This document shows positions 1 to 64,000 of a stretch of 64,000 nucleotides of DNA, piece after piece. Each line of letters opens with the position of its first letter. Positions within the stretch are counted from its first letter, which is position 1. The position numbers and the translations under genes are program-made. The notes below the pieces were generated by a model that saw only the letters and a program-made list of their open reading frames with translations, did no database searches and was not told the DNA's origin. The stretch is taken from positions 868,001-932,000 of the forward strand of contig NZ_CP017561.2 in the NCBI RefSeq assembly GCF_001865575.2, in the 5' to 3' direction. Origin of the DNA: Paraburkholderia sprentiae WSM5005. GTDB taxonomy: Bacteria > Pseudomonadota > Gammaproteobacteria > Burkholderiales > Burkholderiaceae.

Positions 1-329
1 ACCGCGCATGGCCGTTTCCGCGCGGCTGACGCGAAACGCTGGCATGCAAAACCGGCCGCGGCTGCAGGCGCCGCCGCAGCCAGATTGGCGGTCAACGCCT
101 GGAAGGAGATTGTTAAATCAATCCCATAAAGCCGTATAATAGGTAAATACACAACAATGGCGCGCAGATCGGCGCAGATTCCCGCGTCATTGTTGCGGTT
201 TCTCATCAAATGGTCGGCTGGAGTGGGGCGCGCGACGATTCCGCGCCACGCGGCCGACCCGTTTAGCGGCATGCGCATTGGCATGTTCCGCCTATTCTCT
301 GACCCACGCTTGTAAGCTTTCGAAACGCG
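1..329. other. upstream leader region, no gene seen
   Basis: No convincing reading frame lies here. The stretch around 105-170 is clearly more AT-rich than its surroundings and holds a promoter-like pair, annotated separately. The rest of the region up to the response regulator start is GC-rich with no repeat or RNA structure that I can support. The gene preceding this region, for example a partner sensor kinase, would be outside the window. Confidence 0.5.
110..140 (+). promoter_or_regulatory. putative sigma-70 promoter of the response regulator
   Basis: A perfect TATAAT lies at 135-140 with TTGTTA at 110-115 (19-base spacer) or GTTAAA at 112-117 (17-base spacer). It sits in an AT-rich island about 190 bases before the response regulator start, so it would give a long leader. 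Inferred from sequence only. Confidence 0.45.
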
Positions 330-1730
330 ATGCCACATGTACTGATTGTCGATGACGACGCAGGTACCCGCGAGGCGCTTTCCGCCGTCATCGGGGAAGA
401 CGGACTGACCACGGCCACCGCGGGCGATCTACGCGAAGCGCGTATTCAACTGATCCGGCAGATGCCGGACGTTGTATTCACCGATCTGAAGCTGCCCGAC
501 GGCAGCGGGGTCGATCTGTTCGAAGATCTCGATCCGCGCTCCGGCGTCGAAGTGATCGTGATCACCGGCCACGCGACGGTCGAGTCGGCGGTCAGCGCGC
601 TGAAAATGGGTGCGGCCGACTACCTCGTGAAACCGATCAACATGCAGCGCGTGAAGGCGATCCTGTCGCGCCTGCCGCGCGCCGGCGACCTAAAGGCCGA
701 GATCGGCACGCTGCGCGGCGAATTGCGTCGGATGGGCCGCTTCGGTCTGATGTTGGGCAATTCGCCGGCGATGCAGGAGGTCTACGACCAGATCAGCCGC
801 GTCGCGCCTACCGCGGCCTCGGTGATGCTCGTCGGCGAATCGGGCACCGGCAAGGAAGTTGCCGCGCAGACGCTGCACGAGCTGAGCCTGCGCCGCAAGC
901 ACGCGTTCCTCGCGGTCAACTGCGGCGCGATCTCGCCGAATCTCATCGAATCGGAAATGTTCGGTCACGAACGCGGTTCGTTCACCGGCGCGGACCGGCA
1001 GCACAAGGGCTATTTCGAGCGCGCGAACGGCGGCACGCTGTTCCTCGACGAAATCACCGAGATGCCGATCGAGCTGCAGGTGAAGCTGCTGCGCGTGCTC
1101 GAAACCGGCATGTTCATGCGCGTCGGCACGACCAAGGAGATCGAAACCGACGTGCGCCTCATCGCGGCCACCAATCGCGATCCCGAGCAGGCGGTGCTCG
1201 AAGGCAAGCTGCGGCTCGACCTTTACCACCGGCTGAACGTGTTTCCGATCAGCCTGCCGCCGCTGCGTGATCGCGGCAAGGACGTCGAGCTGCTCGCGCA
1301 ATCGTTCCTCGATGAGCTCAACGAGCGTCACGGCACGAAGAAGCATTTCCCGGTCGCGATGAAGGACATGCTGCTGTCGTATCCGTGGCCGGGCAATGTG
1401 CGCGAGCTGAAGAACTACGTGCAGCGTGCGCACATCATGTCGAGCGCCGATTCGGATAGCACGGCCACGGTGCCGTTGCAGATCACGCTGTCGAAGCCCG
1501 CGGCCGGCACCGCGATCACGATCCCGTTCGGCACCTCGCTCGCCGAAGCCGACCGTCAACTGATTCTCGCGACGCTCGAGCAATGCGGCGGCGTGAAGAC
1601 GCGCGCCGCGGAGATCCTCGGCATCAGTCTGAAGACGCTATACAACCGGCTCGTCGAGTACGGCAACGATGCGCGCGAAGACGGCGATCCGGCCGACGAA
1701 TCGCGCGCGCTCGGCGGCGCGGACGCCTGA
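330..1730 (+). CDS. sigma-54-dependent response regulator (NtrC family)
   Basis: This 466-residue protein has the full NtrC layout. A receiver domain spans about 1-120, with the phospho-acceptor Asp52 in TDLKLPDG and Lys101. The AAA+ domain spans about 140-370 with Walker A GESGTGKE (169-176) and Walker B GGTLFLDE (234-241). A Fis-type helix-turn-helix follows at about 415-445 (TRAAEILGISLKTLYNRL). The sigma-54 contact loop reads GSFTGA (216-221) rather than the usual GAFTGA. It should activate sigma-54 promoters after phosphorylation. No sensor kinase is adjacent on the right; one could lie left of the window. The target is unknown, but a sigma-54-like promoter precedes otsA 950 bases downstream. 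Confidence 0.93.
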   Translation: MPHVLIVDDDAGTREALSAVIGEDGLTTATAGDLREARIQLIRQMPDVVFTDLKLPDGSGVDLFEDLDPRSGVEVIVITGHATVESAVSALKMGAADYLVKPINMQRVKAILSRLPRAGDLKAEIGTLRGELRRMGRFGLMLGNSPAMQEVYDQISRVAPTAASVMLVGESGTGKEVAAQTLHELSLRRKHAFLAVNCGAISPNLIESEMFGHERGSFTGADRQHKGYFERANGGTLFLDEITEMPIELQVKLLRVLETGMFMRVGTTKEIETDVRLIAATNRDPEQAVLEGKLRLDLYHRLNVFPISLPPLRDRGKDVELLAQSFLDELNERHGTKKHFPVAMKDMLLSYPWPGNVRELKNYVQRAHIMSSADSDSTATVPLQITLSKPAAGTAITIPFGTSLAEADRQLILATLEQCGGVKTRAAEILGISLKTLYNRLVEYGNDAREDGDPADESRALGGADA

Positions 1731-1767
1731 CCCGGGCTCGTTCGCCCGTCGGCTGCGTGATCAGTAA

Positions 1768-1795
1768 GCGCCCGCCTGAGCTTGCGGGCGGGCGC
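1768..1795 (+). terminator. GC-rich hairpin after response regulator gene
   Basis: A perfect 9-base stem (1768-1776 with 1787-1795) stands 37 bases after the response regulator stop. No U-run follows, so it may be a processing hairpin or a weak terminator rather than a classic intrinsic terminator. Confidence 0.35.
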
Positions 1796-1849
1796 CCAAC
1801 GGCACAGGCCTTGCTGCGCCCTGATGGAACGCAAAACGAGGTCACCGAC

Positions 1850-2098
1850 ATGCCGCATTTCGCAGCCGTTCGCGCGCAGTCCCAGCCGATGCGGGCTCAC
1901 CGGCCCGAGCCGATCGAGCCGCCCACTACGCCTCCTACCGCGCCCCCGGACCCGGGCGAGCCCGACACGGTTCCCGGCCCGACACCCGACCCGATCGAAC
2001 CCGACGAACCGGTCACGCCGCCCATCGGTGATCCACCGCCGCAGCCGACGCAAACGCCTCAGGCTGGCGACCTTCGACACCGACCGCTGCGATGCTGA
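1850..2098 (+). CDS. small proline-rich hypothetical protein
   Basis: The predicted 82-residue protein is dominated by Pro, Glu, Asp and Thr from about residue 20 to 75 (PEPIEPP, TPPTAPP, PDPIEPDEP, PPIGDPPPQP). The ATG at 1850 is preceded by GAGG at a good distance. There is no signal peptide or membrane segment. Such low-complexity acidic/proline proteins are common hypotheticals in Burkholderia, but I recognise no function. The frame opens earlier (1583) inside the preceding gene; only the part from 1850 looks translated. Confidence 0.55.
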   Translation: MPHFAAVRAQSQPMRAHRPEPIEPPTTPPTAPPDPGEPDTVPGPTPDPIEPDEPVTPPIGDPPPQPTQTPQAGDLRHRPLRC

Positions 2099-2300
2099 CG
2101 CGCCGCTCGATGCCGGCGCACCGTTTCCGCAGCGGACCCCACCCGCAGCCGTAGCGCCGAGGCCCCGCGCCCCATGGGGCGCAGGCGACAGCTGTACTTG
2201 TTACAAAGCCGGCGCATGTTTTACCGGCGGTTTACGATTTCGCCCCCTAGACTGTAGGGATGCCGGCAACAGGCGGCAGGCTTCCACCGGAGGCACGATC

Positions 2301-2513
2301 ATGAGACATCCCGCATTGCGACGCTCCGCGCGGCACGCCAAGCGTGCGCCGGGGCCGCCTGCCGTAAAGACGGAGCCGGCAGAGTCGCCTGACCCGGCCG
2401 CGCAGAATCGGATCGCGCCGGATGCGCCGCCAGACGGTGAACACAACCAGGGCGGAGTGCGTCAGGAAGGCCTCGACTACCAGCGCGATCTGGGTTCCGA
2501 GCAGGACGCCTGA
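2301..2513 (+). CDS. small hypothetical protein, 70 aa
   Basis: A strong ribosome-binding site (CCGGAGG at about 2287-2293) precedes ATG 2301. The product is hydrophilic, with a basic N-terminus (RRSARHAKRAPG) and an acidic, Gln/Asp-rich C-terminus (QEGLDYQRDLGSEQDA). There are no cysteines and no membrane segment. It is probably an intrinsically disordered small protein of Burkholderiales; the function is unknown. The well-placed ribosome-binding site is the main support. Confidence 0.6.
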   Translation: MRHPALRRSARHAKRAPGPPAVKTEPAESPDPAAQNRIAPDAPPDGEHNQGGVRQEGLDYQRDLGSEQDA

Positions 2514-2560
2514 GGCCGAATCGACCGGCGGCGCGCCGCGTGAGCAAAGCGATGCCGGTA

Positions 2561-2600
2561 AGAAGACCCTCTGCTTTATATAAAACAGAAAAATCTTCTT
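2561..2600. promoter_or_regulatory. AT-rich palindrome upstream of otsA
   Basis: The core at 2571-2588 is an inverted repeat reading CTGCTTTATATAAAACAG with a single mismatch, flanked by AGAAGA (2561-2566) and TCTTCT (2594-2599), which also pair. Its centre is about 120 bases upstream of the sigma-54-like promoter start site, the usual place for an enhancer-binding-protein site. It could equally be a binding site for another regulator, or the terminator hairpin of the preceding small gene. Confidence 0.45.
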
Positions 2601-2677
2601 CGTGATCCCCGTTGATCGCGTGGTTAAGTTCGTGGATCACATTTTCATACAATTTTAATCTTCAATATCCCACCTAT

Positions 2678-2693
2678 CGGCACGGCACTTGCG
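2678..2693 (+). promoter_or_regulatory. putative sigma-54 promoter of otsA
   Basis: The sequence CGGCAC-N5-TTGCG matches the -24/-12 consensus TGGCAC-N5-TTGCW at the essential GG (2679-2680) and GC (2691-2692), which are separated by exactly ten bases. Transcription would begin at about 2704, some 38 bases before the otsA ATG. It needs an activator, and an NtrC-type protein is encoded just upstream. Sequence match only. Confidence 0.5.
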
Positions 2694-2741
2694 TGCACCG
2701 CTTTGGCACATTTCCGCATACAACGAAACAATGGAGCACTA

Positions 2742-4169
2742 ATGAGCAGATTGATCGTGGTATCGAATCGTGTCGCACCGATCCAGGAAGCGCGTCCGGC
2801 GGCAGGCGGGCTCGCGATCGGCGTGCTGGACGCGCTGAAAGAAACCGGCGGCGTCTGGTTCGGCTGGAGCGGCGAAACCATCAGCGAGCCATCTGTGCCG
2901 GTGATCGAGAAGCAGGGCAACGTCACCTACGCGACGGTGGGCCTCACCAAGCGGGACTACGACGAGTACTACCGCGGTTTTTCGAACACCACGTTGTGGC
3001 CGACCTTCCACTATCGCAATGACCTGTCTCGCTACGACCGTGGCGACTACGCGGGCTATCAGCGCGTGAACGCGACGCTCGCGAAGCAGCTGAAAGAACT
3101 GCTCAGGCCTAGCGACATCATCTGGGTGCACGACTACCATCTGCTGCCGTTCGCGCGGTGCCTGCGCGAACTGGGCGTGAAGAATCCGATCGGCTTTTTC
3201 CTGCATATTCCGTTTCCGGTGCCGGAAGTGTTGCGCACGATTCCGCCGCATGAGGAACTCGTCAAGGCGATGTGCAGCTACGACGTGATCGGCTTTCAAA
3301 CCGAGGCGGATCGTCAATCGTTCGTCGACTATATCGAGCGCGGTCAGCACGGCACGTCGAGCGAAGACGGCATGGTGCACGCGTACAACCGCTTCCTGAA
3401 GGTCGGCGCGTACCCGATCGGCATCTATCCCGATGCCATCGCGAAGGCCGCCGAGCAGTTCACCGATCGCAAGGCGGTGCGCAGCCTGCGCGACGGCATG
3501 CGCGGGCGCAAGCTGATCATGAGCGTCGACCGGCTCGACTATTCGAAGGGGCTGGTCGAACGCTTCCAGGCCTTCGAGCGGCTGTTGCTGAACGCGCCCG
3601 GCTGGCATGGCCGCGTGTCGCTCGTGCAGATCGCGCCGCCGACGCGCGCCGACGTGCAGACCTATCAGCGCATCCGGCAGACGCTCGAAGGCGAGGCGGG
3701 CCGCATCAACGGCCGCTTCGCGCAGCTCGACTGGACGCCGATCCAGTATCTGAATCGCAAGTACGAGCGCAATCTGCTGATGGCGCTGTTCCGCCAGTCG
3801 CAGGTCGGCTACGTGACGCCGCTACGCGACGGCATGAATCTGGTGGCCAAGGAGTACGTCGCGTCGCAGGATCCGGCCGATCCGGGCGTGCTGGTGCTGT
3901 CGCAATTCGCGGGCGCGGCCGAGCAGCTGCCGGGCGCGCTCGTCGTCAATCCGTTCGATCTGTCGCAGATGGCCGAAGCGCTCGAGCGCGCATTGTCGAT
4001 GCCGCTCGCAGAACGCCAGGCGCGTCATGCGGACATGATGGAGCCGATGCGCGAGAACAACCTGTCGGTGTGGCGCGATACCTTCCTCGACGATCTGCGT
4101 CACGTCGCGACCGCGTCTTCGGTGACGGCCAAAGCGGTAAAGCTCGCTGACGTGACGGCATCGTCCTGA
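2742..4169 (+). CDS. otsA: alpha,alpha-trehalose-phosphate synthase (OtsA)
   Basis: This cytoplasmic GT20 enzyme makes trehalose 6-phosphate from UDP-glucose and glucose 6-phosphate, the first step of osmoprotectant trehalose synthesis. The 475-residue length matches E. coli OtsA. Family motifs are visible: N-terminal RLIVVSNR, GWSGE near 50, VHDYHLLPF near 130, SVDRLDYSKGL near 262 and LRDGMNLVAKEYVA near 360. ATG 2742 is chosen because GGAG stands 6 bases before it and the conserved N-terminus starts there; an in-frame start at 2703 is not conserved. No otsB phosphatase gene lies beside it. A strong hairpin terminator follows. Confidence 0.97.
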   Translation: MSRLIVVSNRVAPIQEARPAAGGLAIGVLDALKETGGVWFGWSGETISEPSVPVIEKQGNVTYATVGLTKRDYDEYYRGFSNTTLWPTFHYRNDLSRYDRGDYAGYQRVNATLAKQLKELLRPSDIIWVHDYHLLPFARCLRELGVKNPIGFFLHIPFPVPEVLRTIPPHEELVKAMCSYDVIGFQTEADRQSFVDYIERGQHGTSSEDGMVHAYNRFLKVGAYPIGIYPDAIAKAAEQFTDRKAVRSLRDGMRGRKLIMSVDRLDYSKGLVERFQAFERLLLNAPGWHGRVSLVQIAPPTRADVQTYQRIRQTLEGEAGRINGRFAQLDWTPIQYLNRKYERNLLMALFRQSQVGYVTPLRDGMNLVAKEYVASQDPADPGVLVLSQFAGAAEQLPGALVVNPFDLSQMAEALERALSMPLAERQARHADMMEPMRENNLSVWRDTFLDDLRHVATASSVTAKAVKLADVTASS

Positions 4170-4227
4170 GCGGGGCGCGTGTGCGCCGGTCACGTCGCGA
4201 ACGCAGTGGCAGGGAAATCTGAGCAAA

Positions 4228-4266
4228 AGGGCGTGCATCGCGTTGTGCGATGCACGCCCTTTTTCG
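4228..4266. terminator. intrinsic terminator between otsA and MFS gene
   Basis: A 13-base perfect stem (AGGGCGTGCATCG pairing with its complement ending at 4260) with a 5-base loop is followed by CTTTTTC. It serves otsA on the plus strand. The preceding AAAA at 4225-4228 gives a short U-run on the minus strand too, so it may also stop the convergent MFS gene. Confidence 0.85.
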
Positions 4267-4297
4267 TGTCCGGATTTCGGGGTAGCGGGCGCAAGCC

Positions 4298-5716
4298 TTA
4301 GGCCGGCTGCGCCGCCTTCTGCATGACCCGCATCGTGCTCACGACGGCCGCGAGCGCCGAGAACCCCGCGGCCACGTACAGCGCGATGATCGTTCCGTTG
4401 TGCGGCGCAACGCCGAAGATCAGCGCGACCAGCGCCGCGCCGAGCGTTTGCCCGCTCAGGCGCGCGGTGCCGAGCATGCCGCTCGCGCCGCCGCTGCGTT
4501 CGCGCGGCGCGGACGACAGCATCGTGCGATTGTTCGGCGATTGGAAGATGCCGAAGCCGGCGCCGCACAGCGCCATGCGCCACGAGATCTGCAACGAGTC
4601 GGGGTGCGGCCCGAGCGTCGCGAGCAGCAGCAGGCCGACCGTCATCGCGGCGAGCCCGACGCCGCCGAGCCAGCCGGCCGATATTCGGTCCGACAGCACA
4701 CCGGAAATGGGTGCCGCGATGATGATGACCGCAGGCCACGGCGTCATCAAAAGACCCGTTTCGACTTGCGACATGCCGAGCGTTTCCTGCAGCAGGAACG
4801 GCAGCGACACGAACGCGAGCATCTGCGCGCAGAACGAACAGACCGACGTGCCGATCGACAGTGCGAACACCGGTATACGCAGCAGATCGATCGGCAGCAG
4901 CGGGGCGGGCCGCGTCAGTTGCCGGCGCACGAAGAAGTAGCCGATCACGAGTGCGCCGAGTGCCTCGAGCGTCACGTAGCCGAAGCGCTGGCCGTGGCCG
5001 AGGCCATCGACCGCGAAAATCAGCAGACCGAACACGAACGCGTTCATCACCGCGCTCAGATAGTCATACGGCGATTCGTGGCCGGGGTTCATCGGCAGCG
5101 CCTTGAAGCCGCCGACGATCGCCGCTATCCCGATCGGCACGTTGATCGCGAACAGCCAGGGCCAGGTCGCGACCGCCAGCACGCCCGAGGCGACCGTCGG
5201 TCCGACCGCCGACGACACCGCCACCACCATCGCGTTGATCGCGACGCCGCGGCCGAGCTGCGCCGGCGGATAGATCATGCGCACGATCGCGGTGTTCACG
5301 CTCATGATGCCGGCGGCGCCGAAGCCTTGGACCACGCGCGCGAGCGCGAGCGTCGCGAGCGAGTTCGACAGCGCGCAGCCGAACGAAGCGACCGTGAACA
5401 GAATCAGGCCCGACAGATAAATGCGCCGGTAGCCGATGCGGTCGCCCAGCGACGCGAGCGGCAGCAGCGAGATCGTGATCGCGAGCTGATACGCGTTGAC
5501 GACCCAGATCGACGCGGCGGCGCTCGCCTGGAGGTTGCGCGCGATGGTCGGCAGCGCGACGTTGGCGATCGCGCTGTCGAGCACCGCGAGCGTCAGCGAG
5601 AGCGCGATGACGAGCATCGCCCAATAGCGTTGCGGAACCGGCAGGCCTAGGTCCTTGCTTTCGAAGCGGGAAACGGAGGCCGTCGGGCCCTCCGGGCGCG
5701 GAGAGGGTGCATGCAT
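4298..5716 (-). CDS. MFS transporter, DHA2 (EmrB/QacA-like) family
   Basis: A 472-residue inner-membrane protein with about 14 hydrophobic segments, of the drug:H+ antiporter-2 type. The signature LDSAIANVALPTIA lies in the first membrane segment, motif A GDRIGYRR near 100 and the antiporter motif C GPTVASGVLA near 175. It probably exports drugs or toxic small molecules using the proton gradient; the substrate cannot be read from sequence. It is monocistronic: otsA converges on it and the YbhB-like gene stops 130 bases upstream. Confidence 0.9.
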   Translation of the reverse strand: MHAPSPRPEGPTASVSRFESKDLGLPVPQRYWAMLVIALSLTLAVLDSAIANVALPTIARNLQASAAASIWVVNAYQLAITISLLPLASLGDRIGYRRIYLSGLILFTVASFGCALSNSLATLALARVVQGFGAAGIMSVNTAIVRMIYPPAQLGRGVAINAMVVAVSSAVGPTVASGVLAVATWPWLFAINVPIGIAAIVGGFKALPMNPGHESPYDYLSAVMNAFVFGLLIFAVDGLGHGQRFGYVTLEALGALVIGYFFVRRQLTRPAPLLPIDLLRIPVFALSIGTSVCSFCAQMLAFVSLPFLLQETLGMSQVETGLLMTPWPAVIIIAAPISGVLSDRISAGWLGGVGLAAMTVGLLLLATLGPHPDSLQISWRMALCGAGFGIFQSPNNRTMLSSAPRERSGGASGMLGTARLSGQTLGAALVALIFGVAPHNGTIIALYVAAGFSALAAVVSTMRVMQKAAQPA

Positions 5717-5845
5717 CGATTGTTTGATTTGTCGGAGAGGGTGGCGCGCCTGTGCTCGGCTTACGCTGGCCGCTGCGAGCGTATCGTCGGCGCGGCGCCG
5801 GCGTTGCGGGGGCGCCGCCGCCGCGCCGCGCGCGAGCGTGCGTGC

Positions 5846-6349
5846 TTATTTGAGTTCGTAAAGCCCCGTGTGGGTCGTCGAATCGATTTCATTCAGGTGC
5901 GTCATGAAGCGCGCGACCGCGTTGGTGGTCTCCGCGCTGACCGGCAGATGCGGCACCTTCAGCGCATGCAGCCGGAAGATATAACGATGCGTGCGATCGC
6001 CGCGCGGCGGCGCGGCGCCGCCGAAGCCGACCGTCCCGTAGTCGTTGCGCACCTGCGTCGCGCCCTGCGGCAGCAGCGAGCCGTCGGCCTTGCCGGCGTT
6101 GCGCGGCAGCGAACGCGCGTCGGCCGGAATGTTCACGACGACCCAATGCCAGAAGCCGCTGCCGGTCGGCGCGTCGGGGTCGTGAACGGTGAGCGCGAAG
6201 CTTTGCGTATCCGCGGGCGGCGCTTCCCATTGCAGCGATGGCGAGATGTTTTCGCCGTCGACGCCGAATGCCTTGTCGTCGTACTCGTGGGCTTTCGGCA
6301 TGAAGCCGTTGGTGGGAAAGTCGTCGGACCAGAGACGGAAGTCAGCCAT
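5846..6349 (-). CDS. YbhB/YbcL family Raf-kinase-inhibitor-like (PEBP) protein
   Basis: The 167-residue product carries the bacterial PEBP hallmarks: SPSLQWEAPP near 38, the ligand-site motif DPDAPTGSGFWHWVVVNIP near 58-76, GTVGFGGAAPPRGDRTHRY near 105 and a Leu-rich C-terminus. Bacterial members are small soluble proteins of unknown biochemical role. ATG 6349 is chosen because GGGAGG lies just upstream and homology starts at MADFRLWSDDF; the frame stays open to 6652 but that part is not conserved. Confidence 0.93.
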   Translation of the reverse strand: MADFRLWSDDFPTNGFMPKAHEYDDKAFGVDGENISPSLQWEAPPADTQSFALTVHDPDAPTGSGFWHWVVVNIPADARSLPRNAGKADGSLLPQGATQVRNDYGTVGFGGAAPPRGDRTHRYIFRLHALKVPHLPVSAETTNAVARFMTHLNEIDSTTHTGLYELK

Positions 6350-6469
6350 GATGTGCCTCCCTTGTTGATTGGTTCTGGGATCGTCGGAGTGCGCGATGTC
6401 GCGGCGGGCGACGCGCATCTCGAGGCCTGCCGAAATGCGTGGGGACGTGCCGTGAAAGCGTCGTGAAAG

Positions 6470-6489
6470 TGCCGGGAAAGCACCCGGCA
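6470..6489 (-). terminator. possible weak terminator downstream of vsr
   Basis: A 7-base perfect stem (TGCCGGG at 6470-6476 with CCCGGCA at 6483-6489) is followed on the minus strand by CTTTC. It lies about 115 bases after the vsr stop. The tail is short, so the call is tentative. Confidence 0.3.
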
Positions 6490-6602
6490 AACGCCGCCGA
6501 CGCGTGCCTGGAAGGCATCTCGACAGCGCTCCGGGCGAGCTTTTCGAGTGTATCACCAGCGGCCGCGAGACTCGTGCGAGCCGGGCAGCTCGCGCGTGGT
6601 TT

Positions 6603-7049
6603 TCAGCCGCGTTCCTCGAACTCTGGGGCGTCGCTTCTGATCCACGCGACAAGCCGCTCGATCACGCCCGCGATATCGCGATTCGCGCCACGCAAAGCGC
6701 ATTCCCACACGACCGCCACGCGCCAGCCGCTAGCGAGCAGCGCGCCCCGCACCTTCTCGTCGTTGCTGCGATTGCGGCCGATCTTGTCGTGCCAGAACTC
6801 GGGCCGGGTCTGCGGCCATTTGAACAGATGACAGTCGTGCCCATGCCAGAAGCAGCCATGCACGAGCACCACCGCGCGATAACGCGGCAGCACGATGTCG
6901 GGACGACCGGGCAGATCGCGCGCGTCGAGCCGGAAGCGCAGACCCTGCCGATGCAGCAGGCTGCGAATCAGAACCTCGGGCCTTGTGTTGCGGCCGCGGA
7001 TGCCGGACATCATCCGGCTGCGGGTCGCGCTGTCGACGATATCGACCAT
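6603..7049 (-). CDS. vsr: very short patch repair (Vsr) DNA mismatch endonuclease
   Basis: A 148-residue protein matching Vsr throughout: DSATRSRMMSGIRGRNTRPEV at the N-terminus, RDLPGRPDIVLPRYRAVVLVHGCFWHGHDC (catalytic Asp and zinc-site His/Cys cluster, about 44-73), then a Trp- and Arg-rich C-terminal half with KIGRNRSNDEKV near 88-99. Vsr nicks 5' of T in T:G mismatches that arise by deamination of 5-methylcytosine, and normally travels with a Dcm cytosine methylase. None is adjacent here, so it is an orphan repair gene or the residue of a lost restriction-modification locus. No clear ribosome-binding site precedes ATG 7049. Confidence 0.92.
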   Translation of the reverse strand: MVDIVDSATRSRMMSGIRGRNTRPEVLIRSLLHRQGLRFRLDARDLPGRPDIVLPRYRAVVLVHGCFWHGHDCHLFKWPQTRPEFWHDKIGRNRSNDEKVRGALLASGWRVAVVWECALRGANRDIAGVIERLVAWIRSDAPEFEERG

Positions 7050-7289
7050 CGTCAGCGGGTCAACGAGTCGCTCGGCCGTTCACGCGTAGAGCGGCAGGGA
7101 GTGTTTGGAAGCATCGCGGGTCGGGTGGGCGAGCAGGGTTTGCACATGCGGCAGCATGATACGCGCCACTGCACACATCACCGGTGTCACGACGGTTGCC
7201 GCGAAAGCCGACAACGACGATGCGTTCGCGATGCCGCGGCGTGACATGCTGACCATCGACAACAGATGCGATGAGGCGGGCTGGCGCGA

Positions 7290-7616
7290 TCAGACCGATT
7301 TCAACTTCTTCACCGGGCGAGCGGGCTTGAACGGCGCGCTCGGGGCGGGCGCGAAGCGTTCCCATTCGGGCAGCGGCGTCGAAGCGAACCGATCGAGCTG
7401 CAGCAGCAGACTGTCGATCTTGCGCAATTGCGCGGAAGAGAGCTGGCCGCTGTCGACGAGCGTGGTCAGCCGTTTGCGCCAATAGGCGGCAGGCAGGATC
7501 GGGCCGCCGAAATCGCCACGCAGCGATACGTGCATGGCGCGCGTGATGTGCGCAATGTCGTGGTCGATCAACGCAGCCTGCGATGATCCTGAAATCGTAC
7601 TCTCGGTGCGGTCCAT
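7290..7616 (-). CDS. hypothetical protein, 108 aa
   Basis: The ATG at 7616 is preceded by GGGAGGGG, a strong ribosome-binding site. The soluble product has a central segment RGDFGGPILPAAYWRKRLTTLVDSG, then a Gln/Leu-rich helix (LSSAQLRKIDSLLLQLDRF) and a basic Pro/Lys tail (PFKPARPVKKLKSV). It resembles conserved Burkholderia hypotheticals of this length. I recognise no domain. The 240 bases between it and vsr hold only unsupported short frames. Confidence 0.65.
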   Translation of the reverse strand: MDRTESTISGSSQAALIDHDIAHITRAMHVSLRGDFGGPILPAAYWRKRLTTLVDSGQLSSAQLRKIDSLLLQLDRFASTPLPEWERFAPAPSAPFKPARPVKKLKSV

Positions 7617-7817
7617 GGCCCCTCCCTGAACGCATTGACGGCGCTGCGCAGCAAAACTTTAGGCGTTTCGATAAAAATTTCGCCTGTTCTCGCGACAGCG
7701 CTCATCGGTTCCCGGACTGCGCGCGCGCCACGCTGCCGGGAACAGCCGTTGCTTCGTCCCGGATACCGGCGGAATACCGCGCCGGCATTTCTGTCGACTA
7801 CGCATTGGGAGCCGAAC

Positions 7818-8009
7818 ATGAACAAGGATCAAGTGAAGGGCGTTGGCGAGCAGGTCAAGGGCAAGGTCAACGAGACCGTCGGCAAGGCCACCAACGACCC
7901 CGCGAAGGAACTCAAGGGCGACGTGCAGCAAGGCGCCGGCAAGGTGCAGAAGAGCTATGGCGACGCGAAGGAAGACGCGAAGGACGATGCAAAGCGCGGT
8001 CATCATTGA
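7818..8009 (+). CDS. CsbD family stress-response protein
   Basis: A 63-residue, highly charged protein with the CsbD pattern: MNKDQVKGVGEQVKGKVNETVGKATND, then repeats of KG/KV followed by KEDAKDDAKRGHH. CsbD proteins are small, unstructured and induced by general stress in many bacteria; their molecular role is unknown. Lys and Asp/Glu dominate and no aromatic core is present apart from one Tyr. It stands alone, divergent from the 108-aa protein. Confidence 0.92.
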   Translation: MNKDQVKGVGEQVKGKVNETVGKATNDPAKELKGDVQQGAGKVQKSYGDAKEDAKDDAKRGHH

Positions 8010-8239
8010 ACCCGTTTGGGTGCAGATGGCCGCACCGGCCCGGGCGTCGCGACTGTCGCGGCGCCTTTGCTTTTTGGGCGGCGCCGGTCGGGCACAGCGC
8101 CTCCGCTTTCATAACCCGGGTCGCGGCTGACGTTCACGCAGTGGCCGGCTTGGGAGTAACCCGTGATCGCGATGATGGGCATTCCGCCCGCGCTGCGAGC
8201 CCTTTAGACTTGGCGCAAGGTCACCAGGAGGTCGCGCCA

Positions 8240-8461
8240 ATGACACCCGAAAAAATCCTTTCGATGTTCGAACGGCAGTACCTGGAAGGCAAGGCGCCGG
8301 CCGATCTCGAAGCGACTTGCGCGAACTTCGCGACGTGGCTCGCGACCGCGTGGGAACTGCTGGACGGCACCGAGAAGGCGCTGCTGCTGACGGTCGGGGC
8401 GGCGCTGTGGCGCGAAGGCTTCAACGTGCGCGCCGGCACGGCGACGAAGGACCTGTGGTGA
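8240..8461 (+). CDS. hypothetical protein, 73 aa
   Basis: ATG 8240 follows a perfect AGGAGGT at 8226-8232. The product is mildly acidic and probably helical (ILSMFERQYLEG, LEATCANFATWLATAWELLDGTEKALLLTVGAALWREGFN). It contains one Cys and four Trp and has no signal peptide. I do not recognise it beyond its resemblance to short conserved Burkholderiales hypotheticals. The ribosome-binding site and coding-like composition make it a likely real gene. Confidence 0.65.
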   Translation: MTPEKILSMFERQYLEGKAPADLEATCANFATWLATAWELLDGTEKALLLTVGAALWREGFNVRAGTATKDLW

Positions 8462-8590
8462 ACCGCCGATCACGAACGGCGGCGGTGCGGCAGCGTTTGT
8501 AAGCTCGTCGCGCGGCCGCGCACGCGTTGTGCCGAGTCGGTTTATATTGGGCGGTCTCGCAATTTCCGTCCCATAGGGCGACTCGAACCC

Positions 8591-9298
8591 ATGACCGATC
8601 TATCCGCTTTTGCGATCACGAAGAAATGGCCGGCCGAGCATCCGGACCGGATTCAGCTCTATTCGCTGCCGACGCCCAATGGCGTAAAAATCTCGATCAT
8701 GCTCGAGGAAACCGGCTTGCCGTATGAGCCGCATCTGGTGCGCTTCGATACCAACGATCAGATGACGCCGGCGTTTCTGTCGCTGAACCCGAACAACAAG
8801 ATTCCGGCGATTCTCGATCCGAACGGTCCCGACGGCAAACCGCTGCCGCTGTTCGAATCAGGCGCGATCCTGATTTATCTCGCCGACAAAAGCGCTCAGT
8901 TGATCCCGCAGGACGCCGCGGGCCGCTACGAGACGATCCAGTGGGTGATGTTCCAGATGGGCGGCATCGGTCCGATGTTCGGCCAGCTCGGCTTCTTCCA
9001 CAAATTCGCCGGCAAGGACTATGAGGACAAGCGTCCGCGCGATCGCTACGTCGCCGAATCGAGGCGGCTGCTCCGCGTGCTGGAGCAGCGGCTAGAAGGA
9101 CGCGCATGGGTGATGGGCGATCGCTATTCGATCGCCGATATAGCGATCTTCCCATGGGTGCGCAATCTGGTCGGCTTTTACGAGGCCGGAGAGCTGGTCG
9201 GCATTCAGGACTTCCCGAACGTGAGGCGCGTGCTGGCCGCGTTCGTCGAGCGTCCGGCGGTGGTGCGCGGCCTGAATATTCCGCAGCGGCCGGCTTGA
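8591..9298 (+). CDS. glutathione S-transferase, YfcG/YghU-like (nu class)
   Basis: A 235-residue GST. The thioredoxin-like N-terminal domain (about 18-100) has the nu-class active-site stretch SLPTPNGVKISIMLEETGL, the cis-Pro NPNNKIPAILDP and the glutathione-binding FESGAILIYLAD. The helical C-terminal domain (about 105-230) ends with PAVVRGLNIP, typical of the YfcG disulfide-bond reductase group. It likely reduces disulfides or peroxides with glutathione in the cytoplasm. It is transcribed alone. Confidence 0.93.
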   Translation: MTDLSAFAITKKWPAEHPDRIQLYSLPTPNGVKISIMLEETGLPYEPHLVRFDTNDQMTPAFLSLNPNNKIPAILDPNGPDGKPLPLFESGAILIYLADKSAQLIPQDAAGRYETIQWVMFQMGGIGPMFGQLGFFHKFAGKDYEDKRPRDRYVAESRRLLRVLEQRLEGRAWVMGDRYSIADIAIFPWVRNLVGFYEAGELVGIQDFPNVRRVLAAFVERPAVVRGLNIPQRPA

Positions 9299-9328
9299 TG
9301 GCCTGAGCGTTCGACGCATCTGCTCGCG

Positions 9329-9532
9329 ATGCCGATGGTGGTCGGCCTCGCGCAGATCATCGATGGGCGGCATCGGCGGCCAGGCGATCTGGTTGGCGTG
9401 GTGATCATGGACGCGTCGACGGTGGTGACCCTCGCGTCGTATCGATGGATCGAGCGTCCGGCGAGTCGGGCCGTGGCCACGTGGATTGCCGGGGTGTCGT
9501 GGGGCAGTGCGGTAGCGGGAGCGAAGCGGTAA
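9329..9532 (+). pseudogene. possible remnant of an acyltransferase-3 C-terminus
   Basis: A 67-residue open frame without a ribosome-binding site contains ASYRWIERPASRA preceded by a hydrophobic stretch. This resembles the last membrane helix and SYRxIERP motif that end OafA-type acyltransferases. The rest of such a protein (over 300 residues) is absent; the GST gene abuts it. I read it as a decayed fragment at the edge of the accessory block. It could also be chance. Confidence 0.3.
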
Positions 9533-9676
9533 GCGCGCACCGGCGGATTGGCACGTCCTTGAAACCGATACCGCTCAACGCGTATAACCTTTGAGGCAGG
9601 GTCGGTTTTTTTACCGCCTTTTCGGGCGAGTTGCGCGCGACAGCGCTGCTATGCGACCGGATAAAAAGGTGAAGCA

Positions 9677-10516
9677 ATGAGCGTCGTTACATTGTTCGCA
9701 TGGACCGTTCCGGCGTATTTCAAAGGGTCCGTCGTCGATCATACGTGGGTGACGACTTACGACAGCCGGGCGAAGATTTACCCCGCGCTGGCCGATGTGT
9801 TGATCGCGGGAGAACACTATTGGTACAGCTGGGGTGGTTTCCACGCCAGAGGCGGCACGACGGTCAGTGCGGATGGCTTTTTGGCTTCCGCCGGGGCGGA
9901 TCTGCTTTATGCTAGTTGCTTATGTCAGCCGGACGTGGACTCGAACCTCGATCCGGCCGCTCGTGGAACGCTATTCAGCTATGGTCGCGATGGCGTATGC
10001 CATCAGCTGTCGAATCAGATTCTTTGGGCGACCGGCAGCGGTCGAGCAACCCCTGCCACGGTCCGCATGGCCAGGGGTTACTGGCTAAGCAACGCGATCT
10101 TCGGAACATACGGCAAGCAGCATGCTGCATGGGCGAGCAAAAAGATTCAGTGCTCAACCGCAAGCGGGGGTAACGCCATGGAGCCAGGACATTCGCAATC
10201 CGATGTCGACGATTTTCAGCAGCATCTTCAGGCGACCCTGAAGGGTCCGGACGCGGATGCAAAGATCAAGTCGTTGATGAATCATCGACGCGCGTTGATG
10301 GTGCGGGTCGAACGTTTGCAAGATGCGCCGCCCGGCGGCGATGCACCATCGGCTTCGACACTGAACGACGCCTATTCGTCTTTTCTCCACGACGCTGCTG
10401 ACATTCTGGGTCCCGACGACTTCGAGCGAGTTTTCGGCGAACGCCCAAAGGATGAGATGAACGTCGTCGATCCATCGGTATACGCGCAAAGTGTGCATCG
10501 GCCGAGGCCAAAATAA
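9677..10516 (+). CDS. hypothetical protein with conserved-looking His/Cys motifs, 279 aa
   Basis: Not recognised. The N-terminal 150 residues look like a compact enzyme-type domain: FKGSVVDHTWVTTYD (His22, Trp24), YWYSWGGFHARGG (about 48-60), YGRDGVCHQLSNQIL (Cys108-His109) and ARGYWLSNAIFGTYG (about 132-146). The His...Cys-His arrangement suggests a hydrolase- or amidase-like site, but that is inference. Residues 165-279 are hydrophilic and helical without Cys. There is no signal peptide. The GC content is lower than that of neighbouring core genes. It is the first gene of the low-GC block. The same frame resumes after the stop with coding-like sequence. Confidence 0.7.
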   Translation: MSVVTLFAWTVPAYFKGSVVDHTWVTTYDSRAKIYPALADVLIAGEHYWYSWGGFHARGGTTVSADGFLASAGADLLYASCLCQPDVDSNLDPAARGTLFSYGRDGVCHQLSNQILWATGSGRATPATVRMARGYWLSNAIFGTYGKQHAAWASKKIQCSTASGGNAMEPGHSQSDVDDFQQHLQATLKGPDADAKIKSLMNHRRALMVRVERLQDAPPGGDAPSASTLNDAYSSFLHDAADILGPDDFERVFGERPKDEMNVVDPSVYAQSVHRPRPK

Positions 10517-10648
10517 TTGAGCAGTAGAACTTGCGCGCGTTTCGAAGACGAAATCGGCCTATGGGGGAGTGCGCCTATCTATGGCTACAACCGCATCGCG
10601 AGCGGCACGCCGATTTCGGCAGTCAATGTCGGCGCCTATACGTCCTAA
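10517..10648 (+). pseudogene. coding-like fragment in frame with the preceding gene
   Basis: Directly after the TAA of the 279-aa gene, the same frame runs on for 43 codons with protein-like content (FEDEIGLWGSAPIYGYNR, then SGTPISAVNVGAYTS) before TAA at 10646. No ATG or ribosome-binding site starts it, though a TTG overlaps the junction. It looks like the tail of an eroded gene, or an in-frame extension cut off by a nonsense mutation. Confidence 0.25.
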
Positions 10649-10703
10649 GGCAACCCAACGACAACCATCCATGCGCAGTTTGTCGGGCTATTGGCACCCG
10701 CCA

Positions 10704-11177
10704 CTACGGACGCAGTCGCCTTCCTTCGCGCCAGCCATGCAGGCGGTAATGCAGGACAGGATCTTCTCCTACCTTGGCAACATCAGGATTTGCAAGAAGA
10801 TACTGCGCCGGATCGAAGTCGGGCGGTATAACTGCCCGCTGAGCTCCGCAATTGTTGTACATCGACTCTATGAAGCTCTTCGGAATCTCAAAACCGTTGT
10901 AGTAGTGCCTGACGGGTTCCCCTGTGAGCATATCCGTCATTTTCGAGAAATAGATCGAGCCATAGAAGGGATCGGACCTGAACGGGCGATAATAGGCGCA
11001 ACCCTCAAAGTAATAATGAGTCACTTGTGAATCGAAAACCGCAAAGCCATTCTCATTGAGGTCCCTGGCTATGCGGCGGGTTTCTTCGTCAATCGCCGGA
11101 TCCGAAAAAATTCTTTCGAAGAATGGACTTTCCACGAATGGAACGCCGGGCAACAGGTTCTTGAAATGGATCGACAT
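10704..11177 (-). CDS. short protein with phytanoyl-dioxygenase-like start and EGR-type C-terminal module
   Basis: A 157-residue protein. The N-terminal part (FFERIFSDPAIDEETRRIARDLNENGFAVFD, about 19-49) resembles the entry of phytanoyl-CoA dioxygenases. The expected iron-binding HxD and distal His region is absent, and the middle (about 50-110) matches nothing I know. The last 37 residues (FDPAQYLLANPDVA then HYRLHGWREGR) form a module seen at the ends of many glycan-related proteins. It is probably a truncated or rearranged gene, or a stand-alone module carrier. The GC content here is near 50%, far below the neighbours. It is on the same strand as the dioxygenase gene 200 bases upstream. 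Confidence 0.6.
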   Translation of the reverse strand: MSIHFKNLLPGVPFVESPFFERIFSDPAIDEETRRIARDLNENGFAVFDSQVTHYYFEGCAYYRPFRSDPFYGSIYFSKMTDMLTGEPVRHYYNGFEIPKSFIESMYNNCGAQRAVIPPDFDPAQYLLANPDVAKVGEDPVLHYRLHGWREGRRLRP

Positions 11178-11375
11178 TTTTCGGGCCTTTGCGGTGACTG
11201 AAGGACCGCGTTTGCGATCGCTTCAATAGCCTGCTACTAGGTTGTGAATCATCAATCATCCATATTAGGCGATGGGTTGGATACTGCCCGCGCTCGGCGC
11301 ATCATGCCCAGTCTCAGCAAAACTTCGGCGACGCATCGGCGTTCGCGGTAGCTTCGGTCATGCTCGCCTGAGCGC

Positions 11376-12308
11376 TTAGACGAAGCGACCTTCGGCGCGG
11401 CCACACACTTCGTAGTGATGTGTGCCTGAAGCAAACTGGCCAGCTTGAACCGCGTTCGCCACGTCCTCGTACTTGGCGAGATAGGCCTTCTCGAATTCGG
11501 CGCGGTTGAATGCCGCCTCAGGAACTTCCTGGATCGGCCTATCGATCCAGTAGCCGCATGAGTTGGCTTCCCTCAGCTTGCAGTCGAGCGACCTGGCATC
11601 TGCTTCCGAGAAATAATGGAAGACGAGGGACTTGCGCGTACGAGTCGGGTCAGCAATCGCGCTGCCACCATGCAGCAGATTCGCGTGCCAAATCAACACG
11701 TCGCCCTTCCTCGCGAAGAATGTCGTTTTTTTGAGGCCGTGTCTTTCGACTTCGCTGTCCATGTAGGAATGCCACCTCGGCATTTCTTCGGGGACAAAAT
11801 GACGGTTGCCATTGCTGAAGATCAACTGCTCGATCTTGTGGCTGCCCGGGTAGTACTCGAGCTGCCCAGCGTCGACGTGCGCGTCCTCAAGCGCCACCCA
11901 GATAGCGATCAGGTGATCGTCCGTCTTCGGTGTCATGTAGATCGCATCCACGTGCGGGGGTTGCTGGCTCCCCTTTTCAAAGTACAAGCTATTGCATAGA
12001 GCCGGGGCGTGCCCGAGCAGGTCTTTCAAGACAGCGGCAATACGCTCGGAAAGGGCAAGCTCACGAACGCTTTCCATGTCTAGGTAAAGATCATTGATCT
12101 TCATGCGCAGGGTTTCGATTTCGCGCGGCGAGAGCAGCCCCAACAGACTGCGTTCGCCGGTGTCCAGAAGGTCGACGGTCACGTTCATGGGCCGCTGCAG
12201 TTTGCGCTGCTCGATGGACTGGACAACGTCGTCCACCTGGGCGGCCGAATAAAACGCAGGCAGAATCGCGTAACCGAGTTGATCGAAAGATTGTTTGATT
12301 TCAGTCAT
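11376..12308 (-). CDS. phytanoyl-CoA dioxygenase family protein with C-terminal EGR module
   Basis: A 310-residue Fe(II)/2-oxoglutarate-dependent oxygenase. The fold's metal ligands are visible: His119-x-Asp121 in PPHVDAIYMTP and His213 in ANLLHGGSAI, with an Arg (TRTRKS, about 223-226) placed to bind 2-oxoglutarate. LEYYPGSHK (150-158) is also typical. Residues 268-310 form an extra module (YLAKYEDVA...HYEVCGRAEGR) like that in the neighbouring 157-aa protein. It probably hydroxylates a small metabolite or lipid; the substrate is unknown. The lower GC suggests transfer. It is divergent from the tRNA-Arg side by a 460-base gap. Confidence 0.85.
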   Translation of the reverse strand: MTEIKQSFDQLGYAILPAFYSAAQVDDVVQSIEQRKLQRPMNVTVDLLDTGERSLLGLLSPREIETLRMKINDLYLDMESVRELALSERIAAVLKDLLGHAPALCNSLYFEKGSQQPPHVDAIYMTPKTDDHLIAIWVALEDAHVDAGQLEYYPGSHKIEQLIFSNGNRHFVPEEMPRWHSYMDSEVERHGLKKTTFFARKGDVLIWHANLLHGGSAIADPTRTRKSLVFHYFSEADARSLDCKLREANSCGYWIDRPIQEVPEAAFNRAEFEKAYLAKYEDVANAVQAGQFASGTHHYEVCGRAEGRFV

Positions 12309-12697
12309 TTGGGACCCTGTATGCGCAGCTGACGACGCAATCGATCGGCATAGCGCGCGAAAGTTGGGAAATTGAACGCCGTATTGTAGCTGGGCGGCAG
12401 TCCGGGTATTTCGGTCGGCCGCCGAAAAGATGATCGTCCTTTCCGGATAAACGCGACTCGCTGATGCGTTTTCCTATGGCTATGAAGATAGCCCCGACGG
12501 GCTAGTAGTCAAGTAGCACCCGTGAGCTGCGGAATCTCCACCGGCTTCAATGCTGTACTGGAAGACCGCGCGCGAACACTGCAGGGTGCGTCTGGCGGTG
12601 TCCCGGACACGGCGGGTCTGGACCGCCCGGAGGAATCGCCCTACCGATACCCAGGAAATCCGGTTCGTACTGGGCAACCGCGAGCAATGGTGACAGC
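12309..12697. other. intergenic stretch beside tRNA-Arg
   Basis: It contains the upstream region of the dioxygenase gene (AT-rich around 12360-12490) and a possible 47-codon frame on the plus strand, listed separately. There is no direct repeat of the tRNA 3' end here that would mark an attachment site, as far as I can see by eye. Confidence 0.4.
12550..12693 (+). CDS. possible small ORF or gene fragment, 47 aa
   Basis: The frame starting ATG 12550 encodes a basic, Arg- and Trp-containing peptide (MLYWKTAREHCRVR, then RRVWTARRNRP and TQEIRFVLGNREQW). No ribosome-binding site precedes it. The C-terminal part reads like real protein, so it may be the remnant of a gene disrupted next to the tRNA. 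Weak support. Confidence 0.2.
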   Translation: MLYWKTAREHCRVRLAVSRTRRVWTARRNRPTDTQEIRFVLGNREQW

Positions 12698-12735
12698 AAA
12701 AAGCCCCGCAGCGCAACGCATACGGGGCTTTTCTG
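12698..12735 (-). terminator. intrinsic terminator of tRNA-Arg
   Basis: On the minus strand an AAAAGCCCCG/CGGGGCTTTT stem closes a 12-base loop and is followed by TTTTTG. It lies about 30 bases beyond the tRNA 3' end, as expected for a single tRNA transcript. Confidence 0.85.
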
Positions 12736-12765
12736 GGCAATCTTGGGACTGGCTGGGAAGCTATC

Positions 12766-12840
12766 TGGTCCCCCTGACAGGAATCGAACCTGTATCTAGC
12801 GCTTAGGAGGCACTTGTTCTATCCATTGAACTACAGGGAG
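12766..12840 (-). tRNA. tRNA-Arg (anticodon CCT)
   Basis: Read on the minus strand, the 75 bases fold as a tRNA. The acceptor CTCCCTG pairs with CAGGGGG. The D-stem is GTTC/GAAC. The anticodon arm AGTGC-CTCCTAA-GCGCT has anticodon CCT (reads AGG). The T-arm is ACAGG-TTCGAAT-CCTGT, and CCA is encoded at 12766-12768. It serves a rare Arg codon. Its 3' end faces the low-GC block, the arrangement typical of tRNA-targeted integration. Confidence 0.97.
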
Positions 12841-12992
12841 AGGACCGAGCCGGGCAAACCGGCGAGGACTCGGCGAGTCCAGATCGACCAGCGAGCGCAG
12901 AGTATATCAAACCGGCGCGGGCAAAAGGAGAGCGGGGGCATCGCCTGCCGGGCCGCGCAACCGCGCCCATCGCCCAAGGGTCATCTCACCGT

Positions 12993-13184
12993 TTAAAACT
13001 CCACCACCGCGAACTCCGCCTTGTCCACGTCGCACAGCGGGCAGCGCCAGTCTGCCGGGATGTCCGCGAAGCGCGTGCCCGGCGCGATGCCATCTTCGGG
13101 CAGGCCGTCTTCCTCGTTGTAGATCCAGCCGCAAATCAGGCAGACCCAGCTCTTATATTCCGTCACTTCGATTACTTCGCTCAC
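12993..13184 (-). CDS. rubredoxin
   Basis: A 63-residue iron protein. The two Cys pairs that bind a single Fe are WVCLICGWIYNEEDG (CxxCG) and DWRCPLCDVDKAEF (CPLC), with the intervening DGIAPGTRFADIPADW typical of rubredoxins. It carries one electron, in Burkholderiales probably to oxygenases or to redox stress defence. A short N-terminal extension (MSEVIEVTEY) precedes the domain. It is divergent from the ABC-F gene. Confidence 0.95.
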   Translation of the reverse strand: MSEVIEVTEYKSWVCLICGWIYNEEDGLPEDGIAPGTRFADIPADWRCPLCDVDKAEFAVVEF

Positions 13185-13379
13185 GACACACTCTCTCGTT
13201 GATGCAATGCCGGCTTACCTGCCCCTTTTTGGGGCATGCGACGACCCGCAATATTACCGGAATTCGTCAGTTGCCCCGGAGGGGCATCGCGCCTGCGTTT
13301 CTGCCGGCACATCTGCGACCGGTCCCGCGCCCGGTACAATGAGCAGTTCCGACTCATCGCTGTCTTCTCCCATTCCCCC

Positions 13380-15314
13380 ATGTCGCTTTACACCATTACC
13401 GGGGCCCAGTTGGCATTCGGTCACGTCGCGCTGCTCGACCACGCGGATTTCTCGCTCGAAGCCGGCGAACGCGTCGGGCTGATCGGGCGCAACGGCGCGG
13501 GCAAGTCGTCGCTGCTGAAGATCGTCGCCGAACTGGCCAGGCCCGACGACGGCCTCGTCACGCGCCAGCAGCATCTGAGCACGGTCTACGTGCCGCAGGA
13601 GCCCGAGTTCAACGCCGACGACACCGTGTTCGACGCGGTCGCCGCCGGTCTCACCGAGGCGCGCGCGCTGCTCGACGAATTCGACGCTGTCGTGCATCAG
13701 CTCGCCGACACGCCCGAGGGCGCCGAGCACGACGCGCTGCTCGCGCGCATGAACACGCTGCAATCGTCGCTGGATGCCGCGGACGCATGGAACTGGAGCA
13801 CCCGCGTCGCGACCACGCTGCAGCAGGTCGGCCTGAACGGCGAAGCGCGCGTCGGCTCGCTGTCGGGCGGCATGCAGAAGCGCGCGGCGCTCGCGCGCGC
13901 GCTGGTCGTGCAGCCCGACGGGCTGCTACTCGACGAGCCGACCAACCATCTCGACTTCGACGGCATCCGCTGGCTCGAAGATCTGCTGGTGTCGCTGCGC
14001 GCGGGGCTGCTGTTCATCACGCACGATCGCGCGTTCCTCGACCGCGTCGCGACGCGCATCGTCGAGCTCGATCGCGGGCGGCTGCTGTCGTATCCGGGCA
14101 ATTTCTCCGCATACCAGACGCGCAAGGCGCAGCAACTCGAAGTCGAGCGCATCGAGAACGAGAAGTTCGACAAGCTGCTCGCGCAGGAAGAAGTGTGGAT
14201 CCGCAAGGGCGTCGAGGCACGCCGCACGCGCAGCGTCGGGCGCATCGCGCGGCTCGTGCAGATGCGCAATGATCGCGCCGAGCGCCGCAACGTGCAGGGC
14301 AACGTGAAGCTCGACGTCGGTCAGGGCGAGAAGTCCGGCAAGATCGTCGCGGAACTGACGGACGTGACGAAGCGCTACGGCGCGCGCGCGGTGGTGGACC
14401 GCTTCACGGCCACGGTGATGCGCGGCGACAAGATCGGCTTCATCGGTCCGAACGGCGCGGGCAAGACCACGCTGCTCAAGCTGATCCTCGGCGAACTCGC
14501 GCCGGACGAGGGCAACGTGCGCATCGGCACGAATCTGCAGGTCGCGTATTTCGATCAGATGCGCGCGGCGCTCGACCTTGAAAAGAGTCTGGCGGACACG
14601 ATCAGCCCGGGCAGCGAGTGGGTTGAAGTCAACGGCCAGAAGAAGCATGTGATGAGCTATCTCGGCGACTTTCTGTTCGCGCCGGAGCGCGCGCGTTCTC
14701 CGGTCAAGTCGCTGTCCGGCGGCGAGCGCAACCGGCTGTTGCTCGCGCGTCTGTTCGCACGCCCGGCCAACGTGCTGGTGCTCGACGAACCGACCAACGA
14801 CCTCGACATTCCGACGCTCGAACTGCTCGAGGAACTGCTGATCGATTACGACGGCACGGTGCTGCTCGTCAGCCATGACCGCGCGTTTCTCGACAACGTG
14901 GTGACGTCGGTGATCGCATCCGAAGGCGGCGGCAAGTGGCGCGAATACGTCGGCGGCTTCACGGACTGGCAGACGCAACGCGATCGCTCGAAGCAACTGG
15001 CGCTCGATGCGCAGAAAGAGGCGGGCAAGGAAGCGCCGAAAGAAGCGGCGCCGAAGGAAAGCGCCGCGGGCCGCAATGCGCAGCGCGCCGTGAAGCTGTC
15101 GTTCAAGGAGCAGCGCGAACTCGAGGCGCTACCGCAAAAGATTGCGGAGCTCGAGGCCGAACAGAAGGCGATCGGCGCGCAGCTCGAAGATGGCTCCGTG
15201 TTCGCGAAGGATGCGCGCGAGGGCGCGCGTCTCACGGAGCGCTATGCCGAGATCGACGAAGAGCTGATGCTCGCGCTCGAGCGTTGGGACGAGCTGGAAA
15301 ACCGCGTCAGGTAA
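13380..15314 (+). CDS. uup: ABC-F family ATPase, Uup-type
   Basis: A 644-residue soluble protein with two ABC ATPase domains and no membrane segments. Walker A motifs are GRNGAGKS (about 36) and GPNGAGKT (about 358). Signatures are LSGGMQKR and LSGGERNR, and Walker B motifs are LLLDEPTNHLD and LVLDEPTNDLD. A charged linker separates them, and an acidic/Lys coiled coil (about 575-644, LEALPQKIAELEAEQKAIGAQLEDG) ends the protein, as in Uup. ABC-F proteins act on the ribosome or on DNA structures; Uup affects transposon excision and translation in E. coli. ATG 13380 is used because homology begins at MSLYTITGAQLAFG; the frame opens at 13236. Confidence 0.93.
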   Translation: MSLYTITGAQLAFGHVALLDHADFSLEAGERVGLIGRNGAGKSSLLKIVAELARPDDGLVTRQQHLSTVYVPQEPEFNADDTVFDAVAAGLTEARALLDEFDAVVHQLADTPEGAEHDALLARMNTLQSSLDAADAWNWSTRVATTLQQVGLNGEARVGSLSGGMQKRAALARALVVQPDGLLLDEPTNHLDFDGIRWLEDLLVSLRAGLLFITHDRAFLDRVATRIVELDRGRLLSYPGNFSAYQTRKAQQLEVERIENEKFDKLLAQEEVWIRKGVEARRTRSVGRIARLVQMRNDRAERRNVQGNVKLDVGQGEKSGKIVAELTDVTKRYGARAVVDRFTATVMRGDKIGFIGPNGAGKTTLLKLILGELAPDEGNVRIGTNLQVAYFDQMRAALDLEKSLADTISPGSEWVEVNGQKKHVMSYLGDFLFAPERARSPVKSLSGGERNRLLLARLFARPANVLVLDEPTNDLDIPTLELLEELLIDYDGTVLLVSHDRAFLDNVVTSVIASEGGGKWREYVGGFTDWQTQRDRSKQLALDAQKEAGKEAPKEAAPKESAAGRNAQRAVKLSFKEQRELEALPQKIAELEAEQKAIGAQLEDGSVFAKDAREGARLTERYAEIDEELMLALERWDELENRVR

Positions 15315-15395
15315 CGCGGGACCCTTCATCTTCCGCCGCATGTCCCCCAGCGCCCGCCGCGCCTTGTCCGGTCGGCCAGTTCAGCGCGACGTCAA

Positions 15396-15423
15396 TTGCC
15401 GGCGTGATCGAAATCAGTACAAT
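15396..15423 (+). promoter_or_regulatory. putative sigma-70 promoter of parE
   Basis: TTGCCG (15396-15401) and TACAAT (15418-15423) are separated by 16 bases, in the 320-base gap before parE. Transcription would start near 15430, leaving a leader of about 200 bases. Nothing else gene-like was seen in the gap 15315-15635. Confidence 0.45.
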
Positions 15424-15635
15424 ACCCCGCGAACAGGCTTCCCCGGCGGGCTGGGCGTCCACGTCCGGCTTGCTGGCGTGCCGGCAGCAGCCGCGCGACA
15501 AACAGCTTGCCCGCAGCGCGGGCACCCCACCTAACCCCATTGTTTCGTTTCGCTTTTTTTGAAAACTCAACGCAATGTCCACGGCCCTGTCCACAGGACC
15601 CGTGCACGACGATGAACCGACGCACCGAGTCAATC

Positions 15636-17621
15636 ATGTCTACGAAAAAGCCAAACGCCGCGTATAGCGAAGCGTCGATCAAGGTGTTGAAGGGTCTGGA
15701 GCCGGTCAAGCAACGACCCGGCATGTACACCCGCACCGAGAATCCGCTGCACATCATCCAGGAAGTCATCGACAACGCATCGGACGAAGCGCTCGGCGGC
15801 TACGGCCGACAAATCACGGTCACGCTGCACGCGGACCATTCGGTCTCGGTCGAGGACGACGGCCGCGGCATTCCGTTCGGCCTGCATCCCGAAGAGGGCG
15901 TGCCGGTCGTCGAAATCGTTTTCACGCGCCTGCATGCGGGCGGCAAGTTCGATAAGGCCGCCGGCGGTGCGTATACGTTCTCGGGCGGCCTGCACGGCGT
16001 CGGCGTGTCGGTGACGAACGCGCTGTCCACGCGACTCGACGTGACCGTGTGGCGCGACGGCAAGGTCGCCGAATTGAGCTTCGCGCACGGCGACGTCGCG
16101 AAACCGCTCGAAGTGCGCGCCGCCGCCAGGGGCGACAAGAAATCCGGCACCCGCGTGACCGCATGGGCCGATCCGAAATACTTCGATTCGCCGAACCTGC
16201 CGCTCGGCGAACTGCAGCGTTTGTTGCGCTCGAAGGCGGTGCTGCTGCCGGGCGTCGAAGTCACGCTCGTCAACGAAAAAACCGGCGAGCAGCAAAGCTG
16301 GAAATACGAAGACGGCCTGCGCGGCTATCTGCTCGAAGGCATGAACGGCAGCGACCTGCTGATTCCGCTGTTCGAAGGCGAGCGCTACGCGGAAAGCTCG
16401 CGTTCGAGCGAAGAGACGTTCGCCGAAGGCGAGGGCGCGACATGGGTCGTCGCGTGGAGCGAGGAAGGGCCGCTCACGCGCGAGTCGTACGTGAACCTGA
16501 TTCCGACGCCCGCGGGCGGCACGCATGAGTCGGGCTTGCGCGACGGTCTTTACCAGGCGGTCAAGAGCTTCGTGGAGTTGCACAACCTGCAGCCCAAAGG
16601 CGTGAAGCTGCTCGCCGAAGACGTGTTCGCGCGGGTGTCGTTCGTGCTGTCGGCGAAAGTGCTCGATCCGCAGTTTCAAGGCCAGATCAAGGAGCGCCTG
16701 AACAGCCGCGATGCGGTGAAGCTCGTGTCGTCGTTCGCGCGGCCGGCGCTCGAACTCTGGTTGAACCAGCATGTCGAGCACGGCAAGAAACTCGCGGACC
16801 TCGTGATCAAGCAAGCGCAGGCGCGCACGCGCGCGGGGCAGAAGGTCGAGAAGCGCAAGAGCTCGGGTGTCGCGGTGCTGCCCGGCAAGCTGACCGATTG
16901 CGAATCGACGGAAATCGGCCGCAACGAGCTGTTCCTCGTCGAGGGCGACTCGGCCGGCGGCTCCGCGAAGATGGGCCGCGACAAGGAATTTCAGGCCATC
17001 CTGCCGTTGCGCGGCAAGGTGCTGAACACGTGGGAAACCGAGCGGGATCGCCTGTTCGCGAACAACGAAGTGCACGATATTTCGGTGGCGATCGGCGTCG
17101 ATCCGCACAATCCGGACGACAAGATCGATCTGTCGAATCTGCGCTACGGCAAGATCTGCATTCTGTCGGATGCGGACGTCGACGGCTCGCACATTCAGGT
17201 GCTGCTGCTCACGCTGTTCTTCAAGCACTTTCCGCAGCTGATCGAGCGCGGCCATGTGTGCGTCGCGCGGCCGCCGCTGTTTCGCGTCGATGCGCCCGCG
17301 CGCGGCAAGAAGCCCGCGCAGAAGCTCTATGCGCTCGACGAAGGCGAGCTCGAGGCGATTCTCGACAAGCTGCGCAAGGACGGCGTGCGCGACAACCAGT
17401 GGTCGATCAGCCGCTTCAAGGGTCTCGGCGAAATGAGCGCCGAGCAACTGTGGGACACGACGATGAATCCCGACACGCGCCGCCTGCAACCGGTTGCGCT
17501 CGGCGAACTCGACTACGACGCGACCGTCGCGCGCATGACGATGCTGATGGGCAAGGGCGAAGCGGCGTCGCGCCGCAGCTGGCTCGAAGAGAAGGGTAAC
17601 GAAGTGGAAGCGGACATTTGA
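15636..17621 (+). CDS. parE: DNA topoisomerase IV subunit B (ParE)
   Basis: A 661-residue GHKL ATPase subunit of topoisomerase IV, which decatenates daughter chromosomes. Visible are the ATP site (EVIDNASDEALGGYG, about 37-51; VEDDGRGIPFG, about 71-81; GGLHGVGVSVTNALS, about 117-131), the TOPRIM motifs EGDSAGGSAKMGRD (about 434) and SDADVDGSHI (about 510), and the C-terminal SRFKGLGEMSAEQLWDTTMNP. The TxxY and length fit ParE rather than GyrB, which is about 820 residues in this group. Starts at 15612 and 15507 are possible, but homology begins at MSTKKPNAAYSEASIKVL. parC follows after 60 bases, probably co-transcribed. Confidence 0.97.
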   Translation: MSTKKPNAAYSEASIKVLKGLEPVKQRPGMYTRTENPLHIIQEVIDNASDEALGGYGRQITVTLHADHSVSVEDDGRGIPFGLHPEEGVPVVEIVFTRLHAGGKFDKAAGGAYTFSGGLHGVGVSVTNALSTRLDVTVWRDGKVAELSFAHGDVAKPLEVRAAARGDKKSGTRVTAWADPKYFDSPNLPLGELQRLLRSKAVLLPGVEVTLVNEKTGEQQSWKYEDGLRGYLLEGMNGSDLLIPLFEGERYAESSRSSEETFAEGEGATWVVAWSEEGPLTRESYVNLIPTPAGGTHESGLRDGLYQAVKSFVELHNLQPKGVKLLAEDVFARVSFVLSAKVLDPQFQGQIKERLNSRDAVKLVSSFARPALELWLNQHVEHGKKLADLVIKQAQARTRAGQKVEKRKSSGVAVLPGKLTDCESTEIGRNELFLVEGDSAGGSAKMGRDKEFQAILPLRGKVLNTWETERDRLFANNEVHDISVAIGVDPHNPDDKIDLSNLRYGKICILSDADVDGSHIQVLLLTLFFKHFPQLIERGHVCVARPPLFRVDAPARGKKPAQKLYALDEGELEAILDKLRKDGVRDNQWSISRFKGLGEMSAEQLWDTTMNPDTRRLQPVALGELDYDATVARMTMLMGKGEAASRRSWLEEKGNEVEADI

Positions 17622-17681
17622 GCGCCGCGCGCGCCACCGCGGCATACGACACTTCAAGCCAAACACGGACACGGAATCTAG

Positions 17682-20003
17682 ATGGACGACGATAACACTC
17701 TCGACCTTTTCAACCAGCCGCCGTCGGACAGCGACGTGCTGACCCTCGGCAACTACGCGGAGCGCGCGTACCTCGAGTATGCGGTCAGCGTGGTCAAGGG
17801 CCGCGCGCTCCCCGATGTTTGCGACGGCCAGAAGCCGGTGCAGCGCCGCATCCTGTTCGCGATGAACGAGATGGGCCTCGGCGACAACGCGAAGCCGGTC
17901 AAATCGGCGCGCGTGGTCGGCGACGTGCTCGGTAAGTACCACCCGCATGGCGACCAGTCCGCGTACGACGCACTCGTGCGTCTCGCGCAGGACTTCTCGA
18001 TGCGCTATCCGCTGATCGACGGCCAGGGCAACTTCGGCTCGCGCGATGGCGACGGCGCGGCGGCGATGCGTTACACCGAAGCGCGCCTGACGCCCATCGC
18101 GAAGCTGCTGCTCGCCGAAATCGACCAGGGCACGGTCGACTTCATGCCGAACTACGACGGCTCGTTCGAAGAGCCGAAGGTGCTGCCGGCGCGTCTGCCG
18201 TTCGTTCTGCTCAACGGCGCATCGGGCATCGCCGTCGGCCTCGCGACGGAAATCCCGTCGCATAACCTGCGCGAAGTCGCGGGCGCGGCGGTCGCGCTGA
18301 TCCGCAATCCGAAGCTCTCGCATGCGGAGCTGATGCAGCATGTGCCGGGTCCGGACTTCCCCGGCGGCGGCCAGATCATTTCGAGCGAGGCGGAAATCGC
18401 CGCCGCGTACGAAACCGGCCGCGGCAGCCTGAAGGTCCGCGCGCGCTGGAAGATCGAAGATCTCGCACGTGGCCAGTGGCAACTCGTCATCACCGAGCTG
18501 CCGCCGAATACGGCCGCGCAAAAGGTACTCGAGGAAATCGAAGAACAGACCAACCCGAAGATCAAGCTCGGCAAAAAGGCACTGACGCCCGAGCAGTTGC
18601 AGACCAGGCAGACGCTGCTCGCGCTCGTCGACGCGGTGCGCGACGAATCGGGCAAGGACGCGCCGGTGCGTCTCGTGTTCGAGCCGAAGTCGAGCCGCAT
18701 CGATCAGACCGAGTTCGTCAACACGCTGCTTGCGCACACGAGCCTCGAATCGAACGCGCCGCTGAACATGGTGATGGTCGGCGGCGATGGCCGGCCGCGT
18801 CAGAAGGGCTTGAGCGAAATCCTGCACGAGTGGATCGCATTCCGTTTCGCGACGGTGACGCGCCGCACGCGGCATCGTCTGTCGAAGGTCGACGACCGGA
18901 TTCATATTCTCGAAGGCCGGATGATCGTCTTCCTGAATATCGACGAAGTGATCCGCATCATTCGCGAATCGGACGAGCCGAAGGTCGCGCTGATGGCCGC
19001 GTTCGGCCTGACGGACCGCCAGGCCGAGGACATCCTCGAAATCCGGCTGCGTCAGTTGGCGCGCCTCGAGAAGATCAAGATCGAGAAGGAGCTGGCCGAG
19101 CTGCGCGACGAGAAGGCCAGGCTCGAAGAACTGCTCGGCAGCGAATCGGCGATGAAGCGGCTGCTGATCAAGGAAATCGAAGCCGACGCGAAACAGTATG
19201 GCGATGAGCGCCGCACGCTGATCCAGCAGGAAAAGCGCGCGACGTTCGAAGCGCGCGTGGTCGACGAGCCGGTCACGGTCGTGGTGTCGCAGAAAGGCTG
19301 GGTGCGCGCGCTGAAGGGCCACGGGCTCGACCCCGCGGGCTTCAGCTTCAAGGCCGGCGACGGCCTGTATGCGGCGTTCCTGTGCCGCACGCCCGACACG
19401 CTGATCGCGTGGGGCAGCAACGGGCGCGTCTATTCGGTCGCGGTGGCTCTGTTGCCGGGCGGACGCGGCGACGGCGTGCCGGTCACGTCGCTGATCGAGC
19501 TGGAATCGGGCAGCCATCTGATGCACTACTACGCCGCGCCGGCGGAACAGGCGCTGCTGCTCGCGTCGAGCAATGGCTTTGGCTTTATCGCGAGAGTCGG
19601 CGACATGGTGAGCCGCGTGAAGGCCGGCAAGTCGTTCATGACGATCGATGCCGGTGCGGTGCCGCTCGCGCCGATGCCGATGCTGCCGGATGCGGCGCAG
19701 GTCGCGTGTCTGTCGTCGGGCGGCCGTCTGCTCGTATTCGGCCTCGACGAGATGAAGACGCTGTCGGGCGGCGGCCGCGGCGTCACGCTGATGGCGCTCG
19801 ACGACAACGAGGCGCTCGTGCAGGCGCTCGCGATCAACAAGGCCGGCGTGATGCTGATCGGCACGCGCCGTGGCGGCCGCGTCGACGAAGAGAAGCTGGC
19901 CGGTGCCGAGCTTGCGGCGCATGTCGGCAAACGCGCGCGCAAGGGACGCTCGCCCGCCAGCAAGCTGAAGCTCGACGGCATGCGTCCGGTGCTGCCTGCC
20001 TAG
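17682..20003 (+). CDS. parC: DNA topoisomerase IV subunit A (ParC)
   Basis: A 773-residue breakage-reunion subunit. The quinolone-resistance region is clear: [47 protein letters not shown]. The catalytic Tyr lies in [11 protein letters not shown] (about residue 132). [19 protein letters not shown] matches ParC/GyrA. The C-terminal beta-propeller (about 510-773) has GyrA-type repeats but no full GyrA box (QRRGGKG), and the length supports ParC. It forms topoisomerase IV with ParE encoded just upstream. The long antisense frame across this region is a GC artefact. Confidence 0.97.
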
Positions 20004-20118
20004 AATTGACGTCGATACCCGGAACTGCGTGCATCACACACGGTCGAACGCGCTCAGTTGCTGCTGAGCCGGAGCAAGTGTCCTAAATGGTGTGACGTCG
20101 TCGGGAGAGGAAAACTAC

Positions 20119-20577
20119 ATGAACAAAGCTATCGAAGTCGCGCTTTTTCTGCATCTGCTCGGGGTAGCGGTGTGGGTCGGCGGTATGGTGTTCGCGCATT
20201 TCTGCCTGCGTCCGGCGCTCGGCGATCTGTCGCCGCAGCTTCGCCTGCCGCTGTGGGAGTCGGTGTTCGGCCGCTTCTTCAACTGGGTCGGGGTGTCGGT
20301 GCTCGTGATCCTGATCAGCGGCGGCTTTCTGCTGATGCAATTCGGCGGCGGCCATGCCACCTGGCCTCTGCATGCGATGGCCGGCCTCGGCATCGTGATG
20401 ATGCTGATCTTCGGCCATATCCGCTTCGCGGTGTACCCGCGCATTCGCCGCGCCGTGCAGGCTCAGAAGTGGCCCGATGGCGCGCAGGCGGTCGGTACGG
20501 TCCGCCGTCTCGTGCTGATCAATCTCGTGCTGGGCGTCGTGACGATCGGCGTCGCGGTGCTCTCACGCGGGTTCTGA
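20119..20577 (+). CDS. CopD-like integral membrane protein
   Basis: A 152-residue membrane protein with four predicted helices: ALFLHLLGVAVWVGGMVFAHF, WVGVSVLVILISGGFLLM, HAMAGLGIVMMLIFGHIRF and LVLINLVLGVVTIGVAVL. The HLLGVAVWVGG motif with His and Trp in helix 1, and the GH in helix 3, match the CopD/DUF4149-like family. Some members take part in copper import or bind haem; a specific role cannot be given. GAGAGGAAAA precedes the ATG at 20119. It is convergent with chrA. Confidence 0.82.
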   Translation: MNKAIEVALFLHLLGVAVWVGGMVFAHFCLRPALGDLSPQLRLPLWESVFGRFFNWVGVSVLVILISGGFLLMQFGGGHATWPLHAMAGLGIVMMLIFGHIRFAVYPRIRRAVQAQKWPDGAQAVGTVRRLVLINLVLGVVTIGVAVLSRGF

Positions 20578-20641
20578 TGTCCTGATACCGCTGTTCGCCA
20601 GCGGGGCGCGTACGGCGCGATGCGGCGGGGCCCGCGCGGCG

Positions 20642-21850
20642 TCACATCGCGGCCCCGTACGCGATCCACAAACCGCACGCCACCGCCACCGTTGCGTACA
20701 CGGCATACACCGGCACCTTCAGCTTCGCGAAGCACATCGCAGAGAACGCCGCGGTCAGCAGATAGATCGGCTCCAGCGGAACATGCGCGGCGATGCGCAG
20801 CACCGCGACCGCCAGAAACGCGGTCGTGACCGCGCGCAGAATCCTCATGCCGTGCTCGAAGCGCGGGTTCGCCTTCAACTGATGCAGATGCCGCTGCGCG
20901 AGCACGACGAGGCAACCCGACGGCACGAATAGCGCGAGCGTCGCGATCAGCGCACCCAGCCAGCCATCGACGAGATAACCGAAGAACGGCACCACGTTCA
21001 GCAACGGTCCGGGAGACAACGGCGACAGCGAAAACGCGAGCGTGAAGTCATTATCGGATACGCCGACCGCCGGCGTCACGAATAGCGTCTTCAGCACCGG
21101 CAACGCCGAGAAGCCGCCGCCGAACAGCGTCATGCCGGCGCCCGCGAGGCGCGGCCATAGCAGCGCGAATTCATAGCGATGCGGCAGTGGCAGCGCAAAC
21201 AGCACGAGCAGCACGCCGAGCGCGGCCAGCAGCCGATAGTCGCCGCGCTCGAGCGACACCGCGAGTCGCGCGTCGCGCTCGGGACTCGCGAACCAGCCGA
21301 TGCCGAACGCCGCGCCGAGCATGACGACGTACGCCGCGGCGCTGTGCGCGTACAGTAGCGCGATGCTGCCGAGCATCGCCGCGGCCCCTTCGAGCTTGCC
21401 GCGCACGAGCGCGCGCGTCTGCTTGTACCAGGTGAGCGCGATCAGCGTCGCGAGCACGACGCTGAAGTGATGCAGCAGTGTTTGCGACGCTGCCGTATGC
21501 ACGATGCGCGTGCGGTAGAAGATCGCGAACAGCGTCATCAACGTGAAGAATGGCAGCACGCTCGCCACACCGGCGACCCATGCGCCCGCGCGTCCGCGCA
21601 GCGCGTGCCCGAGTTGCACCGCGACGTTGCAGCCGACGGGTCCCGGCACCATCCACGCGAGCGCGATCAGATCCGAGAACGCCACGCGCGAGAGCCGCCC
21701 CTTGCGTTCGACGTAGTGATGCTCGAGCTGCGCCATCAACGCGAGGCCGCCCCACGACAGCGCCGACAGGCCGCACACGACCCGGAACAGCGTCCATAGC
21801 GGCTCTCGTTGCCCGCGGCGGGCAGCCTCATCGCTCGTCATGGTCTGCAT
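20642..21850 (-). CDS. chrA: chromate transporter (CHR family)
   Basis: A 402-residue membrane protein made of two homologous halves, as in long-chain ChrA. Half one has SWGGLALMAQLEHHYVERKG and PGPVGCNVAVQLGHALRG; half two has FGGGFSALPVLKTLFV and SPGPLLNVVPFFGYLVDGWLGAL. It has about ten hydrophobic helices. CHR proteins export chromate in exchange for protons; some homologues have no proven chromate role, so resistance is inferred. It stands alone, 37 bases from the GGDEF-EAL gene in the same direction. Confidence 0.88.
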   Translation of the reverse strand: MQTMTSDEAARRGQREPLWTLFRVVCGLSALSWGGLALMAQLEHHYVERKGRLSRVAFSDLIALAWMVPGPVGCNVAVQLGHALRGRAGAWVAGVASVLPFFTLMTLFAIFYRTRIVHTAASQTLLHHFSVVLATLIALTWYKQTRALVRGKLEGAAAMLGSIALLYAHSAAAYVVMLGAAFGIGWFASPERDARLAVSLERGDYRLLAALGVLLVLFALPLPHRYEFALLWPRLAGAGMTLFGGGFSALPVLKTLFVTPAVGVSDNDFTLAFSLSPLSPGPLLNVVPFFGYLVDGWLGALIATLALFVPSGCLVVLAQRHLHQLKANPRFEHGMRILRAVTTAFLAVAVLRIAAHVPLEPIYLLTAAFSAMCFAKLKVPVYAVYATVAVACGLWIAYGAAM

Positions 21851-21887
21851 CGGCGCTGCGGAGACCCGCCGTGCGGGCGCCCGCCCT

Positions 21888-24248
21888 TTAGTTGCTGGTG
21901 CTGGATACGCTGCTTGTGCGATCGGCTTCGTGCGCGGCGCGGCGGCCGCTCAGGCTGGTCGTGCCGCATACGCCGAAGCGCTCGAGTAGGGCCGCAATCG
22001 CCTCCGCCGGCACCGGACGCGAGAACAGGAAGCCCTGTGCCTCGATGTTGCCGAGCGCGGCCAGCCACGCGATCTGCTCTTCGGTCTCCGTGCCTTCGAC
22101 CACCACCGTGAGCCCGAGCGAGCGCGCGAGGTTGACGATCGCGGTGACCATTACGCAGACGCTGCGATCGCCCGGGATCGCCTGCACGAACGAACGGTCC
22201 ACCTTCAGCGTATCCACTGCGAAGCGATTCAGATAGGACAGCGACGAATAGCCGGTGCCGAAGTCGTCGAGCGCGATGCGTACACCGAGACGCTTCAACG
22301 CGAAGATTTTTTCGGAGACGACTTCCGGAAATTCCATCATCGTCGTTTCGGTGATTTCGAGCTCGAGGCGGCGCGCGGAAATGCCGGTTTCCTCGATCGC
22401 GCGTGAGATCGTTTCGAACAGGTCGCCGCGCCAGAACTGCACCGCCGAAATATTCACCGCGAGCGACAGCGTGTCGTAGCCCTGCTGCTGCCATTGCGCG
22501 AGCTGACGGCATGCGGTCTTGATCACGAAGTCGCCGATCGGCACGATCAGGCCGGTCGACTCGGCCACCGGGATGAATTCGTTGGCCGAGATCAGTCCGT
22601 GCTGCGGATGGTTCCAGCGCACGAGCGCTTCGAAGCCGGTGATGCAGCGACGCGCCAGATCGATCTTCGGTTGATAGGCGAGGAACAGTTGCCCTTCGGC
22701 GAGCGCGACGCGCAGCTGCTGCTCCCACTTCATCAGATGGTCCGCGCGATGCGACAGCTGCGGCGAATAAAACTGGTAGCAGTTCTTGCCGGCGTCCTTC
22801 GCGCTGTACATCGCGAGATCGGCTTTCTTCAGCAGGTCGATCTCGTTTTCGTTGGCGACCGAGTACAGCGCGATGCCGATGCTCGCATGCAGCACGAACG
22901 AGCTGCCGCGCACCTCGAACGGCTTCGAGAACGCTTGGCTGGCGGCTTCGGCGAGCGCGACCGCGCGCTTCTCGACATCGTCGCCCTTGATCACGACGAC
23001 GAACTCGTCGCCGCCGATGCGGCTCAGCGTACCGTCGTCACCGACCGCGGTGGCCAGACGCGAGGCCGTCATCTGCAGCACGATGTCGCCGGCGTTGTGG
23101 CCGAGCGTGTCGTTGACGGTCTTGAAGTTGTCGAGGTCGATAAAAAGAATCGCAAGCCGGCCGAGATTGAACGGCAGCGCGACGTCCTGGCGCAGCGCCT
23201 GCAGCGTCGCATAGCGATTGCGCAGCCCGGTCAACAGATCGTATTCGACGAGCTGCGTCATCTCGCGCTCGCGGCCGAGCAGCTTGCCGATCAAGCCGGT
23301 CGCGACCGCGAAGAAGCTGAGCATCGCGAGCGAGATGAAGCCCGCCATCAACAGATAGACGTTGCGCGTGTGGTTGTAGTCGGCGAATTCTTCGGCCTGC
23401 GAAAGACCGACGAGCACGCCGAGCGGATAGCCGTCGATGTGCCGGTACGACACGATGCGCGTGACGTTGTCGATCGAATCGACGTAGGTGCCCGACACGT
23501 GCTCCGAGGTCGGATACGTGCCGCTCGCGGTGAACGTGCTGCTCGTCCTGTTGGCGTTGCCGGTGCGGCGCGCGAGCACGGTGCCGCTGTCCGAAATGAC
23601 CGCGATCACGCCTTCGCGGCCGATCGCCGCGTTGTTGTAGAAGTCCGACGTGAAATAGCTCGGGTCTTCGGAGACCACGACGACGCCCGCGAACGAGCCG
23701 TTCGGATGATTGAGACGCCGTGTCATCTGCAGCGTCCAGTGACCCGACACGCGGCCGAGCACCGGCTTGCTGATGTACAGCTGATCGTCGTTCTCGTGCT
23801 CGTGGACCCTGAAGTGCTCGCGGTCCGAGAGGTCGATGTGAGCGGGATTGAGTTCGGCCGTATTGGCGATCAGTCTGCCGTGCTCATCGATCAGCGACAC
23901 CTGCACGAGCGTTTCGCTTTGCACGACGCCTTTTTCGACCGTGCTCGCGAGATCGAAATGATTGGGCGTCTTCTCGAACTCATACTTGACGAAGCGCGTG
24001 ATCTGATCGACCTGGTGAATCGCCTTGATGGTGTGCTGCTCGAGCGCCGCGGAGAGTATGGCGGACGACGCCATCGCTTCGCGGTACGTCGCGTCCCTTT
24101 CTACCGACAGCCGCGCGAAGATCACGGTCCAGAGCAGGATCAGTACGACGATGCCGAGTGCGGGAATGACGAGCAACGCGCGCCGGCGCGTGACCATTGG
24201 ATCGCGTCGCAGCCTGGCTTCGCGCGGCTCGGAGAAGCGGGACGTCAT
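21888..24248 (-). CDS. membrane Cache-GGDEF-EAL cyclic-di-GMP protein
   Basis: A 786-residue bifunctional c-di-GMP enzyme. A membrane helix at about 24-46 is followed by a periplasmic double-Cache/PDC sensor (about 50-290), a second helix (about 296-322), a GGDEF domain with intact GGDEF at 412-416 and an EAL domain starting with EAL at 540-542. The EAL domain carries DDFGTGYSSL (661-670) and ends in QGFLFSRP. The catalytic motifs of both domains look intact, so it could make and degrade c-di-GMP in response to an external ligand. No inhibitory RxxD site precedes GGDEF. Its stop lies 37 bases upstream of the chrA start. Confidence 0.95.
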   Translation of the reverse strand: MTSRFSEPREARLRRDPMVTRRRALLVIPALGIVVLILLWTVIFARLSVERDATYREAMASSAILSAALEQHTIKAIHQVDQITRFVKYEFEKTPNHFDLASTVEKGVVQSETLVQVSLIDEHGRLIANTAELNPAHIDLSDREHFRVHEHENDDQLYISKPVLGRVSGHWTLQMTRRLNHPNGSFAGVVVVSEDPSYFTSDFYNNAAIGREGVIAVISDSGTVLARRTGNANRTSSTFTASGTYPTSEHVSGTYVDSIDNVTRIVSYRHIDGYPLGVLVGLSQAEEFADYNHTRNVYLLMAGFISLAMLSFFAVATGLIGKLLGREREMTQLVEYDLLTGLRNRYATLQALRQDVALPFNLGRLAILFIDLDNFKTVNDTLGHNAGDIVLQMTASRLATAVGDDGTLSRIGGDEFVVVIKGDDVEKRAVALAEAASQAFSKPFEVRGSSFVLHASIGIALYSVANENEIDLLKKADLAMYSAKDAGKNCYQFYSPQLSHRADHLMKWEQQLRVALAEGQLFLAYQPKIDLARRCITGFEALVRWNHPQHGLISANEFIPVAESTGLIVPIGDFVIKTACRQLAQWQQQGYDTLSLAVNISAVQFWRGDLFETISRAIEETGISARRLELEITETTMMEFPEVVSEKIFALKRLGVRIALDDFGTGYSSLSYLNRFAVDTLKVDRSFVQAIPGDRSVCVMVTAIVNLARSLGLTVVVEGTETEEQIAWLAALGNIEAQGFLFSRPVPAEAIAALLERFGVCGTTSLSGRRAAHEADRTSSVSSTSN

Positions 24249-24710
24249 CGTGCGTGCCTTGGCTGGGCGCGGGGCGCTTGCAAACGCACGGGCATCGACT
24301 GCGCGAAATAGATGGATGGCTGCATGGTGACCAAGGTACCAAAGCTGCTGCGCAGAGGAAGAGGGCGTGGCGCCGCGCCGGACCGTCCACAGGTCATCGA
24401 ATAGAGTTCGCTATATACGTCTCGATATTACTGAATGGCACTCGATTAAGGAAGCTTCCCGGCATGGGGTATACGCTGTCGCGCCGGTGCCTTTGTCCAG
24501 CTGTTCATGTGCGCTGCATCGCCGGTCTGGTGGCGCGATCGATCGGTGGTGTGTCGAAGGTTTCATCGACACGCGGCCGACATGAATTCGGAGAACCAGG
24601 TATGGCGACGCAATCGTCTGCGGCGTTTTGTGGAGTGAAGCGGCGACATGCGGCGTCTCGCCGTGGCATGCGCGCGAAGCCGCAGTTCGTTGCAGTTCGC
24701 CGCAGCTCGC
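24249..24710. other. intergenic gap, no gene seen
   Basis: It holds the upstream region of the GGDEF-EAL gene, including an AT-rich patch near 24395-24445. Short repeats of GCAGTTCG/GCCGCAG occur at 24682-24712. A frame from ATG 24602 has a ribosome-binding-like GGAG but an Arg/Ser-rich shadow-like product, so I do not call it. Confidence 0.4.
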
Positions 24711-25610
24711 TTAAGCAAGCCGGCACGTGCCGTCGACGATCGTCACCGAAGGCCCGCCGATCCAGATCTTGCCGCGCGCATCGTCGTAGTGGACCGACAC
24801 GTCGCCCGCGCGGCCGAGCGCGGTGCCTTGACGCGCGGTGTAGCGCGCGCCGGGGCGACGTTGTTGCAGGTTCAGCAGACCCGCGAGCGCGGCATTGGCG
24901 CTACCCGTCACCGGGTCTTCGCCGATGCCGAAGCCGCCGCCCGCCATCAGGCAACGGACTTCGAAGGTCGCGGGGCCGTAGGCGTCGTGCGGCCCGTAAA
25001 CAGCGATGCCGTGTGTGTCGACCGACTGCACGAGCTCGGCGAGTGCCGCTGTATCGGGTTCTAGGGCGAGGCAGGCGCGCGCCGATTCGACCCGCACGAC
25101 GAGCCACGGTGCGCCGTTGTCGACCGCGCACGGCGGCGCGGTGAAATCGATCGCCTGACTACGTAAAGCCGTAGCCAGCGCTTCGTAACGATGCTCGGCA
25201 AGCGGCGTCACCCGCGCGGGCGGCGCGGCAAACGCCCATGCGCCGTGCATGGGGTCGGCGCCGTCGAGCGCTTCGAGTTCGACGAGACCCACGCCGCATT
25301 GCTGGATCAGCTTGCCGGCCTGCTTCGGCTGGTAGCCGCTGTCGCGCAGAGCGTGCGCGGTGCCCAGCGTCGGATGACCCGCGAACGGCAACTCGCCGCC
25401 CGGCGTGAAGATGCGCACGCGATAGTCGGCGGCCGCATCGGTCGGCTTCAGCAGAAAGGTGGTTTCGGACAGGTTGGTCCAGCGCGCGATGGCCTGCATC
25501 TGCGCGATATCGAGCGCGTCGGCATCGAACACGACGGCAAGCGGATTGCCCTTGAACGGTGTCGACGTAAACACGTCGACCTGTTTGAAGCGAACGGTGT
25601 GAGCGGACAT
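24711..25610 (-). CDS. PhzF family phenazine-biosynthesis-like isomerase/epimerase
   Basis: A 299-residue member of the PhzF fold (two diaminopimelate-epimerase-like halves). Typical stretches are FKQVDVFTSTPFKGNPLAVV (about 8-27), WTNLSETTFLLKP with the catalytic-position Glu (about 45-57), RIFTPGGELPFAGHPTLGTAH (about 66-86), and EDPVTGSANAALAG near 230. These enzymes catalyse isomerisations of dihydroaromatic acids; most chromosomal copies have no known substrate. Start 25610 is chosen over 25628 because MSAHTVRFKQVDVF matches the usual N-terminus. A terminator separates it from ridA-like transcription, so it is its own unit. Confidence 0.9.
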   Translation of the reverse strand: MSAHTVRFKQVDVFTSTPFKGNPLAVVFDADALDIAQMQAIARWTNLSETTFLLKPTDAAADYRVRIFTPGGELPFAGHPTLGTAHALRDSGYQPKQAGKLIQQCGVGLVELEALDGADPMHGAWAFAAPPARVTPLAEHRYEALATALRSQAIDFTAPPCAVDNGAPWLVVRVESARACLALEPDTAALAELVQSVDTHGIAVYGPHDAYGPATFEVRCLMAGGGFGIGEDPVTGSANAALAGLLNLQQRRPGARYTARQGTALGRAGDVSVHYDDARGKIWIGGPSVTIVDGTCRLA

Positions 25611-25696
25611 CGACAGGCCCCGGCGCAATGGACGTTAAGGGAGTTCGCGGATTCTATCTGCCTGCGCGCCGGCGATCCACCGTCGCCGTAAAACAA

Positions 25697-25734
25697 AAAC
25701 GCGCCGCCGGTGCGTGACACCGGACGGCGCGTTT
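25697..25734 (-). terminator. strong intrinsic terminator after RidA-like gene
   Basis: A 16-base stem with one bulge (25697-25712 with 25718-25734, loop CGTGA) is followed on the minus strand by TTTTTGTTTT. It ends the RidA-like/aminotransferase transcript and insulates the PhzF gene. Confidence 0.9.
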
Positions 25735-25805
25735 CAATCGCAATGCGGCGTAAATAATTGACACATGTCACGCGACACCGCATGCAGTGTCACATCGCGT
25801 CGACG

Positions 25806-26270
25806 CTATTGGACCTCGGCAATCAGTTCGATCTCGACGCACGCGCCGAGCGGGATCTGTGCGACGCCGAACGCCGAGCGCGCGTGCTTGCCGCGCTCGC
25901 CGAACACGTCGGCGATCAGCTCGGACGCGCCGTTCGTCACCAGATGCTGCTCGGTGAATTCGAGCGTCGAGTTGACGAGGCTCATCAGCTTGACGATGCG
26001 CGTCACGCGGTTCAGGTCGCCGACGTGCGCATGCAGGGTGGCGAGCAGATCGATCGCGATCGAGCGGGCCGCGGCCTTGCCTTCGTCGGTAGTGAGCGTC
26101 GCGCCGAGCTTGCCGGCCCACACCTTGCCGTCCTTCTTCGCGATGTGACCCGACAGGTACACCGTGTTGCCGCTTTGCGCGCTCATCACATAGGCTGCTG
26201 CCGGCGCACCCGCCGCCGGCAGTTCGATGCCGAGTTCCTTGAGCTTGTCGTACACATTCGATTGAGCCAT
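25806..26270 (-). CDS. RidA/YjgF-family protein lacking the deaminase arginine
   Basis: A 154-residue member of the larger Rid subgroup: GNTVYLSGHIAKKDGKVWAGKLGATLTTDEGK, then LNRVTRIVKLMSLVNSTLEFTEQHLVTNGASELIADVFGERGKHARSAFGVAQIPLGACVEIELIAEV. In true RidA the motif near the end is VARLPK, whose Arg is needed to hydrolyse 2-aminoacrylate-type imines. Here the position is Gln138 (VAQIPL), so classic deaminase activity is unlikely. It probably acts on other enamine-like intermediates or has a different ligand. ATG 26270 is used because homology starts at MAQSNVYDKL. It lies downstream of a PLP aminotransferase gene. Confidence 0.9.
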   Translation of the reverse strand: MAQSNVYDKLKELGIELPAAGAPAAAYVMSAQSGNTVYLSGHIAKKDGKVWAGKLGATLTTDEGKAAARSIAIDLLATLHAHVGDLNRVTRIVKLMSLVNSTLEFTEQHLVTNGASELIADVFGERGKHARSAFGVAQIPLGACVEIELIAEVQ

Positions 26271-26310
26271 GTCGTGTCCTCGTTTCGGTGAGATTGCATG
26301 AATGCGGGCG

Positions 26311-26349
26311 GGGCGAAGTCCGCACGCAGCGCGCGTGCACACTTCGCCC
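26311..26349 (-). other. intercistronic hairpin between aminotransferase and RidA-like genes
   Basis: GGGCGAAGT (26311-26319) pairs with ACTTCGCCC (26341-26349), with an inner GCACGC/GCGTGC helix. No U-run follows, so it is more likely an RNA stabilising or attenuating element than a terminator. Confidence 0.5.
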
Positions 26350-26373
26350 CGATGGCCGTGCGGCTAACGCCGT

Positions 26374-27570
26374 TTAGATTTTCGCGCGCACGATTGCGGC
26401 CAGACGCGCCACGCCTTCGTCGATTTTAGCCGGTGGCACCGTGACGAACGACAGGCGCAGCGTGTTGTGCTGCGCGTCGCTCGCGAAGAACGGAGCGCCC
26501 GGTACGAACGCGACGTTTTGCGCGACCGCTTCCTCCAGCAGCTTCATGGTGTCGATCCCCGCCGGCAGATTGACCCAGATGAACATGCCGCCTTCCGGGC
26601 GGTTCCAGCTTACGGCTTCGGGCATATAGCGTTCGAGCGCGGCCAGCATCGCGTCGCACTGGTTGCGATACAGCTCGCGGATCGTCGGCACGTGCGTGTC
26701 GAGGAAACCGTCCTTGACCACTTCGTGCACGATGCGCTGCGTGAAGCTCGGCGTGTGCAGGTCGGTGGCCTGCTTGGCCTGCACGAGTTTGAAGATCAGT
26801 TCTTCGGGCGCGATGATGAAGCCGACCCTCAGACCCGGCGCAAGCACCTTCGAGAACGAGCCCAGGTGGACGATGTGATCGGGCGCCATCGACAGCATGG
26901 TCGGCAGCGGTTCGCCCGCGTAGTCGAGTGCGCCGTAGGGGTCGTCCTCGATCACCGGAAACGGCGCGGTCTTCGCGAACTCGGCGAGCGCGCGGCGGCG
27001 TTCGACCGGCAGACGGCGGCCCGTTGGATTCTGGAAGTTCGGCTGCGCGTACAAGAGACGCGCGCCTTGCGTCAGTTCCGGTGTCAGGCCTTCGGGGATC
27101 AAGCCCTGCTCGTCGGTCGGGACCTGAGCGTAATGCGGCTCGTACATCGAGAACGATTGCAGCGCGCCGAGGTAGGTCGGCGTTTCGACCAGCACCGGGC
27201 TATCCACGCAGATGAGCACCTTGCCGAGCAGGTCGAGCGCCTGTTGCGAACCGGTGGTGATCAGCACTTGCGACGCACGGATCTGCGCGCCGTTGATCGA
27301 GTGGCGTTGCGCGACCCATTCGCGCAGCGGCAGATAGCCTTCGGTCGCGCTGTACTGCAGCGCGGCGGCGGGCGTGTCGCGCAGAATGCGGTCGGACGCC
27401 TCGCGCATGCGCTCGGCCGGGAAGGTGGCCGGCGAGGGCAAGCCGCCGGCGAAGGAGATGACTTCGGGCCGTTCCGTGACCTTGAGAATCTCGCGGATCG
27501 CGGAGCTCGTAAGCTTGCGCGCGCGTTCGGATAATTGCCACGTCGGGGCTTTCAGGTCGCTTTGGTCCAT
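26374..27570 (-). CDS. PLP-dependent aminotransferase, class I/II (2-aminoadipate aminotransferase-like)
   Basis: A 398-residue fold-type I transaminase of the LysN/MocR-like subgroup. Visible are FAGGLPSPATFP (about 40-51), the cofactor-binding TTGSQQALDLL (105-115), PTYLGA (131), NFQNPTGR (178-185), EDDPYG (208-213) and the Schiff-base Lys241 in HLGSFSKVLAPGLRVG. It probably exchanges amino groups between an aromatic, branched or aminoadipate substrate and 2-oxoglutarate. The substrate cannot be fixed. It is 103 bases upstream of the RidA-like gene on the same strand. Confidence 0.93.
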   Translation of the reverse strand: MDQSDLKAPTWQLSERARKLTSSAIREILKVTERPEVISFAGGLPSPATFPAERMREASDRILRDTPAAALQYSATEGYLPLREWVAQRHSINGAQIRASQVLITTGSQQALDLLGKVLICVDSPVLVETPTYLGALQSFSMYEPHYAQVPTDEQGLIPEGLTPELTQGARLLYAQPNFQNPTGRRLPVERRRALAEFAKTAPFPVIEDDPYGALDYAGEPLPTMLSMAPDHIVHLGSFSKVLAPGLRVGFIIAPEELIFKLVQAKQATDLHTPSFTQRIVHEVVKDGFLDTHVPTIRELYRNQCDAMLAALERYMPEAVSWNRPEGGMFIWVNLPAGIDTMKLLEEAVAQNVAFVPGAPFFASDAQHNTLRLSFVTVPPAKIDEGVARLAAIVRAKI

Positions 27571-27656
27571 GATCTCCTCTGCTGGTATTTCTGGAACCGG
27601 TCAAAACTTCGATTATCGCGCGACTCGGCAACCGTCGCCGCTGCATCACGCGCTGC

Positions 27657-28358
27657 TTATCCGAGGGTTCGCAGTCCCTCGGGTGTTTCAAATTCGGCGA
27701 CGAGCGCCGCGGCACCGTCGGTCGCCCTTACGTCGAGCAGATGCGCGGCGCCGAGCCAGCGCAGTTGTTCGCCGATCAACTCCGGCCGTGGATGCGCGGC
27801 TTTCAATGCCTTCAGCGCGAGTTGCGTCGGCGCGAGCAACTGCGACGGATGACGCGTCGAGTCCCACTGGATCAGCGATGGCAGCACGCCGTCGCCAGCG
27901 CCTTGCCAGGCGGGGAACGACCCGTCGTCGGGCACTGTCAGGCCCCACGTGAAATCGCCGCGCGTCATCGGCACGACCGGTGCGATGCGCTGCGGATACT
28001 GCGCCTGCCACGTCGCGAGATGCCTCGGCCGCTCGACGCGCGCGACCCAATGCGACAGATACGGCCCGTTTTCGAGTCGCGCCTGGGTCGCGGGGTCGTC
28101 GAGCGCGAACAAGCGCGGGCGCGGTGCGGTGCCGTCGATGGTGTCGGCCGCGGCACGCGGATCGATCGCGATGACTTCCAGATAGACGCCACCCCACAGG
28201 CCGAGCAGGCGGTTATGGGTGCGCATGAGCGGATGCGCGCCGCCGCCAGATGGTGCGACGCCGAGCGTATCGGCGACGTACTGGACGCCTTCGTCCAGCG
28301 TGCGCGCGGAGACTACCAGATGATCGAGGCTGAGCGATTGGGATGTCAGGGCTGTCAT
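27657..28358 (-). CDS. glyoxalase-like (VOC, Glyoxalase_3) domain protein
   Basis: A 233-residue soluble protein with the Glyoxalase_3 pattern: LSLDHLVVSARTLDEGVQYVADTLGVAPSGGGAHPLMRTHNRLLGLWGGVYLEVIAIDP (about 9-67), where His and Glu residues sit at metal-ligand positions, then PYLSHWVARV and WGLTVPDDGS. Function unknown; VOC metalloenzymes include dioxygenases, isomerases and resistance proteins. Start 28358 begins the conserved part; the open frame extends to 28493 without homology. It is divergent from the MocR-type regulator. Confidence 0.85.
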   Translation of the reverse strand: MTALTSQSLSLDHLVVSARTLDEGVQYVADTLGVAPSGGGAHPLMRTHNRLLGLWGGVYLEVIAIDPRAAADTIDGTAPRPRLFALDDPATQARLENGPYLSHWVARVERPRHLATWQAQYPQRIAPVVPMTRGDFTWGLTVPDDGSFPAWQGAGDGVLPSLIQWDSTRHPSQLLAPTQLALKALKAAHPRPELIGEQLRWLGAAHLLDVRATDGAAALVAEFETPEGLRTLG

Positions 28359-28554
28359 GGCGGATCGATGGAAAACGCTGCTCTGCGCAAAAGCCGCTGC
28401 GGGCACGTGTAACGGCTGCGCTGCCGCGGCGGTAAAGCATAACCGTTTGCCGTACCGGCGGGCCATGCGGATGGTTTTGCGTTGCGTCATCACGCTTCGC
28501 CGGATTCAAATGTAACGGCCGTGACCTGCACAGTAACGGTACAATCGGCTCGAT

Positions 28555-28569
28555 ACTGTTCGATACAGT
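28555..28569. promoter_or_regulatory. putative operator of the MocR-type regulator
   Basis: A perfect inverted repeat ACTGT-N5-ACAGT lies 12 bases before the start codon at 28581, overlapping a direct repeat of TCGATAC. A TACAAT hexamer (28540-28545) stands just upstream. The position suggests autoregulation by the GntR-type protein encoded downstream. Confidence 0.4.
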
Positions 28570-28580
28570 TGGAGCCCCTC

Positions 28581-30038
28581 ATGTCCGTCCCCCTTGCTCA
28601 GATTCCCGCCCCGCACAACACCGCGTCGCTGACGCTGGTCGAACAGCTGGTCCAATGGGCGCGACGCCGCATCGAGGAGCGCGTGTTCCGCCCCGGCATG
28701 CGGATGCCGTCGATCCGTAAGCTTGCGCTCGACAAGGGCGTGTCGCGCTTCACGGTGGTCGAGGCCTACGAGCGGCTCGTCGCCCAGGGGTTTCTCGAGT
28801 CGCGGCGCGGCTCCGGCTTTTACGTGCGCGAGCGCCAGGGCGGCGCGGCGACGCTCTCCGAGCTGCGCCCGCGCGCCGAGGCGCTGCCCGCGCCGGCCAA
28901 TATCGACGTGGTCTGGCTGCTGCGCAATATGCTGCACACGGGCGCGCGGCCCGAGCGCAGCCCCGGGCTCGGCTATCTGCCGGCGCGCTGGCTCGACGGC
29001 GACCTGATCACCAACGCGCTGCGCACGCTCGGCCGGCAAAGCGGCATGCAGATGCTCGGCATCGGCACCGCGCAAGGTTTCCTGCCGCTGCGCCAGCAGT
29101 TGCAGACGCGGCTCGAGGAACTGGAGATCGGCGCGTCGCCCGAGCAGATCGTGATGGTGTCGGGCATCACGCAGGCGATCGACCTCATTTCGCGCATCTA
29201 CGTGAAGCCGGGCGATGCGGTGATCGTCGGCGATCCGGCGTGGTTTCAAATGTTCGGCTGCTTCGCGTCGCAGGGCGCGCGGCTCGTCGGCATGCCGTAC
29301 ACGCCGGAGGGCCCCGATCTCGACACGCTCGAAGCGCTGGTCCAGCAATGGCGGCCCAAAATGCTGGTGGTCAACTCGGTGCTGCAGAACCCGACCGGCA
29401 CGTCGCTCACGGCAGCGCAGGCGTTTCGCATCCTGCGGCTTGCCGAGGCGTACGACTTCATCGTCGTCGAGGACGATATCTACGGCGACCTGTGCCCGCC
29501 CGGCTACCCGGGCACGCGGCTCGCGAGCCTCGATCAGTTGAAGCGCGTGATCTACCTGGGCAGCTTCTCGAAGACACTGGCGCCGAACCTGCGCGTTGGT
29601 TTCATCGCGTGCGCGCCGGAAGTCGCGATGGTGCTCAGCAATCAGAAGATGCTGGTCGGCATGACGAGCCCCGAGTTGAACGAGCGCGTGATCTACAAGA
29701 TTCTGACCGAGGGCCACTACCGGCGGCACGTCGAGCGCATCCGGGCGCGGCTCGACGGCGTGCGCGAGAAGGCCGTGCGGATGATCGAGAAGACTGGCAT
29801 GAAGCTGTTCCTGACGCCGACGGCCGGCATGTTCCTGTGGGCCGACACCGGCGTCGACGCGGGCGCGCTCGCCGCGGCCGGGCACGAAGCCGGTTATCTG
29901 CTGACGCCGGGCGGCCTGTTTTCGCCGCAGCAGTCGCCGAGCACGTGGATGCGCTTCAATATCGCCAATTGCGGCGATCCCGAGCTGCCGGCGTTTCTCA
30001 GCCGGTATCTCGACGGCGTCGCGCGCCGCGCCTCTTGA
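28581..30038 (+). CDS. MocR/GntR-type PLP-dependent transcriptional regulator
   Basis: A 485-residue fusion. The N-terminal GntR winged helix (about 18-85) contains [30 protein letters not shown] and [10 protein letters not shown]. The aminotransferase-like domain (about 105-480) has [30 protein letters not shown] and the PLP Lys in [16 protein letters not shown]. MocR proteins sense amino acids or PLP and control nearby PLP metabolism genes. GGAG at 28571 and ATG 28581 define the start. Its stop codon overlaps the -35 element of the htpG heat-shock promoter. Divergent minus-strand VOC, aminotransferase and RidA-like genes are candidate targets. Confidence 0.95.
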
Positions 30039-30061
30039 AACCGCCCGGGTCGTCCCCATTT
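30034..30061 (+). promoter_or_regulatory. sigma-32 (RpoH) heat-shock promoter of htpG
   Basis: CTTGAAA (30034-30040), a 13-base spacer and CCCCATTT (30054-30061) match the heat-shock consensus CTTGAAA-N13-CCCCATnT at every defined position. The -35 element overlaps the stop codon of the MocR-type gene. Transcription would start near 30068, leaving a leader of about 100 bases. Confidence 0.9.
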
Positions 30062-30171
30062 GCGCGAACGATCCGGCGGCCCGGCGATCCGGCACGGCAG
30101 GCCTCAAGCGCGGTTTGACTCCGCTTCGGCCGCCGCCCATCCCCCCTTCGCAACAGAGAGGAAGTCCGACC

Positions 30172-32070
30172 ATGGCACAAGAAACCATGAGCTTTCAGGC
30201 AGAAGTGAAGCAGCTTCTGCAACTGATGATCCATTCGCTGTACAGCAACAAGGAAATCTTTCTGCGCGAGCTGATTTCGAACGCGTCCGACGCGGCCGAC
30301 AAGCTGCGCTTCGAGGCGATCGAAAACAGCGCGCTGTACGAGAACGATCCGAACCTGCGAATTCGCGTGTCATATGACAAGGCCGCGCGCACCGTCACGA
30401 TCGACGATAACGGCATCGGCATGAGCCGCGACGAAACGATCGGGCACCTTGGCACGATCGCGCGTTCGGGCACCAAGGAGTTCTTCGGCAAGCTGTCGGG
30501 CGACCAGCAGAAGGACGCGGCGTTGATCGGCCAGTTTGGCGTCGGCTTCTACTCGGGCTTCATCGTCGCGGACAAGATCACCGTGGAGACACGCCGCGCC
30601 GGTTTGCCGGCCTCGGAAGGCGTGCGCTGGGAAAGCGCGGGCGAGGGCGATTTCGCGGTCGAGACGATCGAGCGCGCCGCGCGCGGCACGACCATCACGC
30701 TGCATCTGCGTGCCGATGAAGACGAGCTGCTGTCGTCGTATCGGCTGAAGTCGATCATCCAGAAGTACTCGGATCACGTCGCGCTGCCGATCCTGATGGA
30801 GAAGGAAGAGTGGGACGCGGAAAAGAGCGAGATGGTCACGAAGGACGAGGACGAGACCGTCAATCAGGCGAGCGCGCTGTGGACCCGTTCGAAGAACGAC
30901 ATCACCGACGATCAATACAAGCAGTTCTACCAGCACATCTCGCACGACCATCAGGATCCGCTGACGTGGACGCATAACCGCGTCGAAGGCCGCAGCGAAT
31001 ACACGCAGCTGCTGTACGTGCCCGCGCACGCACCGTTCGATCTGTGGAACCGCGAGCAGCGCGGCGGACTGAAGCTGTATGTGAAGCGCGTGTTCATCAT
31101 GGACGACGCCGAGCAACTGCTGCCCACGTATCTGCGTTTCGTAAAGGGCGTCGTCGATTCGGCCGATCTGCCGCTCAACGTGTCGCGCGAAATCTTGCAG
31201 GAAAGCCGCGACGTGAAGGCGATCCGCGAAGGCGTGACGAAGCGCGCGCTGTCGATGCTCGAGGAACTCGCGAACTCGGATAACGACGCCGACAAGGAAA
31301 AGTACGCGGGCTTCTGGAAAGAATTCGGCCAGGTGCTGAAGGAAGGCGTCGGCGAGGATTTCGCCAATCGCGAGCGCATCGCGAAGCTGCTGCGGTTTGC
31401 GACGACCCATACCGGAACGGCTGAGCAGACCGTGTCGCTGGCCGACTACGTCGCTCGCATGAAGCCCGAGCAGACGAAGATCTACTACGTGACCGCCGAT
31501 ACGTGGCAGGCCGCGTCGAACAGCCCGCATCTCGAAGTGTTCCGCAAGAAGGGCGTGGAAGTGCTGCTGCTGACCGATCGCGTCGATGAATGGATGCTGT
31601 CGTTCCTCAACGAATTCGACGGCAAGCCGCTGCAAAGCGTGGCGCGCGGCGACCTCGATCTCGGTGCGCTGAACGACGAGGAAAAACAGGCGCAGGAGAA
31701 GATCGGCGAAGCGTTCAAGCCGCTCGTCGACAAGATGAAGGAAGCGCTGAAGGACAAGGCGAAGGACGTGCGTCTGACATTCCGCCTGACCGACTCGCCC
31801 TCGTGCCTCGTCGCCGACGACGGCGAAATGAGCGGCTACCTGCAGCGCATGCTGAAGGCCGCGGGCCAGCAGGCGCCGGAGTTTCATCCGATTCTCGAAG
31901 TGAATCCCGAGCACGCGCTCGTGAAAGGTCTGCATGCCGATAGCGCGAATTTCGACGACTGGTGCCATCTGTTGTTCGATCAGGCGCTGCTCGCCGAAGG
32001 CGGCGCGCTGGAAGATCCGGCGAGCTTCGTGAAGCGGACCAATGCGTTGTTGTTGTCGCGCGCGGGTTGA
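30172..32070 (+). CDS. htpG: molecular chaperone HtpG (Hsp90)
   Basis: A 632-residue cytoplasmic Hsp90. The GHKL ATPase domain shows [24 protein letters not shown] (about 25-48), [26 protein letters not shown] (about 82-107), and [15 protein letters not shown] (about 122). The middle domain carries the catalytic-type Arg in [19 protein letters not shown], and the dimerisation domain ends in [10 protein letters not shown]. The Hsp90 EEVD tail is absent, as in all bacteria. ATG 30172 follows AGAGAGGA. Heat-shock regulation is supported by a consensus sigma-32 promoter. An intrinsic terminator follows. Confidence 0.98.
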
Positions 32071-32090
32071 ATTGACGCTTCGTGGTTGAA

Positions 32091-32121
32091 AAATGCGCTG
32101 CTTCGGCAGCGCATTTTTTTT
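32091..32121 (+). terminator. intrinsic terminator of htpG
   Basis: AATGCGCTG-CTTCGG-CAGCGCATT forms a 9-base stem followed by a run of T, 21 bases after the htpG stop. Confidence 0.95.
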
Positions 32122-32166
32122 GCCTTCGGCTTCGCGTCGGCTCCGAGGCTCAGGGTGCGCGCACGA

Positions 32167-32192
32167 TTGCCGTCGGACCACGCCGCTATAAT
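32167..32192 (+). promoter_or_regulatory. putative promoter giving a near-leaderless ubiC transcript
   Basis: A perfect TATAAT at 32187-32192 lies only 8 bases before ATG 32201, with TTGCCG at 32167-32172 (14-base spacer, shorter than ideal). If used, transcription would start at about 32199 and the ubiC mRNA would be almost leaderless. Confidence 0.4.
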
Positions 32193-32200
32193 CCGACACC

Positions 32201-32911
32201 ATGCCTATCCGTTTCGATCCCGCCGGCGGCCCTTGGCGCGTCGCGCCTTTGCCTAGTTTCAGCGCCGCCGAGAAAGACTGGCTGACCCGTGGCGGTTCAC
32301 TGACCGCGCATCTGCGCGCGCTCGGCGCGGTCGCGGTGCGCGTGACGCGCGAAACCGTCGCGCTGCCGTGGCCCGACGAAGCCGCCGCGCTCGGACTCGC
32401 GCCGCGCGCGCCGGTGTGGGTGCGCGAAGTGGTGCTGTCGGTCGATGGCGTGCCGTTCGTCGCCGCGCATAGCGTGACGCCGCGCGCCGCGAGCGTCGGC
32501 ATCTGGCAGGCGACGCGGCGGCTGCGCACGCGGCCGCTCGCCGAGTTGCTGTATAGCGATAGCAGTGTCGCGCGCTCGTCGCTGGTGAGCCGCAGGGTGG
32601 CGACGCGGCATCGGTTGTATCGGCTGGCCGCGCGTGCAATCGGCGGCGGCGCCCGGCATGCGCCGCATGCGCTGGTCGCGCGACGCTCGGTGTTCGAGCG
32701 GCATGGTGCGCCGTTGATGGTGACGGAGTGCATGTTGCCGGCATTGTGGGAGCATCTGCGTGCGTTGGACGCGGCCGCTCGTGCGCGATTCGCCGGGTCC
32801 GGCGCGGCGCATGTCGCGCTAGCGCGGATCCGCGAGCACGGCCGTGCGCTCGATCACACCGCGTCGCGCGCGCATGCGGCGGCGCGCACGTCGGACGATC
32901 GGAGCCGCTGA
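32201..32911 (+). CDS. ubiC: chorismate lyase (UbiC)
   Basis: A 236-residue enzyme that splits chorismate into 4-hydroxybenzoate and pyruvate, the first committed step of ubiquinone synthesis. The family signatures are [15 protein letters not shown] near the start, [23 protein letters not shown] (the product-binding Arg, about 69-91) and the catalytic Glu in [13 protein letters not shown] (about 175). It is longer than E. coli UbiC (165) through internal loops and a basic C-terminal tail, as usual in Burkholderia. No ribosome-binding site is evident. Its TGA overlaps the ATG of the next gene. Confidence 0.9.
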
Positions 32912-33387
32912 TGTTGCGCGGCTTTCCCCCGGTCGTCGCGTCCGACACGCACACGCTGATACTCGGCAGTTTTCCCGGCGAAGCGTCGCTGGCAGCGGCG
33001 CAGTATTACGCGCATCCGCGCAACCAGTTCTGGCGCCTGCTCGGCGCGGTGCTTGGCGAGCCGGAACTATACGGGCTCGCGTATGAGGCGCGGCTCGAAC
33101 GCGTGCTGACGCACGGCATCGGCATCTGGGACGTGCTCGCCGCCTGCCATCGCGAAGGCAGTCTCGATTCGGCGATTCGCCACGCGAACCCGAACGATTT
33201 CGATGCGCTGCGCGAGCATGCGCCGCTGCTGAAAAAGGTGTGCTTCAACGGCAAGACGGCAGGGCGGTTTGCAACAGTGATCGGGGCTGCCGGGTATGAA
33301 ACGCTCGTGCTGCCGTCTTCGAGTCCGGCGAATGCAATGCTTTCTTTCGATCAGAAGCTGGCCTTTTGGCAGGGAATCCGCGGCTGA
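32911..33387 (+). CDS. DNA-deoxyinosine glycosylase (UDG superfamily)
   Basis: A 158-residue base-excision enzyme of the HDG group. GFPPVVASDTHTLILGSFPGEASLAAAQYYAHPRNQFWRLLG holds the glycosylase GSFPG and the NQFW pocket residues; LPSSSPANA near 135 is the second active-site loop. These enzymes remove hypoxanthine (and sometimes other deaminated bases) from DNA. The ATG overlaps the ubiC stop as TGATG, which points to coupled translation despite unrelated functions. Confidence 0.9.
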   Translation: MLRGFPPVVASDTHTLILGSFPGEASLAAAQYYAHPRNQFWRLLGAVLGEPELYGLAYEARLERVLTHGIGIWDVLAACHREGSLDSAIRHANPNDFDALREHAPLLKKVCFNGKTAGRFATVIGAAGYETLVLPSSSPANAMLSFDQKLAFWQGIRG

Positions 33388-33502
33388 CTGCGGCGAATCC
33401 CCGTTCCAGGTCCTGTCGTGCCTCGATAGACTCGCTTGAATCTAACGTGGCCGGTGCGGCGCAGTCCGACCGTCGTTCGGTTCAGCCGCGCCGTGCATGC
33501 AC

Positions 33503-34090
33503 CTATTTTTGCAATTCGGGCGCCTTTGCCAATACGGATTGCAGTTTGGACACCGCATCGGCCGTGGCAAGCTGTCCGGCAAGGCCGAAATTGCGCTTGA
33601 ATTCACTAAACTCCGCGTGGCCGGTACCCGTCACGTCCGCGGTGGTCACGGTCTGACCGCTCGGGTCCGCCACGGTGCAGGCGAGCGCGACCGAGAAATC
33701 CGTGGGGGGCCACGTGAAGGGGCTAGGGGACGACGACGTGGTCTTGATCTTCGGCGTGATCACGTAGTCAAGATGCTTGGCCTGAATCGTTGCTGCGTCC
33801 GGCGCGCTCTTGAGCTTGGTCACGTTTTTAAACACATGGCCGAGACCGATGTATATCGGTAATTCAAGGTCGTGGTATGGGTGATAGCTGACCTTGTCGC
33901 CGCCCCCGCCGGGCGTGATCACTTCGCTCGACAACTGATCATCCGTGATGACAAGACCCACCGTCTTGTCGAGTGGCGATCTCGACAGGGCCGGAATCGT
34001 GTTCGCGTCGCCGGTCAGCGAAATTTCGTGCGCACAGCCCGACAATGCTGCGACCACGCTTGCCGCTGCGATCATTCGAATCAATGCCAT
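33503..34090 (-). CDS. putative lipoprotein, 195 aa
   Basis: The N-terminus MALIRMIAAASVVAALSGCAHE has a lipobox (LSGC), so mature protein would be lipidated at Cys19 and anchored in the envelope. The rest is soluble, with a beta-rich pattern (KTVGLVITDDQLSSEVI, HHY-type loop SYHPYHDLELPIYIGLG, HLDYVITPKIKTTSSS, FSVALACTVADPSGQTVTTADVTGTGHAEF). The layout recalls YajG-like outer-membrane lipoproteins, but I cannot name the family. It is 33 bases downstream of another lipoprotein gene, likely an operon. Confidence 0.8.
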   Translation of the reverse strand: MALIRMIAAASVVAALSGCAHEISLTGDANTIPALSRSPLDKTVGLVITDDQLSSEVITPGGGGDKVSYHPYHDLELPIYIGLGHVFKNVTKLKSAPDAATIQAKHLDYVITPKIKTTSSSPSPFTWPPTDFSVALACTVADPSGQTVTTADVTGTGHAEFSEFKRNFGLAGQLATADAVSKLQSVLAKAPELQK

Positions 34091-34123
34091 TGTGCTTGGT
34101 CTCTCGTAGTGTGGTTGGTAACG

Positions 34124-34684
34124 TTATTGAATTGCCGCAATGAACGCCGGATCGGCGTATAGCTCGCCGAGCAATTTCTGCACGGCGAGCGGATATTCTT
34201 CGCGTGCTTTCGGCACGGCAATCATTGCCGCGAACGCCGAATCCCATTGCGTGTGCGCCGATTTGACCTGGTCGTAACGCACCGTGCCGGCGCGCATCAC
34301 GATGAAGCGCGCCGACAGTCGCGCGGCGCCGGTTGCCAGACCGACGTCGACGTCGTTTTCCAATAGCGTTGCGTTGATCTCGACGTCGCTTTGCGCGGAG
34401 AGCTTGCCGGCCAACAGCAATTCCTTGGTCATCGCGTCGGCGAGATAGGCGCCGAACGAGTCCCCGACCGGTGACTTCATCAGGTTTGCGCGCAAGGGAA
34501 CGGGATACCGATTTTTAATATCCGCGTGGGATTCGAATGCGCCGATTTTCGCGTGCGCGGTAGGGGCGCTCTTGAGCGACTGGATGTTGTCGACAGCGGG
34601 GGAATACGGCGGAGCGATGATCGAACAAGCGGTCAATAGCACGATCGGAATGATCAGGCCGACTGTACGGACAACGGTGCGCAT
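34124..34684 (-). CDS. putative lipoprotein, 186 aa
   Basis: MRTVVRTVGLIIPIVLLTACSII is a lipoprotein signal with lipobox LTAC. The mature part includes VPLRANLMKSPVGDSFGAYLADAMTKELLLAGKLSAQSDVEINATLLENDVDV, a pattern of FlgO/TolB-like or LpoB-like envelope proteins, though assignment is not firm. ATG 34684 follows AGAGGTAG; the open frame to 34828 is not credible. It is first in a two-lipoprotein operon, suggesting the products act together in the outer membrane. Confidence 0.8.
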   Translation of the reverse strand: MRTVVRTVGLIIPIVLLTACSIIAPPYSPAVDNIQSLKSAPTAHAKIGAFESHADIKNRYPVPLRANLMKSPVGDSFGAYLADAMTKELLLAGKLSAQSDVEINATLLENDVDVGLATGAARLSARFIVMRAGTVRYDQVKSAHTQWDSAFAAMIAVPKAREEYPLAVQKLLGELYADPAFIAAIQ

Positions 34685-34940
34685 ATTTGAACTACCTCTG
34701 GTTGTTGACGTCCGCCCACAGTGAGGCCTGGAAAGCCGTGCCGCCCGGTGAGCGATCGTGGGTGTGAGCGTGCGATTTTGTCTGTTGGAGCTCGATTCGG
34801 CCTCCGTACCGGAATATCGGCATGGCACTGCGAATCTTGAATCGTGCGAAAACGGCGCACTGGGTCCACGGTGGGCAGCTCAGCCGAGGCAGTTCCGGCT
34901 CGATGTCAAATGAGCCGGAATACGCCGCTTTGATTCGCCG

Positions 34941-35432
34941 TCAAAGCGCGAGCCCAAGAAAGCGCGTGCCCTCGACGGGATTTTCGTAGTAGGGCGCGAT
35001 GTCGACGAACCCCGATCGCTCGTAAATGCGCTGGGCGAAACCGGTTTGCGGAACCGAGTCGAGCACCAGCGTCGAGAAGCCCAAGGTCTTTGCCTTGCGG
35101 ATCACCGACGTGACCAGCGCTTCTCCCAGAGACATCCCTCTGAATGCTTCGCGAACATAGAGCCGTTTGACTTCCGCGGTCTCGGCGGTATGACGAAGCA
35201 GGCCCACGCAACCGGCGAGCTCGCCGCCGGCGTCGGCGACGAAGAACATGCCGGATGGCAAGGTATAAACGCGTTCGAACGCGTCCATTTCGGCGTCGAA
35301 TCCACGGTACGACAGATCCATATCCAGCCAGCGGACATACTCGCGAATCACGGCGACGAGGTTGTGGGTATCGGCGGGCAAAACCGCTTCGCGGACGATC
35401 GGCGGCGTTTGCCTGGCGGCTCTCAGATCCAT
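34941..35432 (-). CDS. GNAT family N-acetyltransferase
   Basis: A 163-residue acetyl-CoA-dependent transferase. The core shows FFVADAGGELAGCVGLLRH, AEVKRLYVREAFRGMSLGEALVTSVIRKAKTLGF (acetyl-CoA pyrophosphate loop RGMSLGEAL, about 92-100), then LVLDSVPQTGFAQRIYERSGFVDI. The substrate is unknown. Its start overlaps the end of the cupin gene by ten bases, so the two are translationally linked. Confidence 0.92.
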   Translation of the reverse strand: MDLRAARQTPPIVREAVLPADTHNLVAVIREYVRWLDMDLSYRGFDAEMDAFERVYTLPSGMFFVADAGGELAGCVGLLRHTAETAEVKRLYVREAFRGMSLGEALVTSVIRKAKTLGFSTLVLDSVPQTGFAQRIYERSGFVDIAPYYENPVEGTRFLGLAL

Positions 35433-35824
35433 ACGTCGTTTTCGGCCGTTCTTTCGTTGGTCGTATCGCCGGTGTTGACGACGCCGCGCGGTTCGATCAG
35501 CAGCAGCTTGACTTCGGACTCGGCAAACGGCTTGTGCTCGACTCCCTTCGGCACCACAGCCAGTTCTCCCGGCGACAGGTCGATCGAGCGGTCACGGAAG
35601 TCGATGCGCAAGCGGCCTTCGAGGACGATGAACGTCTCGTCGGTGTCGGCATGCTGGTGCCAGAGGAAATCGCCGACTATCTTCACGACCTTGAACTGAT
35701 AGTCGTTCATTTCCGCAACGACGCGCGGCTGCCAGTGACCGTCGATCTGGCGGATCTTGTCGAGCAGATTGATGGTTCTATATTGGCCCCGTTGCTCGGG
35801 TGCCAGCTGGGAATCGGTGTGCAT
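35423..35824 (-). CDS. cupin domain protein
   Basis: A 133-residue single-cupin protein. The two motifs are WHQHADTDETFIVLEGRLRIDF (His, His, Glu metal ligands, about 55-76) and PGELAVVPKGVEHKP (distal His, about 84-98). Small cupins of this type are often isomerases, dioxygenases or sensors; no substrate is evident. ATG 35824 follows CGGAGC. It forms a two-gene unit with the GNAT gene and lies just downstream of an AraC-type gene on the same strand. Confidence 0.9.
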   Translation of the reverse strand: MHTDSQLAPEQRGQYRTINLLDKIRQIDGHWQPRVVAEMNDYQFKVVKIVGDFLWHQHADTDETFIVLEGRLRIDFRDRSIDLSPGELAVVPKGVEHKPFAESEVKLLLIEPRGVVNTGDTTNERTAENDVWI

Positions 35825-35906
35825 GGTCGCTCCGTTGGTGTGGTCCTGGAACACAGAGCATAGGCCGGCCGCTGGCGAGTGTCTTGAACGATCGTGCAAG
35901 CTCGCG

Positions 35907-36734
35907 CTAGCGGGTGCGCCGATCGCTGATCATCGCGAGCCAGCGTGCCGGAGGGATGCCGTATGCGTGGCGAAAATGTCGGGTCATGTGGCTCTGGTCC
36001 GCGAAGCCGGCGGCCGCCGCGGTGTCCGCGAGGCAAACGCCGCGCAGCATCATCGCGCGCGCCGCTTCGAGCCGGCGCATCACCAGGTAGTGATAGGGAC
36101 TGGTGCCGTAAAAGGTCCTGAAATCTCGAGACAGGTTCCAGCGATCCTGTCCGCTGACGGCGGCGAGTTCATCGAGCGTGACGGCGCGGGTGCACGACGC
36201 ATGCAGATATTCCCGCGCGCGCTGCGCCGCGGCGAAATCGGCGGATTTGCGCGTCGATCGCGCGCCCGACGCATGATTCAGCGCGAGCGCGAGACCGGCG
36301 AGGGCGTCGTCGCGTTCGAGCGGCTCCGCGTCGCCGCGCATCTGGCGCAGCGCGCTTTTCGTCGCCTCGAACAGGCGCGGATCGTTCGTGACACCGCCTT
36401 CGATGAACGGCAGTGCCTGGCCACCGAGCACTTGCTGGATGGCGGCGGGCTGCACGTAAATCATCTGATAACGAAAGCCGTCGTCCGTGCCGGCCTGACC
36501 GTCGTGCGCTTCGTCGGGATGCAGCACCATGGTCTGTCCGGGCAGGCTGGTGCGCAAGCCGCGCTGGTAATGGAAGCACTGGACGCCGGCGAGCGTCAGG
36601 CCGATCGCGTAGGTGTCGTGCCGATGCATGGAGTATGCGTTGCCGTGGAAAAACGCTTCGATGCGTTCCACTCCGCCGATGGGTTCCGAACGGGAAATCC
36701 AGTCGGATTGGAGCTGGCCGATGTCGCCGTCCAT
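35907..36734 (-). CDS. AraC family transcriptional regulator
   Basis: A 275-residue regulator. The N-terminal cupin-like sensing domain (about 25-170) shows HRHDTYAIGLTLAGVQCFHYQRG and HPDEAHDGQAG. The C-terminal double helix-turn-helix (about 175-270) shows LDELAAVSGQDRWNLSRDFRTFYGTSPYHYLVMRRLEAAR and CLADTAAAAGFADQSHMTRHFRHAYGIPPARW. It likely activates or represses the cupin-GNAT pair, whose start is 80 bases downstream of its stop, or an unlinked target. The effector is unknown. Confidence 0.93.
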   Translation of the reverse strand: MDGDIGQLQSDWISRSEPIGGVERIEAFFHGNAYSMHRHDTYAIGLTLAGVQCFHYQRGLRTSLPGQTMVLHPDEAHDGQAGTDDGFRYQMIYVQPAAIQQVLGGQALPFIEGGVTNDPRLFEATKSALRQMRGDAEPLERDDALAGLALALNHASGARSTRKSADFAAAQRAREYLHASCTRAVTLDELAAVSGQDRWNLSRDFRTFYGTSPYHYLVMRRLEAARAMMLRGVCLADTAAAAGFADQSHMTRHFRHAYGIPPARWLAMISDRRTR

Positions 36735-37068
36735 ACACTCTCCAGTTCGGTTTGTCCGATCCGCGGGAATATCGCGGTCGGTTCATTGTACCGATGTGAC
36801 GCGTTTACACGCATGGCATGCGCGATAGTGCGACCGACGTCAGTGTCTCGTCGCGGGTCGTTGGTGCCGGCCGCTCCATTAACCGTGGCACGAGCTTTGA
36901 CTTTTTCCCCAGCCCAAAAATGAGGCAGAATCGATCGTGCTACGCGCTGCGCGACGCACATCGTTTGCGTCTCAACGTTGCGCCGCGGCCAGATCGACGT
37001 TTATGCATCCAGCCCAGCCCGCACCACGCGCGCGACATGCCTTTCAACTGCCCGCCCGGAGCCCAGCA
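36735..37068. other. divergent regulatory region between araC-type gene and icd
   Basis: A 334-base gap serves two divergent genes. It includes TTGTACCGATGTG near 36786 and a TGGCAC-N5-TTGAC stretch at about 36885-36900. The latter resembles a sigma-54 element but lacks the essential GC at -12, so I do not call it a promoter. The open frame before icd (36937-37068) is probably not translated. Confidence 0.4.
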
Positions 37069-39309
37069 ATGACGACCCAGCGACCGACCATCATCTACAC
37101 CCTCACCGACGAGGCCCCGCTGCTCGCGACCGCCGCGTTCCTGCCAATCATCCGGAGCTTCACGGCGCCGGCCGGCATCGAGGTGCAGACCAGCGACATT
37201 TCGGTCGCGGGCCGCATCCTCGGCGAGTTCCCCGAGTGTCTGACCGAAGCGCAACGGGTGCCCGACAACCTCGCGGAACTCGGTCGCCTGACGTCGTTGC
37301 CCGACACCAACATCATCAAGCTGCCCAACATCAGCGCATCGGTGCCGCAACTGACGAGCGCGATCAGGGAACTGCAGGCGAAAGGCTACAAGGTGCCCGA
37401 CTATCCGGAAGATCCAAAGACGGACGAACAGAAGGCGATCCGTCAACGCTACTCGAAGTGTCTCGGCAGCGCGGTGAACCCGGTGCTACGCGAAGGCAAT
37501 TCGGACCGTCGCGCGCCGGCCGCGGTGAAGAACTACGCGCGCAAGCATCCGCACAGCATGGCCGAATGGAGCATGGCGTCGCGCACGCACGTCGCGCACA
37601 TGCGGCACGGCGACTTCTATCACGGTGAAAAATCGATGACGCTCGACCGCGCGCGCGACGTGAAGATGGAACTCGTCACGAAGCACGGCAAGACGATCGT
37701 GCTGAAGCCGAAGGTCGCGCTGCAGGACGGCGAGATCATCGACAGCATGTTCATGAGCAGGAAGGCGCTGCTCGCGTTCTATGAAGAGCAGATGGAAGAC
37801 GCGCGCAAAACCGGCATGATGCTGTCGCTGCACGTGAAGGCGACGATGATGAAGGTGTCGCACCCAATCGTCTTCGGCCACGCGGTGAAGGTGTTCTACA
37901 AGAACGCGTTCGCGAAGCACGGCAAGCTGTTCGACGAACTCGGCGTGAACGTCAACAACGGACTCGCCAATCTTTACGAGAAGCTCGAGACGCTGCCGGA
38001 ATCGCAGCGCGAGGAAGTCATCCGCGACCTGCACGCGTGCCACGAACATCGTCCGGAATTGGCGATGGTCGATTCGGCGAAGGGCATCTCGAACCTGCAT
38101 GCGCCGAACGACGTGATCGTCGACGCGTCGATGCCGGCGATGATCCGCCTCGGCGGCAAGATGTATGGCGCCGACGGTCGTCCGAAAGATACCAAGGCGG
38201 TGATCCCCGAGAGCACCTTCGCGCGTATCTACCAGGAGATGATCAACTTCTGCAAGACCAACGGCGCGTTCGATCCGGTCACGATGGGCACCGTGCCGAA
38301 CGTCGGCCTGATGGCGCAGAAGGCGGAAGAATACGGCTCGCACGACAAGACCTTCGAAGTGCCCGAGGACGGCGAGGCGCGCATCGTCGATCTCGCGAGC
38401 GGCGAGGTGCTGCTCACGCAGAACGTCGAGCAGGGCGACATCTGGCGCATGTGCGAGGTGAAGGACGCGGCGATCCGCGATTGGGTCAAACTCGCGGTCA
38501 CGCGCGTGCGCAATTCCGGCACGCCCGCGGTGTTCTGGCTCGATCCGTATCGTCCGCACGAAGCGGAGCTGATCAGGAAGGTCGAGACCTACCTGAAGGA
38601 TTACGACACCACGGGTCTCGACATCCAGATCATGTCGCAGGTACGCGCGATGCGTTACACGCTCGAGCGCGTGGTGCGCGGGCTCGATACGATCTCGGTC
38701 ACCGGCAACATCCTGCGCGATTATCTGACCGACCTGTTCCCGATCATGGAGCTTGGCACCAGCGCGAAGATGCTGTCGATCGTGCCGTTGATGGCGGGCG
38801 GCGGCATGTACGAGACCGGCGCGGGCGGTTCGGCGCCGAAGCACGTCAAGCAGCTCGTCGAAGAGAACCATCTGCGCTGGGACTCGCTGGGCGAATTTCT
38901 CGCGCTCGCGGCGTCGCTCGAAGAACTGGGCATCAAGACCGGCAACGACAAAGCGAAGATCCTCGCGAAGACGCTCGACACCGCGACCGGCAAGCTGCTC
39001 GACAACAACCGCAGCCCGAGCCCGAAGACCGGCGAGCTCGACAATCGCGGCAGCCAGTTCTATCTGGCGATGTACTGGGCACAGGAGCTGGCCGCGCAAA
39101 CGGACGATGCGGCGCTCGCCGCGCAGTTCGCGCCGCTCGCGACGCAACTGACCGCCAACGAGCAGGTGATTGTCGCGGAGCTGGCCTCGGTGCAGGGCGC
39201 GCCCGCGGACATCGGCGGCTATTACATGCCGGACGCCGACAAGCTCGATGAGGTGATGCGGCCGAGCCGCACCTTCAACGAGGCGCTGAAGGCGGTTCAC
39301 GTCGCGTAA
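37069..39309 (+). CDS. icd: NADP-dependent isocitrate dehydrogenase, monomeric type
   Basis: A 746-residue enzyme converting isocitrate to 2-oxoglutarate with NADP+, in the TCA cycle. The size and sequence ([71 protein letters not shown], then [33 protein letters not shown]) are of the large monomeric class, unrelated in length to the 420-residue dimeric type. ATG 37069 is chosen because homology begins at [12 protein letters not shown]; the frame is open from 36937. It is transcribed alone, convergent with the stator operon. Confidence 0.97.
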
Positions 39310-39376
39310 CGCAAAGCGAAGCGAACTGAAGCGAAGGCGAGCCGCCGGCGGCCGGCTCGTCGTGGGCAAAGCCCGC

Positions 39377-39402
39377 GAATGCTGCCAACGAATGCTGCCA
39401 AC
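39377..39402. repeat. 13-base tandem duplication
   Basis: GAATGCTGCCAAC occurs twice in direct succession between the icd stop and the end of the motB-like gene. It is a short local duplication without evident function. Confidence 0.8.
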
Positions 39403-39410
39403 CAACGCGT

Positions 39411-40097
39411 TCAGTACTGCACGACGATCGCGACCCGCCGATTCGCCGCTCGCGCGGCGGCATCATCGCCCGCGATCAGCGGGAAATTGTCCGCCCGCCC
39501 GATCGCGGCCAGCCGATGCGGTTCGATCCCACGCTCGACCAGATACCTGACCACCGCTCCGGCGCGAGCCGACGACAGCTCCCAGTTGGACGCATACTTC
39601 GCGGTCGAAATCGGCACACTGTCGGTATGTCCTTCGACGAGCACATTCCCCGTCGAATCCTTTTGCAGTACCTGCGCGATCTGATTCAGTACCTCGAACG
39701 AATCGGGCAGCAGCCGCGCGTCGCCGGCGTTGAACAGGATCTTCGCGTTGACGGCGATTTCGACGCCGTGCGGCACCTCCGTCACCGTGATCAGCCCTTT
39801 CTCGCGCAGCGCATCGAGCAATGCGCTCAGTTGCTTATGCGCATCCTGTTGGGCGCCGCCTGCCGGTGCGGGCACGCTGTGCTGCGCCGTTTGTGTTTCG
39901 AGCGTCTGATACCTGAGCTCGAGTTGCCTCGATTTCGCCAACTGCAACGCATACAGCGCGAGGAACAGCACCATCATCGTCGTGATGAGGTCCGCGTACG
40001 AGATCAGCCAGCGGCCGCCCTCGGTGCCTTCGCCGCCGGGTTCGGCGTGATCGTCCGCGCCGCTGGCGAGGCGCTTGGTGCCAGACGTCGTTTGCAT
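39411..40097 (-). CDS. MotB-like stator subunit (OmpA-domain flagellar motor protein)
   Basis: A 228-residue inner-membrane protein. A single N-terminal helix carries the MotB proton-path motif WLISYADLITTMMVLFLALYAL with Asp36. A linker follows (about 55-100), then an OmpA-like peptidoglycan-binding domain: LVEGHTDSVPISTAKYASNWELSSARAGAVVRYL and AANRRVAIVV. It would form the ion-conducting stator with the MotA-like protein encoded 59 bases upstream. It resembles MotD of Pseudomonas. No flagellar genes are nearby; the partner upstream is a cNMP-binding/FliG-like protein, so its role may not be flagellar. Confidence 0.93.
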   Translation of the reverse strand: MQTTSGTKRLASGADDHAEPGGEGTEGGRWLISYADLITTMMVLFLALYALQLAKSRQLELRYQTLETQTAQHSVPAPAGGAQQDAHKQLSALLDALREKGLITVTEVPHGVEIAVNAKILFNAGDARLLPDSFEVLNQIAQVLQKDSTGNVLVEGHTDSVPISTAKYASNWELSSARAGAVVRYLVERGIEPHRLAAIGRADNFPLIAGDDAAARAANRRVAIVVQY

Positions 40098-40156
40098 ACG
40101 TGATAGGTCCGATTCGAATGACAGCGCGCCGCTGAGCCACGCGCCCTATGACAGGT

Positions 40157-40921
40157 TTAGGCCAGCGACTCCGCCGCGCGTCCGCGCACTTCGCCTGTCA
40201 GGCGCGTCTCGATCGTATGCGGCGACTCCTTGCGCGAAATCGCGAGCAGTCCGTCGAGATAAAGCCGGCGAAACCGCACTTCACTGTCGACCTGCGCCTG
40301 GAGCTTGCCGTACAGCGGCAGAAACACCAGATTCGCGAGCGCGAGACCATACAACGTGGCGACGAACGCCGTCGCGATCCCCGAGCCGAGTTGCGCCGGG
40401 TCGAGAATGTGATTGGTGACCTGGATCAGCCCGAGCACCGAGCCGAGAATGCCGAAGGTCGGCGCATAGCCGCCCGCCTGCTGCCACACGCGCGCCGCCG
40501 CCATGTGATTGCGCGCATACGCATCGAGCTCGCGCTGCAGCGCATCTTCGAGCACGGCGGTCGATACGCCGTTCGCGAGCAGTTCGAGCCCGCGTCTGGC
40601 GAACGGATGAATGCCGCTGACATCCATCGATTCGAACGCGAGCAGGCCGTTGAGCTTCGCCTGGTCACCCCATTCGAGCAGATCCGACAGGCTCTTCCGG
40701 TCCACCTGCCGTGCGCGCGTGAACGCGAGGCCGAGCAGCTTCACCGCGTCGAAAAAACGTGCCCACGTGTTCTGGATCATCACCGCGCCGAGCGTGCCGC
40801 CGAGCACGATGACGAACGCCTCGTACTGGAACAGCGTCAGAAAATGCCCGCCTTCGAGCGCGAAGCCAAAAACGATTGCCGCTCCACCGAACAGCACACC
40901 GAATAACGTCAACAGATCCAT
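40157..40921 (-). CDS. MotA-like stator subunit (MotC-type)
   Basis: A 254-residue inner-membrane protein with four helices: about 4-22, 32-50, 150-170 and 182-205. The two functional prolines of MotA are in place (Pro154 in GGYAPTFGILGSVLGLI, Pro202 in LVFLPLYGKL), and the large cytoplasmic loop (52-148) holds charged residues (HPFARRGLELL) of the rotor-contact region. Start 40921 follows CGAGGAAAA. It is the middle gene of the operon. Together with the MotB-like protein it should conduct protons and exert force on a FliG-type partner. Confidence 0.93.
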   Translation of the reverse strand: MDLLTLFGVLFGGAAIVFGFALEGGHFLTLFQYEAFVIVLGGTLGAVMIQNTWARFFDAVKLLGLAFTRARQVDRKSLSDLLEWGDQAKLNGLLAFESMDVSGIHPFARRGLELLANGVSTAVLEDALQRELDAYARNHMAAARVWQQAGGYAPTFGILGSVLGLIQVTNHILDPAQLGSGIATAFVATLYGLALANLVFLPLYGKLQAQVDSEVRFRRLYLDGLLAISRKESPHTIETRLTGEVRGRAAESLA

Positions 40922-40986
40922 AGTTTTCCTCGAACGGCGCCGCACTCGCGCTTGCGCGTATCAGCAACGGCGCGCCGTCAAACCGC

Positions 40987-42237
40987 TTAGCGCGCGGCGT
41001 CCTGCAGCGCCGCGAGCGGCGCGGGCGGTGCCTTCAGCGTCTTCACCGCGTCGAGCAGCCGTTGCTCGATGTCGCTAATTTCGACCGTATCGATCTTGAT
41101 ATCGCGCCGCATCACCCACGACACCTCGTTGCGGCGCACTTCGGTCATCACCGACAGCAGGCGCTCCGCCACCGGCCGGCCGTCGACGCTCGCGAGCAGC
41201 TTGGCGAGATCGTACGTATCGAAGCCACTGACGACGTCGAACAGCGTGCGCTGGTCGACGAACGCGAGATCGTCGAGCGAATTCAGCGCGCCGCTCTGGC
41301 GCGTCGTGCGCCGCGAGAAATACGCGACACCTTGCTGCTCGACATAGGTCAGTACCTTCGACTTACGGAAGGCGAAGACCTCGTCGGCGATCTCGCCGTG
41401 CGACAGCTTGTTCAGAATCAACGTCTTGTCGACGCCGATCAGCGCTTCCAGATCGGTCAGCTCGATCAGTTCGAGCTCGCTGCTCACCGCGATATCGAGC
41501 TCGCTGTCCGCAACCTGCTGCGCGCGATCGACGATGCGCGCGGCGTCGAACGTGACGACCTGGCGCGCGGCCGCGCCGTCATACGCCGAGTATTCGGTCG
41601 ACACGTTACCGAGTTGCCCCGGCTGCGCGGCCTCGATCGTCACGAGGTTGAGCTTCTCCATCCGCTTGAGCATCGCCATCACGTGCGGACGCGAATGGCC
41701 GGCAATCGCGCGGCACTTCTTGATCACTTCGACGAGCGGCACCGAGATTTCCTCGGCCTGCGCTTGCAGTGGACGGCGTCCCCAACTGTCGTTCGCCTCG
41801 CGCCGTTCGCCGTGCGACATCAGCGTCAGCACGTGCGCATACGACAGCACGCCGGGGAGAAAATCGGCGTGCGTATAGGTTGCGAGCAGATCGTCCTTGC
41901 GCTTCACGCGACGAATCAGCGTGCGCGTGATATGGCGCAGCAGCGGCGACACGCGTTCGATCTCGTCATCGAGCACGCTGGCCGGCACGACGGTCAGTTG
42001 ACAGAACGTCAGCGCCTTCGCGGTATTGCTGCGCGGCTCGGCAGCAAGCAACGCGGCTTCACCGAAAAATTCGCCTCGGCCGAGCGTCGCGACGACGACC
42101 TTCTTGTCGTCGCAGCGAGTGGAAAGCTCGACCTTGCCTTCCGTGATCAGAAAAACGACGGGCTCACCCGAGTAGCCCTCGGAATAGATGACCTCGCCGG
42201 GCGCCGCTGTGCGCGTCCACGACTGTTGACGATTCAA
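40987..42237 (-). CDS. cyclic-nucleotide-binding / winged-helix-like / FliG C-terminal-like fusion protein
   Basis: A 416-residue soluble protein. Residues about 8-110 are a cNMP-binding domain with phosphate cassette GEFFGEAALLAAEPRS (Glu60, Arg69). Residues about 160-205 look like a Crp-type winged helix (EVIKKCRAIAGHSRPHVMAMLKRMEKLNLVTIE). Residues about 318-402 resemble the FliG C-terminal motor domain (SLDDLAFVDQRTLFDVVSGFDTYDLAKLL, then RDIKIDTVEISDIEQRLLDAVKTL). I use TTG 42237 because AGGGG lies 8 bases before it and the domain starts there; ATG 42315 would add 26 unconserved residues. It heads the operon with the MotA- and MotB-like genes (65-base gap) and probably links cAMP or c-di-GMP sensing to that stator. 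The domain reading is by motif only. Confidence 0.88.
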   Translation of the reverse strand: MNRQQSWTRTAAPGEVIYSEGYSGEPVVFLITEGKVELSTRCDDKKVVVATLGRGEFFGEAALLAAEPRSNTAKALTFCQLTVVPASVLDDEIERVSPLLRHITRTLIRRVKRKDDLLATYTHADFLPGVLSYAHVLTLMSHGERREANDSWGRRPLQAQAEEISVPLVEVIKKCRAIAGHSRPHVMAMLKRMEKLNLVTIEAAQPGQLGNVSTEYSAYDGAAARQVVTFDAARIVDRAQQVADSELDIAVSSELELIELTDLEALIGVDKTLILNKLSHGEIADEVFAFRKSKVLTYVEQQGVAYFSRRTTRQSGALNSLDDLAFVDQRTLFDVVSGFDTYDLAKLLASVDGRPVAERLLSVMTEVRRNEVSWVMRRDIKIDTVEISDIEQRLLDAVKTLKAPPAPLAALQDAAR

Positions 42238-42602
42238 TGTAATTCCCCTGCAGCGCGGTTTTGTAGTTGCAGCTGCGCGACGCGACGCAATTGCGTCGCA
42301 TGGGTCGGCAGCCATTGCCTGTACGCCCGTTTACGACATCGCGGCAGGGACTCTTTAACGGGCCAAGGAGGGCAGGACTGCGAGGAAGCGCGCCGCAAAC
42401 CGCGCTGCAGATGGGAAGAACGGCGACAAAACGATCGGTGAATCGTTTGCGCGTGGCGTGATGGCGCAATATGCCGCGACATAGCGGCCGTCAAAATTTT
42501 TTGTTGATGCAGTTCGAAAACGTTTGCGCGACATCGCGCGCCGCAGCGAATGCTATGCTCTCGGTCGACCGAAATAGTGCGCCCACGGCGCGACATCCAC
42601 AC
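42238..42602. other. divergent upstream region of the stator operon and the methyltransferase-like gene
   Basis: A 365-base gap between divergent genes. It contains an AT-rich island at 42490-42512 (AAAATTTTTTGTTGATG) and a TATGCT hexamer near 42555 that could be a -10 for the plus-strand gene. No RNA gene or repeat is evident. Confidence 0.4.
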
Positions 42603-43538
42603 ATGACGAAACTGATCAAACGCGCTTCGGCCGAGGCGCGCGCTTTCCGCCACCGGGACGCCGAAGTCCACGGCGGTAAGCAGAAAATGGCGCGCAAACC
42701 GGCGCCGAAAGCCGCACGCAACGCGAGCCGCGCCGTCGACAATGACATTCACGACGCACCGCGAATCGAAACACCGCGCAAACCGCGTTTTGCGCCAGTG
42801 ACGTTCTCCGAAGAGGGCGGCGTGCGCTACCTGCATTTCGGCACGGAATGGGTGCAAGGCGCGATGCGTCTGCGCAAGCCCGATCACATCGAACTCGAAT
42901 ACGCGCAGCAGATGATGGCGTGGCTGCTGTTCCTCGAAACGCCGAAGCGCATCGTGCAGCTCGGCCTGGGCGCCGCGTCGCTGACCAAGTTCGCGCACCG
43001 CTTTCTGAAGAGCGCGAAGGTCGAAGCCGTCGAACTGAATCCGGCGGTCGTCGTGGCCGCGCGCACGATGTTCGGGCTGCCGTCCGACGACGCGCGTCTG
43101 AGCGTGCACGAAACCGATGCGTGGGACTTCGTCAATGACAGCGCGAACCACGGCACCATCGGCGCACTGCAGATCGACGTCTACGACGCGACCGCGCGCG
43201 GCCCGGTGCTCGACAGCGTGGGCTTTTACCGCGCGGCGCGCGCGTGTCTGACCGACGCGGGCATCGTCACGGTGAATCTGTTCGGCGACCATCCGAGCTT
43301 CGTGCGCAACATGAAGCGTCTGAACGAAGCCTTCGACGGCCGCGTCGTCGCGCTGCCCGAAGTGCACGATGGCAACCGCATCGTGATCGCGTTCTCGGGC
43401 CCCGCGCTCGACGTGCCGTTCGCCGCGCTCGAGGGGCGCGCGAAGCTGATCGAAGCCGAGCTCGGCTTGCCGGCGCGCAAGTGGATCAAGGGCCTGCGCG
43501 AATCGACAGGGCAGACGGGCGCATCGTTCGCGATCTGA
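42603..43538 (+). CDS. spermidine-synthase-like methyltransferase-fold protein
   Basis: A 311-residue protein. A basic N-terminal tail (about 1-60, Lys/Arg/Ala-rich) precedes a Rossmann domain of the spermidine synthase family: RYLHFGTEWVQGAMRLRKPDHIELEYAQQMMAWLLF (about 80-115), QLGLGAASLTKFAHRFLKSAKVEAVELNP (about 120-148), and QIDVYDATARGPVLDSVGFYRAAR (about 190). The missing canonical putrescine-site residues make polyamine synthesis uncertain; many Burkholderia copies are annotated only as fused or spermidine-synthase-like. Start 42603 follows the AT-rich gap. Confidence 0.85.
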   Translation: MTKLIKRASAEARAFRHRDAEVHGGKQKMARKPAPKAARNASRAVDNDIHDAPRIETPRKPRFAPVTFSEEGGVRYLHFGTEWVQGAMRLRKPDHIELEYAQQMMAWLLFLETPKRIVQLGLGAASLTKFAHRFLKSAKVEAVELNPAVVVAARTMFGLPSDDARLSVHETDAWDFVNDSANHGTIGALQIDVYDATARGPVLDSVGFYRAARACLTDAGIVTVNLFGDHPSFVRNMKRLNEAFDGRVVALPEVHDGNRIVIAFSGPALDVPFAALEGRAKLIEAELGLPARKWIKGLRESTGQTGASFAI

Positions 43539-43613
43539 GCGACGCGATCCGGCGGGCGTCGTCGATCCGGCCGACGCCTTGTCCCACGCCAGTGCGCCTC
43601 GGGTCCGCCCTGC

Positions 43614-43641
43614 TTGACCGGGCGTTCGCCACTCCTATACT
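43614..43641 (+). promoter_or_regulatory. sigma-70 promoter of the DUF3311-mctP operon
   Basis: TTGACC (43614-43619) and TATACT (43636-43641) are spaced by 16 bases. Transcription would start near 43648, about 100 bases before the first gene. Confidence 0.7.
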
Positions 43642-43750
43642 CTTTCGAAGCTTTCGGGGCGCCCGTGGCTAACGCGGGACGACCACCCGCTGAGTTCCAC
43701 CTGCCATCGACCGCGGGCAGACAAATTCTAAATAGGAAACAGGAGACGTC

Positions 43751-43990
43751 ATGGCTCACGACGCCGACGTGAAGAAGGCCAGCAAGCACTGGCTCTGGCT
43801 ATTGCTGCTACCCTGGATCGCGATGATCTGGGTACCGTCCTACAACCGGATCGAGCCGCAACTGTTCGATTTCCCGTTTTTCTACTGGTATCAGCTGCTG
43901 TGGGTGCTGATCAGCGCGGTCATCACCGCGTTCGTCTACTCGAAGACCCGGTCCCGCTATACCGGTCGCCCGAACGGGGGCGCGCAATAA
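43751..43990 (+). CDS. DUF3311 small membrane protein
   Basis: A 79-residue protein with two helices (HWLWLLLLPWIAMIWVPSYN and FFYWYQLLWVLISAVITAFVY) joined by NRIEPQLFDFPFFYW, the DUF3311 signature. These proteins are encoded just before MctP-type symporters and are thought to be accessory subunits. CAGGAG precedes the ATG. Its TAA overlaps the mctP ATG (TAATG). Confidence 0.95.
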   Translation: MAHDADVKKASKHWLWLLLLPWIAMIWVPSYNRIEPQLFDFPFFYWYQLLWVLISAVITAFVYSKTRSRYTGRPNGGAQ

Positions 43991-45540
43991 TGAACCCCAT
44001 TGCAACTTTCGTCTTCGTTCTGTTTTTCATCGGTGTCACGGTTCTCGGCTTCGTCGCGGCCCACTGGCGCCGCGGCGATCTCGCCCACATTGAAGAGTGG
44101 GGCCTCGGCGGCCGGCGCTTCGGCACGATCGTCACGTGGTTTCTGTTGGGCGGCGACCTGTACACCGCCTACACCTTCATCGCGGTGCCGGCGCTCGTGT
44201 TCGGCGCGGGGGCAACGGGCTTCTTCGCGCTGCCGTACACGATCCTGATCTATCCGTTCGCGTTCGTCGTGTTCCCGAAGCTGTGGAGCATCGCGAAGCG
44301 GCACGGCTACGTGACGTCGGCGGACTTCGTGTCGGCCCGCTACGGCAGCCGCATGCTGGCGCTCGCGGTCGCCGTGACCGGCATCGTCGCGACGATGCCG
44401 TACATCGCGCTGCAGCTGGTCGGTATCGAAGTGGTGATCGGCGCGCTCGGTTTCGACACGACCGGCTTCGTCGGCGATCTGCCGCTCATCATCGCGTTCG
44501 CGATCCTCGCGGCCTACACGTACACGTCGGGCCTGCGCGCGCCGGCCATGATCGCGGTCGTCAAGGACATCCTGATCTACGTGACGATCTTCGCCGCGAT
44601 CATCGTGATTCCGCCGCAGCTGGGCGGCTTCGGCCATATCTTCGGCGCGGTGCCGCCGGCCAAGCTGCTGCTGAAATCGCCGGACGTCTCGAGCCTGAAC
44701 GGCTATAGCGCGTACGCGACGCTCGCGGTGGGTTCGGCGCTCGCGCTGTTCCTGTATCCGCACTCGATCACCGCGGTGCTGTCGTCGAAATCGGGCAACA
44801 CGATCCGCCGCAACATGGCGCTGCTGCCGGCGTATTCGCTGGTGCTCGGCCTGCTCGCGCTGCTCGGCTTCATGGCGCTCGCGGCCGGCGTGAAGGACAT
44901 GCCGGAGTTCGCGCCGTACTTCAAGGCCTTCGGCCCGAACTTCGCGGTGCCGGCGCTGTTCCTGCACTTCTTCCCGTCGTGGTTCGTCGGCGTCGCGTTC
45001 GCGGCGATCGGTATCGGCGCGCTGGTGCCGGCGGCGATCATGTCGATCGCGGCGGCTAATCTGTACACGCGTAACGTGCACAAGGAGTTCATCAACCGCA
45101 ACATGACGCACGACCAGGAGACCAACGTCGCGAAGCTGGTGTCGCTGATCGTCAAGGTCGGCGCGGTCGCGTTCATCCTCGGTCTGCCGCTCACGTACGC
45201 TATCCAGCTCCAGCTGCTCGGCGGCATCTGGATCATCCAGACGCTGCCGGCCATCGTGCTCGGTCTGTACACGCGCGTGCTCGACTATCGGGGTCTGTTG
45301 ATCGGCTGGGCGGCCGGTATCGCGACCGGCACGTGGATGGCGATGTCGCTGAAGCTCGCGAGCTCGATCTTCACGATCCACCTGTTCGGCATGGCGATTC
45401 CGGGCTATGCGGCGGTGTGGTCGCTGATCGTGAACCTCGTGGTGTCGGTGGTGGTGAGCCTGTTCGTGCGCGCGGTGGGCATGCAGCGCGCCGAGGACCG
45501 CACGCGTCCGGAAGACTATCTGGACATCGTCGAAGGCTGA
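43990..45540 (+). CDS. mctP: monocarboxylate uptake permease (MctP-type sodium:solute symporter)
   Basis: A 516-residue inner-membrane protein of the SSS family with about 13 helices. Diagnostic stretches are EEWGLGGRRFGTIVTWFLLGGDLYTAYTF (about 32-60), SADFVSARYGSRMLALAVAV and PAAIMSIAAANLYTRNVHKEFINRNMT (about 345-372). MctP of Rhizobium takes up lactate, pyruvate, propionate and alanine. It is translationally coupled to DUF3311 by overlapping stop and start codons. A strong terminator follows. Confidence 0.92.
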   Translation: MNPIATFVFVLFFIGVTVLGFVAAHWRRGDLAHIEEWGLGGRRFGTIVTWFLLGGDLYTAYTFIAVPALVFGAGATGFFALPYTILIYPFAFVVFPKLWSIAKRHGYVTSADFVSARYGSRMLALAVAVTGIVATMPYIALQLVGIEVVIGALGFDTTGFVGDLPLIIAFAILAAYTYTSGLRAPAMIAVVKDILIYVTIFAAIIVIPPQLGGFGHIFGAVPPAKLLLKSPDVSSLNGYSAYATLAVGSALALFLYPHSITAVLSSKSGNTIRRNMALLPAYSLVLGLLALLGFMALAAGVKDMPEFAPYFKAFGPNFAVPALFLHFFPSWFVGVAFAAIGIGALVPAAIMSIAAANLYTRNVHKEFINRNMTHDQETNVAKLVSLIVKVGAVAFILGLPLTYAIQLQLLGGIWIIQTLPAIVLGLYTRVLDYRGLLIGWAAGIATGTWMAMSLKLASSIFTIHLFGMAIPGYAAVWSLIVNLVVSVVVSLFVRAVGMQRAEDRTRPEDYLDIVEG

Positions 45541-45572
45541 ACCGGCTGCAACCTCAAGCTCCGAAAAACGCG

Positions 45573-45608
45573 ACGCCCGCCAACGAAAGTTGGCGGGCGT
45601 TTGTGTTT
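45573..45608 (+). terminator. intrinsic terminator of mctP
   Basis: ACGCCCGCCAAC and GTTGGCGGGCGT form a 12-base perfect stem with a GAAA loop, followed by TTGTGTTT, 32 bases after the mctP stop. Confidence 0.92.
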
Positions 45609-45668
45609 GCGGGGCACTTCAGGGCAGGATAGCGGTACCGTCCTTTCACGCGTTCGCCGCGCGCCGCC

Positions 45669-46793
45669 ATGCCTGCTGCCGATACTCCCAACCTGATTCC
45701 GCGCCGCGCGGCGCTCAGCCGGATGGTGCGCGCGGTCACGTCGCCGTATTACCGCTACCGGCACGCGAAGGTGCTGCATAGCCTGCGCGTCGGGCTCGCG
45801 ATGCTGGTGTCGATTCTCGCGACGACCGGCATCGACATTCCGCACGGCATCTGGTCGTCGGTGACGCTGCTGGTCGTGATCGGCGGCTTGCAGCATCACG
45901 GCAATATCCGCAAGAAAGCGGCAGAACGCGCGGCCGGCACGCTGCTAGGCGCATCGATCGGGCTCCTGCTGATCGTGCAGCAGAATCTCATCGGTTCGCT
46001 GCCGCTCACCTACGTACTGGAGGCGATCATCGCGTCGATCTGCGCGTGGTTCGCGATCGGCTCGTCCGGCTATGTGGGGCTGTTGACCGCGATCACGATG
46101 TGCATCGTCGCGGGCCATGGCGACAATCTGATCGACGTTGGCCTATGGCGCACGCTGAACGTGTTGATCGGCATCGTGATTGCGCTGGCCTTTTCGTTTG
46201 CCTTGCCGCTGCACGCCACGTATTCGTGGCGCTATGGGCTCGCCGCCAATTTGCGCGAATGCGCGGGCATCTACGCGCGGCTGCTCGACGGCGAGACGAT
46301 CACCGAGGAGGAGCAGGTCAAGCGCTTCCTGCAGATCAATAAGCGGCTCGTGCAACTGCGCTCGCTGATGCCGTCGGTCGCGAAAGAAATCGACGTGCCG
46401 CAGACGAAGCTCGAGGAGATCCAGCGGCTGCATCGCGCGGTACTCAGTTCGCTCGAACTGCTGGCGACGGGCCCGCTGATGAACGCGGACGCCGCCGCGC
46501 GCACCGCCTACGCGGCGCAGTGCGGCGCGGAGGTGCGCGCCGTGCGCGCGATCCTGCTGTCCACCGCGCGCGGGCTGCGTTTTGGCCGCCCGACGCGCTT
46601 CGGCATTCCAGCGGCCGCCCCGCTCGCGAAACGGCATGGCCACGCGGCCACCACGCTGCCGCCCGACTGGCAAGGACCGTACTGGCTCGGCCAGCGGCTC
46701 GCGGAGCAGGTGGACCGACTGCGCGCGCTATTGCTGGAGACGGAGCCGAACTGGAATATCGAGCGGCATGCGCGGGCGGCGCGGATCGCTTAG
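45669..46793 (+). CDS. FUSC family inner-membrane protein
   Basis: A 374-residue protein. About six N-terminal helices (residues 40-180) include HSLRVGLAMLVSILATTGIDIPHGIWSSVTLLVVIGGLQHHGNIRKKAAERAAGTLLGASIG, the FUSC signature also seen in aromatic acid and fusaric acid exporters. A cytoplasmic helical domain follows (about 185-374), ending in a basic tail. It probably exports organic acids, but lacks the second FUSC half of AaeB-type proteins. It is convergent with the VOC gene, 13 bases apart. Confidence 0.88.
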   Translation: MPAADTPNLIPRRAALSRMVRAVTSPYYRYRHAKVLHSLRVGLAMLVSILATTGIDIPHGIWSSVTLLVVIGGLQHHGNIRKKAAERAAGTLLGASIGLLLIVQQNLIGSLPLTYVLEAIIASICAWFAIGSSGYVGLLTAITMCIVAGHGDNLIDVGLWRTLNVLIGIVIALAFSFALPLHATYSWRYGLAANLRECAGIYARLLDGETITEEEQVKRFLQINKRLVQLRSLMPSVAKEIDVPQTKLEEIQRLHRAVLSSLELLATGPLMNADAAARTAYAAQCGAEVRAVRAILLSTARGLRFGRPTRFGIPAAAPLAKRHGHAATTLPPDWQGPYWLGQRLAEQVDRLRALLLETEPNWNIERHARAARIA

Positions 46794-46806
46794 GCGGGGC
46801 TGATCC

Positions 46807-47238
46807 TCAAGCCTGCGGCGGCAGCGTGACCATCCACATCAGGCCGAAGCGGTCCACCACCATCCCGAAGCCCTTGCTCCAGAACGTTTGCTGGAACGGC
46901 ATCACGACCTGGCCACCGTCGGCGAGTGCGTTGAAGCAGGTTTGCGCCGACGCGCCGTCGTCGACGGTCAACGACAGGCTGAAGCCGTTGAATGGGCCGG
47001 CCGCCGGGTCGCAGTTGCCGTCGGAAGCCATCCACGCGGTCGTGCCCAGCTGCACGTTGGCGTGCATGATCTTGTCGGCGAGCTCCGGGCGCGGCGGGTT
47101 GTGCGCGTCCGGCGGCGCTTCCTTGTACAGCATCTTGAAGGTCACCTGGGCACCGAGCTTGTCGGTGTAGTAGTCGAGCGCTTCCTGGCAACGGCCGTTG
47201 AAAAACACGTAGGGCTGAACGTACATGATCGTCTCCAT
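46807..47238 (-). CDS. VOC family protein, PhnB-like
   Basis: A 143-residue protein of the PhnB/3-demethylubiquinone-methyltransferase-like VOC group: YVQPYVFFNGRCQEALDYYTDKLGAQVTFKMLYKEAPPD, MHANVQLGTTAWMASDGN, DDGASAQTCFNALADGGQVVMPFQQTFWSKGFGMVVDRFGLMWMV. These are small metal-binding homodimers of unclear catalytic role. The start at 47238 or 47226 cannot be decided; both retain the domain. Confidence 0.92.
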   Translation of the reverse strand: METIMYVQPYVFFNGRCQEALDYYTDKLGAQVTFKMLYKEAPPDAHNPPRPELADKIMHANVQLGTTAWMASDGNCDPAAGPFNGFSLSLTVDDGASAQTCFNALADGGQVVMPFQQTFWSKGFGMVVDRFGLMWMVTLPPQA

Positions 47239-47269
47239 GGTCAGGGGTTGGACCGGCGCCGTCGTTCCT

Positions 47270-47305
47270 AACGAGAAACGGCGCTGAACCGTGAGGTTCA
47301 GCGCC
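47270..47305 (-). terminator. intrinsic terminator of transaldolase gene
   Basis: GGCGCTGAACC (47280-47290) and GGTTCAGCGCC (47295-47305) form an 11-base perfect stem with a 4-base loop; on the minus strand GTTTCTCGTT follows. It lies 30 bases beyond the transaldolase stop. Confidence 0.8.
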
Positions 47306-47334
47306 GCCTGCGATGGATGATGGCTTCGGGTGGA

Positions 47335-48288
47335 TCAGCGCAGCGTTTCGATCAGCTTTTCCAGCTTCATCGCGTCGGCGGCGAACGTGCGGATGCCTTC
47401 GGCGAGCTTCTCGGTCGCCATCGCTTCGTCGTTGACGAGAAAGCGGAACGACTTTTCGTCGACCGGCACGCGCTCGATGTCCGCGTCGTGCGATGCCTCC
47501 GGCGACAGCTTGCGCTCGACCTTGTCGGTGCTCTCGTGCAGCTTTTGCAGCAGGTCGGGGCTGATCGTCAGCAGGTCGCAGCCGGCCAGTTCCAGAATCT
47601 GCGAGGTGGTGCGGAAGCTCGCGCCCATCACCTCGGTCTTGTAGCCGAACTTCTTGTAGTACCCGTAGATGCGGCGCACCGACTTGACGCCCGGATCGTT
47701 GGCGCCGCCGTCTTTCGCTTCGTCCCACGCGCTGCCGGCGCTCTTCTTGTACCAGTCGTAGATGCGGCCGACGAACGGCGAGATCAGCTGCGCGCCCGCT
47801 TCCGCGCAGGCGGCCGCCTGCGCGAGCGAGAACAGCAGCGTCATGTTGCAGTGGATGCCTTCCTTCTGCAGCACCTCGGCCGCGCGCACGCCTTCCCACG
47901 TCGACGCGAGCTTGATCAGCACGCGCTCGCGCTCGATGCCGTGTTCCTTATACAGCGCGATCAGCTCGCGGCCTTTCGCGATCGAGCCTTCGATGTCGAA
48001 CGACAGGCGCGCGTCGACTTCGGTCGACACCCGCCCCGGGATGATCTTCAGGATTTCGGTGCCGAACGCGATCAGCAACTGGTCGATGATCGCACCGACC
48101 GGCTTCGACGCATGCGCCTTCACGGTCTTTTCGAGCAGCGGCCGGTAGTCGTCTTTTTGCACGGCCTTCAGAATCAGCGACGGATTGGTGGTCGCATCCC
48201 GCGGCTTGTACTGCGCGAGCTGCTGGAAGTCGCCGGTGTCGGCCACCACGGTGGTGTATTGCTTGAGTTGGTCGAGTGCGGTTGTCAT
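47335..48288 (-). CDS. tal: transaldolase
   Basis: A 317-residue enzyme of the non-oxidative pentose phosphate pathway that moves dihydroxyacetone between sugar phosphates. Motifs are [12 protein letters not shown] (about 31-42), [11 protein letters not shown] (about 95), the Schiff-base Lys in [33 protein letters not shown] (about 127-160), and [12 protein letters not shown]. The length and order match the E. coli TalB type. Start 48288 is the first Met that begins the conserved part ([20 protein letters not shown]). Confidence 0.97.
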
Positions 48289-48512
48289 GTTCGGGCCTTC
48301 AGGGCGCATACGCGCCGTGGTTCAGGAGAAGTGAGGACGCCGCCGCGCCGGCTGGACCGAGCATAGAAACCAGCCGGCGGCGGCGGCCGCGGATCAAGCC
48401 GCAGCGCGTCCCACGATGGCGCCGGGAAACGCTGCCGGATACTTCTATTCTATGGCGGATCGCCGAGGATGGTATGAACACCGGGTAGCGACAGCCGGGC
48501 GTGGCGATCCGT

Positions 48513-49733
48513 TCACACGCGCCGCGCGTTCAGCACAGCTTGCGTCACCACGCCGGCGACCAGCCCCCAGAACGCCGAGCCGATCGACAGCAGCGTGAGC
48601 CCCGAGGCGGTCACCATGAAGGTGACGAGCGCCGCCTCGCGCTGCCTCGTATCCTGCATTGCATTGGCGAGCCCGCTCATGATCGAGCCGAACAGCGCGA
48701 GCGCCGCGACCGAGACGACCAGCTCCTTCGGGAACGCGGCGAACAGCGCGGCGATCGTCGCGCCGAACACCCCCGCGAGCAGATAGAAAATGCCGCCCCA
48801 CACGGCCGCCGTGTACCGCCTGGCGGAGTTTTCATGCGCTTCGGGGCCAGTGCAGATCGCCGCCGTGATCGCCGCAAGATTGATGCCGTGGGAGCCGAAC
48901 GGCGCGAGCACGAGCGATGCGACGCCGGTCGTCGCGATCAGCGGCGCGGACGGTGTCGTGTAGCCGTCGGCGCGCAGCACCGCGATGCCCGGCACGTTTT
49001 GCGAGGCCATCGCGACCACGAACAGCGGAATGCCGATGCTCACGCACGCCGCCACCGAAAACGACGGCATCGTCAGCACCGGATTCGCGAGCGCGACGTG
49101 AAAGTGGCTGAAGTCGAGCAGCCCGAGGCCGCCGGCTGCAGCCGTGCCGGCCACCAGGGTCGTGGGAATCGCGTAGCGCGGTGCGAACCGTTTGACGATC
49201 AGGTAGGTGAAGAACATCGTCAGCACGAGCGCGGTCTGGAACTGCGCGGCGCGGAAAATCTCGATGCCGATCTCGAACAGGATGCCCGCGAGCAGCGCCG
49301 ACGCGAGGCCGGACGGAATCCGCTTCATCAGCGCGTCGAACCAGCCGGTGATGCCGACCAGCGTCAGCAGCGCCGCGCAGAAGATGAACGCGCCGATCGC
49401 CTCGGCATACTGCACATGCGGCAGCGACGACACCAGCAGCGCCGCGCCCGGCGTCGACCACGCGATCACGATCGGCGCGCGAAAGCGCAGCGACAGGCCG
49501 ATCGTGCAGAGGCCCATGCCGATCGACAGCGCCCAGATCCATGATGAAATCTGCGCGTCGCTCAGATGCGCGGCCTGGCCCGCCTGGAACATCAGCACGA
49601 GCGAGCTCGTGTAGCCGGTCATCGCCGCGACGAAGCCGGCGACGATCGTCGACAGCGAGGTATCGGCGAGCGGATTGAAGCGCCTCGGCGGCGTGGCGGC
49701 GGGGGACAGCTGGGGCGACGGGGGCGAACTCAT
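48513..49733 (-). CDS. benE: benzoate/H+ symporter family transporter (BenE)
   Basis: A 406-residue inner-membrane protein with about 12 helices. Family signatures are FNPLADTSLSTIVAGFVAAMTGYTSSLVLMFQAGQAAH (about 18-55), APIVIAWSTPGAALLVSS (about 90), and SHGINLAAITAAICTGPEAH (about 284-303). It likely takes up benzoate or a related aromatic acid with protons. No benzoate catabolism genes are adjacent. Confidence 0.92.
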   Translation of the reverse strand: MSSPPSPQLSPAATPPRRFNPLADTSLSTIVAGFVAAMTGYTSSLVLMFQAGQAAHLSDAQISSWIWALSIGMGLCTIGLSLRFRAPIVIAWSTPGAALLVSSLPHVQYAEAIGAFIFCAALLTLVGITGWFDALMKRIPSGLASALLAGILFEIGIEIFRAAQFQTALVLTMFFTYLIVKRFAPRYAIPTTLVAGTAAAGGLGLLDFSHFHVALANPVLTMPSFSVAACVSIGIPLFVVAMASQNVPGIAVLRADGYTTPSAPLIATTGVASLVLAPFGSHGINLAAITAAICTGPEAHENSARRYTAAVWGGIFYLLAGVFGATIAALFAAFPKELVVSVAALALFGSIMSGLANAMQDTRQREAALVTFMVTASGLTLLSIGSAFWGLVAGVVTQAVLNARRV

Positions 49734-49792
49734 GCGAAGGCTTGTTGTTGTGAGGTTGAGGCGTCAGGACGGGGAGCGTTGACCGGCGGCCC

Positions 49793-50968
49793 TTACTTGC
49801 TCAGCACCCGCATGGCCGTCTCGAGGCCCGCGAGCGTCAGCGGATACATGCGGTGGCCCAGCACCTCGCGGATCGCGCTGACCGACTGCCGGTACGGCCA
49901 CAGCGCTTCCGGTTCCGGGTTCAGCCACGCGAAGTGCGGGAAATGGTCGGCGAGCCGGCGTAGCCACACCGCGCCGGCCTCGGCGTTGTTGTACTCGACA
50001 GAGCCACCCGGCTGCAACACTTCGTATGGGCTCATCGTCGCGTCGCCGACGAAGATCAGCTTGTAGTCGGGTGTGAACTTGTGCAGCAGGTCCCACGTCG
50101 GCGTGCGCTCGGCATGGCGACGGCGGTTGTTCTTCCACAGGAAGTCGTACACGCAGTTGTGGAAATAGTAGAACTCGAGGTGCTTGAACTCGGCCTTGGC
50201 GGCGGAGAACAGCTCTTCGGTGCGCTTCACGTGATCGTCCATCGAGCCGCCGACGTCGAGCAGCATCAGCACCTTCACGTTGTTGTGCCGCTCGGGCACC
50301 ATCTTCAGATCGAGCCAGCCGGCGTTCGCGGCAGTGCTGCGGATCGTGTCGGGTAGATCGAGCTCTTGCACGGCGCCTTCGCGGGCGAAACGGCGCAACC
50401 GCCGCAGCGCCACCTTGATGTTGCGCGTGCCGATTTCGACCTGGTCGTCGTAGTCGCGATACGCGCGCGCTTCCCAGACCTTGACGGCCGTGCGATTGCC
50501 AGCCGCGTCGCCGCCGATGCGCACGCCCTCGGGGTTATAGCCGCCATTGCCGAACGGCGACGTGCCGCCGGTGCCGATCCATTTGTTGCCGCCCTCGTGG
50601 CGCTCCTTCTGCTCGTCGAACAGTTCTTTCAGCCGCTCCATCAGCTTGTCGATGCCGCCCATCGCCTCGATCTGCGCCTTTTCCTCGGGCGACAGATCAC
50701 GTTGCAGCTTCTTCTTCAGCCAGTCGAGCGGAACGTCGAACGCCAGCTCCGAGGTCGCGGCGACACCGTTGAAAAAGGCGCCGAACGCCTGGTCGAACTT
50801 GTCGAAGTACTGCTCGTCCTTCACGAGCGTGATGCGTGCGAGGTAGTAGAACTGGTCGAGCGACGGCGCGATCACGTTGGCCTTCAGCGCTTCGAGCAGC
50901 GTCAGGTATTCCTTCACCGAGACCGGCAGTCGGGCGGCGCGCAGCGAGTAGAAAAAGTCGATCAGCAT
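49793..50968 (-). CDS. VWA (CoxE-like) domain protein
   Basis: A 391-residue soluble protein. The N-terminal half has SLRAARLPVSVKEYLTLLEAL and KKKLQRDLSPEEKAQIEAMGG, typical of CoxE-like proteins. The C-terminal VWA domain (about 205-390) has the metal-ion site MLLDVGGSMDDHV (MIDAS, with GS instead of the more common SxS). Such proteins work with MoxR AAA+ ATPases to insert or activate metal cofactors or remodel complexes. The MoxR partner is encoded 28 bases upstream on the same strand. Confidence 0.92.
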   Translation of the reverse strand: MLIDFFYSLRAARLPVSVKEYLTLLEALKANVIAPSLDQFYYLARITLVKDEQYFDKFDQAFGAFFNGVAATSELAFDVPLDWLKKKLQRDLSPEEKAQIEAMGGIDKLMERLKELFDEQKERHEGGNKWIGTGGTSPFGNGGYNPEGVRIGGDAAGNRTAVKVWEARAYRDYDDQVEIGTRNIKVALRRLRRFAREGAVQELDLPDTIRSTAANAGWLDLKMVPERHNNVKVLMLLDVGGSMDDHVKRTEELFSAAKAEFKHLEFYYFHNCVYDFLWKNNRRRHAERTPTWDLLHKFTPDYKLIFVGDATMSPYEVLQPGGSVEYNNAEAGAVWLRRLADHFPHFAWLNPEPEALWPYRQSVSAIREVLGHRMYPLTLAGLETAMRVLSK

Positions 50969-50996
50969 GCTGGATGTCCTGCGGCACGGCGCCCGC

Positions 50997-51839
50997 TCAA
51001 CGGTTGTTGCGGTTCATGAACAGCAGCCGCTCGAACAGGCTCACGTCCTGTTCGTTCTTCAGCAGCGCGCCGCGCAGCGGCGGCACGATCTGCCTGTGAT
51101 CGGACGAGCGCAGTGCTTCGGGCGGGATGTCTTCGGCGAGCAGCAGCTTGAGCCAGTCGAGCAGTTCGGAGGTGGACGGCTTCTTCTTCAGTCCCGCGAC
51201 GTTGCGCAGTTCGAAGAAGCTCTGCAGCGCCGCGGCGAGCAGATCCTTCTTGATGCCGGGGTAGTGCACGTCGACGATCTGCTGCATCGTCGCCGCATCC
51301 GGAAACTTGATGTAGTGGAAGAAGCAGCGCCGCAGGAACGCGTCGGGCAACTCCTTTTCGTTGTTCGACGTGATGATCACGAGCGGGCGATGCTTCGCGC
51401 GCACCAGTTCGCGCGTCTCGTACACGTAGAACTCCATGCGGTCGAGTTCGCGCAGCAGGTCGTTCGGGAATTCGATGTCGGCTTTGTCGATCTCGTCGAT
51501 CAGCAGCACGCTCTGCTCGTCCGATTCGAATGCCTCCCACAGCACGCCTTTGACGATGTAATTGCGGATGTCCTTCACGCGCTCGTCGCCGAGCTGCGAA
51601 TCGCGCAAACGCGACACCGCGTCGTATTCGTAGAGCCCCTGCTGGGCCTTGGTGGTCGATTTGATGTGCCATTGCAGCAGCGGCATGCCGAGCGCGGCGG
51701 CGACTTCCTCGGCGAGCATGGTCTTGCCGGTGCCGGGTTCGCCCTTGATCAGCAGCGGACGCCTGAGCGTCATCGCGGCGTTGACCGCGAGCTTGAGGTC
51801 GTCGGTGGCGACGTACTGCGATGAGCCTTCGAAACGCAT
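50997..51839 (-). CDS. MoxR family AAA+ ATPase
   Basis: A 280-residue AAA+ protein. Walker A is LLIKGEPGTGKTMLAEEVA (about 29-47), Walker B is SVLLIDEIDKADIEF (about 112-126), and sensor 1 is LVIITSNNEKELPDAFLRRCFFHYI (about 152-176). It is thought to act as a chaperone with the VWA protein encoded downstream. Start 51839 is preferred because homology begins at MRFEGSSQYVATDDL; the frame continues to 51908. Confidence 0.94.
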   Translation of the reverse strand: MRFEGSSQYVATDDLKLAVNAAMTLRRPLLIKGEPGTGKTMLAEEVAAALGMPLLQWHIKSTTKAQQGLYEYDAVSRLRDSQLGDERVKDIRNYIVKGVLWEAFESDEQSVLLIDEIDKADIEFPNDLLRELDRMEFYVYETRELVRAKHRPLVIITSNNEKELPDAFLRRCFFHYIKFPDAATMQQIVDVHYPGIKKDLLAAALQSFFELRNVAGLKKKPSTSELLDWLKLLLAEDIPPEALRSSDHRQIVPPLRGALLKNEQDVSLFERLLFMNRNNR

Positions 51840-52180
51840 GGCGAGATGCTCTTGTGCGGGAAAAACCCAGTATAAGTCAGAAGGCCTGTTGGCCTGAAAC
51901 CGGGTCACGTAGGGTGTCAGCCCGCGCGGCGATGCTGGGGCGGTGCCGCTGCGGGACTGCTGTGGTGCCGTTGCGAAGCCGTCGTGGGGATGGCCTGCGG
52001 TCCGTTCCGGCGGGCGTTGCGCGGCTCCCGCGTCTGGTGGACGTTCGGCGCGGCGTCGCGGTACAATGAGCCCGATTTTTTTGGCCTGCGTGGCTACCCT
52101 ACAGTGGCTACCCTACAAAAAGAACGGCGCGGACCGCTGCCTTTCCGGGCACCCGATTCCCCTCAAGCCAGGTTACATCT
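51840..52180. other. divergent region between moxR-type gene and cytochrome c gene
   Basis: A 341-base gap. A TACAAT at 52062-52067 may be the -10 for the cytochrome genes, and a 14-base tandem duplication lies just downstream. No gene is supported; overlapping short frames are GC artefacts. Confidence 0.45.
52091..52118. repeat. 14-base tandem duplication in the cytochrome c leader
   Basis: TGGCTACCCTACAG is followed directly by TGGCTACCCTACAA. It lies between the likely promoter and the first cytochrome start. It may be a slippage product or could influence the leader RNA. Confidence 0.8.
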
Positions 52181-52549
52181 ATGAATAAATTCGTCGGCAA
52201 ACACGTCGTGATCGCAGCGCTGTCGGTGCTCGCGGGCTACGCGGCCAGTGCGCAAGCAGCGGATGTCGTAGGCAACGCCAAGGCGGGCCAGGACAAGGTC
52301 GCGATGTGTATCGGCTGCCACGGCATCCCTGAGTACCGCACGGCTTATCCAGAGGTTTTCCGTGTGCCGAAGCTCGGCGGGCAGAATCAGGCGTACCTCG
52401 AAAACGCTTTGCACGCCTACAAGAAGGGCGACCGCCATTTCGACACCATGCACGCGATCGCGACGTCGCTGTCGGATCAGGACATTGCCGACATCGCCGC
52501 ATACTACGCAGCGCAAACTGCCGCCTCGAAAAACAATCCCAACAAGTGA
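52181..52549 (+). CDS. small soluble cytochrome c (class I)
   Basis: A 122-residue exported protein. The signal peptide ends at about 26 (AAS-AQA-ADV). The haem-binding CxxCH is CIGCH near 43-47, and a Met in the C-terminal half (HFDTMHAIATSLSDQDIADIAAYYAAQ) is the probable sixth ligand. It resembles the c553/c4 single-haem group and carries electrons in the periplasm, likely to a terminal oxidase. A second cytochrome gene follows after 45 bases. Confidence 0.93.
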   Translation: MNKFVGKHVVIAALSVLAGYAASAQAADVVGNAKAGQDKVAMCIGCHGIPEYRTAYPEVFRVPKLGGQNQAYLENALHAYKKGDRHFDTMHAIATSLSDQDIADIAAYYAAQTAASKNNPNK

Positions 52550-52594
52550 TCGGCGTCGGTCACAGCACATCCAATTCGCGGGATAGGAGATTTC

Positions 52595-52975
52595 ATGATC
52601 AAGCCCCAACAGGCACTCCATACGGTATTCAAGGCGGTCGGCGCGGCGGCGGTAATCGGTCTGGCGGCGGCGAACGTCGCCCACGCGGCCGACGCGGGCA
52701 AAGGCAAGGTGCTTGCCGACAGCCACAACTGCGCGGCGTGCCACGGTGTCAACCTGAACAAGCCGGTGAGCCCGGAGTATCCGAAGCTGGCCGGTCAACA
52801 TGCTGACTACGTGTTCTGGGCGCTGCGTCAGTACCAGATGGGTACCGGCAATCCGCACTTCGGCCGCAACAACGCGATCATGCAGGCGCAGGTGCAGAGC
52901 CTGTCGCCAAGCGACATGAAGGACATCGCCGCTTACGTCGAATCGCTGGACGGCGACCTCGTGCAGAAGAAGTAA
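52595..52975 (+). CDS. small soluble cytochrome c (class I)
   Basis: A 126-residue exported protein with signal peptide to about residue 32 (NVAHA-ADAG), haem site CAACHG (about 47-52) and likely Met ligand in QMGTGNPHFGRNNAIM. It is a paralogue of the upstream cytochrome: both share the TAYPE/SPEYPKLGGQ-type stretch and DI-AAY tail. The pair may donate electrons in sequence, as halves of a di-haem c4. A terminator follows. Confidence 0.93.
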   Translation: MIKPQQALHTVFKAVGAAAVIGLAAANVAHAADAGKGKVLADSHNCAACHGVNLNKPVSPEYPKLAGQHADYVFWALRQYQMGTGNPHFGRNNAIMQAQVQSLSPSDMKDIAAYVESLDGDLVQKK

Positions 52976-53011
52976 GCGTCGGGCGTCGATTTCGCCCCGA
53001 AGCTTCAAAAG

Positions 53012-53041
53012 CAAAACACCCCGCTTCGGCGGGGTGTTTTG
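53012..53041. terminator. bidirectional intrinsic terminator
   Basis: CAAAACACCCCGC-TTCG-GCGGGGTGTTTTG is a 13-base perfect stem with U-runs on both strands. It stops the cytochrome operon (plus) and the DUF1841 gene (minus). Confidence 0.95.
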
Positions 53042-53110
53042 CTTTGGGGACGTCGTACCCGGGCGCGCTTGGGTCTTGCGGCGCTGGAGTTTTCACCCGC
53101 TTCAGTGGCT

Positions 53111-53545
53111 TCAGTCGCGGGTCGCGCGCCGTTCGATGCGCTGAAGGTACGCGTCGGTGTCGGGCGGCGTACCGGTGCGCTGCGCTTCCCAGATGGTTTC
53201 GCCGAGGCAGTCCATGATCGCGTGCTGCGCCTCGTGCGTCGAGCCGAGGCGCGCGGCAAGCCGCTCGTGCGCGGCGCGAATGCCGGGCGGCTGGTCGATC
53301 GACAGCTGCTCGGAGATCGCCAGATGCATCGACAGGTGCAGGAAAGGATTAGTCTGCCCGCGCTCCGGCGAATAGTCCTGCGCCTGGGCGGCCGGGCCGT
53401 CGGTGAGGTCGGCGTGATATTCCGGATGCTCGACGATCCAGTCGGCGGCGATCGCCTCGAGCGGCGTCAGAATCTCGCCCTGGCGCTGTTTGCGCCAGGT
53501 GTCGGTGAAAAAGAGACGAACTTCGTCGCGGCTGGGATTGAACAT
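53111..53545 (-). CDS. DUF1841 family protein
   Basis: A 144-residue soluble protein with the DUF1841 hallmarks: MFNPSRDEVRLFFTDTWRKQRQGEILTPLEAIAADWIVEHPEYH, NPFLHLSMHLAISEQLSIDQPPGIRAAHERLAARLGSTHEAQHAIMDCLGETIWEAQRTG. A His-rich middle (HLSMHLAISEQ) hints at a metal or active site. The function is unknown. Confidence 0.93.
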   Translation of the reverse strand: MFNPSRDEVRLFFTDTWRKQRQGEILTPLEAIAADWIVEHPEYHADLTDGPAAQAQDYSPERGQTNPFLHLSMHLAISEQLSIDQPPGIRAAHERLAARLGSTHEAQHAIMDCLGETIWEAQRTGTPPDTDAYLQRIERRATRD

Positions 53546-53699
53546 CGTGGAACCGGTGCGTGGCGTGGGGCGTGTGTGAAACCCGATGGTGCGCGAACTT
53601 GCATATCAGCGCTGCGCACTGCGGGTAAGCGTTATTTTACGCGGCGGCCGCGCGGACCGCAGGCGGGCGCACGACCTCGGGTTTGGAGCGGGTGCGCGT

Positions 53700-54344
53700 C
53701 TAGAGATCGGGTGGCGGGGTCTTCGGCCGGAACTCGCACAGCGGCTCGATCGCGCAATGCCAGCATTCGGGGCGGCGCGCCTTGCACACATAGCGTCCAT
53801 GCAGGATCAGCCAGTGGTGCGCGTCCTGCCTGAATTCGGCGGGCGTGACTTTCTCGAGTGCCGCTTCGACCGCGCGCACGTCCTTGCCGGGCGCGAGGCC
53901 GGTGCGGTTGGCGACGCGGAAAATGTGCGTGTCGACCGCAATAGTCGGATGGCCGAACGCCGTGTTCAGGATCACGTTGGCCGTTTTCCGGCCGACGCCC
54001 GGCAGCCCTTCGAGCGCCTCGCGATCCTCGGGCACCTCGCCGCCGTACTGGTCGAGCAGGATGCGGCAGGTGGCGATCACGTTCTTCGCCTTCGTGCGAT
54101 ACAGACCGATCGTCTTGATATAGCTCGCGACACCTTCCTCGCCGAGGTCGAACACCTTCTGCGGCGTGTTCGCGACCGGGAACATCTTGCGCATCGCCTT
54201 GTTGACCGAGACGTCGGTCGCTTGCGCCGACAGCAGTACCGCGATCAGCAGTTCGAACGGCGTCGTGTATTCGAGCTCGGTGGTCGGATGCGGATTCAGG
54301 CTCTGAAGCGTTTCGTAGATCGCGCGGCGTTTGTTCGCGTTCAT
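53700..54344 (-). CDS. nth: endonuclease III (Nth)
   Basis: A 214-residue DNA glycosylase/AP lyase for oxidised pyrimidines. The helix-hairpin-helix GLPGVGRKTANVILNTAFG holds the catalytic Lys, and VDTHIFRVANR the catalytic Asp. The [4Fe-4S] loop CKARRPECWHCAIEPLC (Cx6Cx2Cx5C) ends the protein. It is co-directional with rsxB, whose stop is 43 bases upstream, a pairing kept in Burkholderia. Confidence 0.97.
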   Translation of the reverse strand: MNANKRRAIYETLQSLNPHPTTELEYTTPFELLIAVLLSAQATDVSVNKAMRKMFPVANTPQKVFDLGEEGVASYIKTIGLYRTKAKNVIATCRILLDQYGGEVPEDREALEGLPGVGRKTANVILNTAFGHPTIAVDTHIFRVANRTGLAPGKDVRAVEAALEKVTPAEFRQDAHHWLILHGRYVCKARRPECWHCAIEPLCEFRPKTPPPDL

Positions 54345-54387
54345 GCGGAGCGGGTCTGTGTGGGTGGGGCGGGACGCGCCGGCGCGA

Positions 54388-55287
54388 TCAGCGCGCGGCC
54401 GGTGGCGAGTCGGACGGCGGGCTCGACTCGTTGGACGGCTGCTCGGAGCCGCGCGTGTCGTCGCCGCTGGCGAGGCCGAGACGGCGGCGGCGCGCTTCGG
54501 CGGCGTCGATCTGGGCCTGCACGTCGGCGCTGACGTTCTCGGTGTTCATCGGTCCTTGGCCGGTCGCGGCCATGTCTTCCTTCTTCTTGCGCGCGCGTTC
54601 GAGCGCGGCCTGGATGATCGCGCGTTTCTTCGCTTCGGCGTCGCCCGCGAGCGGTGAAGCGGAAGGATCGGACGGCGCTGTGGTGCCGCTGGCCTGCACC
54701 GCGGCCGGCGCAGCCGCCGGCGCGCTCGCGCTCGCCGCTCGCCGCGCCGCAGCACGCGCTTCGGCGGCGTCGCGCTCGCGCGCGAGACGCGTCTCGTGGC
54801 GATCATGACGCGCCCGCGCCGCGTCGGCCTGGCTCTGGCTCCAGGCGTTCCAGCCAGTGGCCTCGCCGGTCACGGGCAGCATCGCGATGCAGTCGACCGG
54901 ACAGGGCGGCACGCACAGGTCGCAGCCGGTACATAGCTCGGCGATCACGGTGTGCATCTGTTTCGGTGCGCCAACTATCGCGTCGACGGGACAGGCCTGC
55001 ATGCACAGCGTGCAGCCGATACACACCTGTTCGTCGATAACCGCCAAGGGACGCGGACGTTCGACGCCATTGGCGGAATTGAGCGGAATCACCGGTTTGC
55101 CGAGCAGCGCGGCGAGGCGCGCGATGCCCTCGGTACCGCCGGGCGGGCACTGATTATAGTTTGCGTCGCCGCTAGCGACGGCTTCGGCATACGGACGGCA
55201 TGCGGGATAACCGCACTTCGTGCATTGCGTTTGGGGCAGCAGATCTTCGATGCGATCCGCGAGTGTTTTGACGTCTGTCACGGTCAC
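54388..55287 (-). CDS. rsxB: RnfB/RsxB-type ferredoxin-like electron transport protein
   Basis: A 299-residue iron-sulfur protein. An N-terminal Fe-S domain binds through Cys22, Cys25, Cys30 and Cys47 ([10 protein letters not shown]...QCPPGG). Two [4Fe-4S] ferredoxin motifs follow: [16 protein letters not shown] (about 90-105) and [16 protein letters not shown] (about 119-134). A long Ala/Arg coiled tail (about 150-299) is an addition relative to E. coli RsxB. No other rnf genes are near, so it acts alone or with unlinked partners, and probably lacks the N-terminal membrane anchor of RsxB. Confidence 0.93.
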
Positions 55288-55522
55288 GACGTGGGGGCTT
55301 GCCGTGCGATCGCACAGCCTGAAATAAATAGCACATTATCGCCGATTTCCCGGATTGCCATTCGCAATCCATGTGCCATAATCGAAGCGCTTCATTCGAA
55401 AGACCGCAGAAAAGGGTGTGTTTCCCAACCACGACGCGCCCGCTAAACGCCGCCCACTGCAAGGCTCGAGGAGAGGCCGGCGGCGCGATCCGGACAACGC
55501 GGCTCACGAAGACGATGCCACC

Positions 55523-56155
55523 ATGAATCAGCCGAAAATCAAAAGAGATCCTGAAGGCACGAGGCGCCGCATTCTGCTTGCGGCGGCCGAAGAGTTTGCA
55601 AATGGAGGACTGTTCGGCGCACGAGTCGATCAGATCGCCCGCCGCGCGGAAACCAATGAACGTATGCTCTATTACTACTTCGGTAGCAAGGAGCAACTAT
55701 TCACCGCGGTACTCGAGCACGCGTTCAGCGCGCTCAACGAAGCGGAACGCACGCTCGAACTCAATGGAATCGCGCCCGTCGAGGCCGTTACGCGTCTCGC
55801 GCATTTCGTGTGGGACTACTACCGTGACCATCCCGAGTTGCTGCGGCTCATCAACAATGAGAATCTGCATGAAGCACGCTATATGCAGAAGTCGACGCGC
55901 ATACGCGAAATGATCTCGCCGATCGTTGCCACGCTCGGCGGCATTCTCGAACGGGGGCAACGCGCGGGGCTGTTTCGCACCAACGTCGACCCTTTGCGCT
56001 TTTATGTGACGCTTTCGGGCATGGGCTACTACATCGTGTCGAACCGTTTCACGCTCGAAGCGACGCTCGGCCGCGACTTCAGCAGCGCCGCCGAACGCGG
56101 CGAGGTGATCCAGATGAATACCGAACTGCTGCTCGCGTATCTGCTGAGAAAGTAA
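55523..56155 (+). CDS. TetR family transcriptional regulator
   Basis: A 210-residue repressor-type protein. The helix-turn-helix at about 12-58 reads RRRILLAAAEEFANGGLFGARVDQIARRAETNERMLYYYFGSKEQLF. The C-terminal ligand domain is of the TetR_C type with DYYRDHPELLRLINNENLHEARYMQ. No clear ribosome-binding site precedes ATG 55523, and the frame opens at 55418. It faces the PHB depolymerase gene across a shared terminator; no target is evident. Confidence 0.93.
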   Translation: MNQPKIKRDPEGTRRRILLAAAEEFANGGLFGARVDQIARRAETNERMLYYYFGSKEQLFTAVLEHAFSALNEAERTLELNGIAPVEAVTRLAHFVWDYYRDHPELLRLINNENLHEARYMQKSTRIREMISPIVATLGGILERGQRAGLFRTNVDPLRFYVTLSGMGYYIVSNRFTLEATLGRDFSSAAERGEVIQMNTELLLAYLLRK

Positions 56156-56217
56156 CGGGCGGGAACTGCGCGGACCACTGCCGCGGTAAACAATCAGTAT
56201 CACGAACGAAGCGCGAC

Positions 56218-56256
56218 AAAAAAGCAACGGCCTCGAAGGAGGCCATTGGCTTTATC
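56218..56256. terminator. bidirectional intrinsic terminator
   Basis: GGCCTC-GAAG-GAGGCC with outer pairing of AAAGC/GGCTTT and flanking A/T runs lies between the convergent TetR gene and phaZ. Confidence 0.85.
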
Positions 56257-56278
56257 AATGCTATTGCAAGTTTAATGC

Positions 56279-57556
56279 TCAGGCTTCGACTTTTTCTTTC
56301 GTCGTTCTTGCTGCCTTGTTGTGCTCGAGAATGAAGTCGCGCAATTGCGGGTAAATGATCGTGCGCCAGCGGCGGCCCGAGAAAATCCCGTAGTGACCGC
56401 ATTTTTCCGCGGTGAAGTGACGCTTGTTCTTCGCCGGAATGCCGCTGCACAGGTCATGCGCCGCGTAGGTCTGGCCGTCGCCGGAAATGTCGTCGAGTTC
56501 GCCCTCGATCGTGAACAGCGCGGTCGTCGTGATGTCTTGCGGCCGCACCCGCTCACCGTTGACGACCCACGTGCCCTCGGCAAGACGGAATTCCTGGAAC
56601 ACGATGCGGATCGTGTCGAGGTAATAATCGGCGTCCATGTCGAGCACCGCGTTGTACTCGTCGTAAAAGCGGCGATGCGCTTCGGCGTCGTCCTCATCGC
56701 CTCGCAACAGGCTTTGGTAGAAATCCCAATGCGACGCCGCGTGACGCTCCGGATTCATCGCGACGAAACCGGTGTGCTGCAGGAAGCCCGGATAGACCTT
56801 GCGGCCCGCGCCGGGATAGTTCGGCGGCACGGTGAAAATCACGTTGTTCTCAAACCATTCGTACGAGTGCTGCGTGGCGAGCGAATTGACCGAGGTCGGG
56901 CTCTTTCGTGCGTCGATCGGCCCGCCCATCATGGTCATCGTGCGCGGCGTATCCTCGCCGCGGCTCGCGAGCAGTGAAATGGCGGCCAGTACCGGCACGG
57001 TCGGCTGGCACACCGAGATCACGTGCAGATTCTTCGCGCCGATATGGCGAATGAATTCCTGGATATACGCGATGTAGTCGTTCAGACCGAACTCGCCCGC
57101 TTCGAACGGCACCATGCGAGCGTCGATCCAGTCGGTGATGTAGACCTTGTGGTCTTGCAGCAACGTGCGCACGGTGTCGCGCAGCAGCGTGGCGTGGTGT
57201 CCCGACAACGGCGCGCAGACGAGCACGACAGGCTCGTCTTTCAATTGGTTGACAGCTTCGCTGTCGTCGGCGAAACGCTTGAAGCGCATCAGACGGCAAA
57301 ACGGCTTTTCGATGAAGGTCTGCTCGACGATCGGAATGTTATGCCCATCTTTGACAATCTGGTGAATATTGAACTCGGGTTTTTCGTAATCCTTTCCGAG
57401 CCGGTAAAGCAGTTCGTAGCCGGCGGAAAGGCGCGTGGCGCCCGGCACATAAGCTAGCGGACTGGCCGGATTCGCAAATGATTTCGATGCGGCCTGAGCC
57501 CAGGCGGTGAGGGGGCTCAACATCGCCCGCTGGAATTCATGAAATTGATAGAGCAT
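56279..57556 (-). CDS. phaZ: intracellular polyhydroxybutyrate depolymerase (PhaZ)
   Basis: A 425-residue alpha/beta hydrolase that mobilises stored poly(3-hydroxybutyrate) granules in the cytoplasm. The nucleophile elbow is SVCQPTVPVL with Cys183 in place of Ser, as described for PhaZa1 of Cupriavidus necator. MLYQFHEFQRAMLSPLTAWA is the typical N-terminus, and FTAEKCGHYGIFSGRRWR contains the catalytic-type His near 390. It is lone and convergent with a TetR gene. Confidence 0.95.
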   Translation of the reverse strand: MLYQFHEFQRAMLSPLTAWAQAASKSFANPASPLAYVPGATRLSAGYELLYRLGKDYEKPEFNIHQIVKDGHNIPIVEQTFIEKPFCRLMRFKRFADDSEAVNQLKDEPVVLVCAPLSGHHATLLRDTVRTLLQDHKVYITDWIDARMVPFEAGEFGLNDYIAYIQEFIRHIGAKNLHVISVCQPTVPVLAAISLLASRGEDTPRTMTMMGGPIDARKSPTSVNSLATQHSYEWFENNVIFTVPPNYPGAGRKVYPGFLQHTGFVAMNPERHAASHWDFYQSLLRGDEDDAEAHRRFYDEYNAVLDMDADYYLDTIRIVFQEFRLAEGTWVVNGERVRPQDITTTALFTIEGELDDISGDGQTYAAHDLCSGIPAKNKRHFTAEKCGHYGIFSGRRWRTIIYPQLRDFILEHNKAARTTKEKVEA

Positions 57557-57736
57557 GTTTGCTCCGTATTAAGCGGTTCGCATTGGGCTTCGCAAACACG
57601 CGTGAGGCGTTGCGGCGGGCCATTCTGGTTGTTGGCACATTATTGTTGGCCGACAGTCGGATTGATGATATAGAACAAGGCAGACTTGTGCAACGCAACA
57701 ATTCTCGCCTTTTAGGGTGCGCAAATTGTCACGGCG

Positions 57737-59626
57737 TCATGCTAGTGGCGATGCTGCTTCGCCGCTATCAGGGCTTGCCTGCACCTCAAGCTCCATCGCG
57801 CGGATGCCGTTATGCGGCGGATGGCCGGTCGCCTGCGCCATCTCCTGCTCGTGCTTCATCAGGTTAAGGCCCGTGTGCACCAGCGCCACGTGCGAAAACG
57901 CCTGCGGAAAATTGCCGACGAGACGTTTTTCGACCGGGTCGTACTCCTCGGACAGCAGGCCGACGTCGTTGCATAGCGCAAGCAGCCGCTCGTACATCTC
58001 GATCGCCTCCGGCACGCGCCCCTGCAGCGCCAGGTTGTCCACCATCCAGAACGAACATGCAAGAAAGGTGCCTTCCCCGGGCGGCAGGCCGTCGTCGTAT
58101 TCGGTGGTGCGGTAGCGTCGCACGAAGCCGCCGTTCATCAGGTCGCGCTCGATCGCCTCGACCGTGCCCTTGATGCGCGGATCCTGCGGCGGCAGGAAGG
58201 CGACCAGCGGCATCAGCAGCGTGCTCGCGTCGAGCTGGTCGCTGCCGTAGTACTGCGAGAACGCGTTGAGCGCCGGATTCCACGCTTTCTCGCAGACGTC
58301 GGCGTGGATCGTGTCGCGCGTCGCGCGCCATTCGTCGAGGGGGCCGTCGAGCTTGAACATTTCGGCCGAGCGGATCGCGCGGTCGAACGCGACCCACGCC
58401 ATCACCTTCGAGAACGTGAAGTGCTCGCGGCCGCCGCGGGTCTCCCAGATGCCTTCGTCGGGTTCCCGCCAGATCGTGCTCAGGTGCTCGAGCATCGCGC
58501 ACTGCACGCTCCACGCAGTGACGTCCGCCTGCAGGCCGCCGACGCGCGCCAGATGCAGCGCGTTCATCACCTCGCCGTAAACGTCGAGCTGACGCTGCCC
58601 GACCGCGTTATTACCGACGCGCACCGGTTTCGCGCCCTCGTAGCCGGGCAGCCACCCGATTTCGATTTCGGGCAGACGCCGCTCGCCGCCGATGCCGTAC
58701 ATGATCTGCAACTGGTTCGGCGCGCCCGCCATCACGCGGCCGAGCCAGCTGCGCCAGGCGCGGGCTTCGTCGTAGTAGCCGCCGCGCATCATCGCGAGCA
58801 GCGTGATGGTCGCGTCGCGCAGCCAGCAGTAGCGATAGTCCCAGTTGCGCGTGCCGCCGAGCCGCTCGGGCAGCGACGTGGTGGGCGCCGCGACGATGCC
58901 GCCGGTCGGCTCGTAGGCGAGCGCGCGAAGCGTAATCAGCGAGCGGCGAATCGGTCCGGCCCAGCGTCCCTCGACGGTGCCACGGGCCGCCCATTCGAGC
59001 CAGTGATTCTCGGTGCGCGCGAGCGACGTGTGCGGATCGCGTGCGGGCGGAATACGCAGGTGCGACGCCGCGTACGCGAGCGAGAACGGCACGCGCTCGC
59101 CTTCGGTCACGGTGAATTCGGCGACGGTCTTCATGTCTTCGCCGCGGAGTTCGACCGGCGTGCGCAGCACCGCGTTGTCGGGGCCGACGATCGCCTTGAT
59201 GCCGCTGTCGTGCTTGAGCTTGTCGACCCACGGAATCGAGAAGCCGTAGTCGAAGCGCAGCACGAGTTCCATCTTCATTCGCACGGTGCCGCGCTTGCCG
59301 ACGACGATACGGATCAACTCCGAGGAGCCGTTGCCGGGCGGCATGAAGTCGATCAGCGTGACGGCGCCGTCGGGCGTTTCGTAGTCGGTTTCGAGAATCA
59401 GCGTTTCGCCGCGGTAGCGCCGCGTGATGGTGGGCGCGCCGTCCTCGCCCTGGGTGGCGGGGGCGATCAGCCAACGGCCATTGTCGGGCGTGCCGAGCAG
59501 CGCCGCGAAGCAGGCGCCCGAGTCGAAGCGCGGCCAGCAGAGCCAGTCGACGGAACCCTCGCGGGAGACGAGCGCGGCGGTATGGCCGTCGCCGATCAGT
59601 GCATAGTCTTCGATGTGTGCAGGCAT
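57737..59626 (-). CDS. glycoside hydrolase family 15 protein (glucoamylase/trehalase-like)
   Basis: A 629-residue enzyme. The beta-rich N-terminal domain (about 1-230) begins HIEDYALIGDGHTAALVSREGSVDWLCWPRFDS. The (alpha/alpha)6 catalytic domain has GGTRNWDYRYCWLRDATITL (about 265-285) and DDGLPPGEGTFLACSFWMVDNLALQGR with the probable catalytic Glu (about 525-550). It hydrolyses alpha-glucosides; related GH15 proteins include glucoamylases and bacterial trehalases. No signal peptide is seen, so it is probably cytoplasmic. ATG 59626 is used; a TTG two codons upstream is unlikely. Confidence 0.93.
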   Translation of the reverse strand: MPAHIEDYALIGDGHTAALVSREGSVDWLCWPRFDSGACFAALLGTPDNGRWLIAPATQGEDGAPTITRRYRGETLILETDYETPDGAVTLIDFMPPGNGSSELIRIVVGKRGTVRMKMELVLRFDYGFSIPWVDKLKHDSGIKAIVGPDNAVLRTPVELRGEDMKTVAEFTVTEGERVPFSLAYAASHLRIPPARDPHTSLARTENHWLEWAARGTVEGRWAGPIRRSLITLRALAYEPTGGIVAAPTTSLPERLGGTRNWDYRYCWLRDATITLLAMMRGGYYDEARAWRSWLGRVMAGAPNQLQIMYGIGGERRLPEIEIGWLPGYEGAKPVRVGNNAVGQRQLDVYGEVMNALHLARVGGLQADVTAWSVQCAMLEHLSTIWREPDEGIWETRGGREHFTFSKVMAWVAFDRAIRSAEMFKLDGPLDEWRATRDTIHADVCEKAWNPALNAFSQYYGSDQLDASTLLMPLVAFLPPQDPRIKGTVEAIERDLMNGGFVRRYRTTEYDDGLPPGEGTFLACSFWMVDNLALQGRVPEAIEMYERLLALCNDVGLLSEEYDPVEKRLVGNFPQAFSHVALVHTGLNLMKHEQEMAQATGHPPHNGIRAMELEVQASPDSGEAASPLA

Positions 59627-59750
59627 GGACAACGTGTCGGAAAAACGAGTCGTTATGACGGACGGCGACAGCAGCCGCGCTTCGAGGGGTGTTATTACCG
59701 GACTACGATCAGCATTGTTTGGTTCACCGCATAGTGCGGCAAAACACGGA

Positions 59751-59779
59751 TTGGTAAATTGTTAAACCATGCATACAAT
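59751..59779 (+). promoter_or_regulatory. sigma-70 promoter of the 81-aa gene
   Basis: TTGGTA (59751-59756) and TACAAT (59774-59779) are spaced by exactly 17 bases in an AT-rich stretch. It points to the small plus-strand gene starting at 59870. Confidence 0.65.
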
Positions 59780-59869
59780 CGGATTTCATGCCGATGTCCG
59801 GCGACAGGCCGGACTGCGAATCGGCCTTGCTCATGGCGTATGCAGACGCCGTTTCCGAGGACGAAAGCC

Positions 59870-60115
59870 ATGCTGAACCCTTCGAAATCCGATTGCATCA
59901 CGATTCTCTCCGCCGCTAGCCAGCTTGCCGGCGATTCCATGCTGCCACTCGATCATGACCGGCTCGGGCTGAGCCGCAACGGGATGCTGACTGCCGCGTC
60001 CTTCCTGGTCGAGCGCGCCTGCTTCCGGCGCTATCAGCAGGATGCCGACCATTATGCGGTCGGCGCGCTATCGTTGCAGGGCCGCCTGCGGCTCGATCAA
60101 CTGGCGAATGGTTGA
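59870..60115 (+). CDS. small hypothetical protein, 81 aa
   Basis: ATG 59870 follows CCGAGGA at a good distance, and a good promoter lies 90 bases upstream. The product is soluble and shows two helices (SDCITILSAASQLAGD, NGMLTAASFLVERACFRRYQQDADHYAVGALSLQGRLRLDQL). Function unknown; the sequence has the look of a conserved Burkholderia-family hypothetical rather than a shadow. Confidence 0.7.
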   Translation: MLNPSKSDCITILSAASQLAGDSMLPLDHDRLGLSRNGMLTAASFLVERACFRRYQQDADHYAVGALSLQGRLRLDQLANG

Positions 60116-60435
60116 GCGATAGCGCCGCGAGCTGGCAAGCCGAGTACTCGCGTCACGACGCCGCGCATTCGCCGCACTCTTTGGTAGTGCGCCTTCGCGT
60201 TGCGTATGCGTACGTTCGCGTCGCGTCACGTCGATTATTCACGTGGCGCGTTGAACTCGCGCGCGTCCCGCACGCGTCCATCTCGCGCCATGCCCGCCTC
60301 TCGCGTATGTCACGGCCTGACATTTGCCGCGCTCTCGCGCGTGCGAACGGTCGGCAACTCGCTAACGTTCCCTTCCGGCCAAAACACGCCGACACCGGAC
60401 GCAAATCGCGCGCCCGGTGTCGCCTCGCATGTCGC
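60116..60435. other. intergenic stretch rich in GCGT motifs
   Basis: No gene supported. The stretch 60190-60290 repeats GCGT/ACGC-type motifs many times, which is unusual even for this GC-rich genome. Frames across it are Arg/His-rich artefacts. Confidence 0.4.
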
Positions 60436-60588
60436 TCACAGGTGAGACGAGCCCACGCCGAAGATCCCGATGATGCCGATGATGATCAGATAAAGCGCGA
60501 CGATGTAGTTCAACAGGCGCGGCATGACCAGGATCAGGATGCCGGCGATCAGCGAAACGAGCGGGCCCAGGCTGAGCGTGACGTTCAT
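60436..60588 (-). CDS. small DUF3096-like membrane protein, 50 aa
   Basis: ATG 60588 follows CGGAG. The product has two hydrophobic helices, GPLVSLIAGILILVMP and YIVALYLIIIGIIGIFG, joined by RLLN, matching DUF3096. These short membrane proteins are of unknown function, often linked to stress responses. Confidence 0.85.
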   Translation of the reverse strand: MNVTLSLGPLVSLIAGILILVMPRLLNYIVALYLIIIGIIGIFGVGSSHL

Positions 60589-60856
60589 GGAGACTCCGTA
60601 GTTGAGACGCGCGATGCGCGATTGAGAAAACGATTGAAAAAACGCCCCGCCGCGCGGGACCCAAGCCACTGGCGCAGACCGCGCGGCAGCGGCGGGTTCA
60701 CTGCATGATCGGACCTAACGCTCTTATACTCACTTCGACAACAACAACGCGGAACGACATTCGATTCGCGGCGCGGCAGACCAGACACCGTTACACCCGC
60801 TTGTACCCCGGCTCGTACGTGAGCCTGTACCAGACAACCGATGTCGAGGAGGTCCC

Positions 60857-62212
60857 ATGCTTCGCAGTCGCCATGCCGCAGCGCGTGTTGCCGTGCGCCC
60901 AGTTTCGACTTCCCTTTTTGCTTCTGTTTCTGCCTGTGTTTGTCTTTCGGCTTCCCGTCCGCATCGCGCGGATCGCAGCGCGCGGCGCGCGAGGCGGCCA
61001 GCGCTATTGCGGGCCGCCCGCTCGATGATAAGAGGTTTCGCGCTCATGGTTTCGATTGTTGCTTCGCCCGCGTATGCGCAAGATTCCGGCCCGGTCCCCG
61101 CGGACGGCGTCTATACGATGCTGGTCGGTACTTACACCAGCGGCAAGAGCGAGGGCATCTACGTCTTTCGCTTCGATACGAAGACCGGCGCGGCGACCCA
61201 GGTGTCGGTCGCGCAGACGGTCAATCCGTCGTTTCTGGTCGTGAGCCGCGACCGCCGCTTCGTCTATTCGGTCAACGAACTGCCCGGCGACAACGGCCCG
61301 GCCACGCAACGTGGCGGCATCAGCGCGTTCGGCTTCGATGCCGCGCGCGGGCAGCTGACGTTTCTGAATAAGGTGTCGTCGGATGGCAATGATCCGTGTT
61401 ATCTCAGCATCTCGCCGGACGGCAAGTATCTGCTGACCGCTAACTATTCGGTCGCGCCCGATCCGGGCGGCAGCTTCGCGGTGTTTCCGCTGCAGGCGAA
61501 CGGCCAGGTCGGCACCTCGGTGCAGACCGTGCATCACGAAGGCGGCGGTCCGGTGAAAGGACGGCAGGACAACTCTCACGTGCATTCGACCGTGTTCGCG
61601 CCGGACGGCCACTATCTGTTCGCGCAGGACCTCGGCGCCGACAAGCTGTACTCGTACCGCTACGCGCCGCAGGGCGGCGCCGGCGCGGGCCCCTTCGTGG
61701 CGACGGACTGGGGCTACACGCAGCAGAAGGCCGGCACGGGTCCGCGCCATCTGATCTTTGGCGCCGACGGCAAGCACGCGTATCTGACGAGCGAACTCGC
61801 GGCCACCGTCAGCACGTTCGACTACCACGACGGCAAGCTCAAGCTCGTGCAGACGCTGCCTCTCGCCGAGCCTGGCTTCAAGGGGCAGGTGGGCGCGGCG
61901 GCGATCCACCTGTCGCCGGACGGCCGCTTCGTGTATGCGTCCAATCGCGGCGACGCAAACGAGATCGTGATCTTCTCGGTCGATCCCGCCAATGGGCATT
62001 TGAAGCAGATCGGCCGGCAGTCGAGCCTCGGCAAATCACCGCGCGAGTTCACCATCGATCCGACCGGCAACTGGCTGATCGTCGGCAATCAGCTGAGCGA
62101 CACGGTCTATGTGTTCAAGCGCGATCCGCAGACAGGGCTGCTCGATCCGAATCCGAAGCAGCATTTCGAACTGGGCTCGCCGGTCGATTTCAAGCTGGTG
62201 TCGCCGTCGTGA
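60857..62212 (+). CDS. secreted lactonase-family (6-phosphogluconolactonase-like) beta-propeller protein
   Basis: The mature part is a seven-bladed propeller of the YbhE type: LVGTYTSGKSEGIYVFRFD, NPSFLVVSRDRRFVYSVNE, PCYLSISPDGKYLLTANYS, NSHVHSTVFAPDGHYLFAQDLGADKLYSY, GPRHLIFGADGKHAYLTSEL and SPREFTIDPTGNWLIVGNQ. It may hydrolyse sugar lactones; many exported members have no proven activity. ATG 60857 has a strong GAGGAGG ribosome-binding site but adds a basic 56-residue lead (451 aa). ATG 61025 begins a standard signal peptide (MIRGFALMVSIVASPAYAQ) without a ribosome-binding site. I list the longer form; the export signal favours the shorter product or a changed leader. Confidence 0.87.
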   Translation: MLRSRHAAARVAVRPVSTSLFASVSACVCLSASRPHRADRSARRARRPALLRAARSMIRGFALMVSIVASPAYAQDSGPVPADGVYTMLVGTYTSGKSEGIYVFRFDTKTGAATQVSVAQTVNPSFLVVSRDRRFVYSVNELPGDNGPATQRGGISAFGFDAARGQLTFLNKVSSDGNDPCYLSISPDGKYLLTANYSVAPDPGGSFAVFPLQANGQVGTSVQTVHHEGGGPVKGRQDNSHVHSTVFAPDGHYLFAQDLGADKLYSYRYAPQGGAGAGPFVATDWGYTQQKAGTGPRHLIFGADGKHAYLTSELAATVSTFDYHDGKLKLVQTLPLAEPGFKGQVGAAAIHLSPDGRFVYASNRGDANEIVIFSVDPANGHLKQIGRQSSLGKSPREFTIDPTGNWLIVGNQLSDTVYVFKRDPQTGLLDPNPKQHFELGSPVDFKLVSPS

Positions 62213-62234
62213 TGCACGCCGATTCACCGGGCGC

Positions 62235-64000
62235 TCATTCCGCCGGCCCGGGCGCGAGCACTTCGCGGCTGCCGTTGATGCTCATCGCCGACACGAGCCC
62301 GGCCGTTTCCATCTGCTCGACGAGCCGCGCCGCGCGGTTATAGCCGATGCGCAATTGCCGCTGCACCGACGAGATCGATGCGCGCCGCGTACGCACGACG
62401 AACGCGACCGCTTCGTCGTACAGCGGATCGGCTTCCGCATCCGGCGCCTCGCCGAACAGGTCCTGGGCAGCGCCGCCATCGGTGGCGGGGCCCTCGAGGA
62501 TGCCTTCCTCGTATTGCGGCTCGCCGAACTGCTTCAGATACTCGACGATCGCATGCACTTCCTCATCGGCGACGAACGCGCCGTGCACGCGCTGCGGGTA
62601 GCCGGTGCCCGGCGGCAGGAACAGCATGTCGCCCTGGCCGAGCAGCGACTCGGCGCCCATCTGGTCGAGTATCGTGCGCGAGTCGATCTTCGACGACACC
62701 TGGAACGCGACGCGCGTCGGAATGTTCGCCTTGATGAGGCCGGTGATCACGTCGACGGACGGCCGCTGCGTCGCAAGGATCAGGTGGATGCCGGCCGCGC
62801 GCGCCTTCTGCGCCAGCCGCGCGATCAGCTCCTCGATCTTCTTGCCGGCGACCATCATCAGATCGGCGAGCTCGTCGATCACGACGACGATCAGCGGTAG
62901 CGGCGCGAGCGGCTCGGGGGCATCGGGCGTCAGCGAGAATGGGTTGCCGAGCTTCTTGCCCTTCGCCTCGGTGTCGCGGATTTTCTGGTTGAAGCCCGCG
63001 AGGTTGCGCACGCCGACCGCCGACATCAGCCGGTAGCGCTTCTCCATTTCACCTACGCACCAGTTCAGCGCGTTGGCGGCGAGCTTCATGTCGGTGACGA
63101 CCGGCGCGAGCAGATGCGGAATACCTTCATAGACCGAAAGTTCGAGCATCTTCGGGTCGATCATGATCAGGCGCACTTCCTCGGGCGTCGCCTTGAACAG
63201 CAGCGAGCAGATCATCGCGTTGATCGCGACCGACTTGCCCGAACCGGTCGTGCCGGCCACCAGCATGTGCGGCGCCTTCGCGAGATCGGCGACGACCGGA
63301 TGACCGGTGATGTCTTTGCCCATCGCGAGCGTCAGGTGCGAGTGCGAATTCTGATAGACGCTCGCCTCGAGAATCTCCGAGAGCCGGATCGTCTGGCGCT
63401 TCGCGTTCGGCAGTTCGAGGCCCATGCAGGTCTTGCCCGGAATCGTTTCGACCACGCGGATCGACGTTAGACCGAGCCCGCGCGACAAGTCCTTCATCAG
63501 CCCGACGATCTGGCTGCCGCGCACGCCGAGCGCCGGCTCGACTTCGAAGCGCGTGATGACCGGACCCGCCGATGCGCCGACCACCGTCACCGGCACCTTG
63601 AATTCCTGCAGGCGCTGCTCGATCAGCTGGCCGGTTTCGCGTAGCTTGTCGTCCGGGATCGGTTCGATGTCGGCGTCCGCGGGGGCGAGCAGATCGAGCG
63701 TCGGCAGCTCGACCATCGATGCGGCCGGCGCATGGAACTCGAAGCCGTTGACCGGCGGGTGGCCGCGCAGCGGCGCGCGGGGGGCGGCGGAGTCGGTAGC
63801 GGCCGGGTCGGCGGGTTGAGGCTGCGAGTGCGGTGCCAGCGCGGGTATTGGGGCGATCGATGGTGCGGCGGCCGGCGTGTCCTCGACAGGCGTTGGGTTC
63901 GGCTCGACTGAAGCTTCGTCGCTGGTCGCGGGCGCGGCGACGCCCGGGAAGGGGACCACGTTCGAGACCGCGGCCGGTGCGGCTGCCTCCGTCTGCGGCG
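62235..64000 (-). CDS. ftsK: DNA translocase FtsK, C-terminal part (gene continues past right edge)
   Basis: At least 587 residues are in the window; the frame is open to base 64000. The Pro/Ala-rich linker is followed by the RecA-like motor: alpha/beta subdomains with Walker [15 protein letters not shown], Walker [15 protein letters not shown], and [31 protein letters not shown]. The C-terminal gamma winged helix ([39 protein letters not shown]) recognises KOPS sequences and activates XerCD at dif. The four membrane helices must lie beyond the window. FtsK pumps DNA at the division septum. A SpoIIIE-like paralogue cannot be excluded. Confidence 0.95.

Follow-up and report, generated by a model that had tools for sequence, protein, structure and literature searches.

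The choice between stator sets and the access of second messengers to the flagellar motor are open questions, known mostly through PilZ/c-di-GMP proteins, and YcgR and FlgZ are second-messenger-binding proteins that act on the motor. The same is described for MotL (PMC8203827), and a second stator is reported in Pseudomonas putida (PMC9765564). The trio of genes described here, found in a window of 64 kb (the whole stretch of DNA that was analysed), encodes a protein with a cyclic-nucleotide-binding (cNMP) domain and a FliG C-terminal domain, termed the head, followed by a MotA (MotA2) and a MotB (MotB2). As in the MotCD-type second flagellar stators of Pseudomonas, the trio MotA exceeds the cut-off of the PRK09109 model, the MotB is nearest to MotD, although below its cut-off, and the pair coexists with another MotAB. 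The trio differs from MotCD in the fixed third gene for the cNMP-FliG_C protein, in its position outside the flagellar cluster and in the conserved EWGD-x-AK region of its MotA. The head would resemble YcgR, FlgZ and MotL as a second-messenger-binding protein acting on the motor; these, however, use PilZ and c-di-GMP, whereas the head joins a CRP-type cNMP domain to a FliG-C module and is encoded together with its own stator. Unlike FliG, it is devoid of the FliG_N and FliG_M domains and of the torque charges, and is fused to a CRP-like body. Among CRP-type proteins, Bd1971 is closest in fold to the N-terminal cNMP domain and Bd2879 resembles the region that follows it, but the head adds to their plan the C-terminal FliG domain and an operon with stator genes. 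In its working, the trio may come closest to the regulators through which second messengers act on the motor, YcgR and MotL among them, but its combination of parts differs from each of them.

Two other families of ion-driven motors were also compared. Zorya (ZorAB) is likewise a MotAB-type inner-membrane motor, and ZorB models match the trio MotB with up to 68.9 bits, but the trio MotA has only 254 aa and a FliA-type promoter precedes the trio. ZorA gave no match in the trio MotA at E<=1, nor was any Zor partner matched among nine neighbour proteins at E<=0.001. The Zorya identity, with its long cytoplasmic ZorA tail and ZorC/D/E partners, was rejected, as was an ExbB/TolQ transport motor, the window MotA scoring 13.8 bits for TolQ compared with 248.2 bits for the MotC-type model.

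Layout of the trio and domains of the head protein

The head, motA and motB genes form an operon-like series on the minus strand (42237-39411), separated by 65 and 59 nt, and the sequence-only reading had given coordinates, strand and gaps correctly. The head start codon is most likely the TTG at 42237, because this residue is also the first one in several close relatives; an alternative upstream ATG at 42315 is possible. The nearest named proteins belong to Paraburkholderia and Burkholderia sp. H160. No description of the head-motA-motB combination was found in the literature searched, in line with the earlier remark that the arrangement is not known as a characterised system. The features of the locus are as follows.

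42331..42357, minus strand: FliA (sigma-28)-type promoter, TAAAG-N15-GTCGTAA, lying 120 nt before the start codon of the head gene
40987..42237, minus strand: head gene, 416-aa CRP-type protein with a C-terminal FliG_C domain
41956..42213, minus strand: cyclic-nucleotide-binding domain (aa 9-94), with a phosphate-binding cassette in which Glu60 and Arg69 are conserved
41545..41751, minus strand: tentative CRP-type winged-helix-like region, about aa 163-231 (Foldseek and profile similarity)
41335..41391, minus strand: 19-aa segment (aa 283-301) containing FAFR, present in trio heads and not in three stand-alone heads
41023..41289, minus strand: FliG C-terminal (stator-facing) domain, aa 317-405
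41104..41118, minus strand: W-x-M-R-R motif of trio heads, aa 374-378
40157..40921, minus strand: MotA-like stator subunit, 254 aa, MotC type (NCBIfam NF006583 (PRK09109), closest solved chain, conservation in 50 sequences)
39411..40097, minus strand: MotB-like stator subunit, 228 aa, with Asp36 and an OmpA domain (Pfam MotB_plug and OmpA)

The earlier description of the head as cNMP-binding and FliG-C-like was confirmed in both halves. The Pfam cNMP_binding model was matched with 68.4 bits (cut-off 27.5), and in the head alignment Glu60 of the phosphate-binding cassette is invariant and Arg69 invariant or nearly so. We infer that the head binds cAMP or cGMP, and a putative ligand-gated motor is plausible; class III cyclase domains number four in the host. 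In other bacteria, related cNMP domains are joined to different partners, namely an ion channel in Bdellovibrionia and a chemoreceptor signalling domain in Paenibacillus (L148, L149). The Pfam FliG_C match of the window head (aa 320-402) reached 16.8 bits, below the cut-off of 23.3; the domain was matched at E<=1 in 21 of the 25 members of the head alignment, the window counted (best 3.4e-6), and with 24.6 bits, over the cut-off, in the Azohydromonas homologue P0174. As the predicted structure also backs this fold, the FliG_C domain on a cNMP-binding head protein is genuine.

The FliG_N and FliG_M domains, for which the FliG of Burkholderia sp. lig30 scores 111 and 100.5 bits as a positive comparison, were absent from the families matched by the 25 head members at E<=1. 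The charged torque residues of E. coli FliG are K264, R281, D288, D289 and R297. In the head the K264 position is uncharged, and the acidic pair is lost in every placement tried for the torque helix, the register of which is ambiguous in the manual alignment. Having neither the N and M domains of FliG nor its torque charges, the head is unlikely to be a torque-bearing rotor. Contact with its own MotA is suggested, since FAFR (50 of 50 trio heads) and W-x-M-R-R (49 of 50, the exception being L092), both found in none of the three stand-alone heads, are confined to trio heads, and the cognate MotA carries the EWGD-x-AK region.

The second stator pair and its distribution

The stator assignments of the sequence-only reading also held. 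The window MotA exceeded the Pfam cut-offs of MotA_ExbB (91.7 bits) and MotA_N (33.5 bits), and the two key prolines, P154 and P202, lie in conserved blocks common to solved MotA chains, of which 9lu9 MotA is the nearest. It scored 248.2 bits (cut-off 237) for NCBIfam NF006583 (PRK09109), which we take to be MotC. An EWGD-x-A-K motif at aa 83-89 is conserved across 50 sequences and corresponds to what is presumably the rotor-facing region in other stators. The window MotB matched OmpA (66.4 bits) and MotB_plug (43.9 bits), with Asp36, the ion-binding position, within the plug segment; its best NCBIfam model was MotD NF006541, at 174.7 bits below the cut-off of 283. The host genome contains one FliG match over the cut-off, which is the canonical fliG, and eight MotA/ExbB matches over the cut-off, including another MotA-MotB pair that presumably stands behind FlhC. 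The window MotA-MotB is a second stator of the host beside another motAB, and does not have the place of a sole motility stator, which the sequence-only reading had named as one finding that would speak against a new system.

The head was found in 88 of 349 family genomes (E<=1e-20), the window-type MotA in 91 (E<=1e-35) and both together in 87. One genome (G387) has a head, divergent, without MotA2, and the four with a MotA2-like protein and no head comprise one contig-end fragment and three proteins at 35-37% identity. Wherever an orthologous locus retrieved by similarity was not truncated at the end of a contig, the three genes stood together, the exceptions being three divergent stand-alone heads (L070-L072); this grouping exceeds chance. 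Soil relatives of Burkholderia carry the trio, among them the soil strain Paraburkholderia xenovorans LB400 (L118). In Trinickia terrae (L125), about 1 kb of extra sequence (11996-13021) lies between motA and motB. The trio is dispensable, because the head occurs in 27 of the 49 genomes sampled from the genus of the window. Its genes are placed outside the flagellar cluster, and some relatives carry them on large plasmids or secondary chromosomes; one of the records filed as plasmids is an 853-kb mobilizable plasmid. FliG is present in 87 of the 88 head-bearing genomes, an association confounded by phylogeny since the FliG-less genomes belong mostly to other genera.

The FliA-type promoter and flagellar surroundings

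The FliA consensus as generally known was used for the first search of upstream regions. It had its best or tied-best match (1-3 mismatches of 13) at a single conserved position, about 84-142 nt ahead of the gene, in each of 50 regions, namely those of 49 loci and that of the window. The pattern derived from the 50 sites, T[AC]AAG-N14/15-[GA]NCG[AT][TA]A, occurs in 50 of 50 regions of its own set compared with 8 of 20,000 first-order random sequences, and its reversed form in none of the 50; in the whole window, two matches to the FliA-type pattern were observed and 0.17 expected by chance. Pairwise identity within the upstream regions was 94% and 82% in the two elements (partly forced by the pattern), compared with 42% in the spacer and 30-32% in the flanks. 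Among 18 trio-type loci unused for drawing the pattern, 16 carry a FliA-type site, the two exceptions being a TTAAG variant (L077) and a locus with only a 4-mismatch relic (L079).

A site matrix trained on 48 trio sites, with the window and its nearest relative left out, was scanned over six segments (120 kb) of the host flagellar region, where the names flgM, fliS, ycgR and fliC were assigned by reading translations. The trio site of the window scored 32.4 and the site before flgM 22.2, and only these two stand clearly above the control DNA, in which scores of 8-15 also occur (maximum 14.9). The best hits of three further segments precede fliS (12.4), ycgR (9.0) and fliC (8.4), and those of two of the six segments do not precede flagellar genes, one lying inside a cheB-like frame and one before an efflux-type gene; none of the matrix sites listed stands before the main motAB. 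Control by the flagellar cascade, the other finding that the sequence-only reading had set against a new system, is suggested at the level of sequence, by a FliA-type promoter assigned by consensus. A second strong FliA-type site in the window, at 34840 on the minus strand (TCAAG-N14-GCCGATAT, score 19.1), precedes a lipoprotein-like gene without a Pfam match (34828-34124), which is followed by another lipoprotein-like gene (34090-33503); judged from this site, the two genes may be unrecognised members of the flagellar regulon.

The three stand-alone heads are 33-44% identical and have no adjoining MotAB. All three carry a FliA-type site with 2 mismatches to the consensus, and because they keep this site the head may by itself be a member of the flagellar regulon. 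In a neighbour domain scan of L070 and L072, the former (5677-9792) was found near a GGDEF-EAL gene and the latter (8429-11326) near a gene for a VpsR-type sigma-54 activator, both of which are c-di-GMP-related.

The earlier statement that the window holds no flagellar genes stood for the queries used, as one FliG and two chemoreceptor signalling regions gave no tblastn match in the 64 kb. In relatives, a chemoreceptor gene lies near the trio in 28 of 76 records (some genomes counted twice), and 48, the window included, are without one; the two chemoreceptor queries came from two of the genomes among these records. No chemoreceptor was found in 120 kb of other host DNA, a small control. The gene stands about 110-130 nt behind motB in Burkholderia cepacia and pseudomultivorans (L093 and L095) and directly before the head in plasmid PPGU19_p3 and L079, with other arrangements elsewhere. 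The sensor domains of the five chemoreceptors checked fall into three types, as two have dCache (one of them below cut-off), two TarH or a four-helix bundle and one Cache_3-Cache_2, and the trio-linked chemoreceptors were therefore probably recruited more than once. A full-length fliG in Burkholderia sp. lig30 (L135) lies 0.65 kb behind motB and is followed by a chemoreceptor. The only two FliG matches found in lig30 (L170 4132-5160 and L173 9158-10156), one of which sits behind the trio, are on contigs other than that of fliM and are 66% identical to the host FliG, compared with best values of 85-100% in the 78 other FliG-bearing head genomes searched.

The sole head-bearing genome without FliG (G580, Paraburkholderia; 1 of 88) also yielded no FliM, and none of its sigma factors reached the cut-off for FliA, the best score being 107.5 bits compared with 283-289 in seven other genomes searched. 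Its trio (L080 8349-11169) has a frameshifted head and a motB in three pieces in different frames, which could partly be sequencing error in this one genome; motA is open, the promoter motif survives and a flagellin gene is retained. This decay points to a flagellar role, although taken alone it is weak evidence.

Weighing of the possible roles

The trio appears, from these sequence comparisons, to belong to the flagellar gene programme and not to form a separate machine. The sequence-only reading had considered it possibly not flagellar, that is, a non-flagellar ion-driven motor or force-transducing module like Zorya, Exb/Tol or the gliding motors, and this is consistent with the position of the genes outside the flagellar cluster, on large plasmids or secondary chromosomes in relatives, with the other motAB already present in the host and with the ZorB matches to MotB. 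However, a FliA-type promoter stands before nearly every relative tested, chemoreceptors and once fliG are neighbours, the trio has decayed in the genome without FliG, FliM and FliA, MotA fits flagellar stator models best and no Zorya partner was among the nine neighbours scanned, which makes a non-flagellar machine improbable. The least probable reading is that the trio provides a second flagellar stator of the usual MotCD type, behind an incidental, perhaps inactive cNMP protein. The PRK09109 score of MotA and the existence of second stators, for instance that of P. putida (PMC9765564), agree with it, but orthologous head and MotA2 occur together in 87 genomes, the one orthologous MotA2 seen without a head is a fragment at a contig end, the cassette of the cNMP domain is conserved and the head motifs track the presence of MotAB.

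The CRP-like body of the head raises another alternative, in which the head is primarily a CRP-family transcription factor seated on the stator or rotor by its FliG-C domain and released to DNA, forming a load- or assembly-sensing relay. The best Foldseek matches of the head are CRP-family proteins, with alignments reaching into their DNA-binding domain; owing to a different arrangement of the domains, the query TM-score is only about 0.22 and the rmsd is in most cases 14-20 A. A profile search matched aa 9-206 to Bd2879 (9sfa; E 1.5e-9), which according to its authors has two winged helices and is a putative transcription factor (PMC12750041), and the stand-alone heads have FliA-type sites yet no adjoining MotAB. 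Set against this, HTH_Crp had no Pfam match in any of the 25 head alignment members at E<=1, and the whole-model pLDDT of the predicted structure is 68.6, with an uncertain domain arrangement. A primary role as transcription factor is rather unlikely, and the head may also work on DNA in addition to a role at the motor. In a fuller form of this alternative, a transcription factor would attach to the stator ring by means of a FliG mimic, and genes would be controlled jointly by the cyclic-nucleotide level and by the occupancy or load of the stator. This form is unlikely too; if true, the relay from motor to gene would be direct, and the accessory stator would be a sensor as much as an engine.

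With somewhat better than even confidence, we judge the trio to be an accessory stator unit of the flagellum, expressed from a FliA-type promoter, that has its own cNMP-responsive, FliG-C-bearing regulator; the head would serve as a decoy rotor or clutch. FliA would switch on the operon from its own promoter, late in the flagellar programme. For the steps after transcription, we infer that MotA2-MotB2 would join the flagellar stator pool, and that the head, with its intact nucleotide cassette, would bind cAMP or cGMP and, through the FliG-C domain, dock on its cognate MotA2 at the cytoplasmic ring; stand-alone heads would dock on the main motor instead. As a decoy rotor or clutch, the head would hold or release the stator and so decide its engagement with the flagellar rotor, and the cyclic-nucleotide state and chemoreceptor input could alter the set of stators that powers the motor. 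Motor control would here take a different route, by way of a cyclic-nucleotide switch that is joined to the part of FliG facing the stator and comes with a stator of its own, and the head would offer a natural FliG mimic for dissecting the rotor-stator contact.
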